Notes under the pieces: model-generated
What the model was told of the DNA's origin: nothing
What the model saw: only the letters and a program-made list of their open reading frames with translations
Databases searched by the model: none
Position numbers and translations under genes: made by a program
Assembly (NCBI RefSeq): GCF_009733595.1
Contig: NZ_WOFH01000003.1
Coordinates: forward strand, 62,001-126,000
Reading direction: 5' to 3'
DNA from: Actinomadura litoris
GTDB taxonomy: Bacteria > Actinomycetota > Actinomycetes > Streptosporangiales > Streptosporangiaceae
DNA length: 64,000 nucleotides
Shown: positions 1-64,000 of the stretch, piece by piece
How the letters are laid out: every line of letters starts with the position of its first letter
Position numbering within the stretch: position 1 is the stretch's first letter

Positions 1-190
1 CCGAGCCTGACGCTGGTGTCGCCGGTCCGGTGGAAGCGCAGCGCCCGCACGTTCCCCGCGAGCGCGAGGTCGGCGACGACGCCGAGCAGCAGGACGCCCC
101 ACAGCGCGAGCAGCGTCCACCAGCTCGGCACCAGCAGCGGGACGAGCGCGCCGAGCAGCGCCAGCAGCCCCAGGCGTCCGGTCAGCGCCA

Positions 191-191
<1 letters not shown>
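1..191 (-). CDS. DUF58 family protein, N-terminal part (runs off the window)
   Basis: Only the first ~63 codons are present. They read as two hydrophobic segments (about residues 5-22 and 24-44) followed by a basic stretch and the motif GDTSVRLG, which is the usual start of DUF58 proteins: two N-terminal membrane helices, then a cytoplasmic von Willebrand A-like part. The ATG overlaps the stop of the upstream moxR gene as TGATG, so translation is probably coupled. DUF58 proteins are typically encoded beside MoxR ATPases and are thought to work with them as a chaperone-like pair; the role is inferred from that context. Confidence 0.75.
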
Positions 192-1263
<1,072 letters not shown>

Positions 1264-1267
<4 letters not shown>

Positions 1268-2451
1268 GACTGTCGTACCTGCCTTTCCAGGTCGTCGAGG
1301 ACGTCGGTGAGAGCGATCAGCCCGGCGTCGTCCGCGGGCTCGGGACCGTACAGCGCCGCACCCACGTAGGCCTCCTCGCGGCCGGTGCGGACCGCGACGG
1401 CGGCGACGATCTCGTGCATGGACGCCGGGTCCTGCGCGCTGCCGCGCGGGAGGCCGAGCAGCGGGACGATGCGCTCGCGCGCCCCCGAGCGCAGCGCGTC
1501 GGAGGCCCGGTCGCGGGCGCGGGCCGCGCGGTACAGCCGGGCCCGCCCCTCGACCGTCTCGGCGGAGCGGACCGCGACCGGCAGCGCCTCGGCCACGACC
1601 GGGCCGAGCCGCCGCGCCCGCCACGCCGCCACCAGCAGCACGGTGACCACCAGTTCGAGGAAGAACAGCCAGACGCCGAACGGCACCATGTCGGTGATCG
1701 TCTTGTCCCCGGCGCCGGAGCCGGCGGCGGGCTTGTCCGGGATCAGCCAGATGACGGAGGGCGGCACGCCGATCATTCCCATGGCCAGCGCCGCGTTCCC
1801 CTCCTCGTCCAGGTGCTCGTTGGTGAGGAAGCCGGACGAGCCGACCACCGTGACCGACCGGTTTCCCGCGATGAGGCTGACCAGCCGGGGGGAGCCCGCC
1901 GCCTTGTAGCAGCCGACGCCCTCGTCCGGGTCGTCATAGGTCTGGGAGTCGCCGAACTTCACCCTTCCGGCGAGCTTCGCGAAGGGCATCTCGCAGCCAG
2001 GGTCGCTGGTCTCCTCGAAGCTCGGCCCGGCCGAGGTCACCCCGGGGGCCAGCACCGCCAGGACGTCGCGTCCGGGCGCGAGGAGCAGCAGGTCGCCCGG
2101 CGTGGAGCGGAGCCGTTCGATGTCGGCGTCGGTGAGCCGCTCGCTGCGGCTCACCACCAGCATGCTCCGGGGCGTGGACGCCGCGGCCGCCTCGCTCGCG
2201 TGCCTGGCCACCGTCACCGGCGTCCCGCGCTGCTTGAGGAGCTCGGCGATCGCCCGGGTGCCGTCCCGCTTGGCCGATGTCGGGTCGAGCTGCTCGTTCG
2301 AGCCCGTAGGGCGAAGCGCCGCGAGCACGACCGCGATGACCGCCAGGGCGAACAGCACGCCGACGATCCCGCGCGAGGACCGCCAGCGCCGCCGCGCGAC
2401 CTGCCCGGCGGACGGCTCGGCGGGCGCCTGGGGCGGGGCCTGGGTCACCAT
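1264..2451 (-). CDS. DUF4350 domain-containing membrane protein
   Basis: 395 residues. One N-terminal transmembrane helix (about residues 30-47) is followed by a long extracytoplasmic part and a second hydrophobic helix near residues 255-275, then a cytoplasmic tail. The segment with RPTGSNEQLDPTSAKRDGTR followed by a glutamine-amidotransferase-like fold is the DUF4350 region. ATG at 2451 is used; a GTG directly after it forms a GTGA overlap with the end of the DUF4129 gene. It sits in the DUF4129-DUF4350-MoxR-DUF58 cassette typical of actinobacteria, whose joint function is not established. Confidence 0.85.
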
Positions 2452-3137
2452 CGCGGGCCCCCCTCTCCCTCCGCCGCGTCCTCGGCGGCTCCGACCGGGA
2501 CGAGACCATCGGCCTCCAGCGGCTTCGGACGCGCCTCCCGGAGGCGTTCGTCCAGGTCCTTGAGCCGCGCGTACCCCTCGGAGGTGCCGGGGCGGTCGCC
2601 GTACCAGACGTCGTCGAAGATCCGCACGCCGCCGCGCAGCTCGTCGGCGAGCTGCGGCACGGCCTCGCCCGCCTCGGCGGCCAGCTCGTCGGCCGTCCGC
2701 CCGGGACGCGGCGAGAGCACGGCCCGCTCCTCCAGGTCGCGGGCGATGGCGCGGAGCCGCTCGCGGATGGCCTCGGCCCACCGCCCGGCGGCGGCGTGCG
2801 CGTCCGCGGCGTCCCGGTGGTCGAGCGCGGTGGACGGCTCGTCCTCCAGCAGCGCCTCCCCCCGCGAGCGCGGGTTGCGCCGCCCCCACATCAGCCACGC
2901 GACCAGCGCGATCGCCGCCGCCAGGATGAGGATGATGACCGCGACCGACAGCCACCCGCTCCCGTTCCCCTGCGCGTTCGGCGCGGCGGCCCGCTGGAAC
3001 AGGTCGCCCAGCCAGTCGGTGAACCTGTCCCAGGCCCGCTCCAGCCAGGACGGCTTGTCCCGCTGGTAGATCTGCTTGTCGAGCTCGCGCCGCGCCATCT
3101 CGCGCGCCTCGTCCCGCCCGACCGGATCGAACCTCAC
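2445..3137 (-). CDS. DUF4129 domain-containing protein
   Basis: 230 residues with one central transmembrane helix (about residues 63-84). The C-terminal region with WAEAIRERLRAIARDLEER and the later GRTADELAAEAG is the conserved DUF4129 signature, a domain also found at the end of some transglutaminase-like membrane proteins. The GTG start at 3137 overlaps the preceding stop as GTGA. The helical N-terminal part before the membrane segment is rich in Trp and Arg. The function is unknown; a role with the MoxR/DUF58 pair at the membrane is inferred from the strict overlap of all genes in the operon. Confidence 0.85.
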   Translation of the reverse strand: MRFDPVGRDEAREMARRELDKQIYQRDKPSWLERAWDRFTDWLGDLFQRAAAPNAQGNGSGWLSVAVIILILAAAIALVAWLMWGRRNPRSRGEALLEDEPSTALDHRDAADAHAAAGRWAEAIRERLRAIARDLEERAVLSPRPGRTADELAAEAGEAVPQLADELRGGVRIFDDVWYGDRPGTSEGYARLKDLDERLREARPKPLEADGLVPVGAAEDAAEGEGGPRW

Positions 3138-4441
3138 GACCCCACCCCGCCTTCAGACCCGGGCCACCCCTGAGCCCCGGCCGCGAACCCGGCCCCAGGC
3201 GCGGAGTCGCCCCCGCCACCGAACGCGGCCCCGGGCCCCGCGCCGGGCGCGGGCGGGTGACCGGCCCCGGGAGCGGGGTTCGTCTCGGGGCCCTGACCTG
3301 TCCAGGGGGCGGGAGGTGCGGTGGGCGCCGGGGCGTGGGGAGGTCGTGGGGGAGGTTGTGTTCGCATGGCGGGATCGGTCGGGAACCCCGTGGTTCCCGG
3401 GGGCGGGGTGAAGGGCGCCCCGGAGGGTGGCGGCGGCGGGGCGGGGCGCCACAGGTCGATGAAGCCCTCGCCTCCCTCGTCGTCGCCGGCCAGGGCCGCC
3501 GCGGAGCGTCCGCGGGTGCGCAGGTCCAGGTCGAGGCCCTCGCGGCGCATGCGCCGGTCGATGTACAGCAAGGCGATCACCCCCGCGTCGAAGGGCAGGA
3601 CCACGGACCAGCTCACGATCCGCCCGAGCGTGTCGACGGCCAGCGCCGCCACGGCGGCGCCGCCCTCCGGCTTGGTGCCGAAGGCCACCAGTTCCACGAT
3701 CAGGAACGGGATCCGCAGGGCGAAGAACCCCATGAACACCGTCACCAGCAGTGCGAGCAGGAGCGTCCCGCAGGTGCGCAGCCAGCGGCCCTTGGACAGC
3801 GTCCTGGCCCGGCGGAGCGCCCCGCCGACGCCCTGCCGCTCCAGCACCACCGCCGGCACCGCCTGGACGAGCAGGATGTACAGCCACACCATCAGCCCGA
3901 CCCCGACCGGGACGCCGAGGATCCCGGCCAGCAGCACCAGCGCCGGATGCGCGCCCGCCGCCAGCAGCAGGAGAAACGGCAGCGTGGGCAGCAGCAGCGC
4001 GAGCAGCGGCACCACCATCACCACGCCGGCGGTGGCGGCGACCCGGCCCAGCCGCGGGCGGACGTCGCGCCAGGCCCGCCCCTGCTCAACCGGCAGGCCG
4101 AGCAGTTCGCGCCCGAGGATGGGCGCCATCATCCCGGCCATCAGCAGGACCCCGTACGCCGACAGCACCAGCCCCGCGAGCCCGAGCGTGACCTGCGCGC
4201 CGATCGAGTCCAGCAGCACGTCCGGCGTGACCTCGCCGCGCGCCTCGTCCCCGACGAAGAAGTACGCGGCGACCGACCCCGCCACCTGGACCACCGTACT
4301 GATGGCCACCGACATTCCGAGCGTCGTCCGCGGCCGCCGCCGGATTCCGGCGATGGCGCCGTCCAGCATCTCCGAGATGGACATGGGGCGGAACGGGACG
4401 GCGCCGTCCACGTCGTCGTCCCAGCCGTCCGGTCCCGGCAT
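3134..4441 (-). CDS. multi-pass membrane protein with Pro/Gly-rich tail
   Basis: 435 residues and the first gene of the overlapping minus-strand operon. After the conserved-looking FRPMSISEMLDGAIAGIRRR there are about six hydrophobic segments between residues 40 and 290. The remaining ~140 residues are a low-complexity Pro/Gly/Ala-rich tail, probably cytoplasmic. The layout resembles the glycerophosphoryl-diester-phosphodiesterase membrane-domain-like family found next to DUF4129 genes; no catalytic domain is present. The start is the ATG at 4441; the 400-bp gap to mtrA on the other side must contain divergent promoters. Confidence 0.75.
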   Translation of the reverse strand: MPGPDGWDDDVDGAVPFRPMSISEMLDGAIAGIRRRPRTTLGMSVAISTVVQVAGSVAAYFFVGDEARGEVTPDVLLDSIGAQVTLGLAGLVLSAYGVLLMAGMMAPILGRELLGLPVEQGRAWRDVRPRLGRVAATAGVVMVVPLLALLLPTLPFLLLLAAGAHPALVLLAGILGVPVGVGLMVWLYILLVQAVPAVVLERQGVGGALRRARTLSKGRWLRTCGTLLLALLVTVFMGFFALRIPFLIVELVAFGTKPEGGAAVAALAVDTLGRIVSWSVVLPFDAGVIALLYIDRRMRREGLDLDLRTRGRSAAALAGDDEGGEGFIDLWRPAPPPPPSGAPFTPPPGTTGFPTDPAMRTQPPPRPPHAPAPTAPPAPWTGQGPETNPAPGAGHPPAPGAGPGAAFGGGGDSAPGAGFAAGAQGWPGSEGGVGS

Positions 4442-4842
4442 CTTGGCTCCCTGCGATCTCTGGCGGGGGTCTCGGCTCGCCCGCGTCCCCGTCCGGGCGG
4501 TGGCCCCGCCCGCTCTCGCCGGGGCCGCCGGTCAGGTCATCCTGTCACGGGCGGGCCGCCGTCAACGCCGCTCGACGGCGATCGGCGCCACGACTCGGGG
4601 CGAGCCGGACCAATACGGCCCAACCCGTCAACCGGGTGTCCCTCTCGGGAGTCCCCTTTACAATCCGTCCCTCGAATAGGGGACGGATAAGGCGTGGGCG
4701 TGCTCGGACACGGTCCGGGAGGAGTCATGTACGACGCAAACGCGGGTAACCTTGCACGCCAAGGCATATCTCTCCCTGGCGAGGTGGGGCCGGAGCGTCT
4801 CACCCCACTCCACCGAACCCCGACTTTGTGACGATGAGGGCC
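4442..4842. other. gene-free divergent intergenic region upstream of mtrA
   Basis: About 400 bases separate the minus-strand membrane-protein operon from mtrA. No open frame here looks coding. The region should hold both promoters, but no pair of -35/-10 boxes with good spacing could be picked by eye; TTTACA at 4657 and TTGCAC at 4752 are isolated. Confidence 0.5.
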
Positions 4843-5520
4843 ATGAGAGGACGTGTACTGGTCGTCGATGACGATCTCGCGCTCGCCGAGATGCTCGGTA
4901 TCGTGCTGAGAGGCGAGGGTTTCGAGCCCTCGTTCGTCCACGACGGTGACAAGGCGCTGGAGGCGTTCCGGGAGACCCGGCCTGACCTGGTGCTGCTCGA
5001 CCTGATGCTGCCGGGGGCCGACGGCATCGACGTCTGCCGCCAGATCCGCGCGGAGTCGGGCGTCCCGATCGTGATGCTGACCGCCAAGAGCGACACCGTG
5101 GACGTCGTGCTCGGGCTCGAATCCGGGGCCGACGACTACATCGTCAAGCCGTTCAAGCCGAAGGAGCTGGTGGCGCGCGTGCGCGCGCGCCTGCGACGCA
5201 CCGACGAACCCGCGCCCGAGACCCTCCAGATAGGCGACATCACCATCGACGTCGCCGGGCACTCCGTGAAGCGGGGGGACCGGCACATCCCACTCACGCC
5301 CCTGGAGTTCGACCTCCTGGTCGCCCTGGCCCGCAAGCCCCGTCAGGTGTTCACCCGCGAGGTCCTGCTTGAGCAGGTGTGGGGCTACCGCCACGCCGCC
5401 GACACGCGCCTGGTCAACGTGCACGTGCAGCGGCTCCGAGCCAAGATCGAGAAGGATCCGGAGCGTCCCGAGATCGTCGTCACCGTCCGCGGCGTCGGCT
5501 ACAAGGCCGGTCCCGCCTGA
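4843..5520 (+). CDS. mtrA: response regulator MtrA
   Basis: OmpR/PhoB-family response regulator of about 225 residues. The N-terminal receiver has the acidic pair after RVLVVDD, the phospho-acceptor Asp in LVLLDLMLP and the conserved MLTAKSD and IVKPFKP segments. The C-terminal winged helix includes LTPLEFDLL and ends with VVTVRGVGYKAGPA, which closely matches known actinobacterial MtrA proteins. The ATG at 4843 (MRGRVLVVDDD) is preferred; GTG 4828 and ATG 4834 are in-frame alternatives. It forms an operon with mtrB and lpqB. MtrAB is known to coordinate cell-cycle, cell-wall and developmental genes in actinobacteria. Confidence 0.97.
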   Translation: MRGRVLVVDDDLALAEMLGIVLRGEGFEPSFVHDGDKALEAFRETRPDLVLLDLMLPGADGIDVCRQIRAESGVPIVMLTAKSDTVDVVLGLESGADDYIVKPFKPKELVARVRARLRRTDEPAPETLQIGDITIDVAGHSVKRGDRHIPLTPLEFDLLVALARKPRQVFTREVLLEQVWGYRHAADTRLVNVHVQRLRAKIEKDPERPEIVVTVRGVGYKAGPA

Positions 5521-5666
5521 CCGTCCGGACCCTCCCGTCCCCGGAACGGCACGCCCATGACGACCCGACTCCGCCCCGCGAACATCCCACCCGCAGCCGC
5601 CGGTGGGCCGCTGAGCGACGCCGCTCGCGGCTCCGGGCGGCGCGCTGACAGCGTCCGGGGGCGGCC

Positions 5667-7400
5667 ATGAGCGGGCCGGCGGGTGCGAGCGGCGCCGACG
5701 GCGCGCAGGGCGAGACCACCGCGCAGGGCGGGGCGAGCAGGCAGGGCCGCGCGAGCGGGACGGGCGGCCTCGGGAGGCGGTTCAAGCGGTTCGTCCGGCG
5801 GGGGCTGGGCGCCGCCCGGCGCGTCGTCCGCGGGACGGCCCGGCACGGCTACATGCGGTGGCGCCGCTCCATCCAGGTGCGGATCGTCACGTCCACGCTC
5901 TTCATCTCGGCGATCGTCGTGGCGATCCTCGGCGTGTTCCTGATGCAGCAGGTGTCGTCCGCGCTGATGGACGGGAAGGTCAAGGCGGCCCGCCTCCAAC
6001 TGGACGAGGGCCTGGCCCAGGTACAGCGAGACAGGGCGGGCGCATCCGCCGAGAACGGGAACTGGCTGAGTTCCACGGTCGATCGCCTGAAGGCGCGCAG
6101 CGGTCCGTCCGGCCTCTACGAGGTCTACATACGCGACACGACGGAGCAGTACGTCGGCGGATACGCGACCAACGACCTGCGTGAGGAGAGCATCCCCAGG
6201 CGGCTGCAAGAGGAACTCCAGCACGCGCCGGCCGGGTCACGCGCCTACACCTACGGCAAGCTCACCTACGTCGACCACCGTCCGTCCGAGCGCGGGCTCA
6301 TCGTCGGCGGCAGGACGGGCCAGTTCGAGCTTTACTACCTGTTCCCGCTGGAGCAGGAGCAGCACACCCTCACCAACGTGGGGCGCTCCATGGCGGGAGT
6401 GGGCATCGTCCTGGTGCTCCTCCTGGCGGCGATCGCCTCGCTGGTCACCCGGCAGGTCGTCATCCCCGTCCGGCTCGCCGCGCAGGGCGCGCAACGCCTC
6501 GCGGCCGGTCGCCTCGAAGAGCGGATGAGGGTCCGCGGCGAGGACGACCTGGCGCGCCTCGCCCGCTCCTTCAACGACATGGCCGCCAACCTCCAGGAGA
6601 AGATCGGCGAACTGGAGGACCTGTCCCAGGTCCAGCGGCAGTTCGTCTCGGACGTCTCCCACGAGCTCCGCACGCCCCTGACCACCATCAGGATCGCGGC
6701 CGACATGCTCTACGAGAACCGCGACACCTTCGACGATCCCGCCGTCGGACGCTCGGCGGAGCTGTTGCAGAGCCAGCTGGAGCGGTTCGAGTCCCTTCTG
6801 GCCGACCTCCTGGAGATCAGCCGTCACGACGCGGGCGCCGCGACCCTCGACGCGGAGTCGCTCGACATGCGCGACCTCGTCCTGCGCACCGTGGGCGACA
6901 TCCAGGGCCTGGCCGAGCGCAAGGGCAGCAAAGTCGTCCTGCAACTTCCCGGCGAGCCTTGCATGGCGGAGGTGGATCGGCGCAGGGTGGAGCGCATCAT
7001 GCGGAACCTACTCGTCAACGCCGTCGAACACGGCGAGGGCGAGGACATCGTGGTCTCCGTGGGAGCCGACCGCGACGCCGTCGCCGTCGCCGTGCGCGAC
7101 CACGGGGTCGGCCTCAAACCGGGGGAGGGGCAGATGGTCTTCGACCGCTTCTGGCGCGCCGACCCCGCGCGCGCCCGCACGACCGGCGGGACGGGCCTGG
7201 GCCTGTCCATCTCCCGCGAGGACGCCCAACTCCATGGCGGCTGGCTCCAGGCGTGGGGCGAGCCCGGAGCCGGATCCCAGTTCCGCCTGTCGCTGCCCCG
7301 CGTCGCCGGTGCGGAACTGCGCGGCTCGCCGCTGCCGCTCGTCCCGCCGGGCGCGGGTGACGCGCGTCCCCTCTTCGCGGAACTGGAGGCGGGCGATTGA
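5667..7400 (+). CDS. mtrB: sensor histidine kinase MtrB
   Basis: 577 residues. A long basic N-terminal extension precedes transmembrane helix 1 (about residues 72-95), an extracytoplasmic sensor region, transmembrane helix 2 (about 243-263), a HAMP domain, the H-box SDVSHELRTPLTTIRI (His near 335) and a HATPase domain with the N-box RNLLVNAVEHGEGED and G-boxes ending GGTGLGLSIS. This is the architecture of MtrB. Its stop overlaps the start of lpqB (TTGA), as in the conserved mtrA-mtrB-lpqB operon, where LpqB is known to bind MtrB and modulate signalling. Confidence 0.97.
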   Translation: MSGPAGASGADGAQGETTAQGGASRQGRASGTGGLGRRFKRFVRRGLGAARRVVRGTARHGYMRWRRSIQVRIVTSTLFISAIVVAILGVFLMQQVSSALMDGKVKAARLQLDEGLAQVQRDRAGASAENGNWLSSTVDRLKARSGPSGLYEVYIRDTTEQYVGGYATNDLREESIPRRLQEELQHAPAGSRAYTYGKLTYVDHRPSERGLIVGGRTGQFELYYLFPLEQEQHTLTNVGRSMAGVGIVLVLLLAAIASLVTRQVVIPVRLAAQGAQRLAAGRLEERMRVRGEDDLARLARSFNDMAANLQEKIGELEDLSQVQRQFVSDVSHELRTPLTTIRIAADMLYENRDTFDDPAVGRSAELLQSQLERFESLLADLLEISRHDAGAATLDAESLDMRDLVLRTVGDIQGLAERKGSKVVLQLPGEPCMAEVDRRRVERIMRNLLVNAVEHGEGEDIVVSVGADRDAVAVAVRDHGVGLKPGEGQMVFDRFWRADPARARTTGGTGLGLSISREDAQLHGGWLQAWGEPGAGSQFRLSLPRVAGAELRGSPLPLVPPGAGDARPLFAELEAGD

Positions 7401-9175
7401 CCGTGCGTGTGTGCAGGCTGCTGGCCGTCGCAGCCTTCGTTCTGGGGGCCTCCGCATGCGCGAACGTCCCCAGCGGCGGCCAGGTGGTGACGGGCAAGCC
7501 CGCCGAGCGCGCGGAACGCGTGGACGACCCGTACGTGCGGCTGATCCCCGTCCGTCCGCGTCCGGAGTGGGGCCCGGAGCAGATCGTCTCCGGCTTCCTC
7601 GCCGCGTCCGCCGGGTTCGACGACGACCACCGGGTCGCCAAGGAGTACCTCGGCGGCCAGCTCTCCTGGAAACCGGGCCCGCGCCCCTACGTGACCGTTC
7701 TGCAGAGCCGCGTCCCCGACCCGCACGTGGACAAGGCGTCCGGTGGGCAGGCGACCGTCAAGGTGACCGCCGAGCAGCTGGGGACGATCAGCTCCGACGG
7801 CCAGTACACCGCCGCCCCCAAGAACCTTGAGGCCACCTTCCAGCTCGCCAAGAACGCGCAGGGGAGATGGCGCATCACCAACCTCCCCGGCGAGGAGAAG
7901 TCCGGGCTGCTGCTCACCAAGAACGACGTGGAGCGCACCATGCGCCCCGTCAACCTCTACTTCTTCGCCCCGGACAAGCGCACCCTCGTCCCCAACGGCA
8001 TCTTCCTCCCGGTCGTGGCCAGGCAGACGCTTCCGGCGCGCCTCGTCCAGGCGCTCCTGACGGGCCCCACGTCCTGGCTCAACGGCGCCGTCGAAAGCGC
8101 CTTCCCCACCGGGACGAAGCTGCGCGGCCTCAGCGTCGAGAAGGACGTCGCCACCGTCGACCTCAGCGGCGAGGCCGCCGGAGCCAGCGTCGACCGCATG
8201 TCGGCCCAGCTCGCCTGGACGCTGCGGCAGCTCTCGGGCATCCAGCACTTCCGGCTCAGGATCGACGGCGAATCCGTCAGCCCCCAGAACAGCGACGCGA
8301 CACAGCCCGTGAGCGGCTGGGCGGGCAACTCCCCGGACGGCCCCCACCTGACCGGCCAGACCCACCAGAACGCCTACGTCGCGGGCGCCCCCGGTTTCCT
8401 CGGCACCCTGGTCCGCGACCACGCCCAGCCCGTCGTCACCGGCCCCGCCGGGCACCTCTCCCACCCCGCCGTCGCGCCCGACTACCAGGAGCTGGCCGGC
8501 CTGAGCACCAGGGGCGACCAGCTCCTCGCCGCCGCCCCCGTCACCGGCTCACCCTCCGCCCGCCTGCTACTGACCGCCCATCGCGGCGCACGCTTCACCG
8601 CTCCCTCGTGGAGCAGCGACGGCACCCTCTGGGCGGTGGAGAGCAAGGCGAACCAGTCCTGGCTCTGGGTGCGGGCGCGCGGGGAACGTCCCGTCCTCGC
8701 CGCCCACTGGGGTCTCGGAGGCCGCGAGGTCCTCGCGTTCCGCGTCGCCCGCGACGGCGTCCGCGCGGCCGTCATCGTCCGCATCGACGGCCGCCCGCAG
8801 GTCCAGATCGGCCGCATCGCCCACGCCCCGGGCGGATCCCTGGACGTCGGCTCGTTCCTGCCCGTCAGCTCCGAACTCCAGGACGCGATCGACCTGGCCT
8901 GGCGCGACTACGGCAACCTGGCCGTCCTCGGACGCGCCAAGCGCGACAACCTCTCGCTGCCCTACATCATGCCGGTCAGCGGCAGCGCCATCACGCCCCT
9001 GGGCGTGGGCGCCCTGGGCGAACCGCGCACGATCGCCGCCGCGCCGGGCGAACCCGTCCTGATCGGCACCCGCTCGAACGGCAAGGACCAGGTCTGCCGC
9101 CAACGCTCGGCGGACAAGTCGTTCCGCGAGTGGATCTGCCCGACCGCCGCCCGGGACCCGAACTACCCCAATTAG
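7397..9175 (+). CDS. lpqB: lipoprotein LpqB, MtrAB accessory protein
   Basis: 592 residues beginning with a short signal sequence and the lipobox-like ASAC (Cys near residue 21), so a membrane-anchored extracytoplasmic lipoprotein. The middle contains a GerMN-type domain (about residues 190-285, with PARLVQALLTGPTSWL and VATVDLSGEAA), and the C-terminal half is the LpqB beta-propeller-like domain. TTG at 7397 overlaps the mtrB stop; the in-frame GTG at 7403 is an equally likely start. The position immediately after mtrB supports the assignment. Confidence 0.95.
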   Translation: MTVRVCRLLAVAAFVLGASACANVPSGGQVVTGKPAERAERVDDPYVRLIPVRPRPEWGPEQIVSGFLAASAGFDDDHRVAKEYLGGQLSWKPGPRPYVTVLQSRVPDPHVDKASGGQATVKVTAEQLGTISSDGQYTAAPKNLEATFQLAKNAQGRWRITNLPGEEKSGLLLTKNDVERTMRPVNLYFFAPDKRTLVPNGIFLPVVARQTLPARLVQALLTGPTSWLNGAVESAFPTGTKLRGLSVEKDVATVDLSGEAAGASVDRMSAQLAWTLRQLSGIQHFRLRIDGESVSPQNSDATQPVSGWAGNSPDGPHLTGQTHQNAYVAGAPGFLGTLVRDHAQPVVTGPAGHLSHPAVAPDYQELAGLSTRGDQLLAAAPVTGSPSARLLLTAHRGARFTAPSWSSDGTLWAVESKANQSWLWVRARGERPVLAAHWGLGGREVLAFRVARDGVRAAVIVRIDGRPQVQIGRIAHAPGGSLDVGSFLPVSSELQDAIDLAWRDYGNLAVLGRAKRDNLSLPYIMPVSGSAITPLGVGALGEPRTIAAAPGEPVLIGTRSNGKDQVCRQRSADKSFREWICPTAARDPNYPN

Positions 9176-9210
9176 CCCGTCCCCCCACGTCACAGCCCCG
9201 CTATCGCCGG

Positions 9211-9219
9211 TTATCCACA
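9211..9219 (+). promoter_or_regulatory. perfect DnaA box
   Basis: TTATCCACA, the canonical DnaA-binding 9-mer, lies in the 95-bp gap between lpqB and comF. A single box is not an origin; it could be a DnaA titration or regulatory site. A second perfect copy lies on the other strand at 56801-56809. Confidence 0.5.
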
Positions 9220-9270
9220 ATCACGCGAGGGGGTTACGGCCAGGGCCTCCAAGCGGCCATCGTCGTGGGC

Positions 9271-9939
9271 ATGAACTTCTTCCGCGACCTGATCGACCTG
9301 CTTCTCCCCGACCTCTGCGCGGGCTGCGGCAAGGCCCCGGCCCTCCTGTGCGACGCCTGCGCCGCACCCCTCTCCGGCGCTCCTCGCCCGGTCCGCGCCC
9401 CGGCGGGCGTCCCGTCCACGTGGACGGTGGCGCACTACGAGGGCTCCGTCCAGATGGTTCTGGCCAACTACAAGGAACGAGGCCGTACCCCGCTGGCCGA
9501 TCCCTTAGGCCGGGCACTGGCACACGCGATCCAGGCCGCCGCCCCGACCGGCGTGCCGCTGATCGTGGTCCCGGTGCCCTCAAGCCGCCGCGCCAACCGC
9601 AGACGCGGCCACGACCCCCTGGGCGGAGTGGTGGACGCGGCGCTCCAACACCTCCGCGCAAACGGCCTGAACGCAACGAAGGCATCGGCGCTCCGTCAGC
9701 GCCGCCGTACCAACGACCAGGCGGGTCTCAGCGCCGCCGAGCGCGCGGCGAACCTGTCCGGAGCCCTGGAGGTGACCCCGAAGACCGACATGGCCGGATG
9801 CCGCGTCCTGCTGGCCGACGACGTGATCACCACCGGCGCCTCCCTGGCCGAGTCCGCAAGAGCCCTGCGGGCGGCCGGGGCCGAGGTGACCGCCGCAGCC
9901 ACGCTGGCGGCGACCCCACGCCGAAGCCCAAGGTGGTAG
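9271..9939 (+). CDS. ComF family protein (phosphoribosyltransferase-like)
   Basis: 222 residues. The N-terminal part has a four-cysteine zinc finger (CAGCGK, then CDAC) and the C-terminal half is a PRTase fold with the PRPP-binding motif VLLADDVITTGAS. This is the layout of ComF proteins, related to a competence factor in Bacillus and of unclear role in actinomycetes. ATG at 9271 is chosen because the zinc finger then begins about 15 residues in; the GTG two codons upstream is an alternative. Its position between lpqB and hpf is the usual actinobacterial order. Confidence 0.92.
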   Translation: MNFFRDLIDLLLPDLCAGCGKAPALLCDACAAPLSGAPRPVRAPAGVPSTWTVAHYEGSVQMVLANYKERGRTPLADPLGRALAHAIQAAAPTGVPLIVVPVPSSRRANRRRGHDPLGGVVDAALQHLRANGLNATKASALRQRRRTNDQAGLSAAERAANLSGALEVTPKTDMAGCRVLLADDVITTGASLAESARALRAAGAEVTAAATLAATPRRSPRW

Positions 9940-10379
9940 GGCCCCCTCGCAACGCGTAGCGGGCGGGCGCACGGGGACGCGAAAGAAGAGACGACGAAGG
10001 GACTCCCGCGGCAGAGCCGGCGGCCGGCGCGAGCACACCCGGCCTACAAGCCCGCCCGGCGCTGCCACGCAACATCGGGACCACCTGTAAGAGAGGAGCA
10101 CCCTCGTGCACGAGCCACCGGGTGTCGCGGGAGTAGTCGGATCGGGACCGTATGTAAGAGGAGGGCACCCCCCTTTCGCGAAGGTGGTCGAGGGCCCCTG
10201 GGGTGAGGTTGCTGTTCGCTGACGCCTCGCCCCCGCCCACCGCGACCGATTCCAGTCCAGAGCGACCGTCGCGCTGGCCCTGCGGGCCCCGGAACGACAA
10301 GCCGACCGCAACCGTCAATCACTGTTCGTAGTCGTCTCATGCCCCGCTGCCAACGCCTGAGCTGCAACTTGAGGTAACA
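9940..10379. other. gene-free region downstream of comF
   Basis: About 440 bases without a credible gene. It contains one pair of imperfect direct repeats (listed separately). Frames open here have no recognisable motifs and run antiparallel to nothing known. Confidence 0.5.
10074..10172. repeat. pair of ~30-bp direct repeats each followed by a palindrome
   Basis: ATCGGGACC, three variable bases, then TGTAAGAG and a GAGG/GCACCC block occur at 10074-10105 and again at 10141-10172, 67 bases apart. The first copy runs into the perfect palindrome CTCGTGCACGAG and the second into the near-palindrome CCTTTCGCGAAGG. The function is unknown; paired regulator sites or small-RNA-related elements are possible. 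Confidence 0.5.
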
Positions 10380-10547
10380 GACGTCACAATGCGGCCACAA
10401 AAGGAGGGGAGATCTCCGAACCCGCTGGATCGCCACTTCGGACTGACCTGCGGACGGGGCGGGGCGCGCAGCCCCGACGCACGGGGGGTTCCGGGCGTCC
10501 CAGAGGTGCCGTGCGGACCCGCCGGGACCGCGCTGCGACGGCCACCG
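10380..10547 (+). repeat. left arm of a ~165-bp inverted repeat flanking hpf
   Basis: This segment starts GACGT, then GCGGCCACAAAAGG, and ends GCGACGGCCACCG. It is repeated in reverse complement at 11839-12002. By eye the two arms differ at only about four or five substitutions plus a 6-base and a 2-base indel. The arm contains a small palindrome (GGAGATCTCC) and a GC-rich hairpin near GGGGCGCGCAGCCCC. No coding function is evident. Confidence 0.85.
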
Positions 10548-10973
10548 ATGACGGTCAGTGAGTATTTCCTCGGCTCACCCCCCTGACATTCGTGGCGGAA
10601 GGGGTTAGCGTTCCTGACATGGCACCCGCCCGGGTCCGTGGTTGCGCTGGATCGCAGTGCTCATCAGGAGCACGGCAGACGATCCGGCTAGCCGATGCCA
10701 GGCGCAGGCGAAACGGCCCACGTAAGGCGACTTCTCGTCGACCGATCACGGTGCGCCTTAGAGGTAAGTCCTGCCCCGTCGAGGGATCCGACATCCTTCG
10801 AACCGGGAGAAGGGCAGTAGTGGCGAGAGCGCCGCGAGCCCCTCAGCAGGCGGATGTGGGGACGAAGACCAGGTCGGCCGGGCGGGTGCGACCCATCGTC
10901 CTGTGGAGCCCGACCGGAGCCTGCATGGCTCCGGCTCGGGTGGGCAACGCAATCGGGAGAAGGGGGGTCCCGC
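10548..10973. other. gene-free leader region of hpf
   Basis: About 425 bases inside the inverted repeat and upstream of hpf. No convincing ORF is present. Several short inverted repeats occur (for example around TGCTCATCAGGAGCA), so a structured leader is possible, but no known riboswitch class was recognised. Confidence 0.4.
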
Positions 10974-11609
10974 GTGGACATCATCGTCAGGGGCCGGCAC
11001 ACCGACATCAACGACAGGTTCCGCCGGCACGTCGACACCAAACTGGCCAAGATCGAGCGGTTGAACCAGAAGGTCATCCGCGTGGACGTGGAGGTGTCCG
11101 AGGAACGTAACCCACGACTGGCCGACCAGCGCGAACGGGTGGAGCTGACCATCCGCTCCCGAGGCCCGGTGATCCGCGCCGAGGCCGCCGCCGACGACCG
11201 CTACGGCGCCCTCGACCTGGCGCTCGACAAGCTCGAATCGCGGCTGCGCCGCGACGGCGAGCGGCGCAAGGCCCACGGCGGCAAGGCCCGCGCCAAGCTC
11301 ACCCCGGCGGAACCGCTTCCCGAGCCCCCGCTCGAAAAGGCACCCGTGGCACCGGCCAAGGAGCCCGCCGCCCAGAAGCCTTCGGAAGACGACCACATCG
11401 TCCCGATCCCCATGGAGGGCGACGGCCCCATCGTCGTCCGCGAGAAGTTCCACGAGGCCGAGCCGATGGGCATCGAGCAGGCCCTCTTCGAGATGGAACT
11501 CGTCGGCCACGACTTCTACCTGTACCGCGACAAGGCCACGGGCCACCCCTCGGTCGTCTACCGCAGACGCGGCTGGGACTACGGGGTCATCAGGCTCGTC
11601 GAGGAGTAA
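10974..11609 (+). CDS. hpf: long-form ribosome hibernation promoting factor (HPF/RaiA)
   Basis: 211 residues. The N-terminal ~105 residues are the S30AE/YfiA fold (VDIIVRGRHTDINDRFRRH and RVDVEVSEERNPR). A charged, Pro-rich linker follows, then the C-terminal dimerisation domain (about 150-211) with PMGIEQALFEMELVGHDFYLY and VVYRRRGWDYGVIRL, the hallmark of long HPF. Long HPF inactivates ribosomes in stationary phase by promoting 100S dimers. The GTG start is preceded by the purine-rich GAGAAGGGGGGT. It is unusual in being bracketed by near-identical inverted repeats. Confidence 0.96.
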   Translation: MDIIVRGRHTDINDRFRRHVDTKLAKIERLNQKVIRVDVEVSEERNPRLADQRERVELTIRSRGPVIRAEAAADDRYGALDLALDKLESRLRRDGERRKAHGGKARAKLTPAEPLPEPPLEKAPVAPAKEPAAQKPSEDDHIVPIPMEGDGPIVVREKFHEAEPMGIEQALFEMELVGHDFYLYRDKATGHPSVVYRRRGWDYGVIRLVEE

Positions 11610-11838
11610 CACCCCGCCGCGCAACGATCCCGAAGAACCGATCCCCACCCCATCGATCAACGCTGGCGCGGGCCGCGTGGTACGGATCCTCAACCCCGCC
11701 ACCGACCCGCGCCGGCAACACCCCAGCGCCTCGCCCGAGCCGAGGACCAGGCCCGCCGCGGGGAACCTCAACAAACGCCGAGCCACGGCGCCCCGGTAGT
11801 GGGTTGAGGGCGAGCCCGTGCCCTCGGGGGCGGCCCAG

Positions 11839-12002
11839 CGGCGGCCGTCGCAGCGCGGTCCCGGCGGGTCCGCACGGCACCTCTGGGACGCCTGGAACCC
11901 CCCCCGTGCGTCGGGGCTGTGCGCCCCGCCCCGTCCGCAGGTCAGTCCGAAGTGGCGATCTAGCGGGTTCGGAGATCTCCCCTCCTTTTGTGGCCGCACG
12001 TC
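11839..12002 (-). repeat. right arm of the ~165-bp inverted repeat flanking hpf
   Basis: Reverse complement of 10380-10547 with about 95% identity by eye. It ends six bases before the stop codon of the minus-strand hypothetical gene at 12008. The 1.3-kb interior carries only hpf. Confidence 0.85.
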
Positions 12003-12007
12003 AAGAA

Positions 12008-12604
12008 CTATGGATCAGGCCAGCCGGGTGGCCGGTCTCGCCGACGTAGCCGGCGGTGGGCGGTAGCGCGGGCGCGTCGTGTTCGTCCTGTGCCGGTGAG
12101 CAGGGCGAGGACGGCGGGTGCGGTCATTGTCTCGACGGCATTGCGCCGGCGGTGGGCGGTAGCGCGGGCGCGTCGTGTTCGTCCTGTGCCGGTGAGCAGG
12201 GCGAGGACGGCGGGTGCGGTCACTGTCTCGACGGCATTGCGCTGGAACCAGTCGGATGCGGTGGTGACTTCTTCTGCGGCCCAGCGTCCGCCCATGGTGA
12301 TCGATCTCAGCAGGGTCCACTCGTGCAGGCGGCGTGTGAGGAAGTCCAGTTCGCTGATCTGACCGGCCATGGTGTGCGCACAGTCCTCGAACCGCTCGTC
12401 GGGGAGCGGAAGCAGGCTTGCCGCCCGGTGGTCCAAGTGGCGGACCACCGCGGATTGCGCCATCGCCTGGTCCGGGTCGCGTAGGACGCCGGCTACCAGG
12501 TCGGCTTCTTCCGCCGCGCGGAGGATAGCCAGGTCCCGCAGGTACTGAGCGAATCGCTGATGCTCGTCGGGGGCAGGTCGTTCGTGTGCGTTGCGGCCGG
12601 CCAC
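12008..12604 (-). CDS. hypothetical protein with internal 32-residue duplication
   Basis: 198 residues, not recognised as a known family. The first ~130 residues are helical and soluble-looking (HQRFAQYLRDLAILRAAEEA). The C-terminal part holds two copies of a 32-residue unit (NAVET.TAPAVLALLTGTGR..), the product of a 96-bp tandem duplication. GTG at 12604 has an AAGGGAG ribosome site about 7 bases upstream, so it may be translated from here, but protein-like sequence continues upstream in another frame, which suggests that this is the 3' part of a frameshifted longer gene. It lies next to the inverted repeat. Confidence 0.5.
   Translation of the reverse strand: MAGRNAHERPAPDEHQRFAQYLRDLAILRAAEEADLVAGVLRDPDQAMAQSAVVRHLDHRAASLLPLPDERFEDCAHTMAGQISELDFLTRRLHEWTLLRSITMGGRWAAEEVTTASDWFQRNAVETVTAPAVLALLTGTGRTRRARATAHRRRNAVETMTAPAVLALLTGTGRTRRARATAHRRLRRRDRPPGWPDP
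12051..12242. repeat. 96-bp tandem duplication
   Basis: Units 12051-12146 and 12147-12242 differ only at one C/T position by eye. The length is a multiple of three, so the reading frame of the minus-strand gene is preserved. The near-identity points to a recent event. Confidence 0.9.
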
Positions 12605-12795
12605 GCGGCGGCTCCCTTCGGCCGCTCAACCGAGTGGCCTTGTTCGAGGCAGGCGCCGACCCGCGCCAATGCGGCGAGCCAGGAGGCGTCGACCTCCGCC
12701 TCCAACGCGGCAACGGGCATCCGCCGGGCCGCGTCGAGTTCGCCCGCGAGGGCGAGCGCCGCGGCGCCGGAGCCCTGGTCCCTCCTCGGACGATC
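12605..12795 (-). pseudogene. probable frame-separated 5' part of the hypothetical gene
   Basis: On the minus strand, in a different frame from 12008-12604, the sequence reads as a typical helical protein (ALALAGELDAARR, ALEAEVDASWLAALARVGA). It has no start codon after the TGA at 12796-12798 until ATG 12720. Past 12604 this frame loses protein-like composition and stops at 12493, just where the 198-residue frame takes over. A frameshifted gene with a damaged 5' end explains this best; two small overlapping genes are an alternative. Its 5' part coincides with the 54-bp gdh-like segment. Confidence 0.4.
12727..12780 (+). repeat. 54-bp segment matching the gdh gene (53/54 bases)
   Basis: This stretch is identical, except for one base, to 55253-55306 inside the glutamate dehydrogenase gene, where it encodes residues from GRIEFAREGERRG to AGALV. 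The match ends sharply on both sides. In the present place the gdh sense strand is the plus strand, while the local damaged gene reads on the minus strand. Confidence 0.85.
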
Positions 12796-12840
12796 TCACC
12801 GATCAAAGGACCGTCTCGCTGTTTTGATGGGTCTTGCGGG

Positions 12841-13248
12841 TCAGGCTTGGCGGCCTAGGGGCTTGCGGTGGGGGTGGATCTTTCGGTGGCCGATCCGCCA
12901 GCCTTGGGGTGTGCGCAGGACGGTGTCCTCGTAGGTCACGCTCCCGGCGGTGCCGTCGGCGTTGACGCCGATCCCCTTGGACCGCGCCTGTACCCGGTCG
13001 TCGGCGATCTCGCTGAGGACGATGTTGGTGACGTGGTGGCCGACCGGGTTGAGCTCGCCCAGCGCGCGTCCGGCGGCGGCGCAGGCCGCGACGCCCAGCA
13101 AGGGCTCCTGACCGAACTCCGAGACGTCGTAGACGACGTCGGGAGTGAACACCTCGTCGAGTCGGTCCAGTTCGCCGCTGTCGCATAGGTGGCCGTGCAT
13201 GGAGATCAGCTCGGTGATCGCGGTGCGGTCGTCGGCGGTGAACGTCAT
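12841..13248 (-). CDS. SnoaL/NTF2-like family protein
   Basis: 135 residues with the cone-shaped alpha+beta-barrel layout of SnoaL-like/NTF2 proteins: an N-terminal helix with DRTAITELISMHGH, the FTPDVVYDVSEFG strand-helix region, VGHHVTNIVLSEI and a C-terminal WRIGHRKIHPHRK. Family members include polyketide cyclases, isomerases and dehydratases with small hydrophobic substrates; the substrate here cannot be told. ATG at 13248 has GGAGGAG five bases upstream. It is transcribed divergently from the TetR gene across two palindromic sites, so it is probably the regulator's target. Confidence 0.85.
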   Translation of the reverse strand: MTFTADDRTAITELISMHGHLCDSGELDRLDEVFTPDVVYDVSEFGQEPLLGVAACAAAGRALGELNPVGHHVTNIVLSEIADDRVQARSKGIGVNADGTAGSVTYEDTVLRTPQGWRIGHRKIHPHRKPLGRQA

Positions 13249-13294
13249 CGCTCCTCCAGACCGGGGCGGCCGTCCCTCGACCTCGTTGGGAACG

Positions 13295-13314
13295 AAGTGG
13301 GGAGCTCCCCGCTT
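13295..13314. promoter_or_regulatory. TetR-type operator 1
   Basis: AAGTGGGGAGCTCCCCGCTT is a near-perfect palindrome between the SnoaL-like gene and the divergent TetR gene. With site 2 it gives the consensus AAGYGGGGANNTCCCCGYTT. Two such sites in the divergent promoter strongly suggest binding by the adjacent TetR protein. Confidence 0.7.
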
Positions 13315-13331
13315 AGTGTCACGAGTAAGGT

Positions 13332-13351
13332 AAGCGGGGAAGTCCCCGTTT
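13332..13351. promoter_or_regulatory. TetR-type operator 2
   Basis: AAGCGGGGAAGTCCCCGTTT is a second copy of the palindrome, with its centre 37 bases from that of the first. It lies about 20 bases upstream of the TetR start codon, fitting autorepression plus control of the divergent SnoaL-like gene. Confidence 0.7.
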
Positions 13352-13371
13352 AGCAACCAAGGGAGGCAGGG

Positions 13372-13932
13372 GTGGTGCCGTCCTCCGGGCGGGCACGCCG
13401 CGCGGACGCCGAGCGGAACGCCCGGCTGCTGGTGGCGGCGGCCAGGGAGCTCTTCGACGAGCGCGGACCGGACGTCGCCCTGGACGAGGTGGCCCGGCGC
13501 GCCGGGGTCGGCAACGCGACCCTCTACCGGCACTACCCGACGCGCGGTGACCTGCTCACGGCGGTCTACGCCGACGAGATCGCCGCGCTTTGCGACCGAG
13601 GCGCCGCTCTCCTACGCGAACCGGATCCCGGTGAGGCCCTCTTCACCTGGTTGGAAGACTTCGTCGTCCACGTGGCCACCAGGCGGACGCCGGCCTTCGC
13701 CGGTGTCGACGGCGAGCGGCGCACCGCGCTGTTCGAGCGCTGGCACGCCTCGCTGACCTCGACCGCGGAGAGGTTGCTCTCCCGCGCCCAGGAGGCGGGC
13801 GCCGTTCGCGGGGACCTCGCCGTGGCCGAGGTGCTGGCGCTCGCCAACGCGGTCGCTGTTTCGGAGACCGATGTCGGCCGGGCGCGCCGCCTCCTCGACA
13901 TCCTTCGCCACGGCTTCAGCGGGCCCGGCTGA
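13372..13932 (+). CDS. TetR/AcrR family transcriptional regulator
   Basis: 186 residues. The N-terminal helix-turn-helix is standard (LLVAAARELFDERG, VALDEVARRAGVGNATLYRH, then YPTRGDLLTAVY). The C-terminal all-helical part resembles the SCO1-type ligand-binding region of actinobacterial TetR proteins, with WLEDFVVHVATRR. GTG at 13372 follows GGGAGG by a short spacer. The divergent SnoaL-like gene and the two palindromes between them are its likely targets; the ligand is unknown. Confidence 0.92.
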   Translation: MVPSSGRARRADAERNARLLVAAARELFDERGPDVALDEVARRAGVGNATLYRHYPTRGDLLTAVYADEIAALCDRGAALLREPDPGEALFTWLEDFVVHVATRRTPAFAGVDGERRTALFERWHASLTSTAERLLSRAQEAGAVRGDLAVAEVLALANAVAVSETDVGRARRLLDILRHGFSGPG

Positions 13933-14010
13933 ACCATTGGACGGTGATCGGGGGACGGGCGGGTCCAGGGCGGATGGCGTCTTGTCGCGGCCGCGCTGGC
14001 TGGCGGGGCC

Positions 14011-14054
14011 GCGGGTGCTTGTTACGCACGGCGCGGGTGCTTGTTACGCGGGGC
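14011..14054. repeat. 22-bp tandem repeat, two copies
   Basis: GCGGGTGCTTGTTACGC occurs at 14011 and 14033 with a 22-base period, just upstream of the methyltransferase start. No function is evident; it may mark replication slippage. Confidence 0.6.
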
Positions 14055-14088
14055 GCGGTCGCAGGGGTGTGCCCTTTACGGTGAGCGG

Positions 14089-14703
14089 GTGCGTCAGGCG
14101 GATCTGGAACCGTATTGGAACACCAACGTCGCCCGTCACCCCGGCATTCTGCGCGCCGTTCCGGAGGGGTGCGGCGACGCGCTGGACGTTGGTTGCGGCG
14201 ACGGGCTGCTCGTGCGCAAGCTGGCCGGGAAGGCGAAGCGCGTGACCGGTGTCGACAGTTCGCCGAGGATGGTCGCCCACGCTCGCCGGCTCGCTGCCGG
14301 GGAGCCGGATCTGGCCTTTGTCGAGGGCGACTTCCTCACCGCCGATCTGCTGGACGAGGGCTATGACTTCATCTGTTCGGTGTCCGCGATCCATCACATG
14401 GACTTCGAGGCGGCCCTGACCCGGATGCGCGAGCTGCTGCGCCCCGGCGGCACGCTGGTGGTGGTCGGGTTGGCTCGGGAGAGCAGCCCGACGGACTGGG
14501 CGGCGTCGATCGCGGTCGCCCCGGTCGTCCGGGTCATCAAGGTGCTGCGGCGCGCGCACGGCCCGGACGGAATGCCGGTCGCCAATCCGCAGATGAGCTA
14601 CGGGCAGGTGCGGACCGCGGCGCGGCGGCTGCTGCCGGGCTCGCGTTACCAGCGCCACATCCTCTATCGATACTCGCTGACGTGGGAGAAGCCCGTCCGC
14701 TAA
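14089..14703 (+). CDS. class I SAM-dependent methyltransferase
   Basis: 204 residues. Motif I is LDVGCGDGLLVRKLA, followed by VTGVDSSPRMVAHAR (motif post-I), FVEGDFLTADLL and the motif II/III region with RMRELLRPGGTLVVVGL, i.e. a Methyltransf_11-type SAM-binding fold. DLEPYWNTNVARHP at the N-terminus is common in actinobacterial members of unknown substrate. GTG at 14089 is chosen; the frame opens at TTG 14041 but those residues overlap a tandem repeat. It stands alone, with no neighbour that would identify the substrate. Confidence 0.88.
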   Translation: MRQADLEPYWNTNVARHPGILRAVPEGCGDALDVGCGDGLLVRKLAGKAKRVTGVDSSPRMVAHARRLAAGEPDLAFVEGDFLTADLLDEGYDFICSVSAIHHMDFEAALTRMRELLRPGGTLVVVGLARESSPTDWAASIAVAPVVRVIKVLRRAHGPDGMPVANPQMSYGQVRTAARRLLPGSRYQRHILYRYSLTWEKPVR

Positions 14704-14890
14704 TGGCAGCGCCTCACAGCGGTGGCCTCTGGGGGTGGGGCGTGCTCGGCGGCGATGGGCGGTCACGTCATCGCGGCGGCTGCCGAACGTTCGTCGGAGT
14801 TCCGATTCACCGCGGCCTCGTGTGGCCGCTGGTGCAACCGCGTTGGGGTGGACGGGGTTCCGGGCGTGACTGCGGTGAGAGGAGCAGACG

Positions 14891-15388
14891 ATGGGCATGG
14901 GGCCTTCGGTGGAAGACCGGTACGTGTCAGGTGACGCGTGGGCGGTGATGGAGAAGTTCTACGCGGCCGAGGCGGCGTATGTGGCGGCAGGCGGGTACGG
15001 CAAGGCCGACTATGGGCCGGCGGCCGCCTGTCTGGATCCGGAGGTGGTGCTGCACCAGGCTCCGGGCCTGCCGTTCACGGGCACCGGGACGTGGCGCGGC
15101 CGGGACGGCCTGGAACGCTTTCTGACCCGCTTCAGCGAGGTCTGGGAATCGATGGAGTTCCTGGAGCAGGAGCACTGGGGCGACGGCGGCACCGTCGTGG
15201 TGCGCAATCGGGTGCGGTTCCGGGCCCGGGCCACCGGCCGGGAGGTCGAGACTCTGATCCTGCAGCAGATCAGGGTCCGGGACGGGCGCATGCTCGAATG
15301 CCGTCCCTTCTACTGGGACCAAGCCGCCATCGTTGAGGCGTGCGGCTGGACGGGGCCGAGCGGGGAAGGCGAAGTTTCCATCGGGTGA
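14891..15388 (+). CDS. SnoaL/NTF2-like family protein
   Basis: 165 residues. The segment VMEKFYAAEAAYVAAGG, then PEVVLHQAPGLPFTGTGTW, GRDGLERFLTRFSEVWESM and VRDGRMLECRPFYWD has the helix-strand order of SnoaL-like proteins with an open hydrophobic pocket. ATG at 14891 follows a GAGAGGAG ribosome site. It is not closely similar to the other SnoaL-like protein at 12841. The function is unknown; no operon partner is present, and a hairpin about 220 bases downstream could end the transcript. Confidence 0.8.
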   Translation: MGMGPSVEDRYVSGDAWAVMEKFYAAEAAYVAAGGYGKADYGPAAACLDPEVVLHQAPGLPFTGTGTWRGRDGLERFLTRFSEVWESMEFLEQEHWGDGGTVVVRNRVRFRARATGREVETLILQQIRVRDGRMLECRPFYWDQAAIVEACGWTGPSGEGEVSIG

Positions 15389-15609
15389 GGTGCGCGTCGC
15401 GGCGTCCGGGTGCTGGCATCGTTTTTCGTCAGAACGGGTCGAGCGCCTTCCGCGGAGAATTCGGGGGCTTTCGAGTTCCCGGATGATCGCCATTGGAGGT
15501 CAAGGCCGCCCACCGGTGTGTCGGAGTGGTCGCTGACGGTTGAGGGGGAGGACCTCGCTGCGGCGGCTCCTGCGGGCGGGCGTGAGCACTGGTCAGCGGC
15601 TTGTGCCGG

Positions 15610-15635
15610 AAGGTTCCGGTCAACTCTGGAACCTT
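15610..15635 (+). terminator. hairpin terminator candidate
   Basis: AAGGTTCC and GGAACCTT form an 8-bp stem around a 10-base loop, with a short T run (CTTTCT) at the end. It lies 220 bases beyond the SnoaL-like gene at 14891. Confidence 0.45.
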
Positions 15636-16087
15636 TCTGGAGGCGCAGCAGTTCACTCGTGGACGGGCGCGATCCCTGAGGTTGCGCGGGGTTCGCCCGT
15701 GATCAGGTTCTTTGGCGGGCGTTGCGCGTGATGCCCGGAAACTCCGAAGAATAGGGCTCCGGTTCTCGTCCGATTTCAGAGGTTTCGAAGGGTGCGAGAA
15801 CCGCCGAGCCGCTCTAGGCCGTGGCCGGGGAGGTGAATCGGTTTGGGTGAGGTGGGTGCCGGCGATTTTCGCGTCGCCGGGAATCGAATCGGTCGAGCCT
15901 TTCCTGGTCCGAGCGTGCCCTGCCGCCCCGGCGCGGGCAAGGGTCGGGGCGAAGCGTGCGAACCCGGCATCCTGCGGAGGCGACAGGCGCGGGCGGCGCC
16001 CCCGGGGGCGCGCGGGCAGGGCCGTCCAGGGAAATCCGGATGATTCCAGGGCGCGTCAGGGGGTGTGGTCGCCCCGCAAGTAGAAGA

Positions 16088-16187
16088 CACTTGGACCAGC
16101 GAACCGTACAAGCCGGGGCAACCCCGGAGCCGGTGGGTCGCCCGGGAGTGATTCCGGGGGCGCGGCGGTCCGGGCGACCCCCAAGTG
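16088..16187 (+). ncRNA. candidate three-way-junction structured RNA
   Basis: An outer 7-bp stem (CACTTGG 16088-16094 with CCAAGTG 16181-16187) encloses two further hairpins: CCGGGG-CAA-CCCCGG at 16113-16127 and an 11-bp stem GGGTCGCCCGG (16135-16145) with CCGGGCGACCC (16170-16180). The whole forms a compact three-way junction about 115 bases upstream of the LuxR-regulator start. It could be a leader RNA, an independent small RNA or a terminator-like element. It was not matched to a known family. Confidence 0.35.
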
Positions 16188-16301
16188 CAAGAAATTGGAC
16201 GACCCAGGGCCGTAAGGTGCCGGAACCGGGCTCGTCCAGGCCCGGTACAGATCATTGACAGCGAAGGGGGGAAGCGGCGTCTCCTCCACGCCGCGACTCA
16301 G

Positions 16302-17069
16302 GTGAGCGAGAAACCCGAGGCTCGCGGCGCCGCGGCCGTACCCCGTCAGGCCGGCGCCGGTGCGACGCCCGCCGCCCGTGAGGCGGCGGGTCCGGCCGGG
16401 GCCGCCGACCCGATCCGGGTGCTCATCGTCGACGACCACGCGCTGTTCCGCAGGGGTCTGGAGATGGTCCTGCAGGGCGAGGACGACATCGAGGTCATCG
16501 GCGAGGGCGGCGACGGGCACGAGGCGGTCGAGATGGCCGGCGACCTGCTGCCGGACGTCGTGCTGATGGACATCAGGATGCCCCGCCGCAGCGGTATCGA
16601 GGCGTGCACCGCCATCAAGGACGCGGCGCCCAGCGCGAAGATCGTCATGCTGACCATCAGCGACGAGGAGGAGGACCTCTTCGAGGCGATCAAGGCGGGG
16701 GCCAGCGGCTACCTGCTCAAGGAGATCTCGATCGACGAGGTGCCGCAGGCGGTCCGCGCCGTCCACGGCGGGCAGTCGCTGATCAGCCCGTCGATGGCGT
16801 CCAAGCTGATCACCGAGTTCGCCGCGCTCGCCAAGCGCAGCGAGGAGCGCACCCAGCAGGTGCCGGCGCCGCGTCTCACCGAACGTGAGATGGAGGTGCT
16901 GCGGCTGGTCGCGCGCGGGCTCGGCAACCGGGAGATCGCCCGGGAGCTGTTCATCTCCGAGAACACCGTGAAGAACCACGTCCGCAACATCCTGGAGAAG
17001 CTCCAGCTGCACTCGCGGATGGAGGCGGTCGTCTACGCCGTCCGGGAGAAGCTTCTGGAGATCACCTAG
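16302..17069 (+). CDS. NarL/LuxR-family response regulator
   Basis: 255 residues. After a ~40-residue low-complexity N-terminus comes a receiver domain ([18 protein letters not shown], phospho-Asp in [15 protein letters not shown], and Lys in the GYLLKE segment) and a C-terminal LuxR helix-turn-helix ([35 protein letters not shown]). It closely resembles the regulator encoded near secA in Streptomyces. GTG at 16302 is chosen because the frame upstream lacks protein character; no strong ribosome site is visible. No sensor kinase gene is adjacent, so it is an orphan in this window. Confidence 0.93.
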
Positions 17070-17163
17070 AGGTTGGGCGCACCTGACCGGAACCGTCCGA
17101 CAACACGGTCCTGAAGGTTACGCCCGCGCTACCTGTGCGTCCCCAGGAGCGGAGGTCGTCGCG

Positions 17164-17340
17164 GTGGCGGCCCCTTTGAGCGCCCTGCGGGAGGCGGTCG
17201 TGCTGGCCTATTTCCCCCGGCGCACGTACGGTCGGGTGGCAGCCTGGTTCGGTCCGGCGGAGGGCACCGCGGGACCGCGCGTCAGGACGGCCCCGCGCCG
17301 CGTCGCCGAGACGCTGGCGGAGAGGGGGATCACGCCATGA
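17164..17340 (+). CDS. orphan sigma-70 region-4-like small protein
   Basis: 58 residues from GTG 17164. The sequence LSALREAVVLAYFPRRTYGRVAA and later EGTAGPRVRTAPRRVAETLAE aligns with region 4 of ECF sigma factors (typical form: QREVLVLAYF..RTY.EVA.. and EGT.KSRLR..LRRLAEAL). The helix-turn-helix is complete, but region 2, needed for core and -10 binding, is absent; the open frame upstream shows no region-2 motif. The stop overlaps the next gene (ATGA), whose N-terminus is a zinc finger like those of anti-sigma factors. It is likely a sigma/anti-sigma pair reduced to a remnant or a repurposed DNA-binding domain. Confidence 0.65.
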   Translation: MAAPLSALREAVVLAYFPRRTYGRVAAWFGPAEGTAGPRVRTAPRRVAETLAERGITP

Positions 17341-18365
17341 GCCCCGTGCACGAGCACGTCGCGTCCCTGCTCGGCTCCTGGGCGTTGGGCGCGTGCTCGG
17401 ACGAGGAGACGCGGCTCGTCATGGGCCACGTCCCGCACTGTCCCGCCTGCATGGAGGAGAGCCTCCTGCTCGGTGGCGTCGCGGGTCTTCTCGACGGCGT
17501 CCGGCCCGGCGCGTCCCTGCGTGAGCGGACCCTCGCGGGCGCACGCGCCCGGCGGCGGCCGGTGGCGCCCTCCGTCCCGTCCTATGCGGCGCCCTACGCG
17601 GCGCTGGTGTCGATGCTGGACGCGCTGCTGGCGGAGCTGTCGCGGCGCGCGTGGTCCACCAACGTCATCTACGACTGGTCCGTCCAGGACGTCGTCGCCC
17701 ACCTGTCCGCCACCGATTCCCTTCTGGCGGAGCAGTTGAACACGCAGGACGGCGCCCCCGTTTTGGCACGTGCCGAACCTGCGCAGGGGGCAGACGCCCG
17801 GGACGTGGACGCGCGCACGGCCCTCGTCATCGACGAGCAGCGCGGACGCGGCCACGAGGAGACGCGGGTGTCCTGGCGCGCCCAGGCCGACGCGTTGTGC
17901 GCGCGCCTGGACGAGGAGGCGGCCGCCATCCGGGTGGTCCTCAAGTTCCCGATGCGGACGGACAGCGCGGTGGTCGCCCGCGCGTTCGAGACCTGGGTCC
18001 ACGCCCGCGACATCGCGACGGCGACCGGCCACTCGCTGCCCCCGCCGCCGCCCGAGCATCTGCACGCGATCGCGACCCTGGGCGTCCGTGCGCTCCCCGG
18101 GGCGCTCGCGCTGCGCGAGGGGCGGGCCGCGGCCGGCGAGAGCGTCCACGTCGATCTGAGGGGCCCCGGCGGGGGAGCCTGGCATCTGCCGCTCGGCCCG
18201 TCCGCCCCCGACAAGCCGACCGTGACGCTCGCGCTCGACACGATGGACTTCTGCCTTCTCGCCGCGGAACGGCTGCGACCGGGCGAGATACGGGTCGACG
18301 TGGGCGGGGACGTGCCGCTGGGCCGCCGCATCCTCGCCGCCGCCTCCGCCTTCGCCGGCCCCTGA
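17337..18365 (+). CDS. zinc-finger, maleylpyruvate-isomerase-family mycothiol-dependent-type protein
   Basis: 342 residues. The N-terminal ~45 residues are a putative zinc-finger of the anti-sigma type (HEHVASLLGSWALGACS and GHVPHCPACMEE). The remainder is the DinB-like four-helix domain of the mycothiol-dependent maleylpyruvate isomerase family (DWSVQDVVAHLSATDSLLAEQL, FETWVHARDIATATGH with metal-binding His residues) and its C-terminal domain. The start overlaps the stop of the sigma-4-like gene by ATGA. Zinc finger plus MPI domain after a sigma-like gene suggests an anti-sigma-derived or thiol-sensing protein; the enzymatic activity is unproven. Confidence 0.85.
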   Translation: MSPVHEHVASLLGSWALGACSDEETRLVMGHVPHCPACMEESLLLGGVAGLLDGVRPGASLRERTLAGARARRRPVAPSVPSYAAPYAALVSMLDALLAELSRRAWSTNVIYDWSVQDVVAHLSATDSLLAEQLNTQDGAPVLARAEPAQGADARDVDARTALVIDEQRGRGHEETRVSWRAQADALCARLDEEAAAIRVVLKFPMRTDSAVVARAFETWVHARDIATATGHSLPPPPPEHLHAIATLGVRALPGALALREGRAAAGESVHVDLRGPGGGAWHLPLGPSAPDKPTVTLALDTMDFCLLAAERLRPGEIRVDVGGDVPLGRRILAAASAFAGP

Positions 18366-18428
18366 CACCGGGCCCGTCGCGCGACCGGCATTCCCCTTTT
18401 GTCGGTGTCGTGCCCTAGCATCGCGGAC

Positions 18429-19625
18429 GTGGACGAGGTAGAGCTCAGCGCGGACGAGGCACGGCGGCTGCAACTCCGGGCCCAGGGGTTCCTGGGGGCC
18501 CGGCCCAAGGGCGGTGTGCCCGCCATGCTGGAAAGGCTGGGGGCCGTCCAGCTGGACACGATCTCGGTTCTGGCACGGTCCCACGAGTTGATTCCCTATG
18601 CCCGGCTCGGCCCGGTGGGGCGGAACGCGATCGAGACCGCCTATTGGGGCAATGGCACGTATGGGGCATTCGAGTATTGGGCTCACGCGGCGTCCATAAT
18701 CCCGATGGCCGACTGGCCGCTGTTCGAGTTCCGCCGCCGCGCGTACCGGAGCCGGGGTTGGCGCTGGCACAAGGTTCCGGAGGGCGTCTGCGACCAGATC
18801 CGGGCACGGCTCCGCTCGGACGGGCCGCTCACCACGAAGGAGCTGGGCGGCGCCAAGGCCAGCTCCGAATGGTGGGACTGGAGCGACCACAAGATCGCTA
18901 TCGAGTGGCTGCTCGACATCGGCGAGGCCGTCTGCGTGGAGCGGGTGGGCTGGCGGCGGGTGTACGACCTGGCGGAGCGGGCCGTCCCGGAGGAGCTCCG
19001 CATGCGGGAGCCGGACGACGACGCCTGCCTGACGGCGCTCGTCGCTCGCGCGGGCAGGGCCCTCGGCGTGGCGACGCGGGGGGACCTCGCCGACTACTAC
19101 CGCGTCCGGCAAGACCAGGTGGACCGGGTGATCGAGGCGACGGGCCTCGTCAGGGCGTCGGTGCGGGGATGGACGCAACCCGCGTGGGCCGACCCCCAGG
19201 CGCTGGAGGTCCCGCCCAAGGGCAGGCACATGACGACGCTGCTCTCGCCCTTCGACTCCCTCGTGTGGGACAGGGCCCGTGCCTCACGCGTCTTCGGTTT
19301 CGACCACCGGCTGGAGGCGTACGTCCCCAAGGCCAAGCGCGTGCACGGCTACTTCGCGATGCCGCTGCTGGCAGGGGGGCGCATCCTGGGCCGCGTCGAC
19401 CCCGCCAGGGAGGGAGGCACGCTCATCGCCCGGCAGGTGACCTTCGAGCCCTGGGCGGTCAGGACCGCTCCCCGCGCGGAGACGGCCGCGGCCTCCCTCG
19501 CCACGGCGCTCTGGCGCGCGGCCTCCTGGGTCGGATGCGACGACGTGCGCGTCGAGCGGATCGTCCCGGACGGCGTCGACCGCGCCCTCCTCGACGCCGC
19601 CCTCAAGTCCGCCGCCACCGGCTAG
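18429..19625 (+). CDS. winged-helix protein of the YcaQ DNA glycosylase family
   Basis: About 398 residues. The motif LGAVQLDTISVLARSHELIPYAR near the N-terminus, FEYWAHAASIIPMADWPLF, and the C-terminal SPFDSLVWDRARASRVFGFDHRLE and HGYFAMPLL are characteristic of the winged-helix (HTH_42/YcaQ/AlkX) family, whose studied members unhook interstrand DNA crosslinks. The QxD-type catalytic region is visible as AVQLDT. GTG at 18429 is preferred over TTG 18399 because VDEVELSADEARRL is the usual opening. It has TAGCAT eight bases upstream, so a leaderless mRNA is possible. Confidence 0.9.
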   Translation: MDEVELSADEARRLQLRAQGFLGARPKGGVPAMLERLGAVQLDTISVLARSHELIPYARLGPVGRNAIETAYWGNGTYGAFEYWAHAASIIPMADWPLFEFRRRAYRSRGWRWHKVPEGVCDQIRARLRSDGPLTTKELGGAKASSEWWDWSDHKIAIEWLLDIGEAVCVERVGWRRVYDLAERAVPEELRMREPDDDACLTALVARAGRALGVATRGDLADYYRVRQDQVDRVIEATGLVRASVRGWTQPAWADPQALEVPPKGRHMTTLLSPFDSLVWDRARASRVFGFDHRLEAYVPKAKRVHGYFAMPLLAGGRILGRVDPAREGGTLIARQVTFEPWAVRTAPRAETAAASLATALWRAASWVGCDDVRVERIVPDGVDRALLDAALKSAATG

Positions 19626-19725
19626 GGGCCGCCACCGGCCAGAACCTCCGCCACTGGCCGGAAGGCGCCATCGGCGTGCGGCCGCCGCTGGCCGGAACAC
19701 GCCGAAGACGCCCGGCCCGCCGGCC

Positions 19726-19774
19726 GGACCGCCGGAGCGGGTGGCGCGGCGTGCGCCACCCGCTCCGGCGGTCC
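19726..19774. terminator. bidirectional hairpin terminator
   Basis: A perfect 22-bp stem (19726-19747 with 19753-19774) and a 5-base loop lie between two convergent genes, the YcaQ-like gene and the HGxxPAAW-type gene. The length and position fit a terminator used from both sides, although neither side has a clear T run. Confidence 0.8.
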
Positions 19775-19788
19775 GATGTACGGCCAGG

Positions 19789-20247
19789 TCAGCCGTGCGG
19801 TGTCTGCTGCGGGTCCGTGGCGATGGGACGGTCGATGGCCTCGCCCTGCTCGCCGCCGCGCCGCTTGTCCGAGCGCGAGCCGAACAGCGAGTAGTCGACG
19901 ATCTCGGGGATGACGCGGGGCGCGTCCACCACCACGTCTGAGAAGAGGTGGACGAGGCCACTGACGATCATGCCGACGACGATGATCCCGACACCGACGT
20001 AGAACATGATCCAGGCCGGTCCCAGGCAGATCGCGACGCCGCCGACGACGAACCCCGCGAAGATGATCGTGACGGCGACCCACGAACCCGGCCGCCCGGC
20101 GTGGGAGCCGTGCGACTCCGCTCGCGCCGCGCCGTTCGACTCCCCGGTGTGCGACGCTCGTGACCCTCCGCCACCTGGACGGCGCGCCCCGCGCGAGTCG
20201 GATCCCTCAGAGCCGTACGGCTCTCCTGTCTGCGGTTCTTCGGACAC
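19789..20247 (-). CDS. HGxxPAAW-type (DUF6704-like) small membrane protein
   Basis: 152 residues: a disordered, Gly/Ser-rich N-terminus, the motif SHAGRPGSWVAVTIIFAGF (a variant of the HGxTPAAWT signature), two transmembrane helices (about residues 56-76 and 80-102) and a short tail. Members of this family are common in actinobacteria and have no known function. GTG at 20247 has GGGGAGG seven bases upstream. It is divergent from secA, sharing a 180-bp promoter region. Confidence 0.8.
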   Translation of the reverse strand: MSEEPQTGEPYGSEGSDSRGARRPGGGGSRASHTGESNGAARAESHGSHAGRPGSWVAVTIIFAGFVVGGVAICLGPAWIMFYVGVGIIVVGMIVSGLVHLFSDVVVDAPRVIPEIVDYSLFGSRSDKRRGGEQGEAIDRPIATDPQQTPHG

Positions 20248-20429
20248 CAGGCCTCCCCTTCCGTGCCGTCGGAGACCTATCCGGTACCCGAACGGTCAAA
20301 CGGAACGTTCTGTGGATTGCGTTGCGGAGTGACCTAGACCATTCTGGATCTCGCCTACGATGGGCATCGTACGTGTGGTGTGCGCGCCGCCAGGAGCGGT
20401 GACCCACGATCTGCAAGGAGTCTTCGAGA

Positions 20430-23345
<2,916 letters not shown>

Positions 23346-23354
23346 CACGTGATC

Positions 23355-23395
23355 GCGAGCGGCCTCCCGGACCTGGTCCGGGAGGCCGTTCTCGC
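23355..23395. terminator. hairpin terminator between secA and the Rv3235-like gene
   Basis: A 12-bp stem CGGCCTCCCGGA/TCCGGGAGGCCG with a 5-base loop, extended by GCGAG/CTCGC after a TT bulge. It lies 10 bases after the secA stop and 19 before the convergent gene's stop, so it can serve both. Confidence 0.85.
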
Positions 23396-23413
23396 ATTCA
23401 GGGGGACGCCGCG

Positions 23414-24298
23414 TCACGGCCCGGTGGTCTCCACGGCGGTGCAGCGCCAGCGCCCCCGGTGCAGTTCGAGCCGGAGCGCGAGCGCCCGCACCCGGCCCGC
23501 CACGACGGCCACCGCCCCCACCTCGGCGACCCCCGGCGCGGGCCGCTGCAACCAACTCGACAACACCCGAGCCGGAACAACCCGCCCCGCGGGAACCCTC
23601 CCCGTCGGCACGGCACCCCCTCCCGGCAAGGCCCGCCTCGGCAGCCCGGCGCCCGGCGGGTCGGTGCGTCCGGGTGAGGCGGCCCCCGGTGGGACGGCGC
23701 GCCTCAGAGCGGTGGCGCGCGGTCCGGCGGCGCGTCCGGGCCGCATGGTCCCCGGCGGGTCGGCGCGCCCCGGAGAAGCGTCGCGCGGTGGCGCGGCGCG
23801 GCCCTCCCGGCGGGCACCCGGCGGGGCGGTGCGGCCTGCGGTGGGCGGATAGAGGCGTTCCAGTTCCTGGCAGACCGCCGGGACCGCCACCTGGGAGAGC
23901 CGGTGTGCCGGGCGTGCTCCGGCCAGGACGTCCAGCACGATGCGCACGGTCGCCTCCGCGCGTGCGCGCAGTTCCGTCTCCACGCTCTCACCCGGCTGGA
24001 CGAGGCGCAGCGGACGCGGCGTCCGCGCATGCAGCGGCGCCCGGTTGAGCGCCAGCGCCCCGTCCGTACTCGGGGCCTGGGAGGGCCTCCACTCGGAAGG
24101 CGCGCCAGATACACGTTCCGCCGTAGAAGGCCCCGAAGGCACCTCGGATACGGGCCGCGCCGCGCCGGGTCCGCTCCGCCCGGTTGAGGCCGTGCTGGAC
24201 GCCGATCCGCCGCCGTCCCGCCACCGGGCGGACGACAGGACGGGCGTGTAGCGGACGATGCGAACGGCGGACACCGGCTGGACGGGGCGTCGGCCCAC
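23414..24298 (-). CDS. Rv3235 family protein
   Basis: 294 residues. The core is the segment VRIVLDVLAGARPAHRLSQ, the repeated Pro/Arg-rich middle, and the C-terminal block PAPGVAEVGAVAVVAGRVRA followed by ALALRLE and RGRWRCTAVE, which is the signature of the Rv3235 family found downstream of secA in mycobacteria and relatives. The usual family member is about 150-200 residues; here a long Pro/Arg/Gly-rich insertion (about residues 155-235) enlarges it. GTG at 24298 is selected because GAGGAGG lies just upstream; the frame is open further but without protein character. The function is unknown. Confidence 0.8.
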   Translation of the reverse strand: MGRRPVQPVSAVRIVRYTPVLSSARWRDGGGSASSTASTGRSGPGAARPVSEVPSGPSTAERVSGAPSEWRPSQAPSTDGALALNRAPLHARTPRPLRLVQPGESVETELRARAEATVRIVLDVLAGARPAHRLSQVAVPAVCQELERLYPPTAGRTAPPGARREGRAAPPRDASPGRADPPGTMRPGRAAGPRATALRRAVPPGAASPGRTDPPGAGLPRRALPGGGAVPTGRVPAGRVVPARVLSSWLQRPAPGVAEVGAVAVVAGRVRALALRLELHRGRWRCTAVETTGP

Positions 24299-24417
24299 GG
24301 CTACCTCCTCGAATCGGTTCGAGAAAAGGAGTCCTGAGCGGCCGAGAAAATACATGCTGGCCACATACGGCCAGTTCCGCATCCCTAAATATCACCGGAT
24401 ATTCGTGCGGAAAGGGC

Positions 24418-24447
24418 GGCGGCGGGGCGGTGGAGCGCCCCGCCGCC
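24418..24447 (-). terminator. hairpin terminator after the first IIC gene
   Basis: A perfect 12-bp stem GGCGGCGGGGCG/CGCCCCGCCGCC with a 6-base loop, about 50 bases beyond the stop of the IIC gene at 24499. Confidence 0.7.
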
Positions 24448-24498
24448 GCGTGGAGGGAGAGTCCCGGAGGGGTCGTGGGAGGTCCGGGGCTCTCGGGG

Positions 24499-25872
24499 TC
24501 AGCCGGAGGCGGGGGAGTCCTGGGGCGATCTGCGGTCGGGGTCGCGCGCGGGCTTGGCGCCGGCGGCCAGTTCGGGGTTGGTGGTCGGATCGGCGGCCAC
24601 CGACTCCTCGCCCTCGGGTTCGCGTCCCGGCGTGGCGAAGTCGAACCTCACGATGAGGAACTTGAACACGAAGTAGTAGACGAAGAAGTACAGGACGCCC
24701 AGCCCGATGATCAGCGGCAGGCCCTTGGTGTTGTCCTTGGACGCGTTCAGCAGCATGTCGATGCCGCCCGCCGAGAAGCCGAAGCCCATCTGGGCGCCCG
24801 CCGCCTCCATCAGGGCCATGGAGATGCCGGTCAGCACGACGTGCACCGCGTACAGGACAGGCGCGACGAACATGAACGCGAACTCGATCGGCTCGGTGAC
24901 GCCGGTGACGAAGGCGGTGAGCGCGGCGGAGATCATGATGCCGCCGACGGCGGGGCGGCGGTGCGGGGGCGCCGCGCGCCAGATGGCGAGGGCGGCGCCG
25001 GGCAGGCCGAACATGAGGACGGGGAAGAACCCGGCGGTGAAGCCGCCCGCGTGCGGGTCGCCGGCCAGGTAGCGGTTGATCTCGCCGTGCACGACGCCGT
25101 CCGGCCCCTTGTAGTCGCCGAACACGTACCAGATCAGGGAGTTCGGGATGTGGTGCAGGCCGAAGGGGAGCAGGAGCCGGTTGACGACGCCGTAGACGCC
25201 CGCGCCGAGCGCACCCGCGCCGGTGATCCAGTCGCCGAAGTCGGTCAGCCAGGTGCCGAAGACGGGCCAGATGAAGCCGATCGCGACGCCGATGCCGAGG
25301 GCGGCGACCGCGGTGATGATCGGGACGAACCGGCGGCCGCCGAAGAAGGCCAGGTAGGTGGGCAGCTTCACGCGGTTGAAGCGCTGGTAGAGCAGTGCCG
25401 CGACGACGCCGATGAGGATGCCGCCGAGGACGTCGGTGGGGTTGGTCGCGCCGAAGTCGATGACCTGCTTGGTCGTGCCCTCGTCGACCTTGGTGATCAG
25501 CACGCTGCTCTTGAGGTCGGCGGAGTGCGAGAACATGATCTTGGTGACCTGGTCGAAGACGAGGTACCCGACGAGCGCGGCGAGCGCCGTGGAGCCGTCG
25601 GACTTCTTGGCGAACCCGATGGCGACGCCGACCGCGAACAGCATCGGCAGGTGCTCGAAGAGCGTCTGCCCCGCGCCGCCGACGACCTCGGCGACGCGCG
25701 TCCAGCCGAGCCCGTCCGCGCCCAGCATGTCCTTCTGGCCGAGCCGGAACAGCAGGGCCGCGGCGGGCAGGACCGCGATCGGCAGCATGAGGCTGCGGCC
25801 GATCCGCTGGAGCACCGCGAGGATGCTCGACCCTCGGCGCGGCGCGCCCGCGTCCACGGTTGTCGAAGTCAT
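24499..25872 (-). CDS. nagE: PTS IIC permease, N-acetylglucosamine type (paralogue 1)
   Basis: 457 residues with about ten hydrophobic segments. The motifs LQRIGRSLMLPIAVLPAAAL, FAVGVAIGFAKKSDGSTAL, the active-site loop GLHHIPNSLIWY and GVTEPIEFAFMFVAP are those of glucose/GlcNAc-superfamily IIC proteins. There is no fused IIB or IIA; these are supplied by separate genes at 30927 and 31175. The start is ATG 25872 with GAGGAGG upstream, 21 bases after the dasR-like stop, so the two form an operon. By homology to Streptomyces NagE2 it imports GlcNAc with phosphorylation. Confidence 0.9.
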   Translation of the reverse strand: MTSTTVDAGAPRRGSSILAVLQRIGRSLMLPIAVLPAAALLFRLGQKDMLGADGLGWTRVAEVVGGAGQTLFEHLPMLFAVGVAIGFAKKSDGSTALAALVGYLVFDQVTKIMFSHSADLKSSVLITKVDEGTTKQVIDFGATNPTDVLGGILIGVVAALLYQRFNRVKLPTYLAFFGGRRFVPIITAVAALGIGVAIGFIWPVFGTWLTDFGDWITGAGALGAGVYGVVNRLLLPFGLHHIPNSLIWYVFGDYKGPDGVVHGEINRYLAGDPHAGGFTAGFFPVLMFGLPGAALAIWRAAPPHRRPAVGGIMISAALTAFVTGVTEPIEFAFMFVAPVLYAVHVVLTGISMALMEAAGAQMGFGFSAGGIDMLLNASKDNTKGLPLIIGLGVLYFFVYYFVFKFLIVRFDFATPGREPEGEESVAADPTTNPELAAGAKPARDPDRRSPQDSPASG

Positions 25873-25893
25873 CGGGGGTTCCTCCTCAGGGGG

Positions 25894-26634
25894 TTAGGAG
25901 TGCGGCGGGGGGTTTCCGAGGGCCGTGTGGATCTGGTAGCGGTCCGCCCTGTAGGTCGAGACGCCGAGTTCGGCGCAGATGCCACCGGTGTAGGAGCGGC
26001 GTTGCAGCAGCAGGACGGCGCTGCCGCGGGCGATCTGGAGGTGCCGGGCGTCGGCGGCGTCGGCGAGGCTGGCGTCGATGGTCTGGTCTCCCGCGTCGAA
26101 GACCAGCCCGTACACCGCCTCCAGCACGCCGTAGAGGGAGCGGTCGGCGAGCCGGCGGTCGAGCAGGTCGGGGGCGAGCGAGGCGAGGATATGGGCACGT
26201 TCCAGAGCCATCGGCTCGCCGTCGGCGGTCCGCAGCCGCTCGATGACGTGGATCTCGGTGCCGGGCTCGACCTCGAACATGCGGGCGAGGCGGGCGTCGG
26301 CGGGGACCGTGCGGCGGTCGAGGTCGACGGCGCCGGGCCGCAGCCCGCGGCTGAGCATGTCCTCGGTGAAGGAGACGAGCCGGAGCGGCATCTCGATCTT
26401 GGGACGGGCGACGAACGTGCCCTTGCCGGGGACGCGGTAGAGCCGCCCCTCGGAGACGAGCTGGTCGACGCCTTGGCGGACGGTCATGCGCGACAGCTCG
26501 TACCGGACGCACAGCTCGCGCTCGGACGGGATCGGCGCGTCGACGGGCAGCTCGGCGCTCTCGATCAGGTCCAGCAGGATGGCGCGGAGCTGGAAGTACT
26601 TCGGTACCGGGCTGTGCGGATCGATGGCTGTCAC
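25894..26634 (-). CDS. dasR: GntR/HutC-family regulator, DasR orthologue candidate
   Basis: 246 residues. The N-terminal winged helix reads PVPKYFQLRAILLDLIES, IPSERELCVRYELSRMTVRQ and GRLYRVPGKGTFVA, followed by a UTRA effector domain (TEDMLSRGLRP to the C-terminus). This is close to DasR, which represses GlcNAc uptake genes and is released by GlcN-6-P. GTG at 26634 gives the usual N-terminus; the frame is open to 26820 but that part is low-complexity. It is co-transcribed with a IIC gene and flanked by two dre-like sites (27041, 28554), consistent with control of both transcripts. Confidence 0.88.
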   Translation of the reverse strand: MTAIDPHSPVPKYFQLRAILLDLIESAELPVDAPIPSERELCVRYELSRMTVRQGVDQLVSEGRLYRVPGKGTFVARPKIEMPLRLVSFTEDMLSRGLRPGAVDLDRRTVPADARLARMFEVEPGTEIHVIERLRTADGEPMALERAHILASLAPDLLDRRLADRSLYGVLEAVYGLVFDAGDQTIDASLADAADARHLQIARGSAVLLLQRRSYTGGICAELGVSTYRADRYQIHTALGNPPPHS

Positions 26635-27144
26635 GGGGGAGTCCTCGATGGCCGGGGCCGGAGCGACGGGGTCGGCGGACGGATGGTCGGTCGGACGGGC
26701 GGCGGCTCGACGGGCGGACGGCCCGGGAGCGCCCCGGGCGGCTCGGGCTGGTCCGAGCCCGGGGTACGTCCCCCCGAACGCGTCCCCCGAACGTCCTGAA
26801 CCGTTCCAACGCCTGCGCACATCCCTGAAACGTCAGGGAAACCGGGACGCGCGCGCGGGTGGCGGCGCGGACGCGTGAGCGGCCCGGCGGTGGCCGGGCC
26901 CGAACGCGACCGGGTCGGTGCGACCGGCAGGGGTTGCCGGACCGGGCGCACAAACGGATGTGACCAGGCCGGACGTCGTCCGGTGCGTAATGCTAGGGAT
27001 GGGATGGGGGTTTCGGTTGTGATTCAGTTTGGTTCGTACTGGTCTAGGCCGGACTAGACCACATTGGGGAAAGACATGTCAATGCACAGATCCGTAACGA
27101 GCAGGTCACGGCTCCATCCTCTCAAGATCGAATGAATGCGCAGG
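26635..27144. other. gene-free region between dasR-like gene and second IIC gene
   Basis: About 510 bases with no credible gene. It holds one dre-like site at 27041-27060 and, reading on the minus strand, TAGCAT about 50 bases further, a possible -10 for a dasR transcript with a leader of some 350 bases. Either that leader is unusually long or the true dasR start lies upstream of the one chosen. Confidence 0.4.
27041..27060. promoter_or_regulatory. dre-like operator (DasR site) 1
   Basis: GGTCTAGGCCGGACTAGACC, an almost perfect palindrome in the context ACTGG..ACCACA. Each half resembles the Streptomyces DasR consensus with core TGGTCTAGACCA. It lies upstream of the dasR-like gene and downstream of the second IIC gene. 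Confidence 0.75.
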
Positions 27145-28461
27145 TCAGGTGGCCGGTCCGGGGGCCTGCCCGGCGTCGCTTTCGGACGGTGCGTCCTCCT
27201 CCCGCTCGCGGCCCGGTGTGGGCAGGTCGAACCTCTTGATCACGAACATGAACACCGCGTAGTAGAGGAAGAAGTAGACCACTCCCAGCGCCACGACCAG
27301 CCACAAATGCCGCGTGTTGTCCTTGGTGGCGTTCAACAGCATGTCGATCAGCCCGGCGGAGAAACTGAACCCGAGCTGCGCGTCCGCCGCCGCCAGAACG
27401 TACATCGAGATACCCGTGAGCAGCACGTGGATCACATACAGCAGCGGCGCGACGAACATGAACGAGAACTCGATCGGCTCGGTCACCCCGCAGACGAACG
27501 CGGTGAGCGCCGCCGAGATCATCAGGCCGCCGACCGCGCCGCGCCGGTGCGGCGCCGCCGAGCGCCAGATCGCCATCGCGGCGCCGGGCAGGCCGAACAT
27601 CAGCACCGGGAAGAACCCGGCGAGGAACGTGCCCGCGTGCGGGTCGCCCGCGAGGTAGCGGTTGATCTCGCCGTGGACGACGCCGTCCGGCCCCTTGTAG
27701 GTGCCGAACACGAACCAGATCAGCGAGTTCAGGATGTGGTGCAGGCCGAAGGGGAGCAGCAGCCGGTTCGAGACGCCGTAGATCCCGGCGCCGAGCGCGC
27801 CGAGGCCGGTGAGCCAGTCGCCGAAGTCGTCGATCCAGCCGCCGAGCGTCGGCCACACGACGCCGAAGACGACGCCGAGCACCAGCGCCGCCCCGGCCGA
27901 GACGATCGGGACGAACCGGCGGCCGCCGAAGAACGCCAGCCACGACACCAGCTTCACCCGGTAGAAGCGCTGGTAGAGCAGTGCGACCATCAGGCCGACG
28001 ACGATGCCGCCGAGCACCTGGGTCGGGTTCTTCAGCCCGTAGCCGATGGTCTCCTTGAGCGAGCCGTCCTCCTGGCGGACCATCTCCACCACGGTGCCCT
28101 TGAGCTCGCCGCTGTGGGAGAACATCACCTTGGAGACGCGGTCGAACACGAGGTAGGCGGCGACGGCGGCGAGCGCGGTGGACCCGTCGGACTTCTTGGC
28201 GAACCCGATCGCCACGCCGACCGCGAACAGCAGGGGGAGGTTGTCGAGCAGGGCGCCGCCCGCGGCCGCGAAGACCTCGGCGATCCGGTCCCAGCCGAGG
28301 CCGTCGACGCCGAGCAGGTCGTCCTGGCCGAGGCGCAGCAGGATGCCCGCCGCGGGCAGGACGGCGATGGGGAGCATGAGGCTGCGGCCGATCCGCTGCA
28401 GCACCCCGAACGTGGCGGACCACGCCCCGCGCATCCCTCCGGCCTCGGCCGTGGTGCTCAT
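27145..28461 (-). CDS. PTS IIC permease, N-acetylglucosamine type (paralogue 2)
   Basis: 438 residues, strongly similar along its length to the IIC protein at 24499 (shared LQRIGRSLMLPIAVLPAA, FAVGVAIGFAKKSDGSTAL, GGRRFVPI and TYKGPDGVVHGEINRYL). The active-site loop is GLHHILNSLIWF. As in the paralogue there is no fused IIB or IIA domain. ATG 28461 is preceded by GGGGGAGG. It is divergent from nagA across a strong dre-like operator, so it is probably repressed by DasR. The two paralogues may differ in substrate affinity or in amino-sugar specificity, which the sequence does not settle. Confidence 0.9.
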   Translation of the reverse strand: MSTTAEAGGMRGAWSATFGVLQRIGRSLMLPIAVLPAAGILLRLGQDDLLGVDGLGWDRIAEVFAAAGGALLDNLPLLFAVGVAIGFAKKSDGSTALAAVAAYLVFDRVSKVMFSHSGELKGTVVEMVRQEDGSLKETIGYGLKNPTQVLGGIVVGLMVALLYQRFYRVKLVSWLAFFGGRRFVPIVSAGAALVLGVVFGVVWPTLGGWIDDFGDWLTGLGALGAGIYGVSNRLLLPFGLHHILNSLIWFVFGTYKGPDGVVHGEINRYLAGDPHAGTFLAGFFPVLMFGLPGAAMAIWRSAAPHRRGAVGGLMISAALTAFVCGVTEPIEFSFMFVAPLLYVIHVLLTGISMYVLAAADAQLGFSFSAGLIDMLLNATKDNTRHLWLVVALGVVYFFLYYAVFMFVIKRFDLPTPGREREEDAPSESDAGQAPGPAT

Positions 28462-28516
28462 GGGCGGATGACCTCCCCCGAGACGACCCGAACCCGGACG
28501 AGTTCGGGCCGACGTC

Positions 28517-28546
28517 TTCAGCTGGCTCCGATTGGTGGGATAAGGT
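28517..28546 (+). promoter_or_regulatory. candidate nagA promoter
   Basis: TTCAGC (28517-28522) and TAAGGT (28541-28546) are spaced by 18 bases. The predicted start, near 28553, coincides with the beginning of the dre palindrome, so DasR binding would block initiation. Confidence 0.4.
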
Positions 28547-28580
28547 GCGTACTGGTCTAGTCCGGACTAGACCTGTACGC
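28547..28580. promoter_or_regulatory. dre-like operator (DasR site) 2, extended palindrome
   Basis: The 20-base core GGTCTAGTCCGGACTAGACC (28554-28573) is a perfect palindrome and is extended by GCGTAC and GTACGC to 34 bases with one mismatched pair. It can be read as two overlapping dre half-matches. It lies between the divergent IIC and nagA genes. Confidence 0.8.
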
Positions 28581-28628
28581 CCCGGCGGCGACGTTCCGCG
28601 ATCGTCGCGTCACAGAGAGCGCGCTCCA

Positions 28629-29789
28629 ATGGCATCACTACTGATCAGCGCTGAGCACATGATCACTACCCCCGGGGGTGGTCCTACCCGCGTACTCTCC
28701 CCGGGATTCGTCCGAGCGGAGAACGGTGTGATCACCGAGGTGGGGGAGGGCCGCCCGCCCGGCGTCCCCGACGCCGACCTCGGTGAGGGCCTGCTCGCCC
28801 CCGGCCTCGTCGACCTCCAGGTGAACGGGTTCTTCGGCTACGACATGGTCGACGCCGACGTGGACCAGTGGCGCACGGTCGTCTCCCGCCTCCCCGAGAC
28901 CGGCGTGACCGCGTTCATGCCGACGTTCATCACCGCCCCCGTCCAGGTGCAGGCCGAGGCGCTGCTGCGCACCCGCGACCTGCTGCCCGACCTCGCCTCC
29001 GGTACGAAGGTCCTCGGCGTCCACCTCGAAGGGCCGTTCCTGTCGGAGCGGCGGAAGGGCGCGCACAACGCCGCGTACCTGACCGACCCGACGCCCGAGG
29101 CGATCGCGGCGCTGCTGGAGACCGGCCTGGTCAAGCTCGTCACGCTCGCGCCCGAGCGGGAGGGCGCGCTGGCGGCGATCCGCGAGCTGGACGCGGCCGG
29201 GGTGCTGGTCAGCGTCGGGCACAGTGACGCGACCGCCGCCCAGACCGCGGCCGCCGCCGACGCGGGCGCCCGCATGGTCACCCACATCTTCAACGCGCAG
29301 AGCGGCGTCGGGCACCGCGACCCCGGCGTGGCGACGCAGGCGCTGATCGACCGGCGGCTGCACCCCGGGCTGATCCTCGACCTGCACCACGTGTCCCCGG
29401 AGGCGGCGAAGCTGGTCTTCCAGGCGGCGGACGGGCGGGTACTGCTCGTCACCGACGCCGCCTCCTCCGCCGGGATGCCGCCCGGCACCTACGAACTCGG
29501 CGGCGAGCCGATCACGATGCCCGAGCAGGGGCCGCCGTTGCGCGCGGACGGCACCCTCGCCGGGTCCGGCCTCCGGCTGGACGAGGCGCTCGGCAACGCC
29601 GCCGCCCTCGGCATCGACACCGCGGTGGCGGTGGACGCGGCGACCCGCGTCCCCGCCGACCTGATCGGCCGTCCCGACATCGGCCGCATCGCGCCGGGCG
29701 CGTCGGCCGACCTGGTCTGGCTCGGCCCGGACCACCGCGCGCATGCGACCTGGATCAACGGGCAGAAAGTCTTCGGAGGGGGATCATGA
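28629..29789 (+). CDS. nagA: N-acetylglucosamine-6-phosphate deacetylase
   Basis: 386 residues of the amidohydrolase superfamily. Landmarks are LLAPGLVDLQVNGFFGYD, the metal ligand Glu in HLEGPFLSERRKGAHN, VSVGHSDA, THIFNAQSGVGHRDPG and the catalytic Asp in VTDAASSAGMPPG. It converts GlcNAc-6-P to GlcN-6-P and acetate in the cytoplasm. ATG 28629 follows a dre-controlled promoter region. The stop overlaps the deaminase start (ATGA), the first link of a seven-gene amino-sugar/PTS run. FNAQSG in place of the common FNAMS/FNAMP is a small deviation. Confidence 0.95.
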   Translation: MASLLISAEHMITTPGGGPTRVLSPGFVRAENGVITEVGEGRPPGVPDADLGEGLLAPGLVDLQVNGFFGYDMVDADVDQWRTVVSRLPETGVTAFMPTFITAPVQVQAEALLRTRDLLPDLASGTKVLGVHLEGPFLSERRKGAHNAAYLTDPTPEAIAALLETGLVKLVTLAPEREGALAAIRELDAAGVLVSVGHSDATAAQTAAAADAGARMVTHIFNAQSGVGHRDPGVATQALIDRRLHPGLILDLHHVSPEAAKLVFQAADGRVLLVTDAASSAGMPPGTYELGGEPITMPEQGPPLRADGTLAGSGLRLDEALGNAAALGIDTAVAVDAATRVPADLIGRPDIGRIAPGASADLVWLGPDHRAHATWINGQKVFGGGS

Positions 29790-30826
29790 CCAGTCAGATG
29801 CGCGCCGAGATCGGTGAGCAGCCGGACGCGCTCGGCCGGACGGTGGGCGCGCTGCTGCCGCGGCTGCCCGAGGTCGCGGAGCTGGCCCGCGACACCCGGC
29901 AGGTGCTGTTCATCGCGCGCGGGTCGTCCGACAACGCCGCCGTGTACGGGCGCTACCTGGTCGAGGCGCACACCGGGCGGCTCTCCACGCTGGCGGCGCC
30001 CTCGATCGCGACGGCCTACAAGCGGCGGGTGGACCTGAGCGGCGTGCTCGCCGTGGCGATCAGCCAGTCCGGCAAGACCGAGGAGATCGTCGAGACGCTC
30101 GACTGGGCCGCCGCGGGCGGCGCCCGGACCGTCGCCGTCACCAACGGCGCCGGGTCCCCGCTGGCCGAGGCCGCGGAGGTCGCGCTGATCACCGACGCGG
30201 GGGCCGAGATCGCCGTCCCGGCCACCAAGACCTACACCACGCAGCTCGCCGCGCTGTCGGTGCTGGCCCTCGGGCTCGGCGCCGACGTCGCGGTCGACGA
30301 CCTGCGCCGCGTCCCGGACGAGGTGGCGCGGCTGATCGCGCTGACCGAGGCGTCCCCGGCGCTGGAGCAGATCGTCGAGGCGCTGGCGCAGGTCCCGGGC
30401 GCGGTCGTGTCCGGGCGCGGCATCGCGTTCGGCACCGCGCTGGAGCTGGCGCTGAAGATCAAGGAGGCCTGCTACCTGCACGCGATGGGCCTGTCCTACG
30501 CCGACCTGCTGCACGGCCCCATCGCCGTCGTCGACGAGCAGACGCCCGCGCTGCTGGTCGCCGCCGACTCCGGGCCGACGCTGCCCGGGACGGTCGCGCT
30601 GGCCCGCCGGGTCGAGGGCGCGGGCGCCCACGCGTTCGGCGTCGGCGGCGGCGAGGGGCTCGCCGAGGCGTGCACGGCGGCGCTGCCCGGCCCGGCGCTG
30701 CCCGAGTGGGTCGCGCCGCTCGGGCTGATCGTCCCCGGCCAGATCCTGGTCGAGAACCTGGCCCGCCGGCTCGGCGTCGACCCCGACGTCCCGCGCGGGC
30801 TGAACAAGGTCACGCAGACGGACTGA
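29786..30826 (+). CDS. SIS-domain glucosamine-6-phosphate deaminase (NagB-II type)
   Basis: 346 residues with two SIS domains and no glutaminase domain. The first carries VLFIARGSSDNAAVYGRYL and AISQSGKTEEIVETL; the second carries VVSGRGIAFGTALELALKIKE; the C-terminus PRGLNKVTQTD matches the sugar-binding tail of GlmS-like proteins. Stand-alone enzymes of this kind (NagB-II) deaminate GlcN-6-P to fructose-6-P and replace the unrelated classical NagB. Translational coupling to nagA supports that role; a glucosamine-fructose-6-P isomerase-like activity without ammonia production is the alternative. Confidence 0.85.
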   Translation: MTSQMRAEIGEQPDALGRTVGALLPRLPEVAELARDTRQVLFIARGSSDNAAVYGRYLVEAHTGRLSTLAAPSIATAYKRRVDLSGVLAVAISQSGKTEEIVETLDWAAAGGARTVAVTNGAGSPLAEAAEVALITDAGAEIAVPATKTYTTQLAALSVLALGLGADVAVDDLRRVPDEVARLIALTEASPALEQIVEALAQVPGAVVSGRGIAFGTALELALKIKEACYLHAMGLSYADLLHGPIAVVDEQTPALLVAADSGPTLPGTVALARRVEGAGAHAFGVGGGEGLAEACTAALPGPALPEWVAPLGLIVPGQILVENLARRLGVDPDVPRGLNKVTQTD

Positions 30827-30926
30827 GCCGTACCGGCGGCCCCGGACCGGCGCCCGGGGTCGCCGTCCGGGCCGCCCGCCTGGCAGGTTGGAACGAGCCA
30901 CCCACCCCGAACGGAATGAGAGAGCA

Positions 30927-31160
30927 ATGGACAAGGCCGAGGCCATCGTCGCCGCGCTGGGCGGCGCCGACAACATCGTGGAGATCGAGCCGTGCGCGAC
31001 CCGGCTGCGCACCGAGGTGAGCGACGCGGGACGGGTCGACGAGGCCGGCCTGAAGCGGGCGGGCGCGTTCGGCGTGATGCGCAGCGGCACCGTCGTCCAG
31101 GTCGTGGTCGGCCCCGAGGCCGACACCATCGCCAGCGACATCGAGGACATCCTGGAATGA
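30927..31160 (+). CDS. PTS IIB component, glucose/GlcNAc type
   Basis: 77 residues. The phosphoryl-accepting cysteine is in EIEPCATRLRTEV (Cys23), the standard glucose-family IIB motif, followed by GAFGVMRSGTVVQVVVGPEA. It transfers phosphate from IIA to the sugar bound by IIC. It is a separate protein rather than fused to IIC, as in Streptomyces NagF. ATG 30927 is used; the 100-bp gap before it has no clear promoter, so it is probably in the nagA transcript. Confidence 0.93.
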   Translation: MDKAEAIVAALGGADNIVEIEPCATRLRTEVSDAGRVDEAGLKRAGAFGVMRSGTVVQVVVGPEADTIASDIEDILE

Positions 31161-31174
31161 GAGGAGCGCTCACG

Positions 31175-31624
31175 ATGACCCGAGTGCTGTCGCCCGTCGC
31201 CGGCCGCGCCGTCGGCCTCGCGGGCGTGCCCGACCAGGTGTTCGCGCAGGCCATGGTGGGCCCGGGCACCGCCGTCGACCCCGAGCGCGGCCCCGGCTAC
31301 GCGATCGCGCCGGTCACCGGCAAGATCGTCAAGTTGCATCCGCACGCCTACGTCGTCGTGGACTCCGAGAACCACGGCGTGCTGGTCCACCTCGGCATCG
31401 ACACCGTCCAGCTCAAGGGCGCCGGGTTCGAGCTGCTCACGACCCAGGGTGAGGCGGTCACCGCGGGGCAGCCGCTGGTCCGCTGGGACCCGGCCGTCAT
31501 CGAGGCGGGCGGCCGGTCGCCGATCTGCGCGGTCGTGGCGCTGGACGCGGGCGACGGCGCGCTCACCGACGTCGTCGAGTCGGGCGAGGTCACGAAGGGG
31601 GCCGAACTGTTCACATGGAGCTGA
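31175..31624 (+). CDS. crr: PTS IIA component, glucose family (Crr-like)
   Basis: 149 residues. The active-site histidine is in VLVHLGIDTV (His72), with the partner His in the ENHGV segment, and the usual VLSPVAGRAV start is present. It receives phosphate from HPr and gives it to IIB. ATG 31175 is chosen over ATG 31157 because the GAGGAG at 31161 is ideally placed for it. It overlaps the following HAD gene by 10 bases. Confidence 0.95.
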   Translation: MTRVLSPVAGRAVGLAGVPDQVFAQAMVGPGTAVDPERGPGYAIAPVTGKIVKLHPHAYVVVDSENHGVLVHLGIDTVQLKGAGFELLTTQGEAVTAGQPLVRWDPAVIEAGGRSPICAVVALDAGDGALTDVVESGEVTKGAELFTWS

Positions 31625-32283
31625 TCCCCCTGCGTGCCGCCGTGTTCGACCTCGACGGCACCCTCATCGACACCGAGCCCCGCAACCGCGTCATGTGGGG
31701 GCTGCTGTTCGACGCGCACGGCGTCCCCTACGACGACGACCTGATCACCTCGTTCGCGGGCCGCCGCGGGCTGGAGGTGCTCCAGGAGCTTGAGCACAGG
31801 TTCTCCGGGGCGACCGCCGAGGAACTGCTCAAGGAGGCGCTCTCCTACGGGAAGCTGCCGGACATGCCCGTCGACGTGCCCGTCCCGGGCGCCGTCGACC
31901 TGATCCGGGCGCTGGCCACGGCGGGCGTCCCGCTCGCCGTCGTCACCTCCGGACGGCGCGGCTACGCCGAAGGGCTGCTGGAGGGTCTCGGCGTCCGCGA
32001 CCTGCTCGACCTCGTGGTGACCGCCGGCGACGTCGTCAACGGCAAGCCCCACCCGGAGGGATACCTGGCCGCCGCGCGCGACCTCGGCGTCCCGCCGGAG
32101 GAGGCGATCGGGTTCGAGGACGCCCCGGCGGGCGTCGCGGCCGTGAAGGCCGCGGGCATGACCTGCGTCGGCGTCACCACCTCGCAGCCGGTGGAGGCGC
32201 TGGCCGAGGCCGACCATCTGGTGGCCGACCTGAAGGAACTGGACGTCGCGCCGGGCCCCGCGCTGCGGGTGCGCGGCCGGTGA
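31615..32283 (+). CDS. HAD hydrolase, beta-phosphoglucomutase/sugar phosphatase-like
   Basis: 222 residues. HAD motif I is FDLDGTLIDTEP, motif II VVTSGRR, the motif III Lys is in NGKPHPEGY and motif IV is GFEDAPAGV; the cap domain is of the helical C1 type. The overlap with the IIA gene and its position in the GlcNAc PTS operon suggest it dephosphorylates a sugar phosphate from this pathway, perhaps to relieve sugar-phosphate stress; that is inference. Mutase activity is less likely without a dedicated disaccharide phosphorylase nearby. Confidence 0.88.
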   Translation: MELIPLRAAVFDLDGTLIDTEPRNRVMWGLLFDAHGVPYDDDLITSFAGRRGLEVLQELEHRFSGATAEELLKEALSYGKLPDMPVDVPVPGAVDLIRALATAGVPLAVVTSGRRGYAEGLLEGLGVRDLLDLVVTAGDVVNGKPHPEGYLAAARDLGVPPEEAIGFEDAPAGVAAVKAAGMTCVGVTTSQPVEALAEADHLVADLKELDVAPGPALRVRGR

Positions 32284-32362
32284 CGTCCGTGGCAGCGGCG
32301 GCCCGGGCCTCCCGGGCGAAGCGTTCGGGGGCGGGTCCCCCGGGCGCGAAGGCCGACAGTGA

Positions 32363-32405
32363 GGGCCGTGACCGACGGCCCGGCGACGGCCGTGACAGAC
32401 GGCCC
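32363..32405 (+). promoter_or_regulatory. two consecutive identical-stem hairpins before ptsH
   Basis: GGCCGTGACCGACGGCC at 32364-32380 and GGCCGTGACAGACGGCC at 32388-32404 each fold into a 6-bp stem with a 5-base loop, repeated with a 24-base period. They end just before the GAGGAG ribosome site of ptsH. They might attenuate, slow decay or tune expression of ptsHI relative to the upstream genes. Confidence 0.5.
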
Positions 32406-32420
32406 TTCGAGGAGCATTCC

Positions 32421-32693
32421 GTGACTGAACGCACTATCAAGATCATGTCCAGGGTGGGCCTGCACGCGCGGCCGGCCGCGCTGTTCGTCCAGACCGCCGC
32501 CAAGGCGCCCGGCCAGGTCACCGTGGCCAAGCGCGGCGCGGGGCCCGTCAACGCCAAGAGCATCCTCGCGGTGCTCGGCCTGGACGCGCGGCACGGCGAG
32601 GAGATCGTCATCGCCGCCGACGGCGAGGGCGCGGACGCGCTGCTCGACACCCTGGAGGGCCTGCTGTCGACCCCGGAGCCCGAAGGTGTCTGA
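32421..32693 (+). CDS. ptsH: phosphocarrier protein HPr
   Basis: 90 residues with the active-site motif GLHARPAALF (His15) and the regulatory-site region NAKSILAVLGL. The serine in this segment is conserved, but no HPr kinase is seen here. HPr passes phosphate from enzyme I to the IIA proteins. GTG 32421 has GAGGAG eight bases upstream. The stop overlaps the ptsI start by 8 bases, so the two are coupled. Confidence 0.97.
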   Translation: MTERTIKIMSRVGLHARPAALFVQTAAKAPGQVTVAKRGAGPVNAKSILAVLGLDARHGEEIVIAADGEGADALLDTLEGLLSTPEPEGV

Positions 32694-34356
32694 GCCGCTG
32701 CGCGGTGTCGGGGTGAGCCCGGGGGCCGGGGCGGGTCCCGTGCTGACCATCGCGGGCGCCGTCCCCGAGCCGCCCGCCGGCTCCCGGCACGGCGGCGACG
32801 CGGGCGCCGAACGCGACGCCGCGCTCGCCGCGCTGGAGGCCGTGGCCGCCGACCTGGAGGACCGCGGCGCCCGTGCCGCACAGGCCGGCAACACCGACGG
32901 GCGCGACGTGCTGAACGCGCAGGCGCTGATGGCCCGCGACCCGGGCCTCGCCGACGGCGTCGGCGCCAAGGTCGAGGAGGGTGTCGCCGCCGCGCGCGCG
33001 GTGTTCGAGGCGTTCGGCGTCTATCGGGAGCTGCTCGCCGGGGCCGGCGAGTACATGGCGGCGCGCGTCACCGACCTCGACGACATCCGGGACCGCGCGA
33101 TCGCCCGGCTGCTCGGCCTGCCGGTACCGGGCGTCCCCGAGTCCGCCGAGCCGTTCGTGCTGGTCGCGCGCGACCTCGCGCCCGCCGACACCGCCGTGCT
33201 CGACCCCGCCCAGGTGGTCGCGTTCGTGACCGAGGAGGGCGGCCCGACCAGCCACACCGCGATCATCGCCCGCACGATGGGCGTGCCCGCCGTCGTGGCG
33301 CTGCCGGGCGCGACCGCGCTGACCGACGGCACCCGCGTGCTCGTGGACGGCGCCGCCGGGACCGTCGTGGTCGACCCGTCCGACACCGAGGTCGAGGCGG
33401 CGCGCGCCGCGTCCGCCGCCCGCGCGTCCGCGCTGGCCGAGTCCACCGGTCCCGGGGCCACCAAGGACGGGCACGCCGTCCCGCTGCTGGCCAACATCGG
33501 CGGCCCGCAGGACGTCGCGGCCGCGCTGGCGGCCGGTGCGGAGGGCGTCGGGCTCTACCGCACCGAGTTCCTGTTCTTGGATCGGTCCAAACCGCCGTCC
33601 GACGCCGAGCAGGAAGAGGCGTACCGGAAGGTGCTGGAGGCGTTCCCCGAGGGCCGCGTCGTCGTGCGGACCCTGGACGCCGGAGCCGACAAGCCCCTCG
33701 CCTTCCTCCCGCCTCCCGGCGACGAGCCGAACCCCGCGCTCGGCGAGCGCGGCCTGCGGATGATGCGCCGCCACCCCGACGTGCTCACCGCCCAGCTGTC
33801 GGCCCTCGCCCGCGCGGCCGCGGGGCTGACCGTGAAACTCCAGGTCATGGCCCCGATGGTGACCGGTGTGGAGGAGGCGGAGTCGTTCGCCGCCGCGTGC
33901 CGCGAGGCGGGCGTCGAACGTCCCGGCATCATGATCGAGGTCCCCGCCGCCGCGCTGCGCGCCCGCGACCTGGCGCCGGAGGTCGAGTTCTTCAGCATCG
34001 GAACCAACGACCTCACGCAGTACGCCTGCGCCGCCGACCGCCAGATCGGCGGCCTCGCGCACCTCCAGGACCCGTGGCACCCGGCCGTCCTCGACCTGGT
34101 CGCCCCGGCGGCGGGCGCCGGCGTCCCCTGCGGCGTCTGCGGCGAGGCGGCCGCCGACCCGGCCCTCGCGTGCGTCCTCGTCGGCCTCGGCGTGACGTCG
34201 CTGTCGATGAGCGCGCCGTCCCTGCCGCTGGTGCGCGCCACCCTCGCCCAGCACACGCTGGACGAATGCCGCGAGGCGGCCCGCGCGGCCCGCGCCGCGC
34301 GGACACCGGCCGAGGCCCGCGCCGCGGCCCTGGCGGTGCTGGGTCAGGAGGGCTGA
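32686..34356 (+). CDS. ptsI: PTS enzyme I (PEP-protein phosphotransferase)
   Basis: 556 residues. The HPr-binding and phosphohistidine domains carry EEGGPTSHTAIIART (His190); the C-terminal PEP-binding TIM barrel has LYRTEFLFLDRSKPPSDAEQ, GEPN-type EPNPALGERGLR, and the cysteine in PCGVCGEAAADP. It starts the PTS phosphorylation chain with PEP. GTG 32686 lies within the end of ptsH. Its stop overlaps the convergent lipoprotein gene by 13 bases, leaving no intergenic space for a terminator. Confidence 0.97.
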   Translation: MSEPLRGVGVSPGAGAGPVLTIAGAVPEPPAGSRHGGDAGAERDAALAALEAVAADLEDRGARAAQAGNTDGRDVLNAQALMARDPGLADGVGAKVEEGVAAARAVFEAFGVYRELLAGAGEYMAARVTDLDDIRDRAIARLLGLPVPGVPESAEPFVLVARDLAPADTAVLDPAQVVAFVTEEGGPTSHTAIIARTMGVPAVVALPGATALTDGTRVLVDGAAGTVVVDPSDTEVEAARAASAARASALAESTGPGATKDGHAVPLLANIGGPQDVAAALAAGAEGVGLYRTEFLFLDRSKPPSDAEQEEAYRKVLEAFPEGRVVVRTLDAGADKPLAFLPPPGDEPNPALGERGLRMMRRHPDVLTAQLSALARAAAGLTVKLQVMAPMVTGVEEAESFAAACREAGVERPGIMIEVPAAALRARDLAPEVEFFSIGTNDLTQYACAADRQIGGLAHLQDPWHPAVLDLVAPAAGAGVPCGVCGEAAADPALACVLVGLGVTSLSMSAPSLPLVRATLAQHTLDECREAARAARAARTPAEARAAALAVLGQEG

Positions 34357-34847
34357 CCCTGCTCGGCGATGAGCCAGCGTCCGCCGGTCCTGCGGAGGGT
34401 GAAGCTCGAAGCGAGCAGCCCACCCTGGCCGGCGGGCTCGCCGCGCCACTTCAGATCCTCGAAGCGGACGGTGACCTCGCCCGCCCCGGGGCCCGCCTCA
34501 CCGGTCGGCACCGTGACCCCGCGGAGCGCGGCCAGATCCCGCGGACCGAGCTTCGCGCGCTCTCGCCCTAACCCGGCGCGGCAGCCGCCCGGCCTGCCGA
34601 AGGCGGTGCGCTCGTAGGCGGGCGCCAGGTAGGCGCACACCGCGACGTTCCCCTTGGCCACACCGCGCAGGAACCGGTACAGGACGAGCCGCGCCGGAAG
34701 CGTCCGCCGCTCGTCTCCGCCCGTGTCGGTCAGCCGGGAGTCGGCGGGCTCGGGCGTCAACGGCGGCATCGTGACCTCGCCGCCCCCACCGCACGCGGCC
34801 AGCGCGGGCAACAGGGCCAGAACGGCGAGGGAAGGCCGGACCCACAC
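34344..34847 (-). CDS. putative small lipoprotein
   Basis: 167 residues. A signal peptide ends in the lipobox LAAC followed by a Gly-rich linker, so it should be an anchored extracytoplasmic lipoprotein. The mature part contains a conserved-looking region (LPARLVLYRFLRGVAKGN, VCAYLAPAYERTAFG) and ends with a strand-rich FTLRRTGGRWLIAEQG, reminiscent of NTF2-like solute-binding folds. No family was recognised. GTG 34847 has AGGAGG seven bases upstream. It is tail-to-tail with ptsI, overlapping by 13 bases. Confidence 0.75.
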   Translation of the reverse strand: MWVRPSLAVLALLPALAACGGGGEVTMPPLTPEPADSRLTDTGGDERRTLPARLVLYRFLRGVAKGNVAVCAYLAPAYERTAFGRPGGCRAGLGRERAKLGPRDLAALRGVTVPTGEAGPGAGEVTVRFEDLKWRGEPAGQGGLLASSFTLRRTGGRWLIAEQGQPS

Positions 34848-34947
34848 GGCGACCTCCTGGGGACGGGGGCGCCCGATCTTCCCAGCTCCCGCCACCCGCC
34901 GTCCACAACTCCCACCAGACCGACCCCGCGGACGGCATGCGCGGGGG

Positions 34948-36582
34948 TCAGTAGCCGAGGCCGTGGCCGACGGGCTTGCCGCCCGCGGGCACCGGGAGGC
35001 GGCCCACCGGCTTCACCGTGCCCGCCAGCACCTTCGCCAGCGCCTCGATCGCGACCGCCTGCGAGGAGTAGGTGGCCAGCGCCGCCGCCGCGCCGCGCGC
35101 CGCGTCCAGGTCGTAGGGGCGGCCGAGCGCGGCCACCACGACCGGCTTCGGCCCGAGCGCCCTGACCCGGGCCGCCGTCGCCGCTCCGGCGTTGAGCGTG
35201 GTCAGGACGGTGACGTCCGCCGACCCGGGCGCGGCCGTCCGGACGCCCTGGCGCCGGAGCGCGGCGCTCAGCGCGGCGCCGTCCGGTCCGGACACCCCGA
35301 CCGTCCTCTTCTTGAGCGGCAGCAGCCGCCCCTCGTTGCGGACGAGCGTCACCGCGTGCTCGGCGACCGTCCGCGCGGCGGCCCGGTGCGCGGACGTGCC
35401 GATCGTCGCGTCCGCCTTGGCGGGGTCGGCGCGCGTCCCCTGGAACAGGCCGCGCTTCTGCTTGAGCCGGAGGATGCGCGCGACCGACTCGTCCAGGCGC
35501 CGCTCGGGGATCTTCCCCGAGCGCACCGCGCCGAGCACCGCGTTGTAGGCGCGCGGCAGGTCCGGCGGCATGAGGAGCTGGTCGGCGCCCGCCGCGACGG
35601 CCCGCACCGGCACGGCCGCGTCGCCGTACGCGCGGCGCGCGCCCGCCATCTCCAGCGAGTCGGTCACGATCACGCCCTGGTAGCCGAGCGTCCCGCGCAG
35701 CAGCCCGGTCAGGACCGTCCGCGACAGCGTGGACGGGTCGCCGGACCGGTCGAGCTTCGGCACCACGATGTGCGCCGTCATGATCGCGTCCACGCCGGAC
35801 GCGATCGCGGCCTTGAACGGCGGCGCGTCCAGGCGCTCCCAGGTCCGCCGCGAGTGGGTGATGACGGGCAGCCCGGTGTGGCTGTCGGTCGCGGTGTCGC
35901 CGTGCCCGGGGAAGTGCTTGGCCGTCGCGGCGACGCCCGCCTCCTGGTAGCCGCCGATCGCCTCGGTCAGCATCGCCGACACCCTCGCCGGGTCGGACCC
36001 GAACGAGCGCAGCCCGATCACGGGGTTGCGCGGGTCGACGTTCACGTCGGCGTCGGGCGCGTAGTCCTGGTTGATCCCGATCGCGCGCAGCTCGGTGCCC
36101 GTGACGCGGGCCTGGGTCCGGGCGTCGGCGGGGCGGCCCGTCGCGCCCAGCGCCATGTTCCCGGGGAAGCGCGTGATGAACGGAGTCCGGGACACGATGC
36201 CCTGCTCCTCGTCCACCCCCAGCAGGAGCGGCACCTTCGACGCCTTCTGCAACGCGTTCGACTGCGCCGCCGCCCGGCTCGGCGTGCCCATGTTCTCCGG
36301 GAAGTAGATCAGCCCGCCGACGTGGTACCGCCTGACGATCGAGATCCCGTCCGCGCGGCTGGAGAACCGGGTCACGAAGAGCTGCCCGACCTTCTCCGCC
36401 AGGCTCATCCTCGCGACGTGACCGGGCACCCACGCGTCCGGCGCCGGGCTCACGGACGGGCTCGCGGACGTCCGGGGCCGCGCGCCCTTCTCACCGTCCT
36501 TGGTGCCGCCGCCCCCGCAACCCGCCGCAGGCACGGCCAGCGCCGCCACCGCGACGAGCGCAAACCGCCGTGAAACACGCAC
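34948..36582 (-). CDS. glycoside hydrolase family 3 lipoprotein, NagZ-like
   Basis: 544 residues. A signal peptide with lipobox AAGC predicts surface anchoring. The GH3 domain has FPENMGTPSRA, GVDEEQGIV, the signature AKHFPGHGDTATDSHTGLP (His/Asp pair used by NagZ enzymes for catalysis) and the nucleophile Asp in VIVTDSLEMAG. A second alpha/beta domain follows after residue ~390. It probably removes GlcNAc from muropeptide or chitin fragments outside the cell; the GlcNAc PTS and MurNAc genes next door fit that. GTG 36582 is chosen. The transcript of the upstream kinase gene is separated by a strong hairpin. Confidence 0.92.
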   Translation of the reverse strand: MRVSRRFALVAVAALAVPAAGCGGGGTKDGEKGARPRTSASPSVSPAPDAWVPGHVARMSLAEKVGQLFVTRFSSRADGISIVRRYHVGGLIYFPENMGTPSRAAAQSNALQKASKVPLLLGVDEEQGIVSRTPFITRFPGNMALGATGRPADARTQARVTGTELRAIGINQDYAPDADVNVDPRNPVIGLRSFGSDPARVSAMLTEAIGGYQEAGVAATAKHFPGHGDTATDSHTGLPVITHSRRTWERLDAPPFKAAIASGVDAIMTAHIVVPKLDRSGDPSTLSRTVLTGLLRGTLGYQGVIVTDSLEMAGARRAYGDAAVPVRAVAAGADQLLMPPDLPRAYNAVLGAVRSGKIPERRLDESVARILRLKQKRGLFQGTRADPAKADATIGTSAHRAAARTVAEHAVTLVRNEGRLLPLKKRTVGVSGPDGAALSAALRRQGVRTAAPGSADVTVLTTLNAGAATAARVRALGPKPVVVAALGRPYDLDAARGAAAALATYSSQAVAIEALAKVLAGTVKPVGRLPVPAGGKPVGHGLGY

Positions 36583-36771
36583 TGACCAGGCCCTCCGCCA
36601 CGGTCGACAGCTCGCCTTCGGACGCCCGCGACGCTAACGCCTCCCCGACTCCCTGTCGACCCGCCACCACCTTCGTGTCCACGACCCCGCCCCGACGTCG
36701 AGCGGCCCCAGCGGGCACGGCGCCATCAGGACAGCGCTGGGAGAACCCACGTCCCCCTGACCACACCCCCG

Positions 36772-36828
36772 ATCACGATGGACCCCGGATCGCGATCCAT
36801 CGCGGGTCTTCGGGGGGTCCATCGTGAT
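36772..36828 (-). terminator. hairpin terminator after the BadF-type kinase gene
   Basis: A perfect 15-bp stem (36772-36786 with 36814-36828) encloses a 27-base loop that itself holds the palindrome GGATCGCGATCC. It lies 70 bases beyond the kinase stop and upstream of the GH3 gene. Confidence 0.7.
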
Positions 36829-36898
36829 GGGAGTCCGGACGGCCGTGGCGCCGTCCTCGCCTCGGGCGGGCCCTACAGGGTCGCCGGCCAGGGGCGGC

Positions 36899-38119
36899 TC
36901 AGCCGGGGAGCGGGTGGCCGAGGCGGCGCAACGCCAGCCCCGCGGCGCCCACGGCCCCGTCTCCCGCGCTTCGGGGAGCTTCGGCGAACCGGTCGCGCAG
37001 CCCGGTCCGGACGGCCTCGGCGACCGGGCCCTCGCGCAGCACCGAGCCGTGCATCACGACCGGGGCGCAGGGGTCGGAGAGGGCCGGGCGCACCGCGTCG
37101 ACGTCGCGGAGGAGCCATTCGGCCGCCTCCTCGGTGATGCGCCTGGCCACGGGATCGCCCGCGGCCGCGGCCGCCGCGACCACCGGGCCGAGCCGGCCGA
37201 GGGCCGCGGGCGGACGACCGTAGACCTCCTTGATGATCGCCTGGGCGAGCTGCGGATTGGGCGGCGTCCCCGACATCTCCGGATGGTGCGGGCCGTCCGG
37301 ATCGCCGGAGCGTCCGGGCGGCCCCGGACCGTTGACGTCCGGTCGTGGGAGGGGCGATCCGGGGATCAGCACGGCGGTGCTCGTGCCGCCCCCGGCGGGG
37401 GAGGGGAACGCGGAGGCGAGCGGGACCGTCTGCGGCAGCGCCGAAGCGGCGCCGGGCGGGGCCGGGACGGCGCCGGCCATCGCCAGCTCCCGCCGCGCCC
37501 GGGGCCGCCGCCGCGCCGAGTCGATCTCCGCGACCACCGTCGGACCGAGCAGCGCCCGCGGGACCGAGTCGGTGAGCAGCGTCGGGGAGCCGCGGCCGTC
37601 GTAGGCCGCGAGCGCGGCCCTGACCGCCTCCTTCCCGAGCCACACCGCCGAACCCTCGTCCCCGACGAGCCAGCCGTAGCCGTCCGCGCGCTGCACGATC
37701 GACCCGTCACTGATCACCGCCGCCCCGGCGCCGGTGCCGGAGAACACCACGATGCCCTTGGGCTCGCTGGTCCCCGCGGCGAACGCCACGGCGATGTCGG
37801 TCACCACTGCGGGCGAGCCGCGCAGCCCGACGGCCTGCCACGCCTGCCGCGCCGCCGCGACGGCGGCGGGACGGCCTGCCGAGCCCGCGCCGGCGATCCC
37901 GAAGACACCGGTGAGGATGCGGGTCCGGTCGAGGTCGCCGAGCGCCTCCCGCAGAGCGGTGGTCAGCGCCCCCGCGGTGTCGCCTCCGGAGTTGGGGTTG
38001 GCCCCTGGGCCGGTGCCGGAACCGGCCAGGGCTCCCCCGAGCGTCAGTACGACACAGCGGGTCTTCGTGCCACCCGCGTCTATACCGACCACGTAAGGAC
38101 CGGCCAAATGGGTCAACAC
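36899..38119 (-). CDS. BadF/BadG-type ATPase, N-acetylglucosamine/MurNAc kinase candidate
   Basis: 406 residues. The ASKHA phosphate-1 motif GIDAGGTKTRCVVL, the connecting GIAGAGSAGR, the phosphate-2 region VVFSGTGAGA and the hinge DGYGWLVGDEGSAVWLG are those of mammalian-type NAGK and the MurK kinases. The protein is longer than the usual ~310 residues because of a Pro/Gly-rich insertion at about residues 203-288. It may phosphorylate GlcNAc released by the GH3 enzyme or MurNAc, giving the substrate of MurQ. It is divergent from murR across a 60-bp promoter region. ATG 38119 is used. Confidence 0.85.
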   Translation of the reverse strand: MLTHLAGPYVVGIDAGGTKTRCVVLTLGGALAGSGTGPGANPNSGGDTAGALTTALREALGDLDRTRILTGVFGIAGAGSAGRPAAVAAARQAWQAVGLRGSPAVVTDIAVAFAAGTSEPKGIVVFSGTGAGAAVISDGSIVQRADGYGWLVGDEGSAVWLGKEAVRAALAAYDGRGSPTLLTDSVPRALLGPTVVAEIDSARRRPRARRELAMAGAVPAPPGAASALPQTVPLASAFPSPAGGGTSTAVLIPGSPLPRPDVNGPGPPGRSGDPDGPHHPEMSGTPPNPQLAQAIIKEVYGRPPAALGRLGPVVAAAAAAGDPVARRITEEAAEWLLRDVDAVRPALSDPCAPVVMHGSVLREGPVAEAVRTGLRDRFAEAPRSAGDGAVGAAGLALRRLGHPLPG

Positions 38120-38144
38120 ATGGCGACCGTAGCCTTTTCTACCG

Positions 38145-38180
38145 TTGACGTGACATCCTGGCAGTAAGAAAATTCCTTAC
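38145..38180 (+). promoter_or_regulatory. murR promoter with overlapping palindromic operator
   Basis: TTGACG (38145-38150), a 17-base spacer and GAAAAT (38168-38173) form a likely promoter whose start would fall at or next to the murR ATG at 38181. The palindrome GTAAGAAAATTCCTTAC (38164-38180; consensus GTAAGRAAWTTYCTTAC) covers the -10 and abuts the ATG. This suggests RpiR autoregulation of a leaderless mRNA, and possibly of the divergent kinase gene. Confidence 0.6.
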
Positions 38181-39143
38181 ATGAGGAAACCCAACGGCCC
38201 CGAGAGCGGGGGCACAGGGGAGGCCGGTACGTCCAGGGAAGACGCGGCGCCCAAGGAGCAGACGCCGCTGAGCACCGTGGTGCGGGTGCGCTCGCTGCTG
38301 CCCTCACTGCCCCCCGCGGAGCGACGTGTCGCTCAACGCGTCATCGACGACCCCGAGGGGGTCGCCAACTCCACCATCACCGAACTCGCCCAGACCTGCG
38401 GCACCTCGGAGACCACGGTCATCAGGTTCTGCCGGGCGATCGGGTTCCATGGTTATCCAGAGCTCCGACTGACCCTCGCCACCGAGGCGGGCCGGGCGCA
38501 GAGCGCCAGCGGGGGCCGGGTCATCGGCAGCGACATCAGTCCCGACGACTCCCTCGAACAGATCGTGGAGAAGGTGACCTTCGCCGACGCGCGAGCCGTG
38601 GAGGAGACCGCCTCGCAGCTCGACATCAAGATGCTCGAACAGGTCGTCGACGCCGTCGTCGCCGCCGACCGGGTCGACGTCTACGGCGTCGGGGCGAGCG
38701 CCTTCGTCGCGGCCGACTTCCAGCAGAAACTGCACCGCATAGGCCGGGTCTGCTCGGCGTGGTCGGACGCCCACATCATGCTCACCAGCGCCGCGGTCCT
38801 CGGCGCCGGGGACGTCGCGATCGGGATCTCCCACACGGGCTCGACGGTGGAGACCATCGACGCGCTGGAGGTCGCCAGGAGCAACGGAGTGAGGACCGTG
38901 GCGCTGACCAATTTCCCGAAGTCCCCCATAGCGGAGGTGGCGGATCTGATCCTGACGACGGCGGCGCGGGAGACCACCTTCCGCTCCGGCGCCACCGCCA
39001 GCCGGCTGGCGCAGCTGACCGTGGTCGACTGCGTCTTCGTCGGTGTGGCACAGCGCACCTACGGGTCTACCCGCAAGGCCCTGGAAGCCACGTTCGAGGC
39101 GGTCCGCGGCCGGACCGTGCGACCCGACCGGAGGCGTCGGTGA
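38181..39143 (+). CDS. murR: RpiR/MurR-family transcriptional regulator
   Basis: 320 residues. The N-terminal RpiR helix-turn-helix has LPPAERRVAQRVIDDPEGVA, ITELAQTCGTSETTVIRFCR and AIGFHGYPELR; the C-terminal SIS domain has VDVYGVGASAFVAADFQQKL and GISHTGSTVETIDAL, which should bind a phosphosugar. The overlap of its stop with murQ (GTGA) points to MurNAc-6-P or GlcNAc-6-P as the effector. No ribosome site precedes ATG 38181, consistent with a leaderless transcript. Confidence 0.9.
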   Translation: MRKPNGPESGGTGEAGTSREDAAPKEQTPLSTVVRVRSLLPSLPPAERRVAQRVIDDPEGVANSTITELAQTCGTSETTVIRFCRAIGFHGYPELRLTLATEAGRAQSASGGRVIGSDISPDDSLEQIVEKVTFADARAVEETASQLDIKMLEQVVDAVVAADRVDVYGVGASAFVAADFQQKLHRIGRVCSAWSDAHIMLTSAAVLGAGDVAIGISHTGSTVETIDALEVARSNGVRTVALTNFPKSPIAEVADLILTTAARETTFRSGATASRLAQLTVVDCVFVGVAQRTYGSTRKALEATFEAVRGRTVRPDRRRR

Positions 39144-40036
39144 TCGATTGCGAGCTCCCCACCGAGGGCAGGAACCCCCGAACCCTCGACGTCGACACGC
39201 TGCCGACCCTGGAGGTGCTGCGCCTGATCAACACTGAGGACGCGACGGTTCCGATGGTCGTCGCGTCCGTCCTGCCCGAGGTCGCCCGGCTGGTCGACCT
39301 CGCCGTGGAGTCCCTGCGCGCCGGCGGGCGCGTGCACTACTTCGGCGCCGGGACGTCCGGCCGGCTCGCGGTGATCGACGCCGCCGAGCTGCCCCCGACG
39401 TTCGGCATCTGGGGCCGCGTCGTCGCCCATCACGCCGGCGGGCCCGGCGCGCTGTCCCAGGCGATATCCGACGTCGAGGACGACGTCGAGCTGGGCGCCC
39501 GCGACGCCCGCGACGTCCAGCCGGGCGACATCGCCATCGGCATCGCCGCGTCCGGCCGCACGCCCTACGTCGTGGGCGCCCTGCGCGCGTCCGCCGCGGT
39601 CGGCGCGCGCACCGCCCTGATCAGCTGCAACCCGCACACACCGTACGGCGACGAAGTGGAGGTGCACATCGGCCTCGCCACCGGCCCCGAGGTGATCACC
39701 GGATCGACCCGGATGAAGGCGGGGACGGCGACCAAACTCGTCCTCAACTCCTTCTCCACCACCCTCATGGTCAGGCTCGGCCGCACCTACTCCAACCTGA
39801 TGGTCAGCGTGAACGCGCTGAACGCCAAACTGCGCGCCCGCCTGGTCCGCATCCTCACCGAGGCGACGGGCATGGACGCCCGCACCTGCGAGAACGCACT
39901 GACCGAGGCGCACGGCAACACCCGGGTCGCCCTGGTCTCCCTGCTCGGCGAGGTCCCGGCCGCCCGAGCGACGATCGTCCTGGAAGAGACCGACGGCGGC
40001 GTCAGGGAGGCGCTGCAGAGACTGAGATCGGCCTGA
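39140..40036 (+). CDS. murQ: N-acetylmuramic acid 6-phosphate etherase
   Basis: 298 residues with a SIS fold: LINTEDATVPMVVASVLPEV, the sugar-phosphate loop HYFGAGTSGRLAVIDAAELP, GIAASGRTPYVVGAL, and the catalytic Glu region TGPEVITGSTRMKAGTATK. It cleaves the lactyl ether of MurNAc-6-P to GlcNAc-6-P and D-lactate, feeding NagA. GTG 39140 overlaps the murR stop. A strong hairpin follows 8 bases after the stop. Confidence 0.96.
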   Translation: MIDCELPTEGRNPRTLDVDTLPTLEVLRLINTEDATVPMVVASVLPEVARLVDLAVESLRAGGRVHYFGAGTSGRLAVIDAAELPPTFGIWGRVVAHHAGGPGALSQAISDVEDDVELGARDARDVQPGDIAIGIAASGRTPYVVGALRASAAVGARTALISCNPHTPYGDEVEVHIGLATGPEVITGSTRMKAGTATKLVLNSFSTTLMVRLGRTYSNLMVSVNALNAKLRARLVRILTEATGMDARTCENALTEAHGNTRVALVSLLGEVPAARATIVLEETDGGVREALQRLRSA

Positions 40037-40043
40037 GGCGCCC

Positions 40044-40084
40044 CGTGATCATGCGATCGCCCCCGCACCGATCGCATGATCACG
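40044..40084 (+). terminator. hairpin terminator of murRQ
   Basis: A perfect 16-bp stem CGTGATCATGCGATCG/CGATCGCATGATCACG with a 9-base loop, starting 8 bases after murQ. Confidence 0.85.
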
Positions 40085-40149
40085 GCCGCCCCTCGGGGCC
40101 TTGTCGAACTGGATTCGGTCACCGGTTCGGGATCGTTTACCATCGGGCC

Positions 40150-40785
40150 GTGGCCGTCAAAGCTGTGATCACCGACTGGGGCGGTGTCCTCACCTCCCCG
40201 CTGAACGAGGCGGTCGCCACCTGGCTGGCGGCCGACCGCATCGACGCCGAGCGCTACGGCGTGGTGATGCGGGAGTGGGTGAGCCAGGCCTACGAGGGCT
40301 CCGGCCAGAACCCGATCCACGGGCTTGAGGACGGCTCGCTCGCCCCCGAGGAGTTCGAGCGGCTCCTCGCCGCCGAACTGCACACCGTGGACGGCGGCCC
40401 GGTCACCGCCACCGGCCTGATCGCCCGCATGTTCGGCGCGTTCGCCCCCGTCGAGCCCATGTACGCGGCCCTCCGCACGGTCCGCGCCGCCGGAGCCCGG
40501 GTGGCGCTGCTGTCCAACTCCTGGGGCAACGACTACCCGCGCGACCTCTTCGCCGACCTCTTCGACGCGGTCGTCATCTCCTCCGAGGTCGGCATGCGCA
40601 AGCCCGACGAGCAGATCTTCCGGCACGCCCTCGAACTGCTCGGCCTGGACCCCGCCGAATGCGTCTTCATCGACGACATCGACCACAACATCCGCGCGGC
40701 CACGACCCTCGGCATGCTCGGGATCCACCACACCTCCACGGACGCCACGGTCGCCGAACTGCGCGATCTCGGTCTCCACCCGTGA
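40150..40785 (+). CDS. HAD-family hydrolase
   Basis: 211 residues. Motif I is degenerate, ITDWGGVLTSP, with Trp in place of the usual Leu and Gly-Gly where the general acid Asp normally stands (DxD absent), as in epoxide-hydrolase N-domain-like and haloacid-dehalogenase-like members. Motif II is ALLSNSWG, motif III GMRKPDEQIF and motif IV CVFIDDIDHNI. The substrate is unknown. GTG 40150 is used; TACCAT lies about 7 bases upstream with TTCGGT 18 bases before it, so a leaderless message is possible. It follows the murQ terminator, so it is a separate unit. Confidence 0.88.
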   Translation: MAVKAVITDWGGVLTSPLNEAVATWLAADRIDAERYGVVMREWVSQAYEGSGQNPIHGLEDGSLAPEEFERLLAAELHTVDGGPVTATGLIARMFGAFAPVEPMYAALRTVRAAGARVALLSNSWGNDYPRDLFADLFDAVVISSEVGMRKPDEQIFRHALELLGLDPAECVFIDDIDHNIRAATTLGMLGIHHTSTDATVAELRDLGLHP

Positions 40786-40802
40786 CAGACTGATCGATCG
40801 TC

Positions 40803-41294
40803 ATGCGCGTCTACCTGCCTTCCACGCTCACCCTCCTCGCCGCCGTCCAGGCCGCCAGGGAGATCGGCCCCGCGCCGCTCACCGCCCACGCCGTCACCCC
40901 GGCCCTCCGCGAGTGGTACGCGGAAGGGGACCAGGAGGAGATGGAGTACGCGGCGATGACCGCCGCCGCCCGCGCCTCCCTGCGCATGCTCGCCGCCGAC
41001 CCGTCCGCCCCCCGGCGCCGCCTCGTGCTCGCCGCCGAGGTCGCCGACCAGGCGGTGCGCCGGTCCCATGACGCCTCCGACCGCTCCCTGGTCGAGCTCA
41101 CCGCCATCGTCCCGTGGAAGAAGATCGCCTCCGCCCACGTGGACGACCTGTCGGCCGTCGCCGACGTCACCGCGGCCTGCGAGGCACTGCCCGCCGCCGA
41201 CAACGGCGACGATGACGCCCTCTTCACGGTCGAGGGCGCCGAGGGCCACGAACTCCTCTGGTACGCCACCCAGGAACTCCCCCACCTCCTCTGA
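40803..41294 (+). CDS. DUF6912-like small protein
   Basis: 163 residues starting MRVYLPSTLTLLAAVQAA, with LTAHAVTPALREWYAEGDQEEMEYAAM and LLWYATQELPHLL at the end. This pattern is a conserved actinobacterial protein of unknown function (annotated as DUF6912 by memory; not verified). It begins 17 bases after the HAD gene and is probably co-transcribed. No catalytic motif is seen. Immediately downstream the sequence changes to the repeat island. Confidence 0.75.
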   Translation: MRVYLPSTLTLLAAVQAAREIGPAPLTAHAVTPALREWYAEGDQEEMEYAAMTAAARASLRMLAADPSAPRRRLVLAAEVADQAVRRSHDASDRSLVELTAIVPWKKIASAHVDDLSAVADVTAACEALPAADNGDDDALFTVEGAEGHELLWYATQELPHLL

Positions 41295-41446
41295 CCGGAC
41301 GTCACCGCCCGACGTCCGCGTTCAACCCTCGGCGCCGAACGTGCCTGCACGACGCGCCACAACCAGACAACCGGTGCCGGCGAGGCCGACACGGCGAAGG
41401 GGAATTCGGGCCGCGGGCACCAGAGAGCAGACGGCGAAAATCAGGA

Positions 41447-42300
41447 AGCGCGCAAGTTCAACCCTCCCCAGGCAGCAGGACACCCCTGCCGCGGGCGATC
41501 TGGGGTGCGGCCGTCGGCAGCGGACGACGGGGAGCGAAAAGCGCACAGCTTCTGGAACCGCCAGCAGACGGCGGAGAACGGCAAGGATGCGGCTTCTGAG
41601 ACCCGCAGGAGGCGGCGGAGAGCGGGGAGCGGGAAGCGCGCAGTTTCTGGAACTCGCAGCAAGCGGCGGGGAGCGGCAAGGACGCGGTTTCTGGAACTCG
41701 CAGCAGGCGGCGAGGAGCGGGAAGCGTGTGGGGGCAGCAGGAGGGGAGCGCGGAGCGGGGAACGGACGGCGGGTGGCGGGGAGCGGGCAGTGGAAAAGGG
41801 GCAGCGCGCAAGTTCCGAAACCCTCCGCAGGCAGCAGGACGCCCCTGCTGCGGGCGATCAGGGGGGCCGGGCGTCGGCGGCAGACGATGGGGAGCGGCAA
41901 GGACGCGGTTTCTGGAACCCCCAGCAAGTGGCGGGAAGCGGCAAGCGCGCAGCTTCTGGATCCGCAGCAGGTGGCGGGGAGCGGGAAGCGTGTGGGGGGC
42001 AGCAGGAGGGAAGGGCGGAGCGGACGGCGGAAGCGGGGAGCGGGCGGTGGAAAAGGGGCAGCGCGCAAGTTCGGAACCCTCCGCAGGTAGCAGGACGCCC
42101 CTGCTGCGGGCGATCAGGGGGGCCGGGCGTCGGCGGCAGACGATGGGGAGCGGCACGGACGCAGCTTCTGGAACCTGCAGCAGGTGGAGGGGAGCGGGAA
42201 GCGCGCAGCTTCTGGCCCCGCAGCAGGCGGCGGGGAGCGGGAAGCGTGTAGGGGGCAGCAGGAGGGGAGCGCGGAGCGGGGAACGGACGGCGGGTGGCCG
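41447..42300 (+). repeat. hierarchical tandem repeat array (long units with internal ~50-bp subrepeats)
   Basis: Three long units begin with GCGCGCAAGTTC near 41449, 41804 and 42061. Each has the same order: a CCCTCC.CAGG spacer, a hairpin of the form GCAGCAGG-ACGCC-CCTGCTGC (for example 41831-41851), a GGGCGATC..GGGG block, a CGGCGGCAGACGATGG-like block, then two to four copies of a ~50-bp subrepeat (GCAAGGACGCGG, TTTCTGGAAC, CGCAGCAGGCGGC, GGGGAGCGG). Each ends in GAAGCGTGTGGGGGGCAGCAGGAGG and a GGAGCGGGCAGTGGAAAAGGGGC-like tail. The third copy lacks the tail. Confidence 0.85.
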
Positions 42301-42305
42301 GGAGA

Positions 42306-42480
42306 GGGAGTAGGCGGCGTGCAGAGCGGGTCGGGGGCGACCGGTCGTGGGCGGTGGGGCGTAGGGATTCGAGAGAAGGGCGGCGGGAGTGGGGCGCGGG
42401 TAGTGGGTGGCGGTGAGTAGGGAGTAGGCGGCGTGCAGAGCGGGGCGTGGGCGGTGGGGCGTGGGGATTCGAGAGAAGGG
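42306..42480 (+). repeat. second repeat pair, ~114-bp period
   Basis: GGGAGTAGGCGGCG begins at 42306 and again at 42420; in both copies GTGCAGAGCGGG follows, then GGGCGGTGGGGCGT and GGGATTCGAGAGAAGGG. The first copy has an insertion around CGGGGGCGACCGGTC. The segment adjoins the end of the first array. Confidence 0.75.
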
Positions 42481-42780
42481 TTGCGGTGGGGAGCGGGGCA
42501 GCGGGAGGGGCGGCGGGGCAGGAGGGGGCAGGGCTGGGGTTGGTGGGGTGCCCATGGGCGTCGAGGTTCGGCCGGTGGCGGGTGAGTGAGGGGTGGTTGG
42601 GTGTCGCCCTTCGAGGTTGGACGGTTGGAGGGGCGGAGCAGGTGGGGGCGCATGTCTGCGGCGCCCTGATTTGTGTGGTCGGGCAGGGGCCACGGGACTG
42701 CGGCATCGGTATTCGGCTGCGGACGGGCGGGTAGGGCACCGCACGTTGACAACGCTGTCGGATTCGTAGGGAGCGACCAG

Positions 42781-44412
42781 ATGGACGCCGTCACCAATAT
42801 GCCGGAACCGGTGAACGAGCCGATCAAGGGCTATGCGCCGGGCAGCGCCGAGCGGGCCGCACTCGAAGCCAAGATCAAGGAGCTCGGCGGCGAACAGGTC
42901 GAGCTGACGATGACGCTCGGGGGCGAGCGGCGCATGGGTGCCGGGCCGCCGATCGACGTCGTCGAGCCCCACAACCACGGTCACATCCTTGGGCGGATGG
43001 GCAACGCCACCGACGCTGACGTCGCCGAGGCGATCGCGGCGGCGCGCACGGCGGCGGTGGGTTGGCGGGAGATGCATCCGGACGACCGCGCGGCGATCTT
43101 CCTGCGCGCGGCGGACCTGCTCGCGGGGCCGTGGCGGTCCACCCTGAACGCCGCGACGATGCTCGGCCAGTCCAAAACCGTGCAGCAGGCGGAGATCGAC
43201 TCGGCCTGCGAGCTGATCGACTTCCTGCGGTTCAACGTGGCCTACGCGCGGGAGATCCGCGAGAAGCAGCCGAACTCCTCGCCGGGTGTCTGGAACCGGA
43301 TGGAGTACCGTCCGCTGGAGGGGTTCGTCCTCGCCATCACCCCGTTCAACTTCAGCGCGATCGCCGGAAACCTGCCGACCTCGCCCGCCCTGATGGGCAA
43401 CGCCGTCGTCTGGAAGCCGTCCCCGACCCAGCAACTCGCCGCGCACCACACGATGCGGCTGCTGGAGGCCGCCGGGCTCCCGCCCGGAGTGATCAACCTG
43501 GTCACCGGTGACGGGCAGGCCGTCTCCAACGTGGCCCTCCGGCACCCCGATCTCACCGGACTCCACTTCACCGGGTCGCCGCCCACCTTCCAGGCCCTCT
43601 GGCGGACGATCGGCGAGAACATCGCGGGGTACAAGCACTATCCGCGCATCGTGGGCGAGACCGGCGGCAAGGACTTCATCGTCGCGCACCCGTCCGCGGA
43701 TCCCGCGGTGCTGAGGACCGCCCTGATCCGCGGCGCCTTCGAATACCAGGGCCAGAAGTGCTCCGCCGCCTCCCGCGCGTACATCCCCCGCTCCATCTGG
43801 GACGGGATGCGCGATGACTTCTGCGACGAGGTCGACGCGCTCACCGTGGGCAACGTGGCCGACGACCTCTCGGTCTTCATGGGCGCGGTCATCGACGAGC
43901 GCGCGTTCGCCAAGCATCGCCGCGCGATCGAGCGGGCGCGCGACATCGACACGGTGCGGATCCTCGCGGGCGGCGAACTGGACGACTCGCGCGGCTACTT
44001 CGTCAGGCCCACCGTTCTGGAGTCGTCCGACCCGACCGACGAGATCTTCACCACCGAGTACTTCGGCCCGATCCTCGGCGTCCACGTCTACGACGACAAC
44101 GACTACGACTCCGTGCTCACGCAGATGGAGAGCGTCTCGGAGTACGGTCTGACCGGTGCGGTCATCGCCCAGGACCGCGCCGCGATCGCCGCCGCCACCG
44201 AGACCCTGCGCTTCGCGGCGGGCAACTTCTACATCAACGACAAGCCGACCGGCGCGGTCGTCAGCCAGCAGCCCTTCGGCGGTGCCCGGGCGTCCGGCAC
44301 CAACGACAAGGCCGGTTCTGTCTTCAACCTCCTTCGCTGGACGAGCGTCCGCTCCATCAAGGAGACCTTCGTCCCGCCGACCGATTACCGCTACCCCTAT
44401 ATGGGTCGCTAG
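42781..44412 (+). CDS. pruA: 1-pyrroline-5-carboxylate dehydrogenase
   Basis: 543 residues of the aldehyde dehydrogenase superfamily, group 4 (P5C/GSA dehydrogenase). Landmarks are GFVLAITPFNFSAIAGNL, VVWKPSPTQQLAAHH, the nucleotide loop HFTGSPPTFQ, the catalytic Glu in IVGETGGKDFIVAH and the catalytic Cys in YQGQKCSAASRAYIP; the tail GGARASGTNDKAGS is standard. It oxidises glutamate-semialdehyde to glutamate with NAD+ in proline catabolism. ATG 42781 has GGGAG upstream. No proline dehydrogenase gene is adjacent. The large glutamate dehydrogenase 7 kb downstream uses its product. Confidence 0.95.
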   Translation: MDAVTNMPEPVNEPIKGYAPGSAERAALEAKIKELGGEQVELTMTLGGERRMGAGPPIDVVEPHNHGHILGRMGNATDADVAEAIAAARTAAVGWREMHPDDRAAIFLRAADLLAGPWRSTLNAATMLGQSKTVQQAEIDSACELIDFLRFNVAYAREIREKQPNSSPGVWNRMEYRPLEGFVLAITPFNFSAIAGNLPTSPALMGNAVVWKPSPTQQLAAHHTMRLLEAAGLPPGVINLVTGDGQAVSNVALRHPDLTGLHFTGSPPTFQALWRTIGENIAGYKHYPRIVGETGGKDFIVAHPSADPAVLRTALIRGAFEYQGQKCSAASRAYIPRSIWDGMRDDFCDEVDALTVGNVADDLSVFMGAVIDERAFAKHRRAIERARDIDTVRILAGGELDDSRGYFVRPTVLESSDPTDEIFTTEYFGPILGVHVYDDNDYDSVLTQMESVSEYGLTGAVIAQDRAAIAAATETLRFAAGNFYINDKPTGAVVSQQPFGGARASGTNDKAGSVFNLLRWTSVRSIKETFVPPTDYRYPYMGR

Positions 44413-44857
44413 CCCGTTCCCGGCAGGTGGCCATGCCCCGGGATGCGACTGGTCGGTCTGGGCCGTAGTTCGTCCGCGCAAAGGGACGCGAACGCTCGTC
44501 CGAGTGCGAGTGGCCACACTGTCGTCTTGTACGCGGCGGCCATGCCGCCGCCCAGCTCGAACGCACGCGGCCCGGCATGATCCGGCTGGGCGCGGCACCT
44601 CCGGTCGGGCATCGCCGTCGAGGCCGTTCATTTCTGGGTGAGGCTCGTCGCGGTCCCCGCCGTCTCCAACGTCCCCGCCGTGGCGCTGCCGAGCCTGTGG
44701 TGTCTGGAGGGGGGGTGTTCGTTGGAGGTAGGGGCGTCGTTGGTCTGCTGGGGGCTGGTTGCACTCGGGGGGCGTGAGGGCCGACGATAAGCTCGCCGCA
44801 CGCCGCGGGCGCCTGAGGGTGCTCACGGATGCTCCTCCGACCGGTCATGGGAACGGG
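44413..44857. other. gene-free region between pruA and HAD gene
   Basis: About 445 bases without a supportable gene or clear regulatory element. The composition becomes G-rich (GGAGGGGGGG) in the second half. Confidence 0.4.
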
Positions 44858-45568
44858 ATGTCGACGCTGAACCGTCTGGTGCTGTGGAACATCGATCACA
44901 CTCTGGTCGACGTCGGGCGGGTCACTCGGGAGGCCTACGCCGAGGCTTTCCAGCGGACGATCGGACGGCCCCTCGTCCGGCTCGCCCCCACCCCGGGCCG
45001 GACGGAATCGGAGATCATCTTCGAGACGCTGGCGTTCAACGACGTCGTCACCACCGATGACCACCTGCCCACCTTCATGGCCGCGCTCGTCGAGGCGTTC
45101 GCGACGCGACGCGCCGACCTGCGCGGTCACGGCCGCGTGCTCGCGGGCGCCCAGGAGGCCGTCGCCGCGCTGGCCCATGTTCCGGGCGTGGTGCAGTCCG
45201 TCCTGACCGGCGCCGTCCAGCCGAACGCCGTGCTGAAGGTGACCGAGCTGGGGCTCGCCGACCACCTCGACCTCGACTCCGGGGGTTACGAGAACGGGGT
45301 CTACAGCAAGGCGGCGCTGCTCGAACTGGCGCGCAGCCGCGCGGGGGAGCGCCACGAGGCGCGCTATCCCGAGTCCGCGACCGTCTACATCGCCGACTCC
45401 CCCCGGGACGTCCAGGCCGCCCACATCGCCGGGTCGCCGATCATCGCCGTCGCCACCGGGAGCGCCACCGAGGCCGAGCTGCGCGCGGCGGGGGCCGACC
45501 GTGTTCTGGCGACCCTCGCCGACACCCACGCGGTCGTGAGCGCGGTCGCCGACCTGACGCGGCTCTGA
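44858..45568 (+). CDS. HAD-family phosphatase
   Basis: 236 residues. Motif I is degenerate: WNIDHTLVD, where the general form is FDxDGTLxD, so the first Asp is replaced by Asn. The remaining motifs are present (SVLTGAVQPNAV, YSKAALL and VYIADSPRDVQAAH). Loss of the nucleophile-position Asp is known in some actinobacterial HAD relatives and may mean altered or absent phosphatase activity. ATG 44858 is chosen because the preceding residues are low-complexity. Unlinked to a clear pathway. Confidence 0.8.
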   Translation: MSTLNRLVLWNIDHTLVDVGRVTREAYAEAFQRTIGRPLVRLAPTPGRTESEIIFETLAFNDVVTTDDHLPTFMAALVEAFATRRADLRGHGRVLAGAQEAVAALAHVPGVVQSVLTGAVQPNAVLKVTELGLADHLDLDSGGYENGVYSKAALLELARSRAGERHEARYPESATVYIADSPRDVQAAHIAGSPIIAVATGSATEAELRAAGADRVLATLADTHAVVSAVADLTRL

Positions 45569-45983
45569 CCGGCAGGCTGATCGACCGGAGCCCGGCGGGG
45601 CGATGTTCACCGCTCGTCGGGGCGGGGCCCGTCCTCCTTCGTGACCGCATGTGGATCTCTTCGTGTGCGGTGGTCGGCATGGTCGGTGCTCCTTCCATCG
45701 ATTCAGGGAGAGGCGCTGGTGGCTGCCCGGACCTTCGCGGCTCAACCGACTTCATGTCTTGAGTCTCGGGCGCCTCGACGGGCAGCGGAACTGGAATGCG
45801 ATTCTGTGGAAAAACCCGGCTCGGAGGGCCCGACGATCGGGGCGCGCAGGTGTGCCGCGCGGCGGGTGTGACGTGCGGGGGAGACCGGCGGACGGCCCGA
45901 GATCAGGGAGGTTGCGCGGGGCGTCCGGCGGGGCCGATATTGGGGGTGCCGCGCGATGGGGCGTGGCGATGGAAGGGAGAGAG
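45569..45983. other. gene-free region upstream of aacS
   Basis: About 415 bases with no credible gene. It holds one copy of a 29-base motif shared with 56788 (see the repeat entry). Confidence 0.4.
45792..45820 (+). repeat. 29-base motif, copy 1
   Basis: TGGAATGCGATTCTGTGGA followed by AAAACCCGGC. A matching copy with one base inserted is at 56788-56817 (TGGAATGCCGTTCTGTGGA, then TAAGCCCCGGC). A weaker relative, CGGAACGTTCTGTGGAT, occurs upstream of secA near 20300. All three lie in intergenic DNA, upstream of aacS, a lipoprotein gene and secA respectively. Confidence 0.5.
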
Positions 45984-47945
45984 ATGTCCCGTGACCATGA
46001 GGTCTCCGAGGGCTCGCCGTTGTGGGAGCCGTCGGAGGAGGTCGTCGCGAATGCGCGGGTGACCCACTTCGTCCGCTGGCTGGGGGATCGGGGCGTCTCA
46101 ACGGAGTCCTACGACGACCTCTGGCGCTGGTCGGTCACGGAGGTCGACGCGTTCTGGGACGCGGTGTGGTCGTACTTCGAGGTCGTCGGCCGGCGGGGCG
46201 ACGGTCCGGTGCGCGCGGGCGGCACGATGCCCGTGGACGGGTTGACATGGTTCCCCGGCGCGACGCTCAACTATGCGGCCAATGCCCTGCGCAATACCTC
46301 GGAGAACCCGGACAAGGCTGCGGTCATCTTCCGCTCTGAGGCGGGTGGTCACCGTGTCCTCACCCATCGCGAGTTGGCCCTTCACGTGGCCGAGGTCCGC
46401 GCGGGCCTCGCGGAGCTGGGCGTCGGCAGGGGAGACCGGGTCGCCGCCTACATCCCGAACATCCCCGAGGCTCTGGTCTGCTTCCTGGCGACGGCGTCGC
46501 TGGGAGCGGTCTGGTCGTCCTGCTCTCCGGACTTCGGGGCCTCCTCGGTGATCGACAGGTTCGCGCAGATCGAGCCGAAGGTGCTCATCGCCGTGGACGG
46601 CTACGCCTACAACGGCAAGCGGTTCGACCGGCGGGACACGCTCGCCGAGATCGAGGCGGAGCTGCCGAGCCTCGCCGCCACCGTCCTGATCCCCTACCTC
46701 GACCCGGCCGCCGTCCCGGACGGACTGCGAGTCGGTATGCACTACCGCGACCTGCCTCGCCCCGGCCACGACACGTTGGAGTTCGAGGACGTTCCCTTCG
46801 ACCATCCGCTGTGGGTCGTCTATTCGTCCGGGACGACGGGGCTGCCCAAGCCGATCGTCCATGGGCACGGCGGGGTCGTCCTGGAGCACCTCAAGGCGCT
46901 TTCCTTCCACCAGGACCTCGGCCCCGAGGACGTCTTCTTCTGGTACACCACGACCGGCTGGATGATGTGGAACTACCTCATCGGCGGCCTGCTCGTGGGA
47001 TCCACCATCGTCATGTACGACGGCGCTCCGCTCGACCTCTGGTCCCTCGCCGCCGACAATGGCGTCACGTATATGGGAGTGGGCGCGCCCTATATCACCG
47101 CCTCGGCGAAGGAAGGGCGGCGTCCCGGACGGGATCACGACCTCTCCCGCTTGCGCGGTATCGGCTCCACCGGCTCGCCGCTGCCCCCCGAGGGTTTCGC
47201 CTGGATATACGACGCCGTCGGCGAGGATCTGCTCCTGGGATCGATGTCCGGCGGCACCGACCTCTGCACCGCCTTCGTGGGGCCGTCGCCTCTGCTGCCG
47301 CTGCGCGCGGGCGTCATCCAGTGCCGTTGCCTGGGCGCCAAGATCGAGGCGTTCGGCGACGAGGGCAAACCGGTCGTGGACGAGGTCGGAGAGCTGGTCA
47401 TCACCGAGCCCATGCCGTCCATGCCCGTCGGCTTCTGGAACGACGCGGACGGCGAGCGGTACCGCGAATCCTATTTCGGGATGTACCCCGGCATCTGGCG
47501 CCATGGCGACTGGATCAAGATCCTGCCGGACGGCGGCTGCGTCATTTACGGCCGCTCCGACTCCACCCTCAATCGGGGTGGTGTGCGGATGGGCACCTCC
47601 GACTTCTACCGCGTGGTCGAGGCTTTCGACGAGATCGCCGACAGCCTCGTCATCGACACCGGACGCCTGGGGCAGGAGGGCCGCCTTCTGCTCTACGTCC
47701 AGCTCGCCCCTGATGCCTCTCTTGGCGACGACCTCGTGAACAGCCTCAAGCGGCGGATCCGGTCCGCGCTGTCACCTCGCCACGTCCCGGACGAGATCCA
47801 CGAGGTCCCCGGTATTCCGCGCACGCTGTCGGGTAAGAAGCTGGAGGTTCCCGTCCGGAAGATATTGCAGGGCACCCCGGTCGACAAGGCCGCGAACCGC
47901 GACTCCATGGCCAATCCGGAGGTTCTCGAACACTTCACTAAGTGA
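45984..47945 (+). CDS. acetoacetate-CoA ligase
   Basis: 653 residues, typical for acetoacetyl-CoA synthetase. The acyl-adenylate motif is WVVYSSGTTGLPKPIVHGHGG, with WYTTTGWMMWNY, GSMSGGTDLCTAFVG, and the hinge region GRSDSTLNRGGVRMGTSDFY; the C-terminal Lys region is RTLSGKKLEVPVRKI. It activates acetoacetate with ATP and CoA in the cytosol, allowing use of ketone bodies and storage-polymer products. ATG 45984 has GGAAGGGAGAG upstream; ATG 45969 is an alternative. Confidence 0.94.
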   Translation: MSRDHEVSEGSPLWEPSEEVVANARVTHFVRWLGDRGVSTESYDDLWRWSVTEVDAFWDAVWSYFEVVGRRGDGPVRAGGTMPVDGLTWFPGATLNYAANALRNTSENPDKAAVIFRSEAGGHRVLTHRELALHVAEVRAGLAELGVGRGDRVAAYIPNIPEALVCFLATASLGAVWSSCSPDFGASSVIDRFAQIEPKVLIAVDGYAYNGKRFDRRDTLAEIEAELPSLAATVLIPYLDPAAVPDGLRVGMHYRDLPRPGHDTLEFEDVPFDHPLWVVYSSGTTGLPKPIVHGHGGVVLEHLKALSFHQDLGPEDVFFWYTTTGWMMWNYLIGGLLVGSTIVMYDGAPLDLWSLAADNGVTYMGVGAPYITASAKEGRRPGRDHDLSRLRGIGSTGSPLPPEGFAWIYDAVGEDLLLGSMSGGTDLCTAFVGPSPLLPLRAGVIQCRCLGAKIEAFGDEGKPVVDEVGELVITEPMPSMPVGFWNDADGERYRESYFGMYPGIWRHGDWIKILPDGGCVIYGRSDSTLNRGGVRMGTSDFYRVVEAFDEIADSLVIDTGRLGQEGRLLLYVQLAPDASLGDDLVNSLKRRIRSALSPRHVPDEIHEVPGIPRTLSGKKLEVPVRKILQGTPVDKAANRDSMANPEVLEHFTK

Positions 47946-48024
47946 AGACTGGACTTATGGTGCTGGTCCGAATCTCGCCTCTTGGAATCCGGATGTGGGG
48001 TTGCGATAAGGCCGGATTGCGGGG

Positions 48025-48624
48025 TCAGTTGCGTTTTTCCGCGTAGGACTGGATGTCGCGGCGGCGGTAGAGACGCCGGACTCGTCCGCCCCCCAACCGT
48101 TCCACGCGGGCCGGTTCGGGCCATCCCGCCGGTGGGCGTTTCGGATAGACGGTGACGCTCGTCTGCGCGAGCCCGAGGATCCGGGCGGCCTCGGCGAGGG
48201 TGACCAGATCGTCAGGTCCGTTCTCGCGCGGACGTTCGGTGTGGGCCGCGTACCAAGCGGCCCACTCCTTCTCGTTCCAGTACAGGGCTTTGCCCGCGCG
48301 ATGGGCGGCGTCGGGATGGCCGTTCGACTCGCGGTCCGCCCACAACTGCTTGAGCCGGTGGCGGCTGACGCCGTGGCGTGCGGCGAGTTCGTCGCGGCCG
48401 GCAAGCCCCGGCGGGACGGAGGCGGAGCCGCGCGAGGCATGCCAGCGGTCCCATGCGTCCGCGTCCCACACGAGTTGTGATCCGACCGTCCCGGCCGGCT
48501 CCGGATGGCCGTTGCGGTCGCGCTCGCGGAACCACTTCTCCAGCGTGCTGCGTCCCAGCCCGTGCGCGTCCATCAAGTCGGCGCGGGTATAGACACGGCG
48601 TCCGTCGAGTGTGGTCACCGGCAC
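48025..48624 (-). CDS. protein with three tandem helix-turn-helix modules
   Basis: 199 residues, not recognised as a named family. It consists of three similar ~56-residue modules at about 11-66, 75-130 and 140-198. Each begins with a MerR/excisionase-like helix-turn-helix (TRADLMDAHGLGRSTLEKWF, GRDELAARHGVSRHRLKQLW, TLAEAARILGLAQTSVTVY), continues with a wing-like segment (modules 1 and 2 both have NGHP; module 3 has AGWPEPARVE) and ends with an aromatic or basic helix (DAWDRWHASR, KEWAAWYAAH, RRDIQSYAEKR). No other domain is present. GTG 48624 or 48618 may be the start. Confidence 0.7.
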   Translation of the reverse strand: MPVTTLDGRRVYTRADLMDAHGLGRSTLEKWFRERDRNGHPEPAGTVGSQLVWDADAWDRWHASRGSASVPPGLAGRDELAARHGVSRHRLKQLWADRESNGHPDAAHRAGKALYWNEKEWAAWYAAHTERPRENGPDDLVTLAEAARILGLAQTSVTVYPKRPPAGWPEPARVERLGGGRVRRLYRRRDIQSYAEKRN

Positions 48625-48861
48625 AGTCTCACCTATGCGAACCGGGGTTTGCGCGGTATCGCCGCCGGGTCGGCAGCATTAGGGTGGTCCCCGAGCCCAA
48701 ATGTGTCCGATCGGGTGCGGGGCGTCAGAACGCGCCGTAAGGTCGCAGGGGCGAGTGAACTTTCCCGGGGTTTGGGGCGTCATACAAGCGGAGCGGCGAC
48801 CTGCGGAAATAGGTCTCTGGCCCGTTTCGGTCCGTCGAGATGGAGAGGGACGGTTTCACGC

Positions 48862-50388
48862 ATGGAGGTTGGGGCGCTGCGATCCGGTGACCCGGAGCGG
48901 CTTGGTTCGTACGCCCTGACCGGCCGGGTCGGCGAGGGCGGCCAGGGCACCGTCTTCCTCGGCGAGGACGAGAACGGGCGGCAGGTGGCCGTCAAGCTGC
49001 TGCACGCCGAACTGACGTCCGACGACAAGGCACGCGCCCGTTTCCTGCGTGAACTTGAGGTCGCCAAGCAGGTGGCGCCGTTCTGCACGGCGCAGGTCAT
49101 CGACGCGGACGCGACGGGCGAGCGGCCTTACATCGTCAGCGAGTACGTCCCGGGCCCGTCCCTCAACCAGTACGTCACGCAGGACGGTCCGCTCGTTGGC
49201 GCGGCCCTTGACCGGCTCGCGATCGCCACGGCCACGGCGCTCGCCGCGATCCACCAAGCGAAGATCATCCATCGCGACTTCAAGCCCCACAACGTCCTGA
49301 TCGGCCCGGACGGCCCCCGCGTCATCGACTTCGGGGTGGCACGTGCCATCAGTGGCTCGACGACGCTGACCAGCCGGGTCATCGGCACGCCCTCCTACAT
49401 GGCGCCCGAGCAGATCCAGGGAGAGGATGTCGGCACCGCCGCCGACGTCTTCTGCTGGGCGGCCACGCTGGTGTTCGCGGCCACCGGCGAGCCGCCGTTC
49501 GGCCAGGACACGATCCCCGCGGTGATCAACCGCATCCTGCACGAGGAACCGGAGCTCGGTGACCTCACCGGCCCGCTGCGCGATCTCGTCCTCGCCTGCC
49601 TGCGGAAGGACCCGGCGGGGCGTCCGCCCGCACGGCAGGTCCTGATGCGCCTGCTCGGCCACGAGGACGCCCCGGTGTCCGACATCGCCCCTCCGCCGAG
49701 CGACACCGACGAGACGGCGATGCTCGCCGCGGGCAGCGTGCTGGCCTCGGAGGCGGCCGACGACTACCAGCAGGCGGCCGCTGGCCTACCGCCCGCCGAC
49801 CACGCGCCCGCCGCGCAGGCCGATGCCGCAGCGTTCGGTCCCGCCGGACATGACGTCCCGGATCAGACCCAGGGCGCCGCCGGAAGGCTGCCCACCCCCG
49901 CCGAATGGGCCGCCGGCAACACCCTGCCGCCCCACTTCGCGCCGGAGAAGCGCGGCCTTCGCAAGACGCTCGTGGGTTCGGGACGTTCGGCCGTGCTCGC
50001 CGGAGCCGCCGCGCTGGTCTTGGCGATCGTGGTGGTCTCGTCGGTGCTCGCGCTGAGCTCGGGCGACAAGGGCAAGGCGGGGCAGAAGGTGAGCGACCCC
50101 AGCGCCCCGGCCAAGTCGAGCGAGGTCGCGCCCAGCTCGACCGCCCCGAGAACCCATGCTCCCGTCGAGGAGACGCCCGAGAGCCCGTCCGGCCCGCCGC
50201 CGTCGGCGAGCCCGTCGCCCAGCGATACGCCGCCCCCGTCCGACACCCCGACGCCGAGCGATACACCGACGGACCCCACGCCGACGCACACCACCGAGAG
50301 CCCGGACCCGACGCCCACGACCACGCCCACCGCCCCCACGACCACGCCCACCGCTCCCGCGGGCAAGAACGCAGCCCCTCCCAGCTAA
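48862..50388 (+). CDS. transmembrane Ser/Thr protein kinase
   Basis: 508 residues. The kinase domain (about 16-270) has the glycine loop GRVGEGGQGTVFLGE, ATP-binding Lys in QVAVKLL (Lys45), catalytic loop IIHRDFKPHNVLI, DFGVARAI and SYMAPEQIQG. A Pro/Ala-rich juxtamembrane linker leads to one transmembrane helix (about 373-397) and an extracellular Ser/Thr/Pro-rich tail with repeated PSDTP motifs and no sensor domain such as PASTA. It probably senses an unknown envelope signal. ATG 48862 follows GGAGAGGGA. The last codons run into the first repeat of the following array. Confidence 0.93.
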   Translation: MEVGALRSGDPERLGSYALTGRVGEGGQGTVFLGEDENGRQVAVKLLHAELTSDDKARARFLRELEVAKQVAPFCTAQVIDADATGERPYIVSEYVPGPSLNQYVTQDGPLVGAALDRLAIATATALAAIHQAKIIHRDFKPHNVLIGPDGPRVIDFGVARAISGSTTLTSRVIGTPSYMAPEQIQGEDVGTAADVFCWAATLVFAATGEPPFGQDTIPAVINRILHEEPELGDLTGPLRDLVLACLRKDPAGRPPARQVLMRLLGHEDAPVSDIAPPPSDTDETAMLAAGSVLASEAADDYQQAAAGLPPADHAPAAQADAAAFGPAGHDVPDQTQGAAGRLPTPAEWAAGNTLPPHFAPEKRGLRKTLVGSGRSAVLAGAAALVLAIVVVSSVLALSSGDKGKAGQKVSDPSAPAKSSEVAPSSTAPRTHAPVEETPESPSGPPPSASPSPSDTPPPSDTPTPSDTPTDPTPTHTTESPDPTPTTTPTAPTTTPTAPAGKNAAPPS

Positions 50389-51808
50389 CACCGCCCCCCG
50401 CTGATACCACCCTCCTCGCTAGGGGTTTCCAGCGGTCAGGGCGCAGAACGCGGTCACGAGGCGCCCTGCCCCGCTCAACGCGGCCCCTCCCCGCTGACGC
50501 CACTCCTACCAGCTAGGACGGCCTTCCAGCGGTCAGCGCGCAGAGCGCGGCGGGGAAAGGGAGCCTCTCCCTGCTGACGCCGCTCCTACCAGCTCGGGCG
50601 GGTCTCCAGTGGTCAGGCGCGCAGGGTGCGGCGGGGGCCTCTCCCTGCTGGCGGCGCTTCTACCAGCTCGGGCGGGCTTCCAGTGGTCAAGCGCAGGGGC
50701 GCGCGCGATCGTGAGGCGCCCCTCCCCGCTGACGCCGCCCCTCCCAGCTCGGGCGGGTCTCCAGCGGTCAGCGCGCAGGGCGCGGCGGTAGGGCGCCTCT
50801 CCCTGCTGACGGTGCCCCTCGCAGCAAGGGCGGGTCTCCAGTGGTCAGGCGCAGGGCGCGGTCGTGGGGCGTCTCTCCCTGCTGACGCCGCCCCTCCCAG
50901 CTTGGGCGGGCTTCTAGTGGTCAGCGCGCAGGGCGCGGCGGCGGGGGCCTCTCGCTGCTGACGCCGCTCCTACCAGCTCGGGCGGGCTTCCAGTGGTGGT
51001 CAGGCGCAGGGGCGCGCGCGGTCGTGGGGGCCTCTCCCTGCTGACGGTGCCCCTCCCAGCTCGGGCGGGTCTCCGGTGGTCAGGCGCAGGGCGCGGTCGG
51101 GTGCGTGCGCGTCTCGCGCGTGTGGTCATCTGTGGATGCCTGGTCAGGTCGCCTCCTTCCGGGGTTCGCGGCGCGGAGACCTACTCAGGGTCTCCTGGCG
51201 GAGCCGATCAGCCCGGACTCCTTCCGGGTTCGTAGCGCAGATTGCTCTGAGTGTTCCGCTGCGATCGCGACGTCGCTTGGGCGGCGACGTTGTTGCGGGG
51301 TGGCCGTGCTCACGCGGGGCGGGGGACCAAGCCCTCGGTGGTTCGCATCCCGCGCGGTCGCTGCCCTGCCGTATTTGGGCGCGGGTGTGTGGGCGGATGC
51401 CGGGTTGCGCGGGTTGTGAGCCTCCGGCCTGGTTTTCGGGCATGGGGACTGAGGGGTTCAGGGCTGTGGTTGGGGGGCTGGGTGGTTGCGATGGGGTGTT
51501 GTGGGGAGTGGAGGGCCATGGCTGGGTGAGCTGGCGGTTCTGGGCCTTGTGGCTGAGGGAGGGCGAGGCGGTGCGCGGACGGGGGAAGTGGCGGTTGGGG
51601 TGGGTTTCGGCCGCCGTCGTGTGTGCGGGCGGGGTGGGCGGACGGGCACTTCGGCGATCTTCGGGCAGGGGTGCTGGAGGGCCTGGCAGGGTGGGCAAGG
51701 CCACGTCCACCTCGGTGCCGAGCAGGTCGGCTTTGGGGGATTTCCTGGCTACGCTGGCGCAGTGAGCGGCGCCACAACGAGGTGGCGCATTCTCTAGGGG
51801 AGTTGTTG
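50389..51808. other. 1.4-kb gene-free region between kinase and gdh
   Basis: The first half is the nine-unit repeat array; the second half, about 51113-51808, is G-rich on the plus strand with many GGG-GGGG runs. No convincing gene occurs. The region ends in GGGGAG, the ribosome site of gdh at 51797. The annotated starts of all open frames here are repeat-derived or biased-composition artefacts. Confidence 0.7.
50400..51112 (+). repeat. nine-unit ~80-bp tandem repeat array
   Basis: Units are anchored on GCTGACG-like starts at 50400, 50493, 50573, 50647, 50728, 50805, 50881, 50957 and 51040 (spacing 74-93 bases). The consensus is GCTGACGCCGCTCCTACCAG, then CTCGGGCGGGTCTCCAGTGG, TCAGGCGCAGGGCGCGG, a variable GTCGTGGGG/GCGGGGG part and CCTCTCCCT. 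The central units are most alike and the ends more divergent, the usual pattern for expansion by slippage or unequal exchange. The first divergent unit starts at the stop of the kinase gene. Confidence 0.88.
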
Positions 51809-54800
51809 ATGGGCGGCAAGCTCGACCAAGCGAAGGACGACCTGCTCAGGAGGGCCGCGGAGACTTGTGCCCAGCGTCCCGGCGGTAAGGGCGAGGACGT
51901 GGAGGAGGCCCTCGCCTACCTCCGCCTCTACTACCGGCACGTGGCGCCCGAGGACCTGCTGTCGCGGGACCCCGCCGACATCTGCGGCCCGGCGATGGCG
52001 CACCGGCTGCTCGGTGAGGAGCGGCCGCAGGGGCGCGCGAAGGTGCGGGTGTTCACGCCGTCGCTGGAGGAGTACGGCTGGGACCCGGGGCACACGGTCG
52101 TCCAGGTCGTGACCGACGACATGCCGTTCCTGGTCGACTCGGTGACGATGGAGCTGAACCGCCACCAGCTCGCCACCCATCTGATCGTCCACCCCCTGCT
52201 CGGCGTGGACCGCGACGTCGCGGGCCAGATGCGGGCGTTCCGCGGCAAGCTCGACAGCGCCACCGACATCGACGAGTCGTGGATCCACATCGAAGTGGAC
52301 CGCACCAGTGACCGTGAGCGACTGGCCGCTCTCGAAAAGGATCTGCTCCGCGTCCTGCAGGACGTGCGGGTCGCCGTCGAGGACGAGCCGAAGATGCGCG
52401 CCCGCGCCGGGGAGATCGCCGCCGCGATCCGGGAGGCCGCGCCGCCGCTGCCCGCCAAGGAGCTCGCCGAGGGCGTCGAGCTGCTCGACTGGCTGGCCGA
52501 CGGGCACTTCACCTTCCTGGGGTACCGCGACTACACGCTGACCGAGGGCGGGGACACCGCTGAGGGGCGCGGGACGCTCGGGCTCCGCCCCGAGCCGGGC
52601 ACCGGGCTCGGCATCCTGCGCAACGACAAGCGCGAGTCCGACAGCTTCGCCTCGCTGCCCCCGGAGGTCCGCGAGAAGGCCACCGAGAAGCACCTGCTGG
52701 TGCTGACCAAGGCGAACTCGCGCTCGACCGTCCACCGGCCGCTGTACCTCGACTACATCGGGGTGAAGAAGTTCGACGAGTCCGGGGAGGTCATCGGCGA
52801 GCGCCGGTTCCTTGGGCTGTTCACGCACGTCGCCTACAGCGAGTCGATCGCGCACGTGCCCGTCCTCAAGCGCAAGCTCGAAGAGGTGCTGGAAGAGGCC
52901 GACTTCACCGCCGACAGCTACGACGGCCAGGACCTCATCGAGATACTGGAGAGCTACCCGCGCGACGAGCTGTTCCAGATCTCCGTCGACGACCTGCTGT
53001 CGATCTCGCTGGGCGTGCTGCGGCTGCGCGAGCGCAGGCAACTGAAGCTGTTCCTGCGCAAGGACCTGTACGGGCGCTACATGTCGTGCATGGTCTACCT
53101 GCCGCGCGACCGGTACACCACGCAGGTCCGGCTGCGCATCCAGCAGATACTGCGGGACGCGTTCGAGGGCGTCAGCGTCGACTACAGCGCGAACGTGACC
53201 GAGTCGATGCTCGCGCGGCTGCACGTGGTGGTGCGGGGCGAGCGCGGACGTCCGCTGCCCGACGTGGACGTGGACGACCTGGAGGCGCGGCTGGCGAACG
53301 CGACCCGCTCGTGGGGCGACGACCTGGCCGACGCGATCGTCGAGCAGTGCGGCGAGGAACGTTCCGGTACGCTCGCGCGGCGCTACGCGAACGCCTTCCC
53401 CGAGGGGTACAAGGCCGACTTCCCGGCCCGGACCGCAGTCGCCGACCTGCGTCGCCTCGACGAGCTGACCGGCGACGACGACACCTCGATCAACCTGTAC
53501 GAGCCCTACGGCGCCCAGCCCGGCGAGCGGCGCCTGAAGATCTACCGGCTGGGCGAGCCGATCTCGCTGTCGCGGGTGCTGCCGCTGCTCCAGAACATGG
53601 GCGTCGAGGTCATCGACGAGCGGCCGTACGAGATCGCGACCGGTGACGGTCGGCGGTACTGGATCTACGACCTCGGGCTGCGGTACGTCCCGCCCGTGGA
53701 CGTCCCGGAGGAGGCCATCAAGGGCCTGTTCCAGGAGGCGTTCACCGCGCTGTGGCGCGGCCGGATCGAGAACGACGGCTTCAACGCCCTCGTCCTGCAC
53801 GTGGGGCTGAGCTGGTGGCAGGCGATGATCCTGCGCGCCTACGCCCTGTACCTGCGGCAGACCGGCACCACCTTCTCCAAGCGCTACATCGAGCAGGTGC
53901 TGCTGCGCAACGCGCAGATCACCCGGCTGCTGATCCGGCTGTGGGAGAGCCGCCTCGACCCCTCGCTCGCGGGCGGTGAGGAGGAGCGCAGCCTCGGCAT
54001 CACCGAGGAGCTCCAGGGCAAGCTGGACGAGGTCGCCAGCCTCGACGAGGACCGCATCCTCCGTGCCTACCTGGCGATGATCCAGGCGACGCTGCGCACG
54101 AACCACTACCAGCACAAGCCCTACCTGGCGGTCAAGTTCGACCCGCAGGGCATCCCGGACCTGCCCCAGCCGCGCCCGACGTACGAGATCTTCGTGTACT
54201 CGCCGAAGGTGGAGGGCGTGCACCTGCGGTTCGGGTCCGTGGCGCGCGGCGGGCTGCGCTGGTCGGACCGGCGGGAGGACTTCCGCACCGAGATCCTCGG
54301 GCTGGTGAAGGCGCAGGCGGTGAAGAACACCGTCATCGTGCCCGCGGGTGCCAAGGGCGGGTTCGTCGGCAAGCAGCTCCCCGACCCCGCCGCCGACCGC
54401 GAGGCGTTCATGCAGGCGGGCATCGCCTGCTACAAGGACTTCATCTCCGGCCTGCTCGACGTCACCGACAACCTGGTGGACGGCAAGGTCGTCCCGCCCT
54501 CGAACGTGGTCCGCCACGACGGCGACGACACCTACCTCGTCGTCGCGGCCGACAAGGGCACCGCGACGTTCTCCGACATCGCCAACGGTGTCGCCGCCGA
54601 ATACGGGTTCTGGCTCGGCGACGCGTTCGCCTCGGGCGGCTCGGTCGGCTACGACCACAAGGCGATGGGCATCACCGCGCGCGGCGCCTGGGAATCGGTC
54701 AAGTACCACTTCCGCTCCCTCGGTAAGGACATCCAGAGCGAGGACTTCACCGTCGTCGGCATCGGCGACATGTCCGGCGACGTGTTCGGCAACGGGATGC

Positions 54801-56692
54801 TCCTGTCGGAGCACATCAAGCTGGTCGCGGCGTTCGACCACCGGCACATCTTCCTCGACCCGGACCCCGACCCCGCCGCCTCGTTCGCCGAGCGGCGCCG
54901 CGTGTTCGAGCTGCCCCGCAGCTCCTGGGCCGACTACGACACCTCCCTGATATCCAAGGGCGGCGGGGTCTTCCCCCGGACCGCCAAGTCGATCAAGCTG
55001 AGCCCGCAGATCAGGGCGGCCCTCGGCATCGAGGACGGGGTCAAGGCGCTGACCCCGTTCGAGCTGATCCGCGCCGTGCTCAGGGCGCCGGTCGACCTGC
55101 TGTGGAACGGCGGCATCGGCACCTACGTCAAGTCCTCGATCGAGAACAACGCCGACGTCGGCGACAAGGCCAACGACGCCGTCCGCGTGAACGGCGAGGA
55201 ACTGCGCTGCAAGGTGATCGGCGAGGGCGGCAACCTCGGCCTGACCCAGCTCGGCCGCATCGAGTTCGCCCGCGAGGGCGAGCGCCGCGGCGCCGGAGCC
55301 CTGGTCAACACCGACTTCATCGACAACTCCGCCGGCGTCGACACCTCCGACCACGAGGTCAACATCAAGATCCTCCTCGACCAGGTCGTCCGGGACGGGG
55401 AGCTGACGCGCAAGCAGCGCGACGGCCTCCTCTACGAGATGACCGACGAGGTCGGCCGGCTCGTCCTGCGGGACAACTACGCGCAGAACGTGACGCTCGC
55501 CGCGTCCCGCGCGCAGGCGGCCGCGATGCTGCACGTCCACGCCCGCCACCTGCGCAAGCTGGAGCGCGACGGGCGGCTCAAGCGCAGGCTGGAGTTCCTG
55601 CCCGACGACAAGGCCCTCGCCGAGCGCCGCCAGTCGGGCCTCGGGCTGACCAGCCCCGAGTTCTCCGTCCTGCTGGCCTACGCCAAGCTCACCCTCGACG
55701 CCGAGATCGTCGCCTCCGACCTCGCCGACGACCCGTACCTGGAGTCGTGGCTCGTCGACTACTTCCCGACCCCGCTGCGCGAGCGGTTCCAGAGCTACAT
55801 GGACCGCCACCCCCTACGCCGGGAGATCATCACCACCGCCGTGGTGAACGACCTGGTCAACAACAGCGGCTCCACGTTCGTGTTCCGGATGAACGAGGAG
55901 ACCGGGGCGTCCTCGTCCGACATCGCGCGCGCCTACCTGGTGGCCCGCGAGGTCTTCGAGATGCCGCGGTTCTGGCGGTCGGTGGAGTCGCTCTCGCACC
56001 AGGTCGAGGAGTCGACCCAGATCGCGATGCTGCTGGAGGCGCGGAAGCTGACCGAGCGCGGCGCGCGCTGGCTGCTGCACAACCGGCGGCCCCCGTTCGA
56101 CATCCGCGAGACGATCGACTACTTCTCCGGCGGCGCGGCCACGCTCAGCGGGCGCCTTCCGAAGGTGCTCGTCGGCCTGGACCTCGCCGCGTTCGAGCAG
56201 CGCAGGGACGGATTCGCCGAACTCGGCGTGCCGGACGACCTGGCCGAGCAGGGCGCGATGCTCGTCGCCGCCTACTCCACGTTCGACCTCGTGGGCATCG
56301 CTCACGAGACCGGACGCCCGGTCGAGGAGGTCGCCGAGGTGTACTTCGACCTCGGTGACCGGCTCCAGCTGTCCCGCCTCCGGGAGCGCATCATCGCGCT
56401 GCCCCGCGACGACCGCTGGCGCTCGATGGCCCGCTCCGCGCTCCGCGACGACCTGTACGCCGCTCATGCCGCCCTCACCCGCGACGTCCTCGTCACCAGC
56501 GAGCCCGGCGGGCAGCCCGAGGAGCGCCTGGTGCACTGGGCGGAGAAGAACCAGACCGCGGTGCTGCGCGCCCAGCAGACGCTCAGCGAGATCTGGGAGA
56601 GCGACAGCTTCGACCTCGCGACGCTCTCGGTCGCCCTCGGTTCCATCCGTACCCTCGTCACGGCGAGTTCCCTCCCGTCCACCGAGGCCTGA
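51809..56692 (+). CDS. gdh: NAD-specific glutamate dehydrogenase, large (180-kDa class)
   Basis: 1627 residues, matching the size of the 180-kDa class known from Streptomyces clavuligerus. The long N-terminal half contains ACT-like regulatory segments ([40 protein letters not shown]). The catalytic domain (about 780-1210) has [21 protein letters not shown], the lysine region [16 protein letters not shown], the nucleotide-binding [17 protein letters not shown] and [12 protein letters not shown]. It deaminates glutamate to 2-oxoglutarate, the step after PruA. ATG 51809 has GGGGAG upstream. It overlies a segment (55253-55306) copied at 12727. Confidence 0.97.
   Translation: [1627 protein letters not shown]
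55253..55306 (+). repeat. 54-bp gdh segment duplicated at 12727-12780
   Basis: Part of the catalytic region of the gdh gene ([18 protein letters not shown]). Its other copy differs at one base and is described at 12727. Confidence 0.85.
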
Positions 56693-56715
56693 CCGGCCCC
56701 GTTCCCCCACTCCGT

Positions 56716-56744
56716 GCCGCCCGCCCCGCCTGGGGACGGGCGGC
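56716..56744 (+). terminator. hairpin terminator of gdh
   Basis: GCCGCCCG-CCCC pairs with GGGG-A-CGGGCGGC around a GCCT loop, giving a 12-bp stem with one bulged A, 24 bases after the gdh stop. Confidence 0.7.
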
Positions 56745-56787
56745 GCGCTCGTCTCCCATCCTCGACACCGCGGCCCCGCCCCAAAAG

Positions 56788-56817
56788 TGGAATGCCGTTC
56801 TGTGGATAAGCCCCGGC
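56788..56817 (+). repeat. 29/30-base motif, copy 2, containing a DnaA box
   Basis: TGGAATGCCGTTCTGTGGA then TAAGCCCCGGC. The part TGTGGATAA (56801-56809) is the reverse complement of the DnaA box TTATCCACA. It lies in the 480-bp gap after gdh. Confidence 0.5.
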
Positions 56818-57175
56818 ATCCCGAAAATGATCGACTTTCGAGCCGGGGTGCGAGTCTCAGGGAACGGTGCGGCGCGGTGCGTTCAGCGCGCAAGCTCCGC
56901 CCCCCGAGGCGATCAATATCCCTGATCGGGCCACGAGCCATGCGGGTCGCCGGTCGGCGTAAGGAGGGTGACGCATTGAGCGGAGCCCCGACGTCCAGGG
57001 ACGATCGACGGCCTCACCCGCCGAGCCTGTAGCCCGCCAACGAGTGCCCGGGAGAGGCTGAGAGGACGGCGCGGGCGGTGCATTAAGCGGACATTCTACG
57101 TTCACAGAGTGACAACTCAGTTACTCTGCGATGATGCTCCGTGGACCGGACCACCGTCTCCACTCGGGGGGCTTC
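56818..57175. other. gene-free region upstream of lipoprotein gene
   Basis: About 360 bases with no gene. One inverted repeat, CAGAGTGAC (57105-57113) with GTTACTCTG (57120-57128) around AACTCA, lies 48 bases before the lipoprotein start and looks like an operator. Confidence 0.45.
57105..57128. promoter_or_regulatory. operator-like inverted repeat
   Basis: CAGAGTGAC-AACTCA-GTTACTCTG, eight of nine arm positions complementary, in the promoter region of the lipoprotein gene at 57176. No regulator gene is adjacent. Confidence 0.4.
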
Positions 57176-58153
57176 ATGCCCAAACGTTTCATCACCATTC
57201 TGTCGCTGGGACCCTGCCTGGCCTTCGCCGCATTCGCGGCGGGCTGCGGCGGGGGAGAGAGTTCGTCCGCAGGGACGGATCCGCCGGCGCTGACCAAGGC
57301 GCAGGCGCAGCAGGTTCTCACCTCGTTCACCGAAGGGGCGAACCGCGCGGGCAGGACGCTCGACCGCGGCGAACTCACCGGAATCGAGGCCGACCCGCAG
57401 CTGTCGATGGACGCGGCGTCGTTCAGGCTCCGCAAGGTCATCCGCCAGCGGCCGCCTACGCTCCGCTTCGACAACCCGTCGTTCTACATCCCGCGCATGA
57501 AGGAGTACCCGCGCTGGTTCGCCGCCGACGCCAGCACGGGGGCGGGCAAGCAGACGACGCGGCACGCGCTGCTGTTCACCCAGTCCGCGGCCGGAGCGCC
57601 GTGGCTGCTGGCCGCGGACCCGTTCCCGCCGGACGCCGCGCTGAGCCGTGTGGCGCTCGACGCGGAGGGGTACGCCACAGCGGTGAGCCCCGGGACGTCC
57701 CAGGGGCTTCCCGTGGCGCCCGCGAAGCTGGCCGACACGCACGCGGCGATGCTGTCGGGCGGGTCGTCCGCGCCCGGCGCGTCCGTCCTGGCGGACGGGC
57801 CGAGGACGAGCCAGACCGTCGAGGCGCTGCGTCAGGGCGAGAGGATGCTGGCCAAGCGGGGGATCACGCTCTCGTCGAGGTTCTCGGTCGCCCCGTACGG
57901 GGTGTACGCGCTGCGGACCAAGGATCGCGGCGCCCTCGTCTGGTATGTCCTGCAGCAGAACGAGGCGTATTCCTCCGCGAAGCGGGGCAGGCTGGCTGTA
58001 AGCGGTGATCTTGTCGGGCTCGCTCCCGCCAACTCCGTCCGGAACCGCATGGACACCACCGTCCTCGTGCAGTATCTGGCCACCGTTCCGCCCAAGGGCC
58101 GGGTGACGATCAGCGGCATGTACCGCAAGGCCGTCACCGCGCACGGTTCCTGA
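57176..58153 (+). CDS. putative lipoprotein, paralogue A
   Basis: 325 residues. The signal peptide ends in a lipobox-like AAGC, so a surface lipoprotein. The mature part is of one unknown family with the second lipoprotein at 59680: both share a [FY]-x-x-P-x-[FL]-Y-[IV]-P-[RK] motif (NPSFYIPRMKEYPRWFAAD here), a segment with AAGAPWLLAADPF, and DAEGYATA. Paralogues on both sides of prfB suggest a local duplication. ATG 57176 has CGGGGGG upstream. The function is unknown; the fold is probably a strand-rich extracellular domain. Confidence 0.8.
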   Translation: MPKRFITILSLGPCLAFAAFAAGCGGGESSSAGTDPPALTKAQAQQVLTSFTEGANRAGRTLDRGELTGIEADPQLSMDAASFRLRKVIRQRPPTLRFDNPSFYIPRMKEYPRWFAADASTGAGKQTTRHALLFTQSAAGAPWLLAADPFPPDAALSRVALDAEGYATAVSPGTSQGLPVAPAKLADTHAAMLSGGSSAPGASVLADGPRTSQTVEALRQGERMLAKRGITLSSRFSVAPYGVYALRTKDRGALVWYVLQQNEAYSSAKRGRLAVSGDLVGLAPANSVRNRMDTTVLVQYLATVPPKGRVTISGMYRKAVTAHGS

Positions 58154-58297
58154 ACTCCGTCGGGTGCCGGGGCGTTCCCGCTCTTCTGACCGCTGCAGCG
58201 GGACCGCCACCGGCATCCGACGGGCCTGTCCCTAGCCCAGGCCGGTGCCCGGGTCGTGCCGAAACCACGGAAGGCGCACGGCCCGGTCAACGAACCA

Positions 58298-58368
58298 GCA
58301 GCGAAAAACGCGGCCGCTCAAGCAGCGGAAAACGCGGTGCTCAGGCAGCGGAAAACGCGGCCGCTCAG
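58298..58368. repeat. three tandem 23-24-bp repeats
   Basis: GCAGCGGAAAACGCGGCCGC plus TCAG occurs three times (58298, 58322, 58345) with small changes, in the gap between the lipoprotein gene and the 3' end of prfB. Confidence 0.7.
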
Positions 58369-58444
58369 GGGCGCGCCCCTCAAACCCTGGCCGCGCCCGG
58401 CGGTGCACGTCACGGCGCTCGCCCTCAGCCCCGCCGAGACGGGG

Positions 58445-59554
58445 TTACGCGGTCTCCTGCTGGCGCATCCAGCGGATCTCGGCCTCGATGAACTCGTCGA
58501 TGTCGCCGTCCAGGACGGACGTGGGGTTGCCGACCTCGACCCCGGTGCGCAGGTCCTTGACGATCTGGTACGGGTGCAGGACGTAGTTGCGGATCTGCGT
58601 GCCCCAGCTGCTGGTGCCCTCACCGCGCAGCGCGGACATCTTCTCCGCCTCCTCCTGCCGCTTGCGCTCCAGCAGCTTGGCCTGGAGCACGTTCATCGCG
58701 GTGGCCTTGTTCTGGAGCTGGCTCCGCTCGTTCTGGCAGGACACCACGATCCCCGACGGGATGTGGGTGATGCGGACGGCGGAGTCGGTCGTGTTGACGC
58801 CCTGGCCGCCCGGCCCGGACGAGCGGTACACATCGACCCGCAGCTCGCTCTCGTCGATGTCGACGTGGTCGCTCTGCTCGACGACCGGCACGACGTCGAG
58901 CCCGGCGAAGGAGGTCTGGCGGCGGCCCTGGTTGTCGAACGGCGAGATGCGGACGAGGCGGTGCGTGCCGTGCTCGCCGCGCAGCGTCCCGTAGGCGTAG
59001 GGGGCCCGCACCGTGAAGGTGGTGGACTTGATGCCGGCCTCTTCCGCGTAGGAGGTGTCGTAGACCTCCGTCGGGTAGCCGTGCCGCTCCGCCCAGCGCA
59101 GGTACATCCGCTGGAGCTGCTCGGCCCAGTCGGCCGCGTCCACGCCGCCGGCCTGGGCGTTGATCGTGACGAGCGCCTCGCGGGCGTCGTACTCGCCCGA
59201 CATGAGCGTGCGCACCTCAAGCTGCTGGACGGCCTTCTGCAGGGAGGCCAGCTCCTCGTCGGCCTCGCCGCGCGTGTCGGCGTCGTCCATCTCCTGGGCG
59301 AGCTCGTAGAGGGTCGCGATGTCGTCGTGCCGCTGGCGCAGGCCCTCGACCCGGCTCAGCTCGGCCTCCAGGTACGACAGGCGGCGCGTCACCGTCTGGG
59401 CGCGCTCCTGGTCGTTCCACAGGTCGGGGTCGGCCGACTGCTCGCGCAGCTCGGCGATGTCACGCCGCATGCCGTCGAGATCCAGCACCTGCTCGATGCC
59501 GGTGAGTGTCGAGCCGAGCTCCTTGAGCTGCTCTTCGGGTTCGATGGCTGCCAC
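58445..59554 (-). CDS. prfB: peptide chain release factor 2
   Basis: 369 residues. The stop-codon recognition tripeptide region is in [14 protein letters not shown] and the catalytic GGQ is in [20 protein letters not shown]. The N-terminal helical domain is complete. There is no in-frame stop near codon 25 and no frameshift slip sequence, so unlike in E. coli synthesis is not autoregulated by frameshifting; this is usual in actinobacteria. It terminates at UGA and UAA codons. It is minus-strand, divergent from the lipoprotein B gene. Confidence 0.97.
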
Positions 59555-59679
59555 GCCCCCGAGCCTATCGCCGTCCCGGTAGTGCCCGAGCGTTCTGACA
59601 TTACGCTGTGGATGGCAGAATCACGAAGAGGTCGATCATCACGGTCGGCATGGGGTTGTTCTGGCCGGGGGATGGAGCT

Positions 59680-60732
59680 GTGCGGAGGATCTCTCGGGCC
59701 GTCGTGGCGGTCGTGGTGCTGCTCGCGGCCGCGGGTTGCGCGGAGGAGAAGAAGAGCGGCGCGCCGCCGTCCACCCCCATGCCCACGCCTTCGCCCACGC
59801 TCCCGGTTCCCCTGACATCGCAGGTGGCGGAGAAGGCGTTCGGCACCTACGTCACCGACGAGGACGTGGCGCGCGCGGCCGGGGACGAGCGCCTCGCCAT
59901 GACCTGGACGTCGGGTGGGCAGACGCTGCTGACCGCCGCCGAGTTCCGCAAGGCGGCCTTCGACGGAGACCCCGTCCGGCGTTTCTCCTATGAGAAGCCC
60001 AAGCTGTACGTACCGAAACTGAAGCCGGACGGATACCCGCAGTGGTTCGTGGCGTCGGTGAAGCGGTCCGTCCAGGGGGAGGACGAGAGCGAACGCACCG
60101 CGCTGATGGCGTTCATCCTGCGCTCGCCCTCCGACCGCTGGCATCTCACGATGACGACCCTGCTCTCGAAGAAGGCCAAGGAGCCGAAGGTCGTCCTCGA
60201 CCCCGAGGGCTACGCGGAGGCACTGGGCAAGGACGACACGTCGGTGGTGATCCGCCCCAGGGACGTGGGCGGTATCCAGGCGACGATCGCCGCCGAGGGC
60301 GGACGCAGCGTGGCGGCGAAGGTGATGCGGCCGGGCGCCGTCACCACCGGCTACTACCAGCAGGCAAGGCGTGAGAAGAAAAAGGCCAAGGAGAAGGACC
60401 TCACGCTCCAGGTCGTATACACAGCGACGCCCTACCCTTACTTCGCGCTACGTACGGAACATGACGGCGCCTTTGTGCTCTACTCCCTGTTCCGCAGCAC
60501 GACGCTCGTCGCCAAGGACCCGAAGACGCCCAAGCCCGAGATCCCGTCAGAGGCGGAACACCTCCTGGACGGCACGGTCGAGGGCAACGAGATCGACACC
60601 ACATCCGTCCTGCACTTCGCGGCCCTCGACCCGGCACGGGCCAAGAAGGGGAAGACGCAGTCCAAGGCCAGCGTCATCGCCGACGACGGCGCGGTCTCCA
60701 AGGCCACGACCCCGCCCCTGAAGAAGCCCTGA
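59680..60732 (+). CDS. putative lipoprotein, paralogue B
   Basis: 350 residues. A signal peptide with lipobox AAGC (Cys near residue 18) precedes a Pro/Thr linker and a mature region similar in pattern to the lipoprotein at 57176: KPKLYVPKLKPDGYPQWF, LRSPSDRWHLTMTTLL and DPEGYAEALG. The C-terminus is Lys-rich. GTG 59680 gives the natural signal sequence; ATG 59650 is an alternative. The partner or substrate is unknown. Confidence 0.8.
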   Translation: MRRISRAVVAVVVLLAAAGCAEEKKSGAPPSTPMPTPSPTLPVPLTSQVAEKAFGTYVTDEDVARAAGDERLAMTWTSGGQTLLTAAEFRKAAFDGDPVRRFSYEKPKLYVPKLKPDGYPQWFVASVKRSVQGEDESERTALMAFILRSPSDRWHLTMTTLLSKKAKEPKVVLDPEGYAEALGKDDTSVVIRPRDVGGIQATIAAEGGRSVAAKVMRPGAVTTGYYQQARREKKKAKEKDLTLQVVYTATPYPYFALRTEHDGAFVLYSLFRSTTLVAKDPKTPKPEIPSEAEHLLDGTVEGNEIDTTSVLHFAALDPARAKKGKTQSKASVIADDGAVSKATTPPLKKP

Positions 60733-60815
60733 CCCGACGGGTGCGGCCGTCTCGGAGCGGTCGGTGGCAAGCGTCGAGCCCGCCACTCGGAAGGCCCTGG
60801 CCGTCCGCCGTCGGC

Positions 60816-60998
60816 TCAGTAGACCCTCTGCAGGACGAGCGCGATGAAAAGGAGCGCGACGAGCCCCGCCAGGACGAGCGCGGGCGGTATCGACGGGCCG
60901 TGGCGGTGGAGTTCGGAGCGGGCGGCCCGGCAGGTCGGGCAGCGGCCCTCGACCACCGGGTTCGAGCACCGGGCGCAGATCAGATGTTCGCAGCTCAT
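60816..60998 (-). CDS. small zinc-ribbon membrane protein
   Basis: 60 residues. The N-terminal 24 residues carry five or six cysteines (C-x4-C-x2-C then C-x2-C, in CEHLICARC and RCPTC), a zinc-ribbon arrangement, followed by a basic stretch and one transmembrane helix (about residues 38-57). A gene of this kind is found between prfB and ftsE in Streptomyces too (from memory). ATG 60998 is the first good start. The function is unknown; a membrane-linked zinc protein near the divisome genes is the only contextual hint. Confidence 0.7.
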   Translation of the reverse strand: MSCEHLICARCSNPVVEGRCPTCRAARSELHRHGPSIPPALVLAGLVALLFIALVLQRVY

Positions 60999-61452
60999 GT
61001 CGTGGGCCCCAATCTCCGTGAACGGCACGTGGGTCCGTGCGGGTGAGAACGTCGATCGACGACCTATTAGGTATCTTTCGCCATCATCCAGCGTAGCCGG
61101 ACTGTATGGTCGTTCCGGCAAGTCCGGGAGCTTGACGGCATGAAACAGGCCTGACGTCGGGAGACGGTTGCATGGCACTGATTGGATGCAGGGCAATGAT
61201 CGGACACCATCACCCCCTCCGGCGTGTCGCCGTCCAGGGGACGGCCGACACGCCGTTACGGGCCGCCATTCCCGGTCATGCGCCCCACGTCGAGCGGGAC
61301 GAGGTAGTTGACTGTCCCCTCTACACTGCTCGGAGGCTCCACGGTCCACCCGGCCGCGAAGCCCGGCGACCAGGCCGTGGGCCACGGATCTCCTCCGTGG
61401 TCACAGGTCGGGCCGTTCCCCAACCCCTAGACTGAACCGCCGTGATGCAGCC
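60999..61452. other. gene-free region upstream of ftsE
   Basis: About 450 bases. It contains the palindrome ACCTATTAGGT (61062-61072), a small hairpin CCACGGA-TCTCC-TCCGTGG (61382-61400), TAGACT (61428-61433) as a likely -10 and a four-codon leader ORF. No other gene is credible. Confidence 0.45.
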
Positions 61453-61456
61453 GTGA
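61442..61456 (+). CDS. possible four-codon leader ORF overlapping ftsE
   Basis: GTG ATG CAG CCG TGA. Its stop overlaps the ftsE GTG as GTGA. With TAGACT at 61428 as the -10, transcription would start within a few bases of this GTG, so it could be read as a leaderless mini-ORF that re-initiates at ftsE, which lacks a ribosome site of its own. Speculative. Confidence 0.3.
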
Positions 61457-62142
61457 TCCATTTCGACAACGTCACCAAGGTCTACCCGAGCCAGAACCGG
61501 CCAGCCCTGCAGCATGTGAACGTCGCCATCGAGAAGGGCGAGTTCCTGTTCCTGGTGGGGCCCTCCGGTTCCGGCAAGTCGACCTTCCTGCGCCTCGTCC
61601 TCAAGGAGGAGCGTCCTTCCCAGGGTCACGTGCATGTGGCGGGCAAGGACCTGAGCAGGCTGAGTAACTGGAAGGTGCCGCACCTGCGCCGCAGGATCGG
61701 CTGCGTCTTCCAGGACTTCCGGCTGCTCCCCAACAAGAACGTCTTCGAGAACGTCGCGTTCGCCCTGGAAGTGATCGGCAAGCCGCGGCGCTTCATCGGC
61801 AAGGTCGTCCCCGAGGTCATCGACCTGGTCGGTCTGGAGGGCAAGGCCCACCGGATGCCGGACGAGCTGTCCGGCGGTGAGCAGCAGCGCGTCGCCATCG
61901 CGCGGGCGTTCGTCAACCGGCCGATGATCCTGCTGGCGGACGAGCCCACGGGCAACATCGACCCCGCCACCTCCATCGGCATCATGAAGGTGCTGGACCG
62001 CATCAACCGGACCGGCACCACCGTCGTCATGGCCACCCACGACGCCGCCATCGTCGACGCCTTCCGCAAGCGCGTCGTCGAGTTGGAGGACGGACGGGTC
62101 GTCCGCGACCAGTCGCGCGGCGTCTACGGCCAGGCCTACTGA
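61453..62142 (+). CDS. ftsE: cell division ATP-binding protein FtsE
   Basis: 229 residues. ABC ATPase motifs: Walker [16 protein letters not shown], signature [15 protein letters not shown], Walker [12 protein letters not shown] and the H-loop MATHD. It pairs with FtsX to form the FtsEX complex, which activates peptidoglycan hydrolases at division or during growth. GTG 61453 begins [12 protein letters not shown], the standard FtsE start. Confidence 0.97.
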
Positions 62143-62306
62143 CCCGGCGGGGGCCTGACCGGGAAGGCCGCCGCCACCCCATCTGAACCCAACGATTCTT
62201 GCCGGGGCGTACGACACCCCAGACGTACGAGACACCCGCAGAGGGCCCGCGCGCGGCGCGGCGCCCACGCTTCCGGCGGGACACAGGCGATCAAGGACAG
62301 CGAGGC
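62143..62306. other. intergenic spacer between ftsE and ftsX
   Basis: The 164-base gap is long for these usually coupled genes. It holds an imperfect direct repeat (CGTACGACACCCC / CGTACGAGACACCC, 62208-62236) and no recognisable promoter. Confidence 0.4.
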
Positions 62307-63212
62307 ATGCGCGCACAGTTCGTTCTCCAGGAGATCTGGATCGGTCTCCGCCGGAACATGACGATGACGATCTCCCTCGTCATCACCGTCGCCATCGCCA
62401 TGGCGCTTTTCGGCACGGGCCTGCTCCTGCGTAAGCAGGTGGACGAGTCCAAGAGCTACTGGTACGACAAGATCGAGGTCTCGATCTTCCTGTGCGCCAA
62501 GACCAGCTCCAACGACAGCTGCCAGAAGCGGGACGTGACCCCCGAGGAGCGGGACGCGCTCAAGACGCAGCTTGAGAAGATGCCGCAGGTCTCAAGCGTC
62601 CAGTACGAGAACAAGCAGCAGGCGTACGCGCGGTTCAAGGACCGTTTCGCGAGCTCCCCCGGATTTGTGCAGAGCACCCGCGAGGGCGACATTCCTGACT
62701 CGTTCCGGGTGAAGCTGAAGAAGCCCGAGGAGTACAAGGCGGTCGCCCAGGCGATGCTCGGCCAGAAGGGCGTCGACACCGTCATCAACGAGCAGGAGAT
62801 CCTCAAGAAGTTCTTCAGGATCCTCAACGGGCTCCAGTTCGCGGCGCTGCTGATCGCCCTGATCCAGGTGGTGGCGGCGGTGCTGCTGGTCGGCAACACC
62901 GTCCGGCTGTCGGCGTTCAACCGGCGCCGGGAGACGGGCATCATGCGGCTGGTCGGCGCGTCCAACACCTATATCCAGATGCCCTTCATCCTGGAAGGCG
63001 CGATCGCGGGTCTGCTGGGCGGGCTGATCGCCTCGGTCCTGCTGGTGTTCAGCAAGATGTTCCTCGTCGACCGGCTCGCCAACGACCTCCAGATCGTCAG
63101 CAAGCTCGGCTGGAGCATCGTCATCCTGGTGATCATCCTGTCGATATGTTTCGGGGTGCTGCTGTGCGCCCTGTCCTCGTTCCTGACGCTGCGGAGATAC
63201 CTGAGAATCTGA
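62307..63212 (+). CDS. ftsX: cell division protein FtsX (permease-like)
   Basis: 301 residues. One N-terminal transmembrane helix (about 20-41), an extracellular domain of about 130 residues containing the Cys pair FLCAKTSSNDSC, and three C-terminal transmembrane helices with the FtsX signature FNRRRETGIMRLVGASN. The extracellular domain binds hydrolase partners in mycobacteria. ATG 62307 has GCGAGG upstream. A GC-rich hairpin follows the gene. Confidence 0.96.
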   Translation: MRAQFVLQEIWIGLRRNMTMTISLVITVAIAMALFGTGLLLRKQVDESKSYWYDKIEVSIFLCAKTSSNDSCQKRDVTPEERDALKTQLEKMPQVSSVQYENKQQAYARFKDRFASSPGFVQSTREGDIPDSFRVKLKKPEEYKAVAQAMLGQKGVDTVINEQEILKKFFRILNGLQFAALLIALIQVVAAVLLVGNTVRLSAFNRRRETGIMRLVGASNTYIQMPFILEGAIAGLLGGLIASVLLVFSKMFLVDRLANDLQIVSKLGWSIVILVIILSICFGVLLCALSSFLTLRRYLRI

Positions 63213-63285
63213 TCCGGCGGCCCGCGCCGTCCAGGATCCGGATCCGCGTGAACCGGACGCCGGACGCCGCCGTCAGAGCAGAGCG

Positions 63286-63308
63286 GGCGCCCGCGCGCAG
63301 CGGGCGCC
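63286..63308 (+). terminator. hairpin terminator of ftsEX
   Basis: A perfect 9-bp stem GGCGCCCGC/GCGGGCGCC with a 5-base loop, about 75 bases after the ftsX stop. Confidence 0.7.
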
Positions 63309-63415
63309 GGGGAAAAGCGGTTCCACCCTGACCGCGCGGCCCTCGTAAGATCGCGTACGGACGGGAAGGGGCTCGGTGCAGGAACCGATGCCGGACAAGG
63401 ACCGAGGCTGATCAC

Positions 63416-63889
63416 GTGCCACGCGACACAGGGCGCAAGCTCATCGCCCAGAACAAGCGGGCCCGCTACGACTACCACATCGACGACACCTGGGAAGCGG
63501 GCATGGTGCTCATGGGCACCGAGGTGAAGGCGCTGCGCGCCGGACGCGCGTCCCTCGCCGACGGCTACGCCCACGTCATGGACGGCGAGGTGTGGCTGGA
63601 GCACGTCCACATCCCCGAGTACACGCAGGGCACCTGGACGAACCACGCCCCCCGGCGGCGCCGCAAGCTGCTCCTGCACCGCCGGGAGATCCAGAAGATC
63701 ATCGCGAAGTCGTCGGAGCCGGGCTGGACGTTGATCCCCCTCGCGCTGTACTTCAAGGACGGCAAGGCCAAGGTCGAGATCGGGCTGGCCCGTGGTAAGA
63801 AGGCCTACGACAAGCGCCAGGCCATCGCCAAGCGGGAAGCCGATCGGGAGATGCAGAAGGCGGCGGCCGCCCGGTTCAGGAGACGGTGA
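63416..63889 (+). CDS. smpB: SsrA-binding protein SmpB
   Basis: 157 residues. The conserved [37 protein letters not shown], the loop [20 protein letters not shown] and LHRREIQKI make up the oligonucleotide-binding fold, and the Arg/Lys-rich tail is present. It binds tmRNA to rescue stalled ribosomes. GTG 63416 follows AAGGACCGAGG. The ssrA gene itself is not within the remaining 110 bases. Confidence 0.97.
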
Positions 63890-64000
63890 AGGGTGTCGAT
63901 GATCCAGCCAGGCCGGTCGACGGACCGAGAGGGCGAGCCGGATCTCCAGGGCGCCGGCGCGAAGGCCCGCCGAGGCCGGCGGCGCGTCGCGCGTAGATCG

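Follow-up and report, generated by a model that had tools for sequence, protein, structure and literature searches.

In short-patch double illegitimate recombination, a short piece of distant chromosomal DNA is set elsewhere; a 54-bp patch at the locus described here resembles such short distant inserts, whereas the 160-bp inverted arm at the same locus is longer than the patches known for that process, and junctions are only partly readable. In yeast, template switching or foldback priming at a break is reported to yield inverted duplications (PMC10622511), which are like the present case in that nearby sequence is copied inverted beside a rearrangement; here the copy is of 160 bp and lies 1.4 kb away, the host is a bacterium, and the mechanism is read from the scar alone. 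As for the genes concerned, PMC11477304 describes the order comF, raiA RNA, hpf as frequent, the locus lying downstream of comFC. The same gene order is found in the window (the whole 64,000-nucleotide stretch of Actinomadura litoris DNA analysed here), and in comparison with the raiA RNA-hpf loci described there only the flanking inverted copy stands out. Within the literature collection searched, no paper was recognised as dealing with this locus or with templated insertions in actinomycetes. The features concerned, in window coordinates, are as follows.

10390-10547, plus strand: left arm and donor copy, native to the spacer that precedes the raiA RNA
10546-10973, plus strand: block conserved in the genus, comprising a presumed promoter, the raiA RNA, and the leader of hpf, from BLAST against the loci of 29 relatives
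10625-10886, plus strand: raiA noncoding RNA (RF03072), cmscan 148.4 bits, E 6.9e-37, gathering score 101.3
10974-11609, plus strand: hpf, long ribosome hibernation promoting factor, with both S30AE Pfam domains (PF02482 and PF16321)
11839-11998, minus strand: right arm, a derived inverted copy of 10390-10547
12008-12604, minus strand: passenger ORF, no Pfam family, adjoining an IS256-type transposase in a relative (G002)
12049-12242, no strand assigned: 96-base tandem duplication, 98.98% identical over 98 columns
12604-12820, minus strand: decayed transposase of IS256/Mutator type that has lost its middle, so that pieces from the N- and C-terminus are joined
12727-12780, plus strand: 54-base patch inside the transposase remnant, a 98% copy of part of the NAD-glutamate dehydrogenase gene
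55253-55306, plus strand: source of the 54-base patch, within the ORF for glutamate dehydrogenase (51623-56692), 42.5 kb away

The two arms align over 160 columns with 96.25% identity (267 bits; E 2e-72; gapped BLAST), forming an inverted repeat far beyond chance and confirming the near-identical inverted copies that a previous sequence-only reading had placed at 10380-10547 and 11839-12002, with the true ends lying a few bases further in. Two overlapping ungapped segments are contained in the alignment (10390-10488/11900-11998, 98% identity; 10483-10550/11836-11903, 96%). The copies are distinguished by four substitutions, at left/right positions 10427/11961, 10468/11920, 10493/11893, and 10544/11842, and by a single indel, a 2-base insertion in the G run of the right arm (11904-11905); the previous count of four or five substitutions plus two short indels thereby holds for the substitutions and is reduced to one indel. 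In a self-BLAST of the whole contig C23 (787,632 bases; E<=1e-8, word 20), the arms were the sole inverted pair of at least 40 bp and at least 90% identity located less than 10 kb apart, self-palindromes aside. The RNA structure of the arm is nothing unusual (z -0.14), and a small frame of 65 aa over the left arm (10389-10583) matches no Pfam family.

The interior between the arms had been taken to carry only hpf; hpf is indeed enclosed, together with the raiA RNA, and both are intact by Rfam and Pfam. All 65 genus genomes, own included, have a match to hpf. Loci with hpf flanks of up to 1.5 kb were returned for 29 of the 64 other genus genomes, and the matches to the conserved block begin at 10505-10546 in 22 of these loci and further left in the remaining seven, the stretch of one locus (L053) ending near the start of the block. 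In some relatives the match is interrupted between ~10920 and 10950. A promoter is presumed to lie upstream of raiA within the conserved block; matches to the sigma-70 promoter consensus and to the terminator consensus were not found at the locus.

It had also been suggested that the arms are two copies of a genome-wide dispersed element. In the own genome (G000; 9.16 Mb, 36 contigs), the arm search at E<=0.001 returned these two copies and no other among the best 40 of 169 candidates scored. At E<=1e-6, with the best two candidates scored per genome, the arm was present in two of 341 family genomes, namely the own genome and that of Actinomadura terrae OS3-83 (G086), and the latter also had the only full-length match outside the own genome when all 65 genus genomes, own included, were searched with the best 12 candidates each; with these numbers of candidates (40 own, 12 genus, 2 family), weak distant copies may escape. 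The exact 26-letter pattern at the left end of the arm gave one match among the GTDB species genomes, again G086, the own record being possibly absent there. Weak arm matches were seen in 17 other genus genomes (up to 47.3 bits, 27-78 bp), which were counted as a group as presumed chance matches of GC-rich DNA, and a second match in G086 had 41.9 bits over 62 bp.

The full-length copy of G086 (C11:833044-833213; 84% identity over 171 bases) is located at the left-arm place upstream of hpf, and its flanks on both sides match those of the left arm in the window. Downstream of hpf in G086, no match to the right arm was found, and the right-arm flanks have no counterpart in that genome. Because the single full-length copy of this one outgroup genome sits at the left-arm place with shared flanks, and also because alignments from hpf leftwards enter the arm region in six further relatives (L028, L032, L038, L039, L042, and L047, to between 10404 and 10484), the sequence comparison points firmly to the left arm as the ancestral spacer and to the right arm as its derived inverted copy. 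A comparable inverted repeat within ~1.5 kb of hpf is absent from the loci of all 29 relatives; weak matches between the two sides of hpf, direct or inverted, occur in nine of them, with at most 36.5 bits and 50 bp versus 260 bits here.

Four differences over ~158 aligned bases separate the two arms, against 27 of 165 between the left arm and its G086 ortholog, and the arms are accordingly of recent, lineage-specific origin, bearing out the recent origin that had been proposed from their similarity. With G086 as reference, two changes are derived on the left arm, and two changes plus the indel on the right arm. Since the changes are split between the copies, independent drift accounts for them, and gene conversion, previously offered as the other explanation of the similarity, is not needed.

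Taken with the single full-length copy in G086, the locus has the native donor and the derived recipient of a locally templated inverted duplication, and we consider it very probable that the right arm arose by a one-off local event of this kind, after the split from the A. terrae OS3-83 lineage. About 160 bp of native spacer upstream of the raiA RNA would have been copied, in inverted orientation, to just downstream of hpf, the recipient region being the margin of an insertion, specific to this lineage, that separates hpf from a response-regulator gene. We infer that the most likely occasion for the copying was the repair of a DNA break or of a stalled replication fork, through either template switching or templated end joining. 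Two further copying events are recorded in the same strip, one bringing in the 54-bp piece from the gene 42.5 kb away and the other generating the 96-bp tandem duplication. The genome encodes Ku and may therefore be capable of end joining, but template switching during replication would produce an identical scar. The stretch 11605-11838 beside the right arm has no match in the 64 other genus genomes (E<=1e-5), so that no relative shows the site as it was before insertion; as far as the junctions can be read without it, no clear microhomology was seen at the arm ends.

The insertion itself is evident from the comparison with relatives. The response-regulator gene (16185-17069) is found after hpf in 14 of 14 other relatives examined (L088-L102 without L094; G086 apart), and the gap between the matched parts of the two genes is 134-628 bp in 13 of them, 2.0 kb in one, and 4.6 kb here. 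The spacer of 11610-16170, which separates hpf from the response-regulator gene, serves as an insertion site in this lineage. One half of it is held in common by the window and G086 and the other is not: 14051-16170 is largely shared, whereas 11618-14051 has only short weak G086 matches (e.g., two in the TetR gene, of 62 and 49 bp with 71-73% identity). In G086 the region after hpf differs from the window and, in our own reading, looks like a TetR-like gene plus a minus-strand SnoaL-like gene. A SnoaL gene and the TetR gene are also contained in the unshared part of the window, and the best DNA matches of the SnoaL stretch lie in other genus genomes (G023, G085, and G068; 85-86%), on contigs other than the hpf contig.

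Adjacent to the right arm is the passenger ORF, relatives of which are present in 17 of the 64 other genus genomes; the 96-base duplication forms an in-frame 32-residue repeat near its C-terminus. The previous description of the locus as having no transposase is correct for the interior, but not for the outside, where the decayed IS256-type remnant lies ~0.6 kb beyond the right arm. The identity of this remnant is based on its tblastx alignment to the G002 transposase (in L165), whose protein matches PF00872 at 209.6 bits; the two transposase pieces of the window alone match no Pfam family at E<=1, the corresponding piece of a relative in G068 reaches PF00872 below the cut-off (14.6 versus 21 bits), and the own genome has no match to PF00872 at E<=0.001. 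The 54-base patch has one match in G086 (C11:877776-877829; 94%), at about the distance from hpf expected for the donor.

Within the first 400 kb of the contig, seven duplicate pairs were found (at least 90% identity, at least 40 bp, E<=1e-10), one of which is a self-palindrome, and three of the other six are clustered within a single span of 942 bp here. The simulated chance of such a cluster is 0.0003, for a statistic that is post hoc and based on few events. Over the whole contig (E<=1e-8), 13 pairs including two palindromes were obtained, and the same three of the remaining 11 cluster with a simulated chance of 0.0008, which is likewise post hoc, involves few events, and counts two dispersed-repeat pairs. 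This self-comparison covered 787,632 of the 9,159,308 bases of the genome. Age and mechanism may not be the same for all three patches. A second cluster, at 569932-570133 of the contig, at first resembled another repair scar; it proved to be part of a repeat dispersed across the genus and is no longer counted in favour.

Other repeats were also noted in this part of the genome. A 584-bp direct repeat with 96% identity is located at C23:272979-273559 and 284243-284826, the copies being 11 kb apart. GC-rich arrays of imperfect direct repeats occupy 50468-51105 and 41502-42529 of the window; these comprise eight copies at 74-83 bp spacing and further families spaced 14 to 265 bp.

It is conceivable, albeit unlikely, that the right arm was formed during, or carried with, the insertion of an IS256-type element or island by hpf, an origin that overlaps with the local inverted duplication preferred above, the two not being exclusive. 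The right arm adjoins the passenger ORF at its hpf-facing end, and in G002 this ORF comes after an IS256-type transposase; the insertion is particular to this lineage. However, the sequence copied in the arm is host DNA from this same locus, and hence did not arrive ready-made from elsewhere, and neither ends of the element nor target duplications were recognised.

An arm that is itself a non-autonomous mobile element, MITE- or REP-like and inserted twice, would also be short, intergenic, and nearly identical in its copies, as observed, and the decayed IS256-type remnant is close by; nevertheless, we regard this as highly improbable. Two copies are present in the own genome, for which this reading is refuted, and the one full-length copy of G086 is at the left place. 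Plasmids and phages have no match to the arm at E<=1e-5, and terminal inverted repeats were not seen in the arm by eye, nor any of at least 20 bp, a pre-insertion site to be inspected for target duplication not being found among the 64 other genus genomes. A true dispersed repeat behaves differently, giving close to 40 matches per relative in three relatives (G086, G007, and G019) among the best 40 candidates; this is a repeat of ~150 bp located at L176:9890-10040 and L180:18560-18750 (near 569.9 kb and 658.6 kb of C23). A dispersed family of the arm was searched for in the own genome, the 65 genus genomes, and the 341 family genomes, and was rejected on finding two own-genome copies and one full-length copy in G086. 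The proposal of a composite mobile unit is not supported either, as the left arm occupies the same native place in G086 and the 160-bp arms are devoid of a transposase; two IS copies with transposase, as in the arms of a composite transposon, are not what flanks the interior.

Inverted arms of 160 bp at 96% identity can in principle serve rare homologous recombination, and the inversion of hpf had been proposed on the basis of the arms. We find it very improbable that recombination between them flips raiA and hpf as an invertible segment. The comparison of orientation in relatives, put forward as a check, speaks against it: a comF match precedes hpf on its own strand in 26 of the 29 loci, and longer stretches of G086 and G074 show the same order, so that hpf is oriented towards comF or the neighbours upstream of it as in the window in 28 of 29, the locus of L053 being too short to show it. 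In addition, nearly all of the conserved upstream block is located between the arms, and a flip would therefore move raiA, hpf, and the likely promoter together, without separating the block from either gene. Among 14 scanned ORFs in the interval from 3.1 to 19.6 kb (comF not included), no recombinase family was found, and the arms arose in this lineage only. The locus thus displays neither both orientations among relatives, nor a separation of promoter and gene, nor a recombinase in the ORFs scanned, as would be looked for in a phase-variation switch.

There is a similarly slight chance that the inverted copy has been recruited, either by pairing of the arms into a raiA-hpf panhandle that alters stability or raiA release, or that RecA-mediated flipping takes place at low frequency in the population. 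The panhandle would form in a transcript that started upstream of the left arm and continued to the end of the right arm, the two arms pairing to close it. An assembly artefact is also very improbable: the genome is a 36-contig draft, but the copies differ at four sites and one indel with the G086-like states split between them, and the locus is internal to the 787,632-base contig.

Returning to the one-off local inverted duplication, no sign was found that the right-arm copy moves, flips, or regulates hpf, and the copy is presumably without function and neutral for hpf. We regard it as a real but ordinary local inverted duplication beside a rearranged insertion. It serves mostly as a caution that a core gene can be flanked by near-identical inverted arms without there being a switch or a mobile unit. 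It also offers a rather recent case, with a close outgroup that carries a single copy, in which a chromosome has been patched from its own sequence, and several such cases in a Ku-bearing actinomycete could help to infer the routes of break repair.
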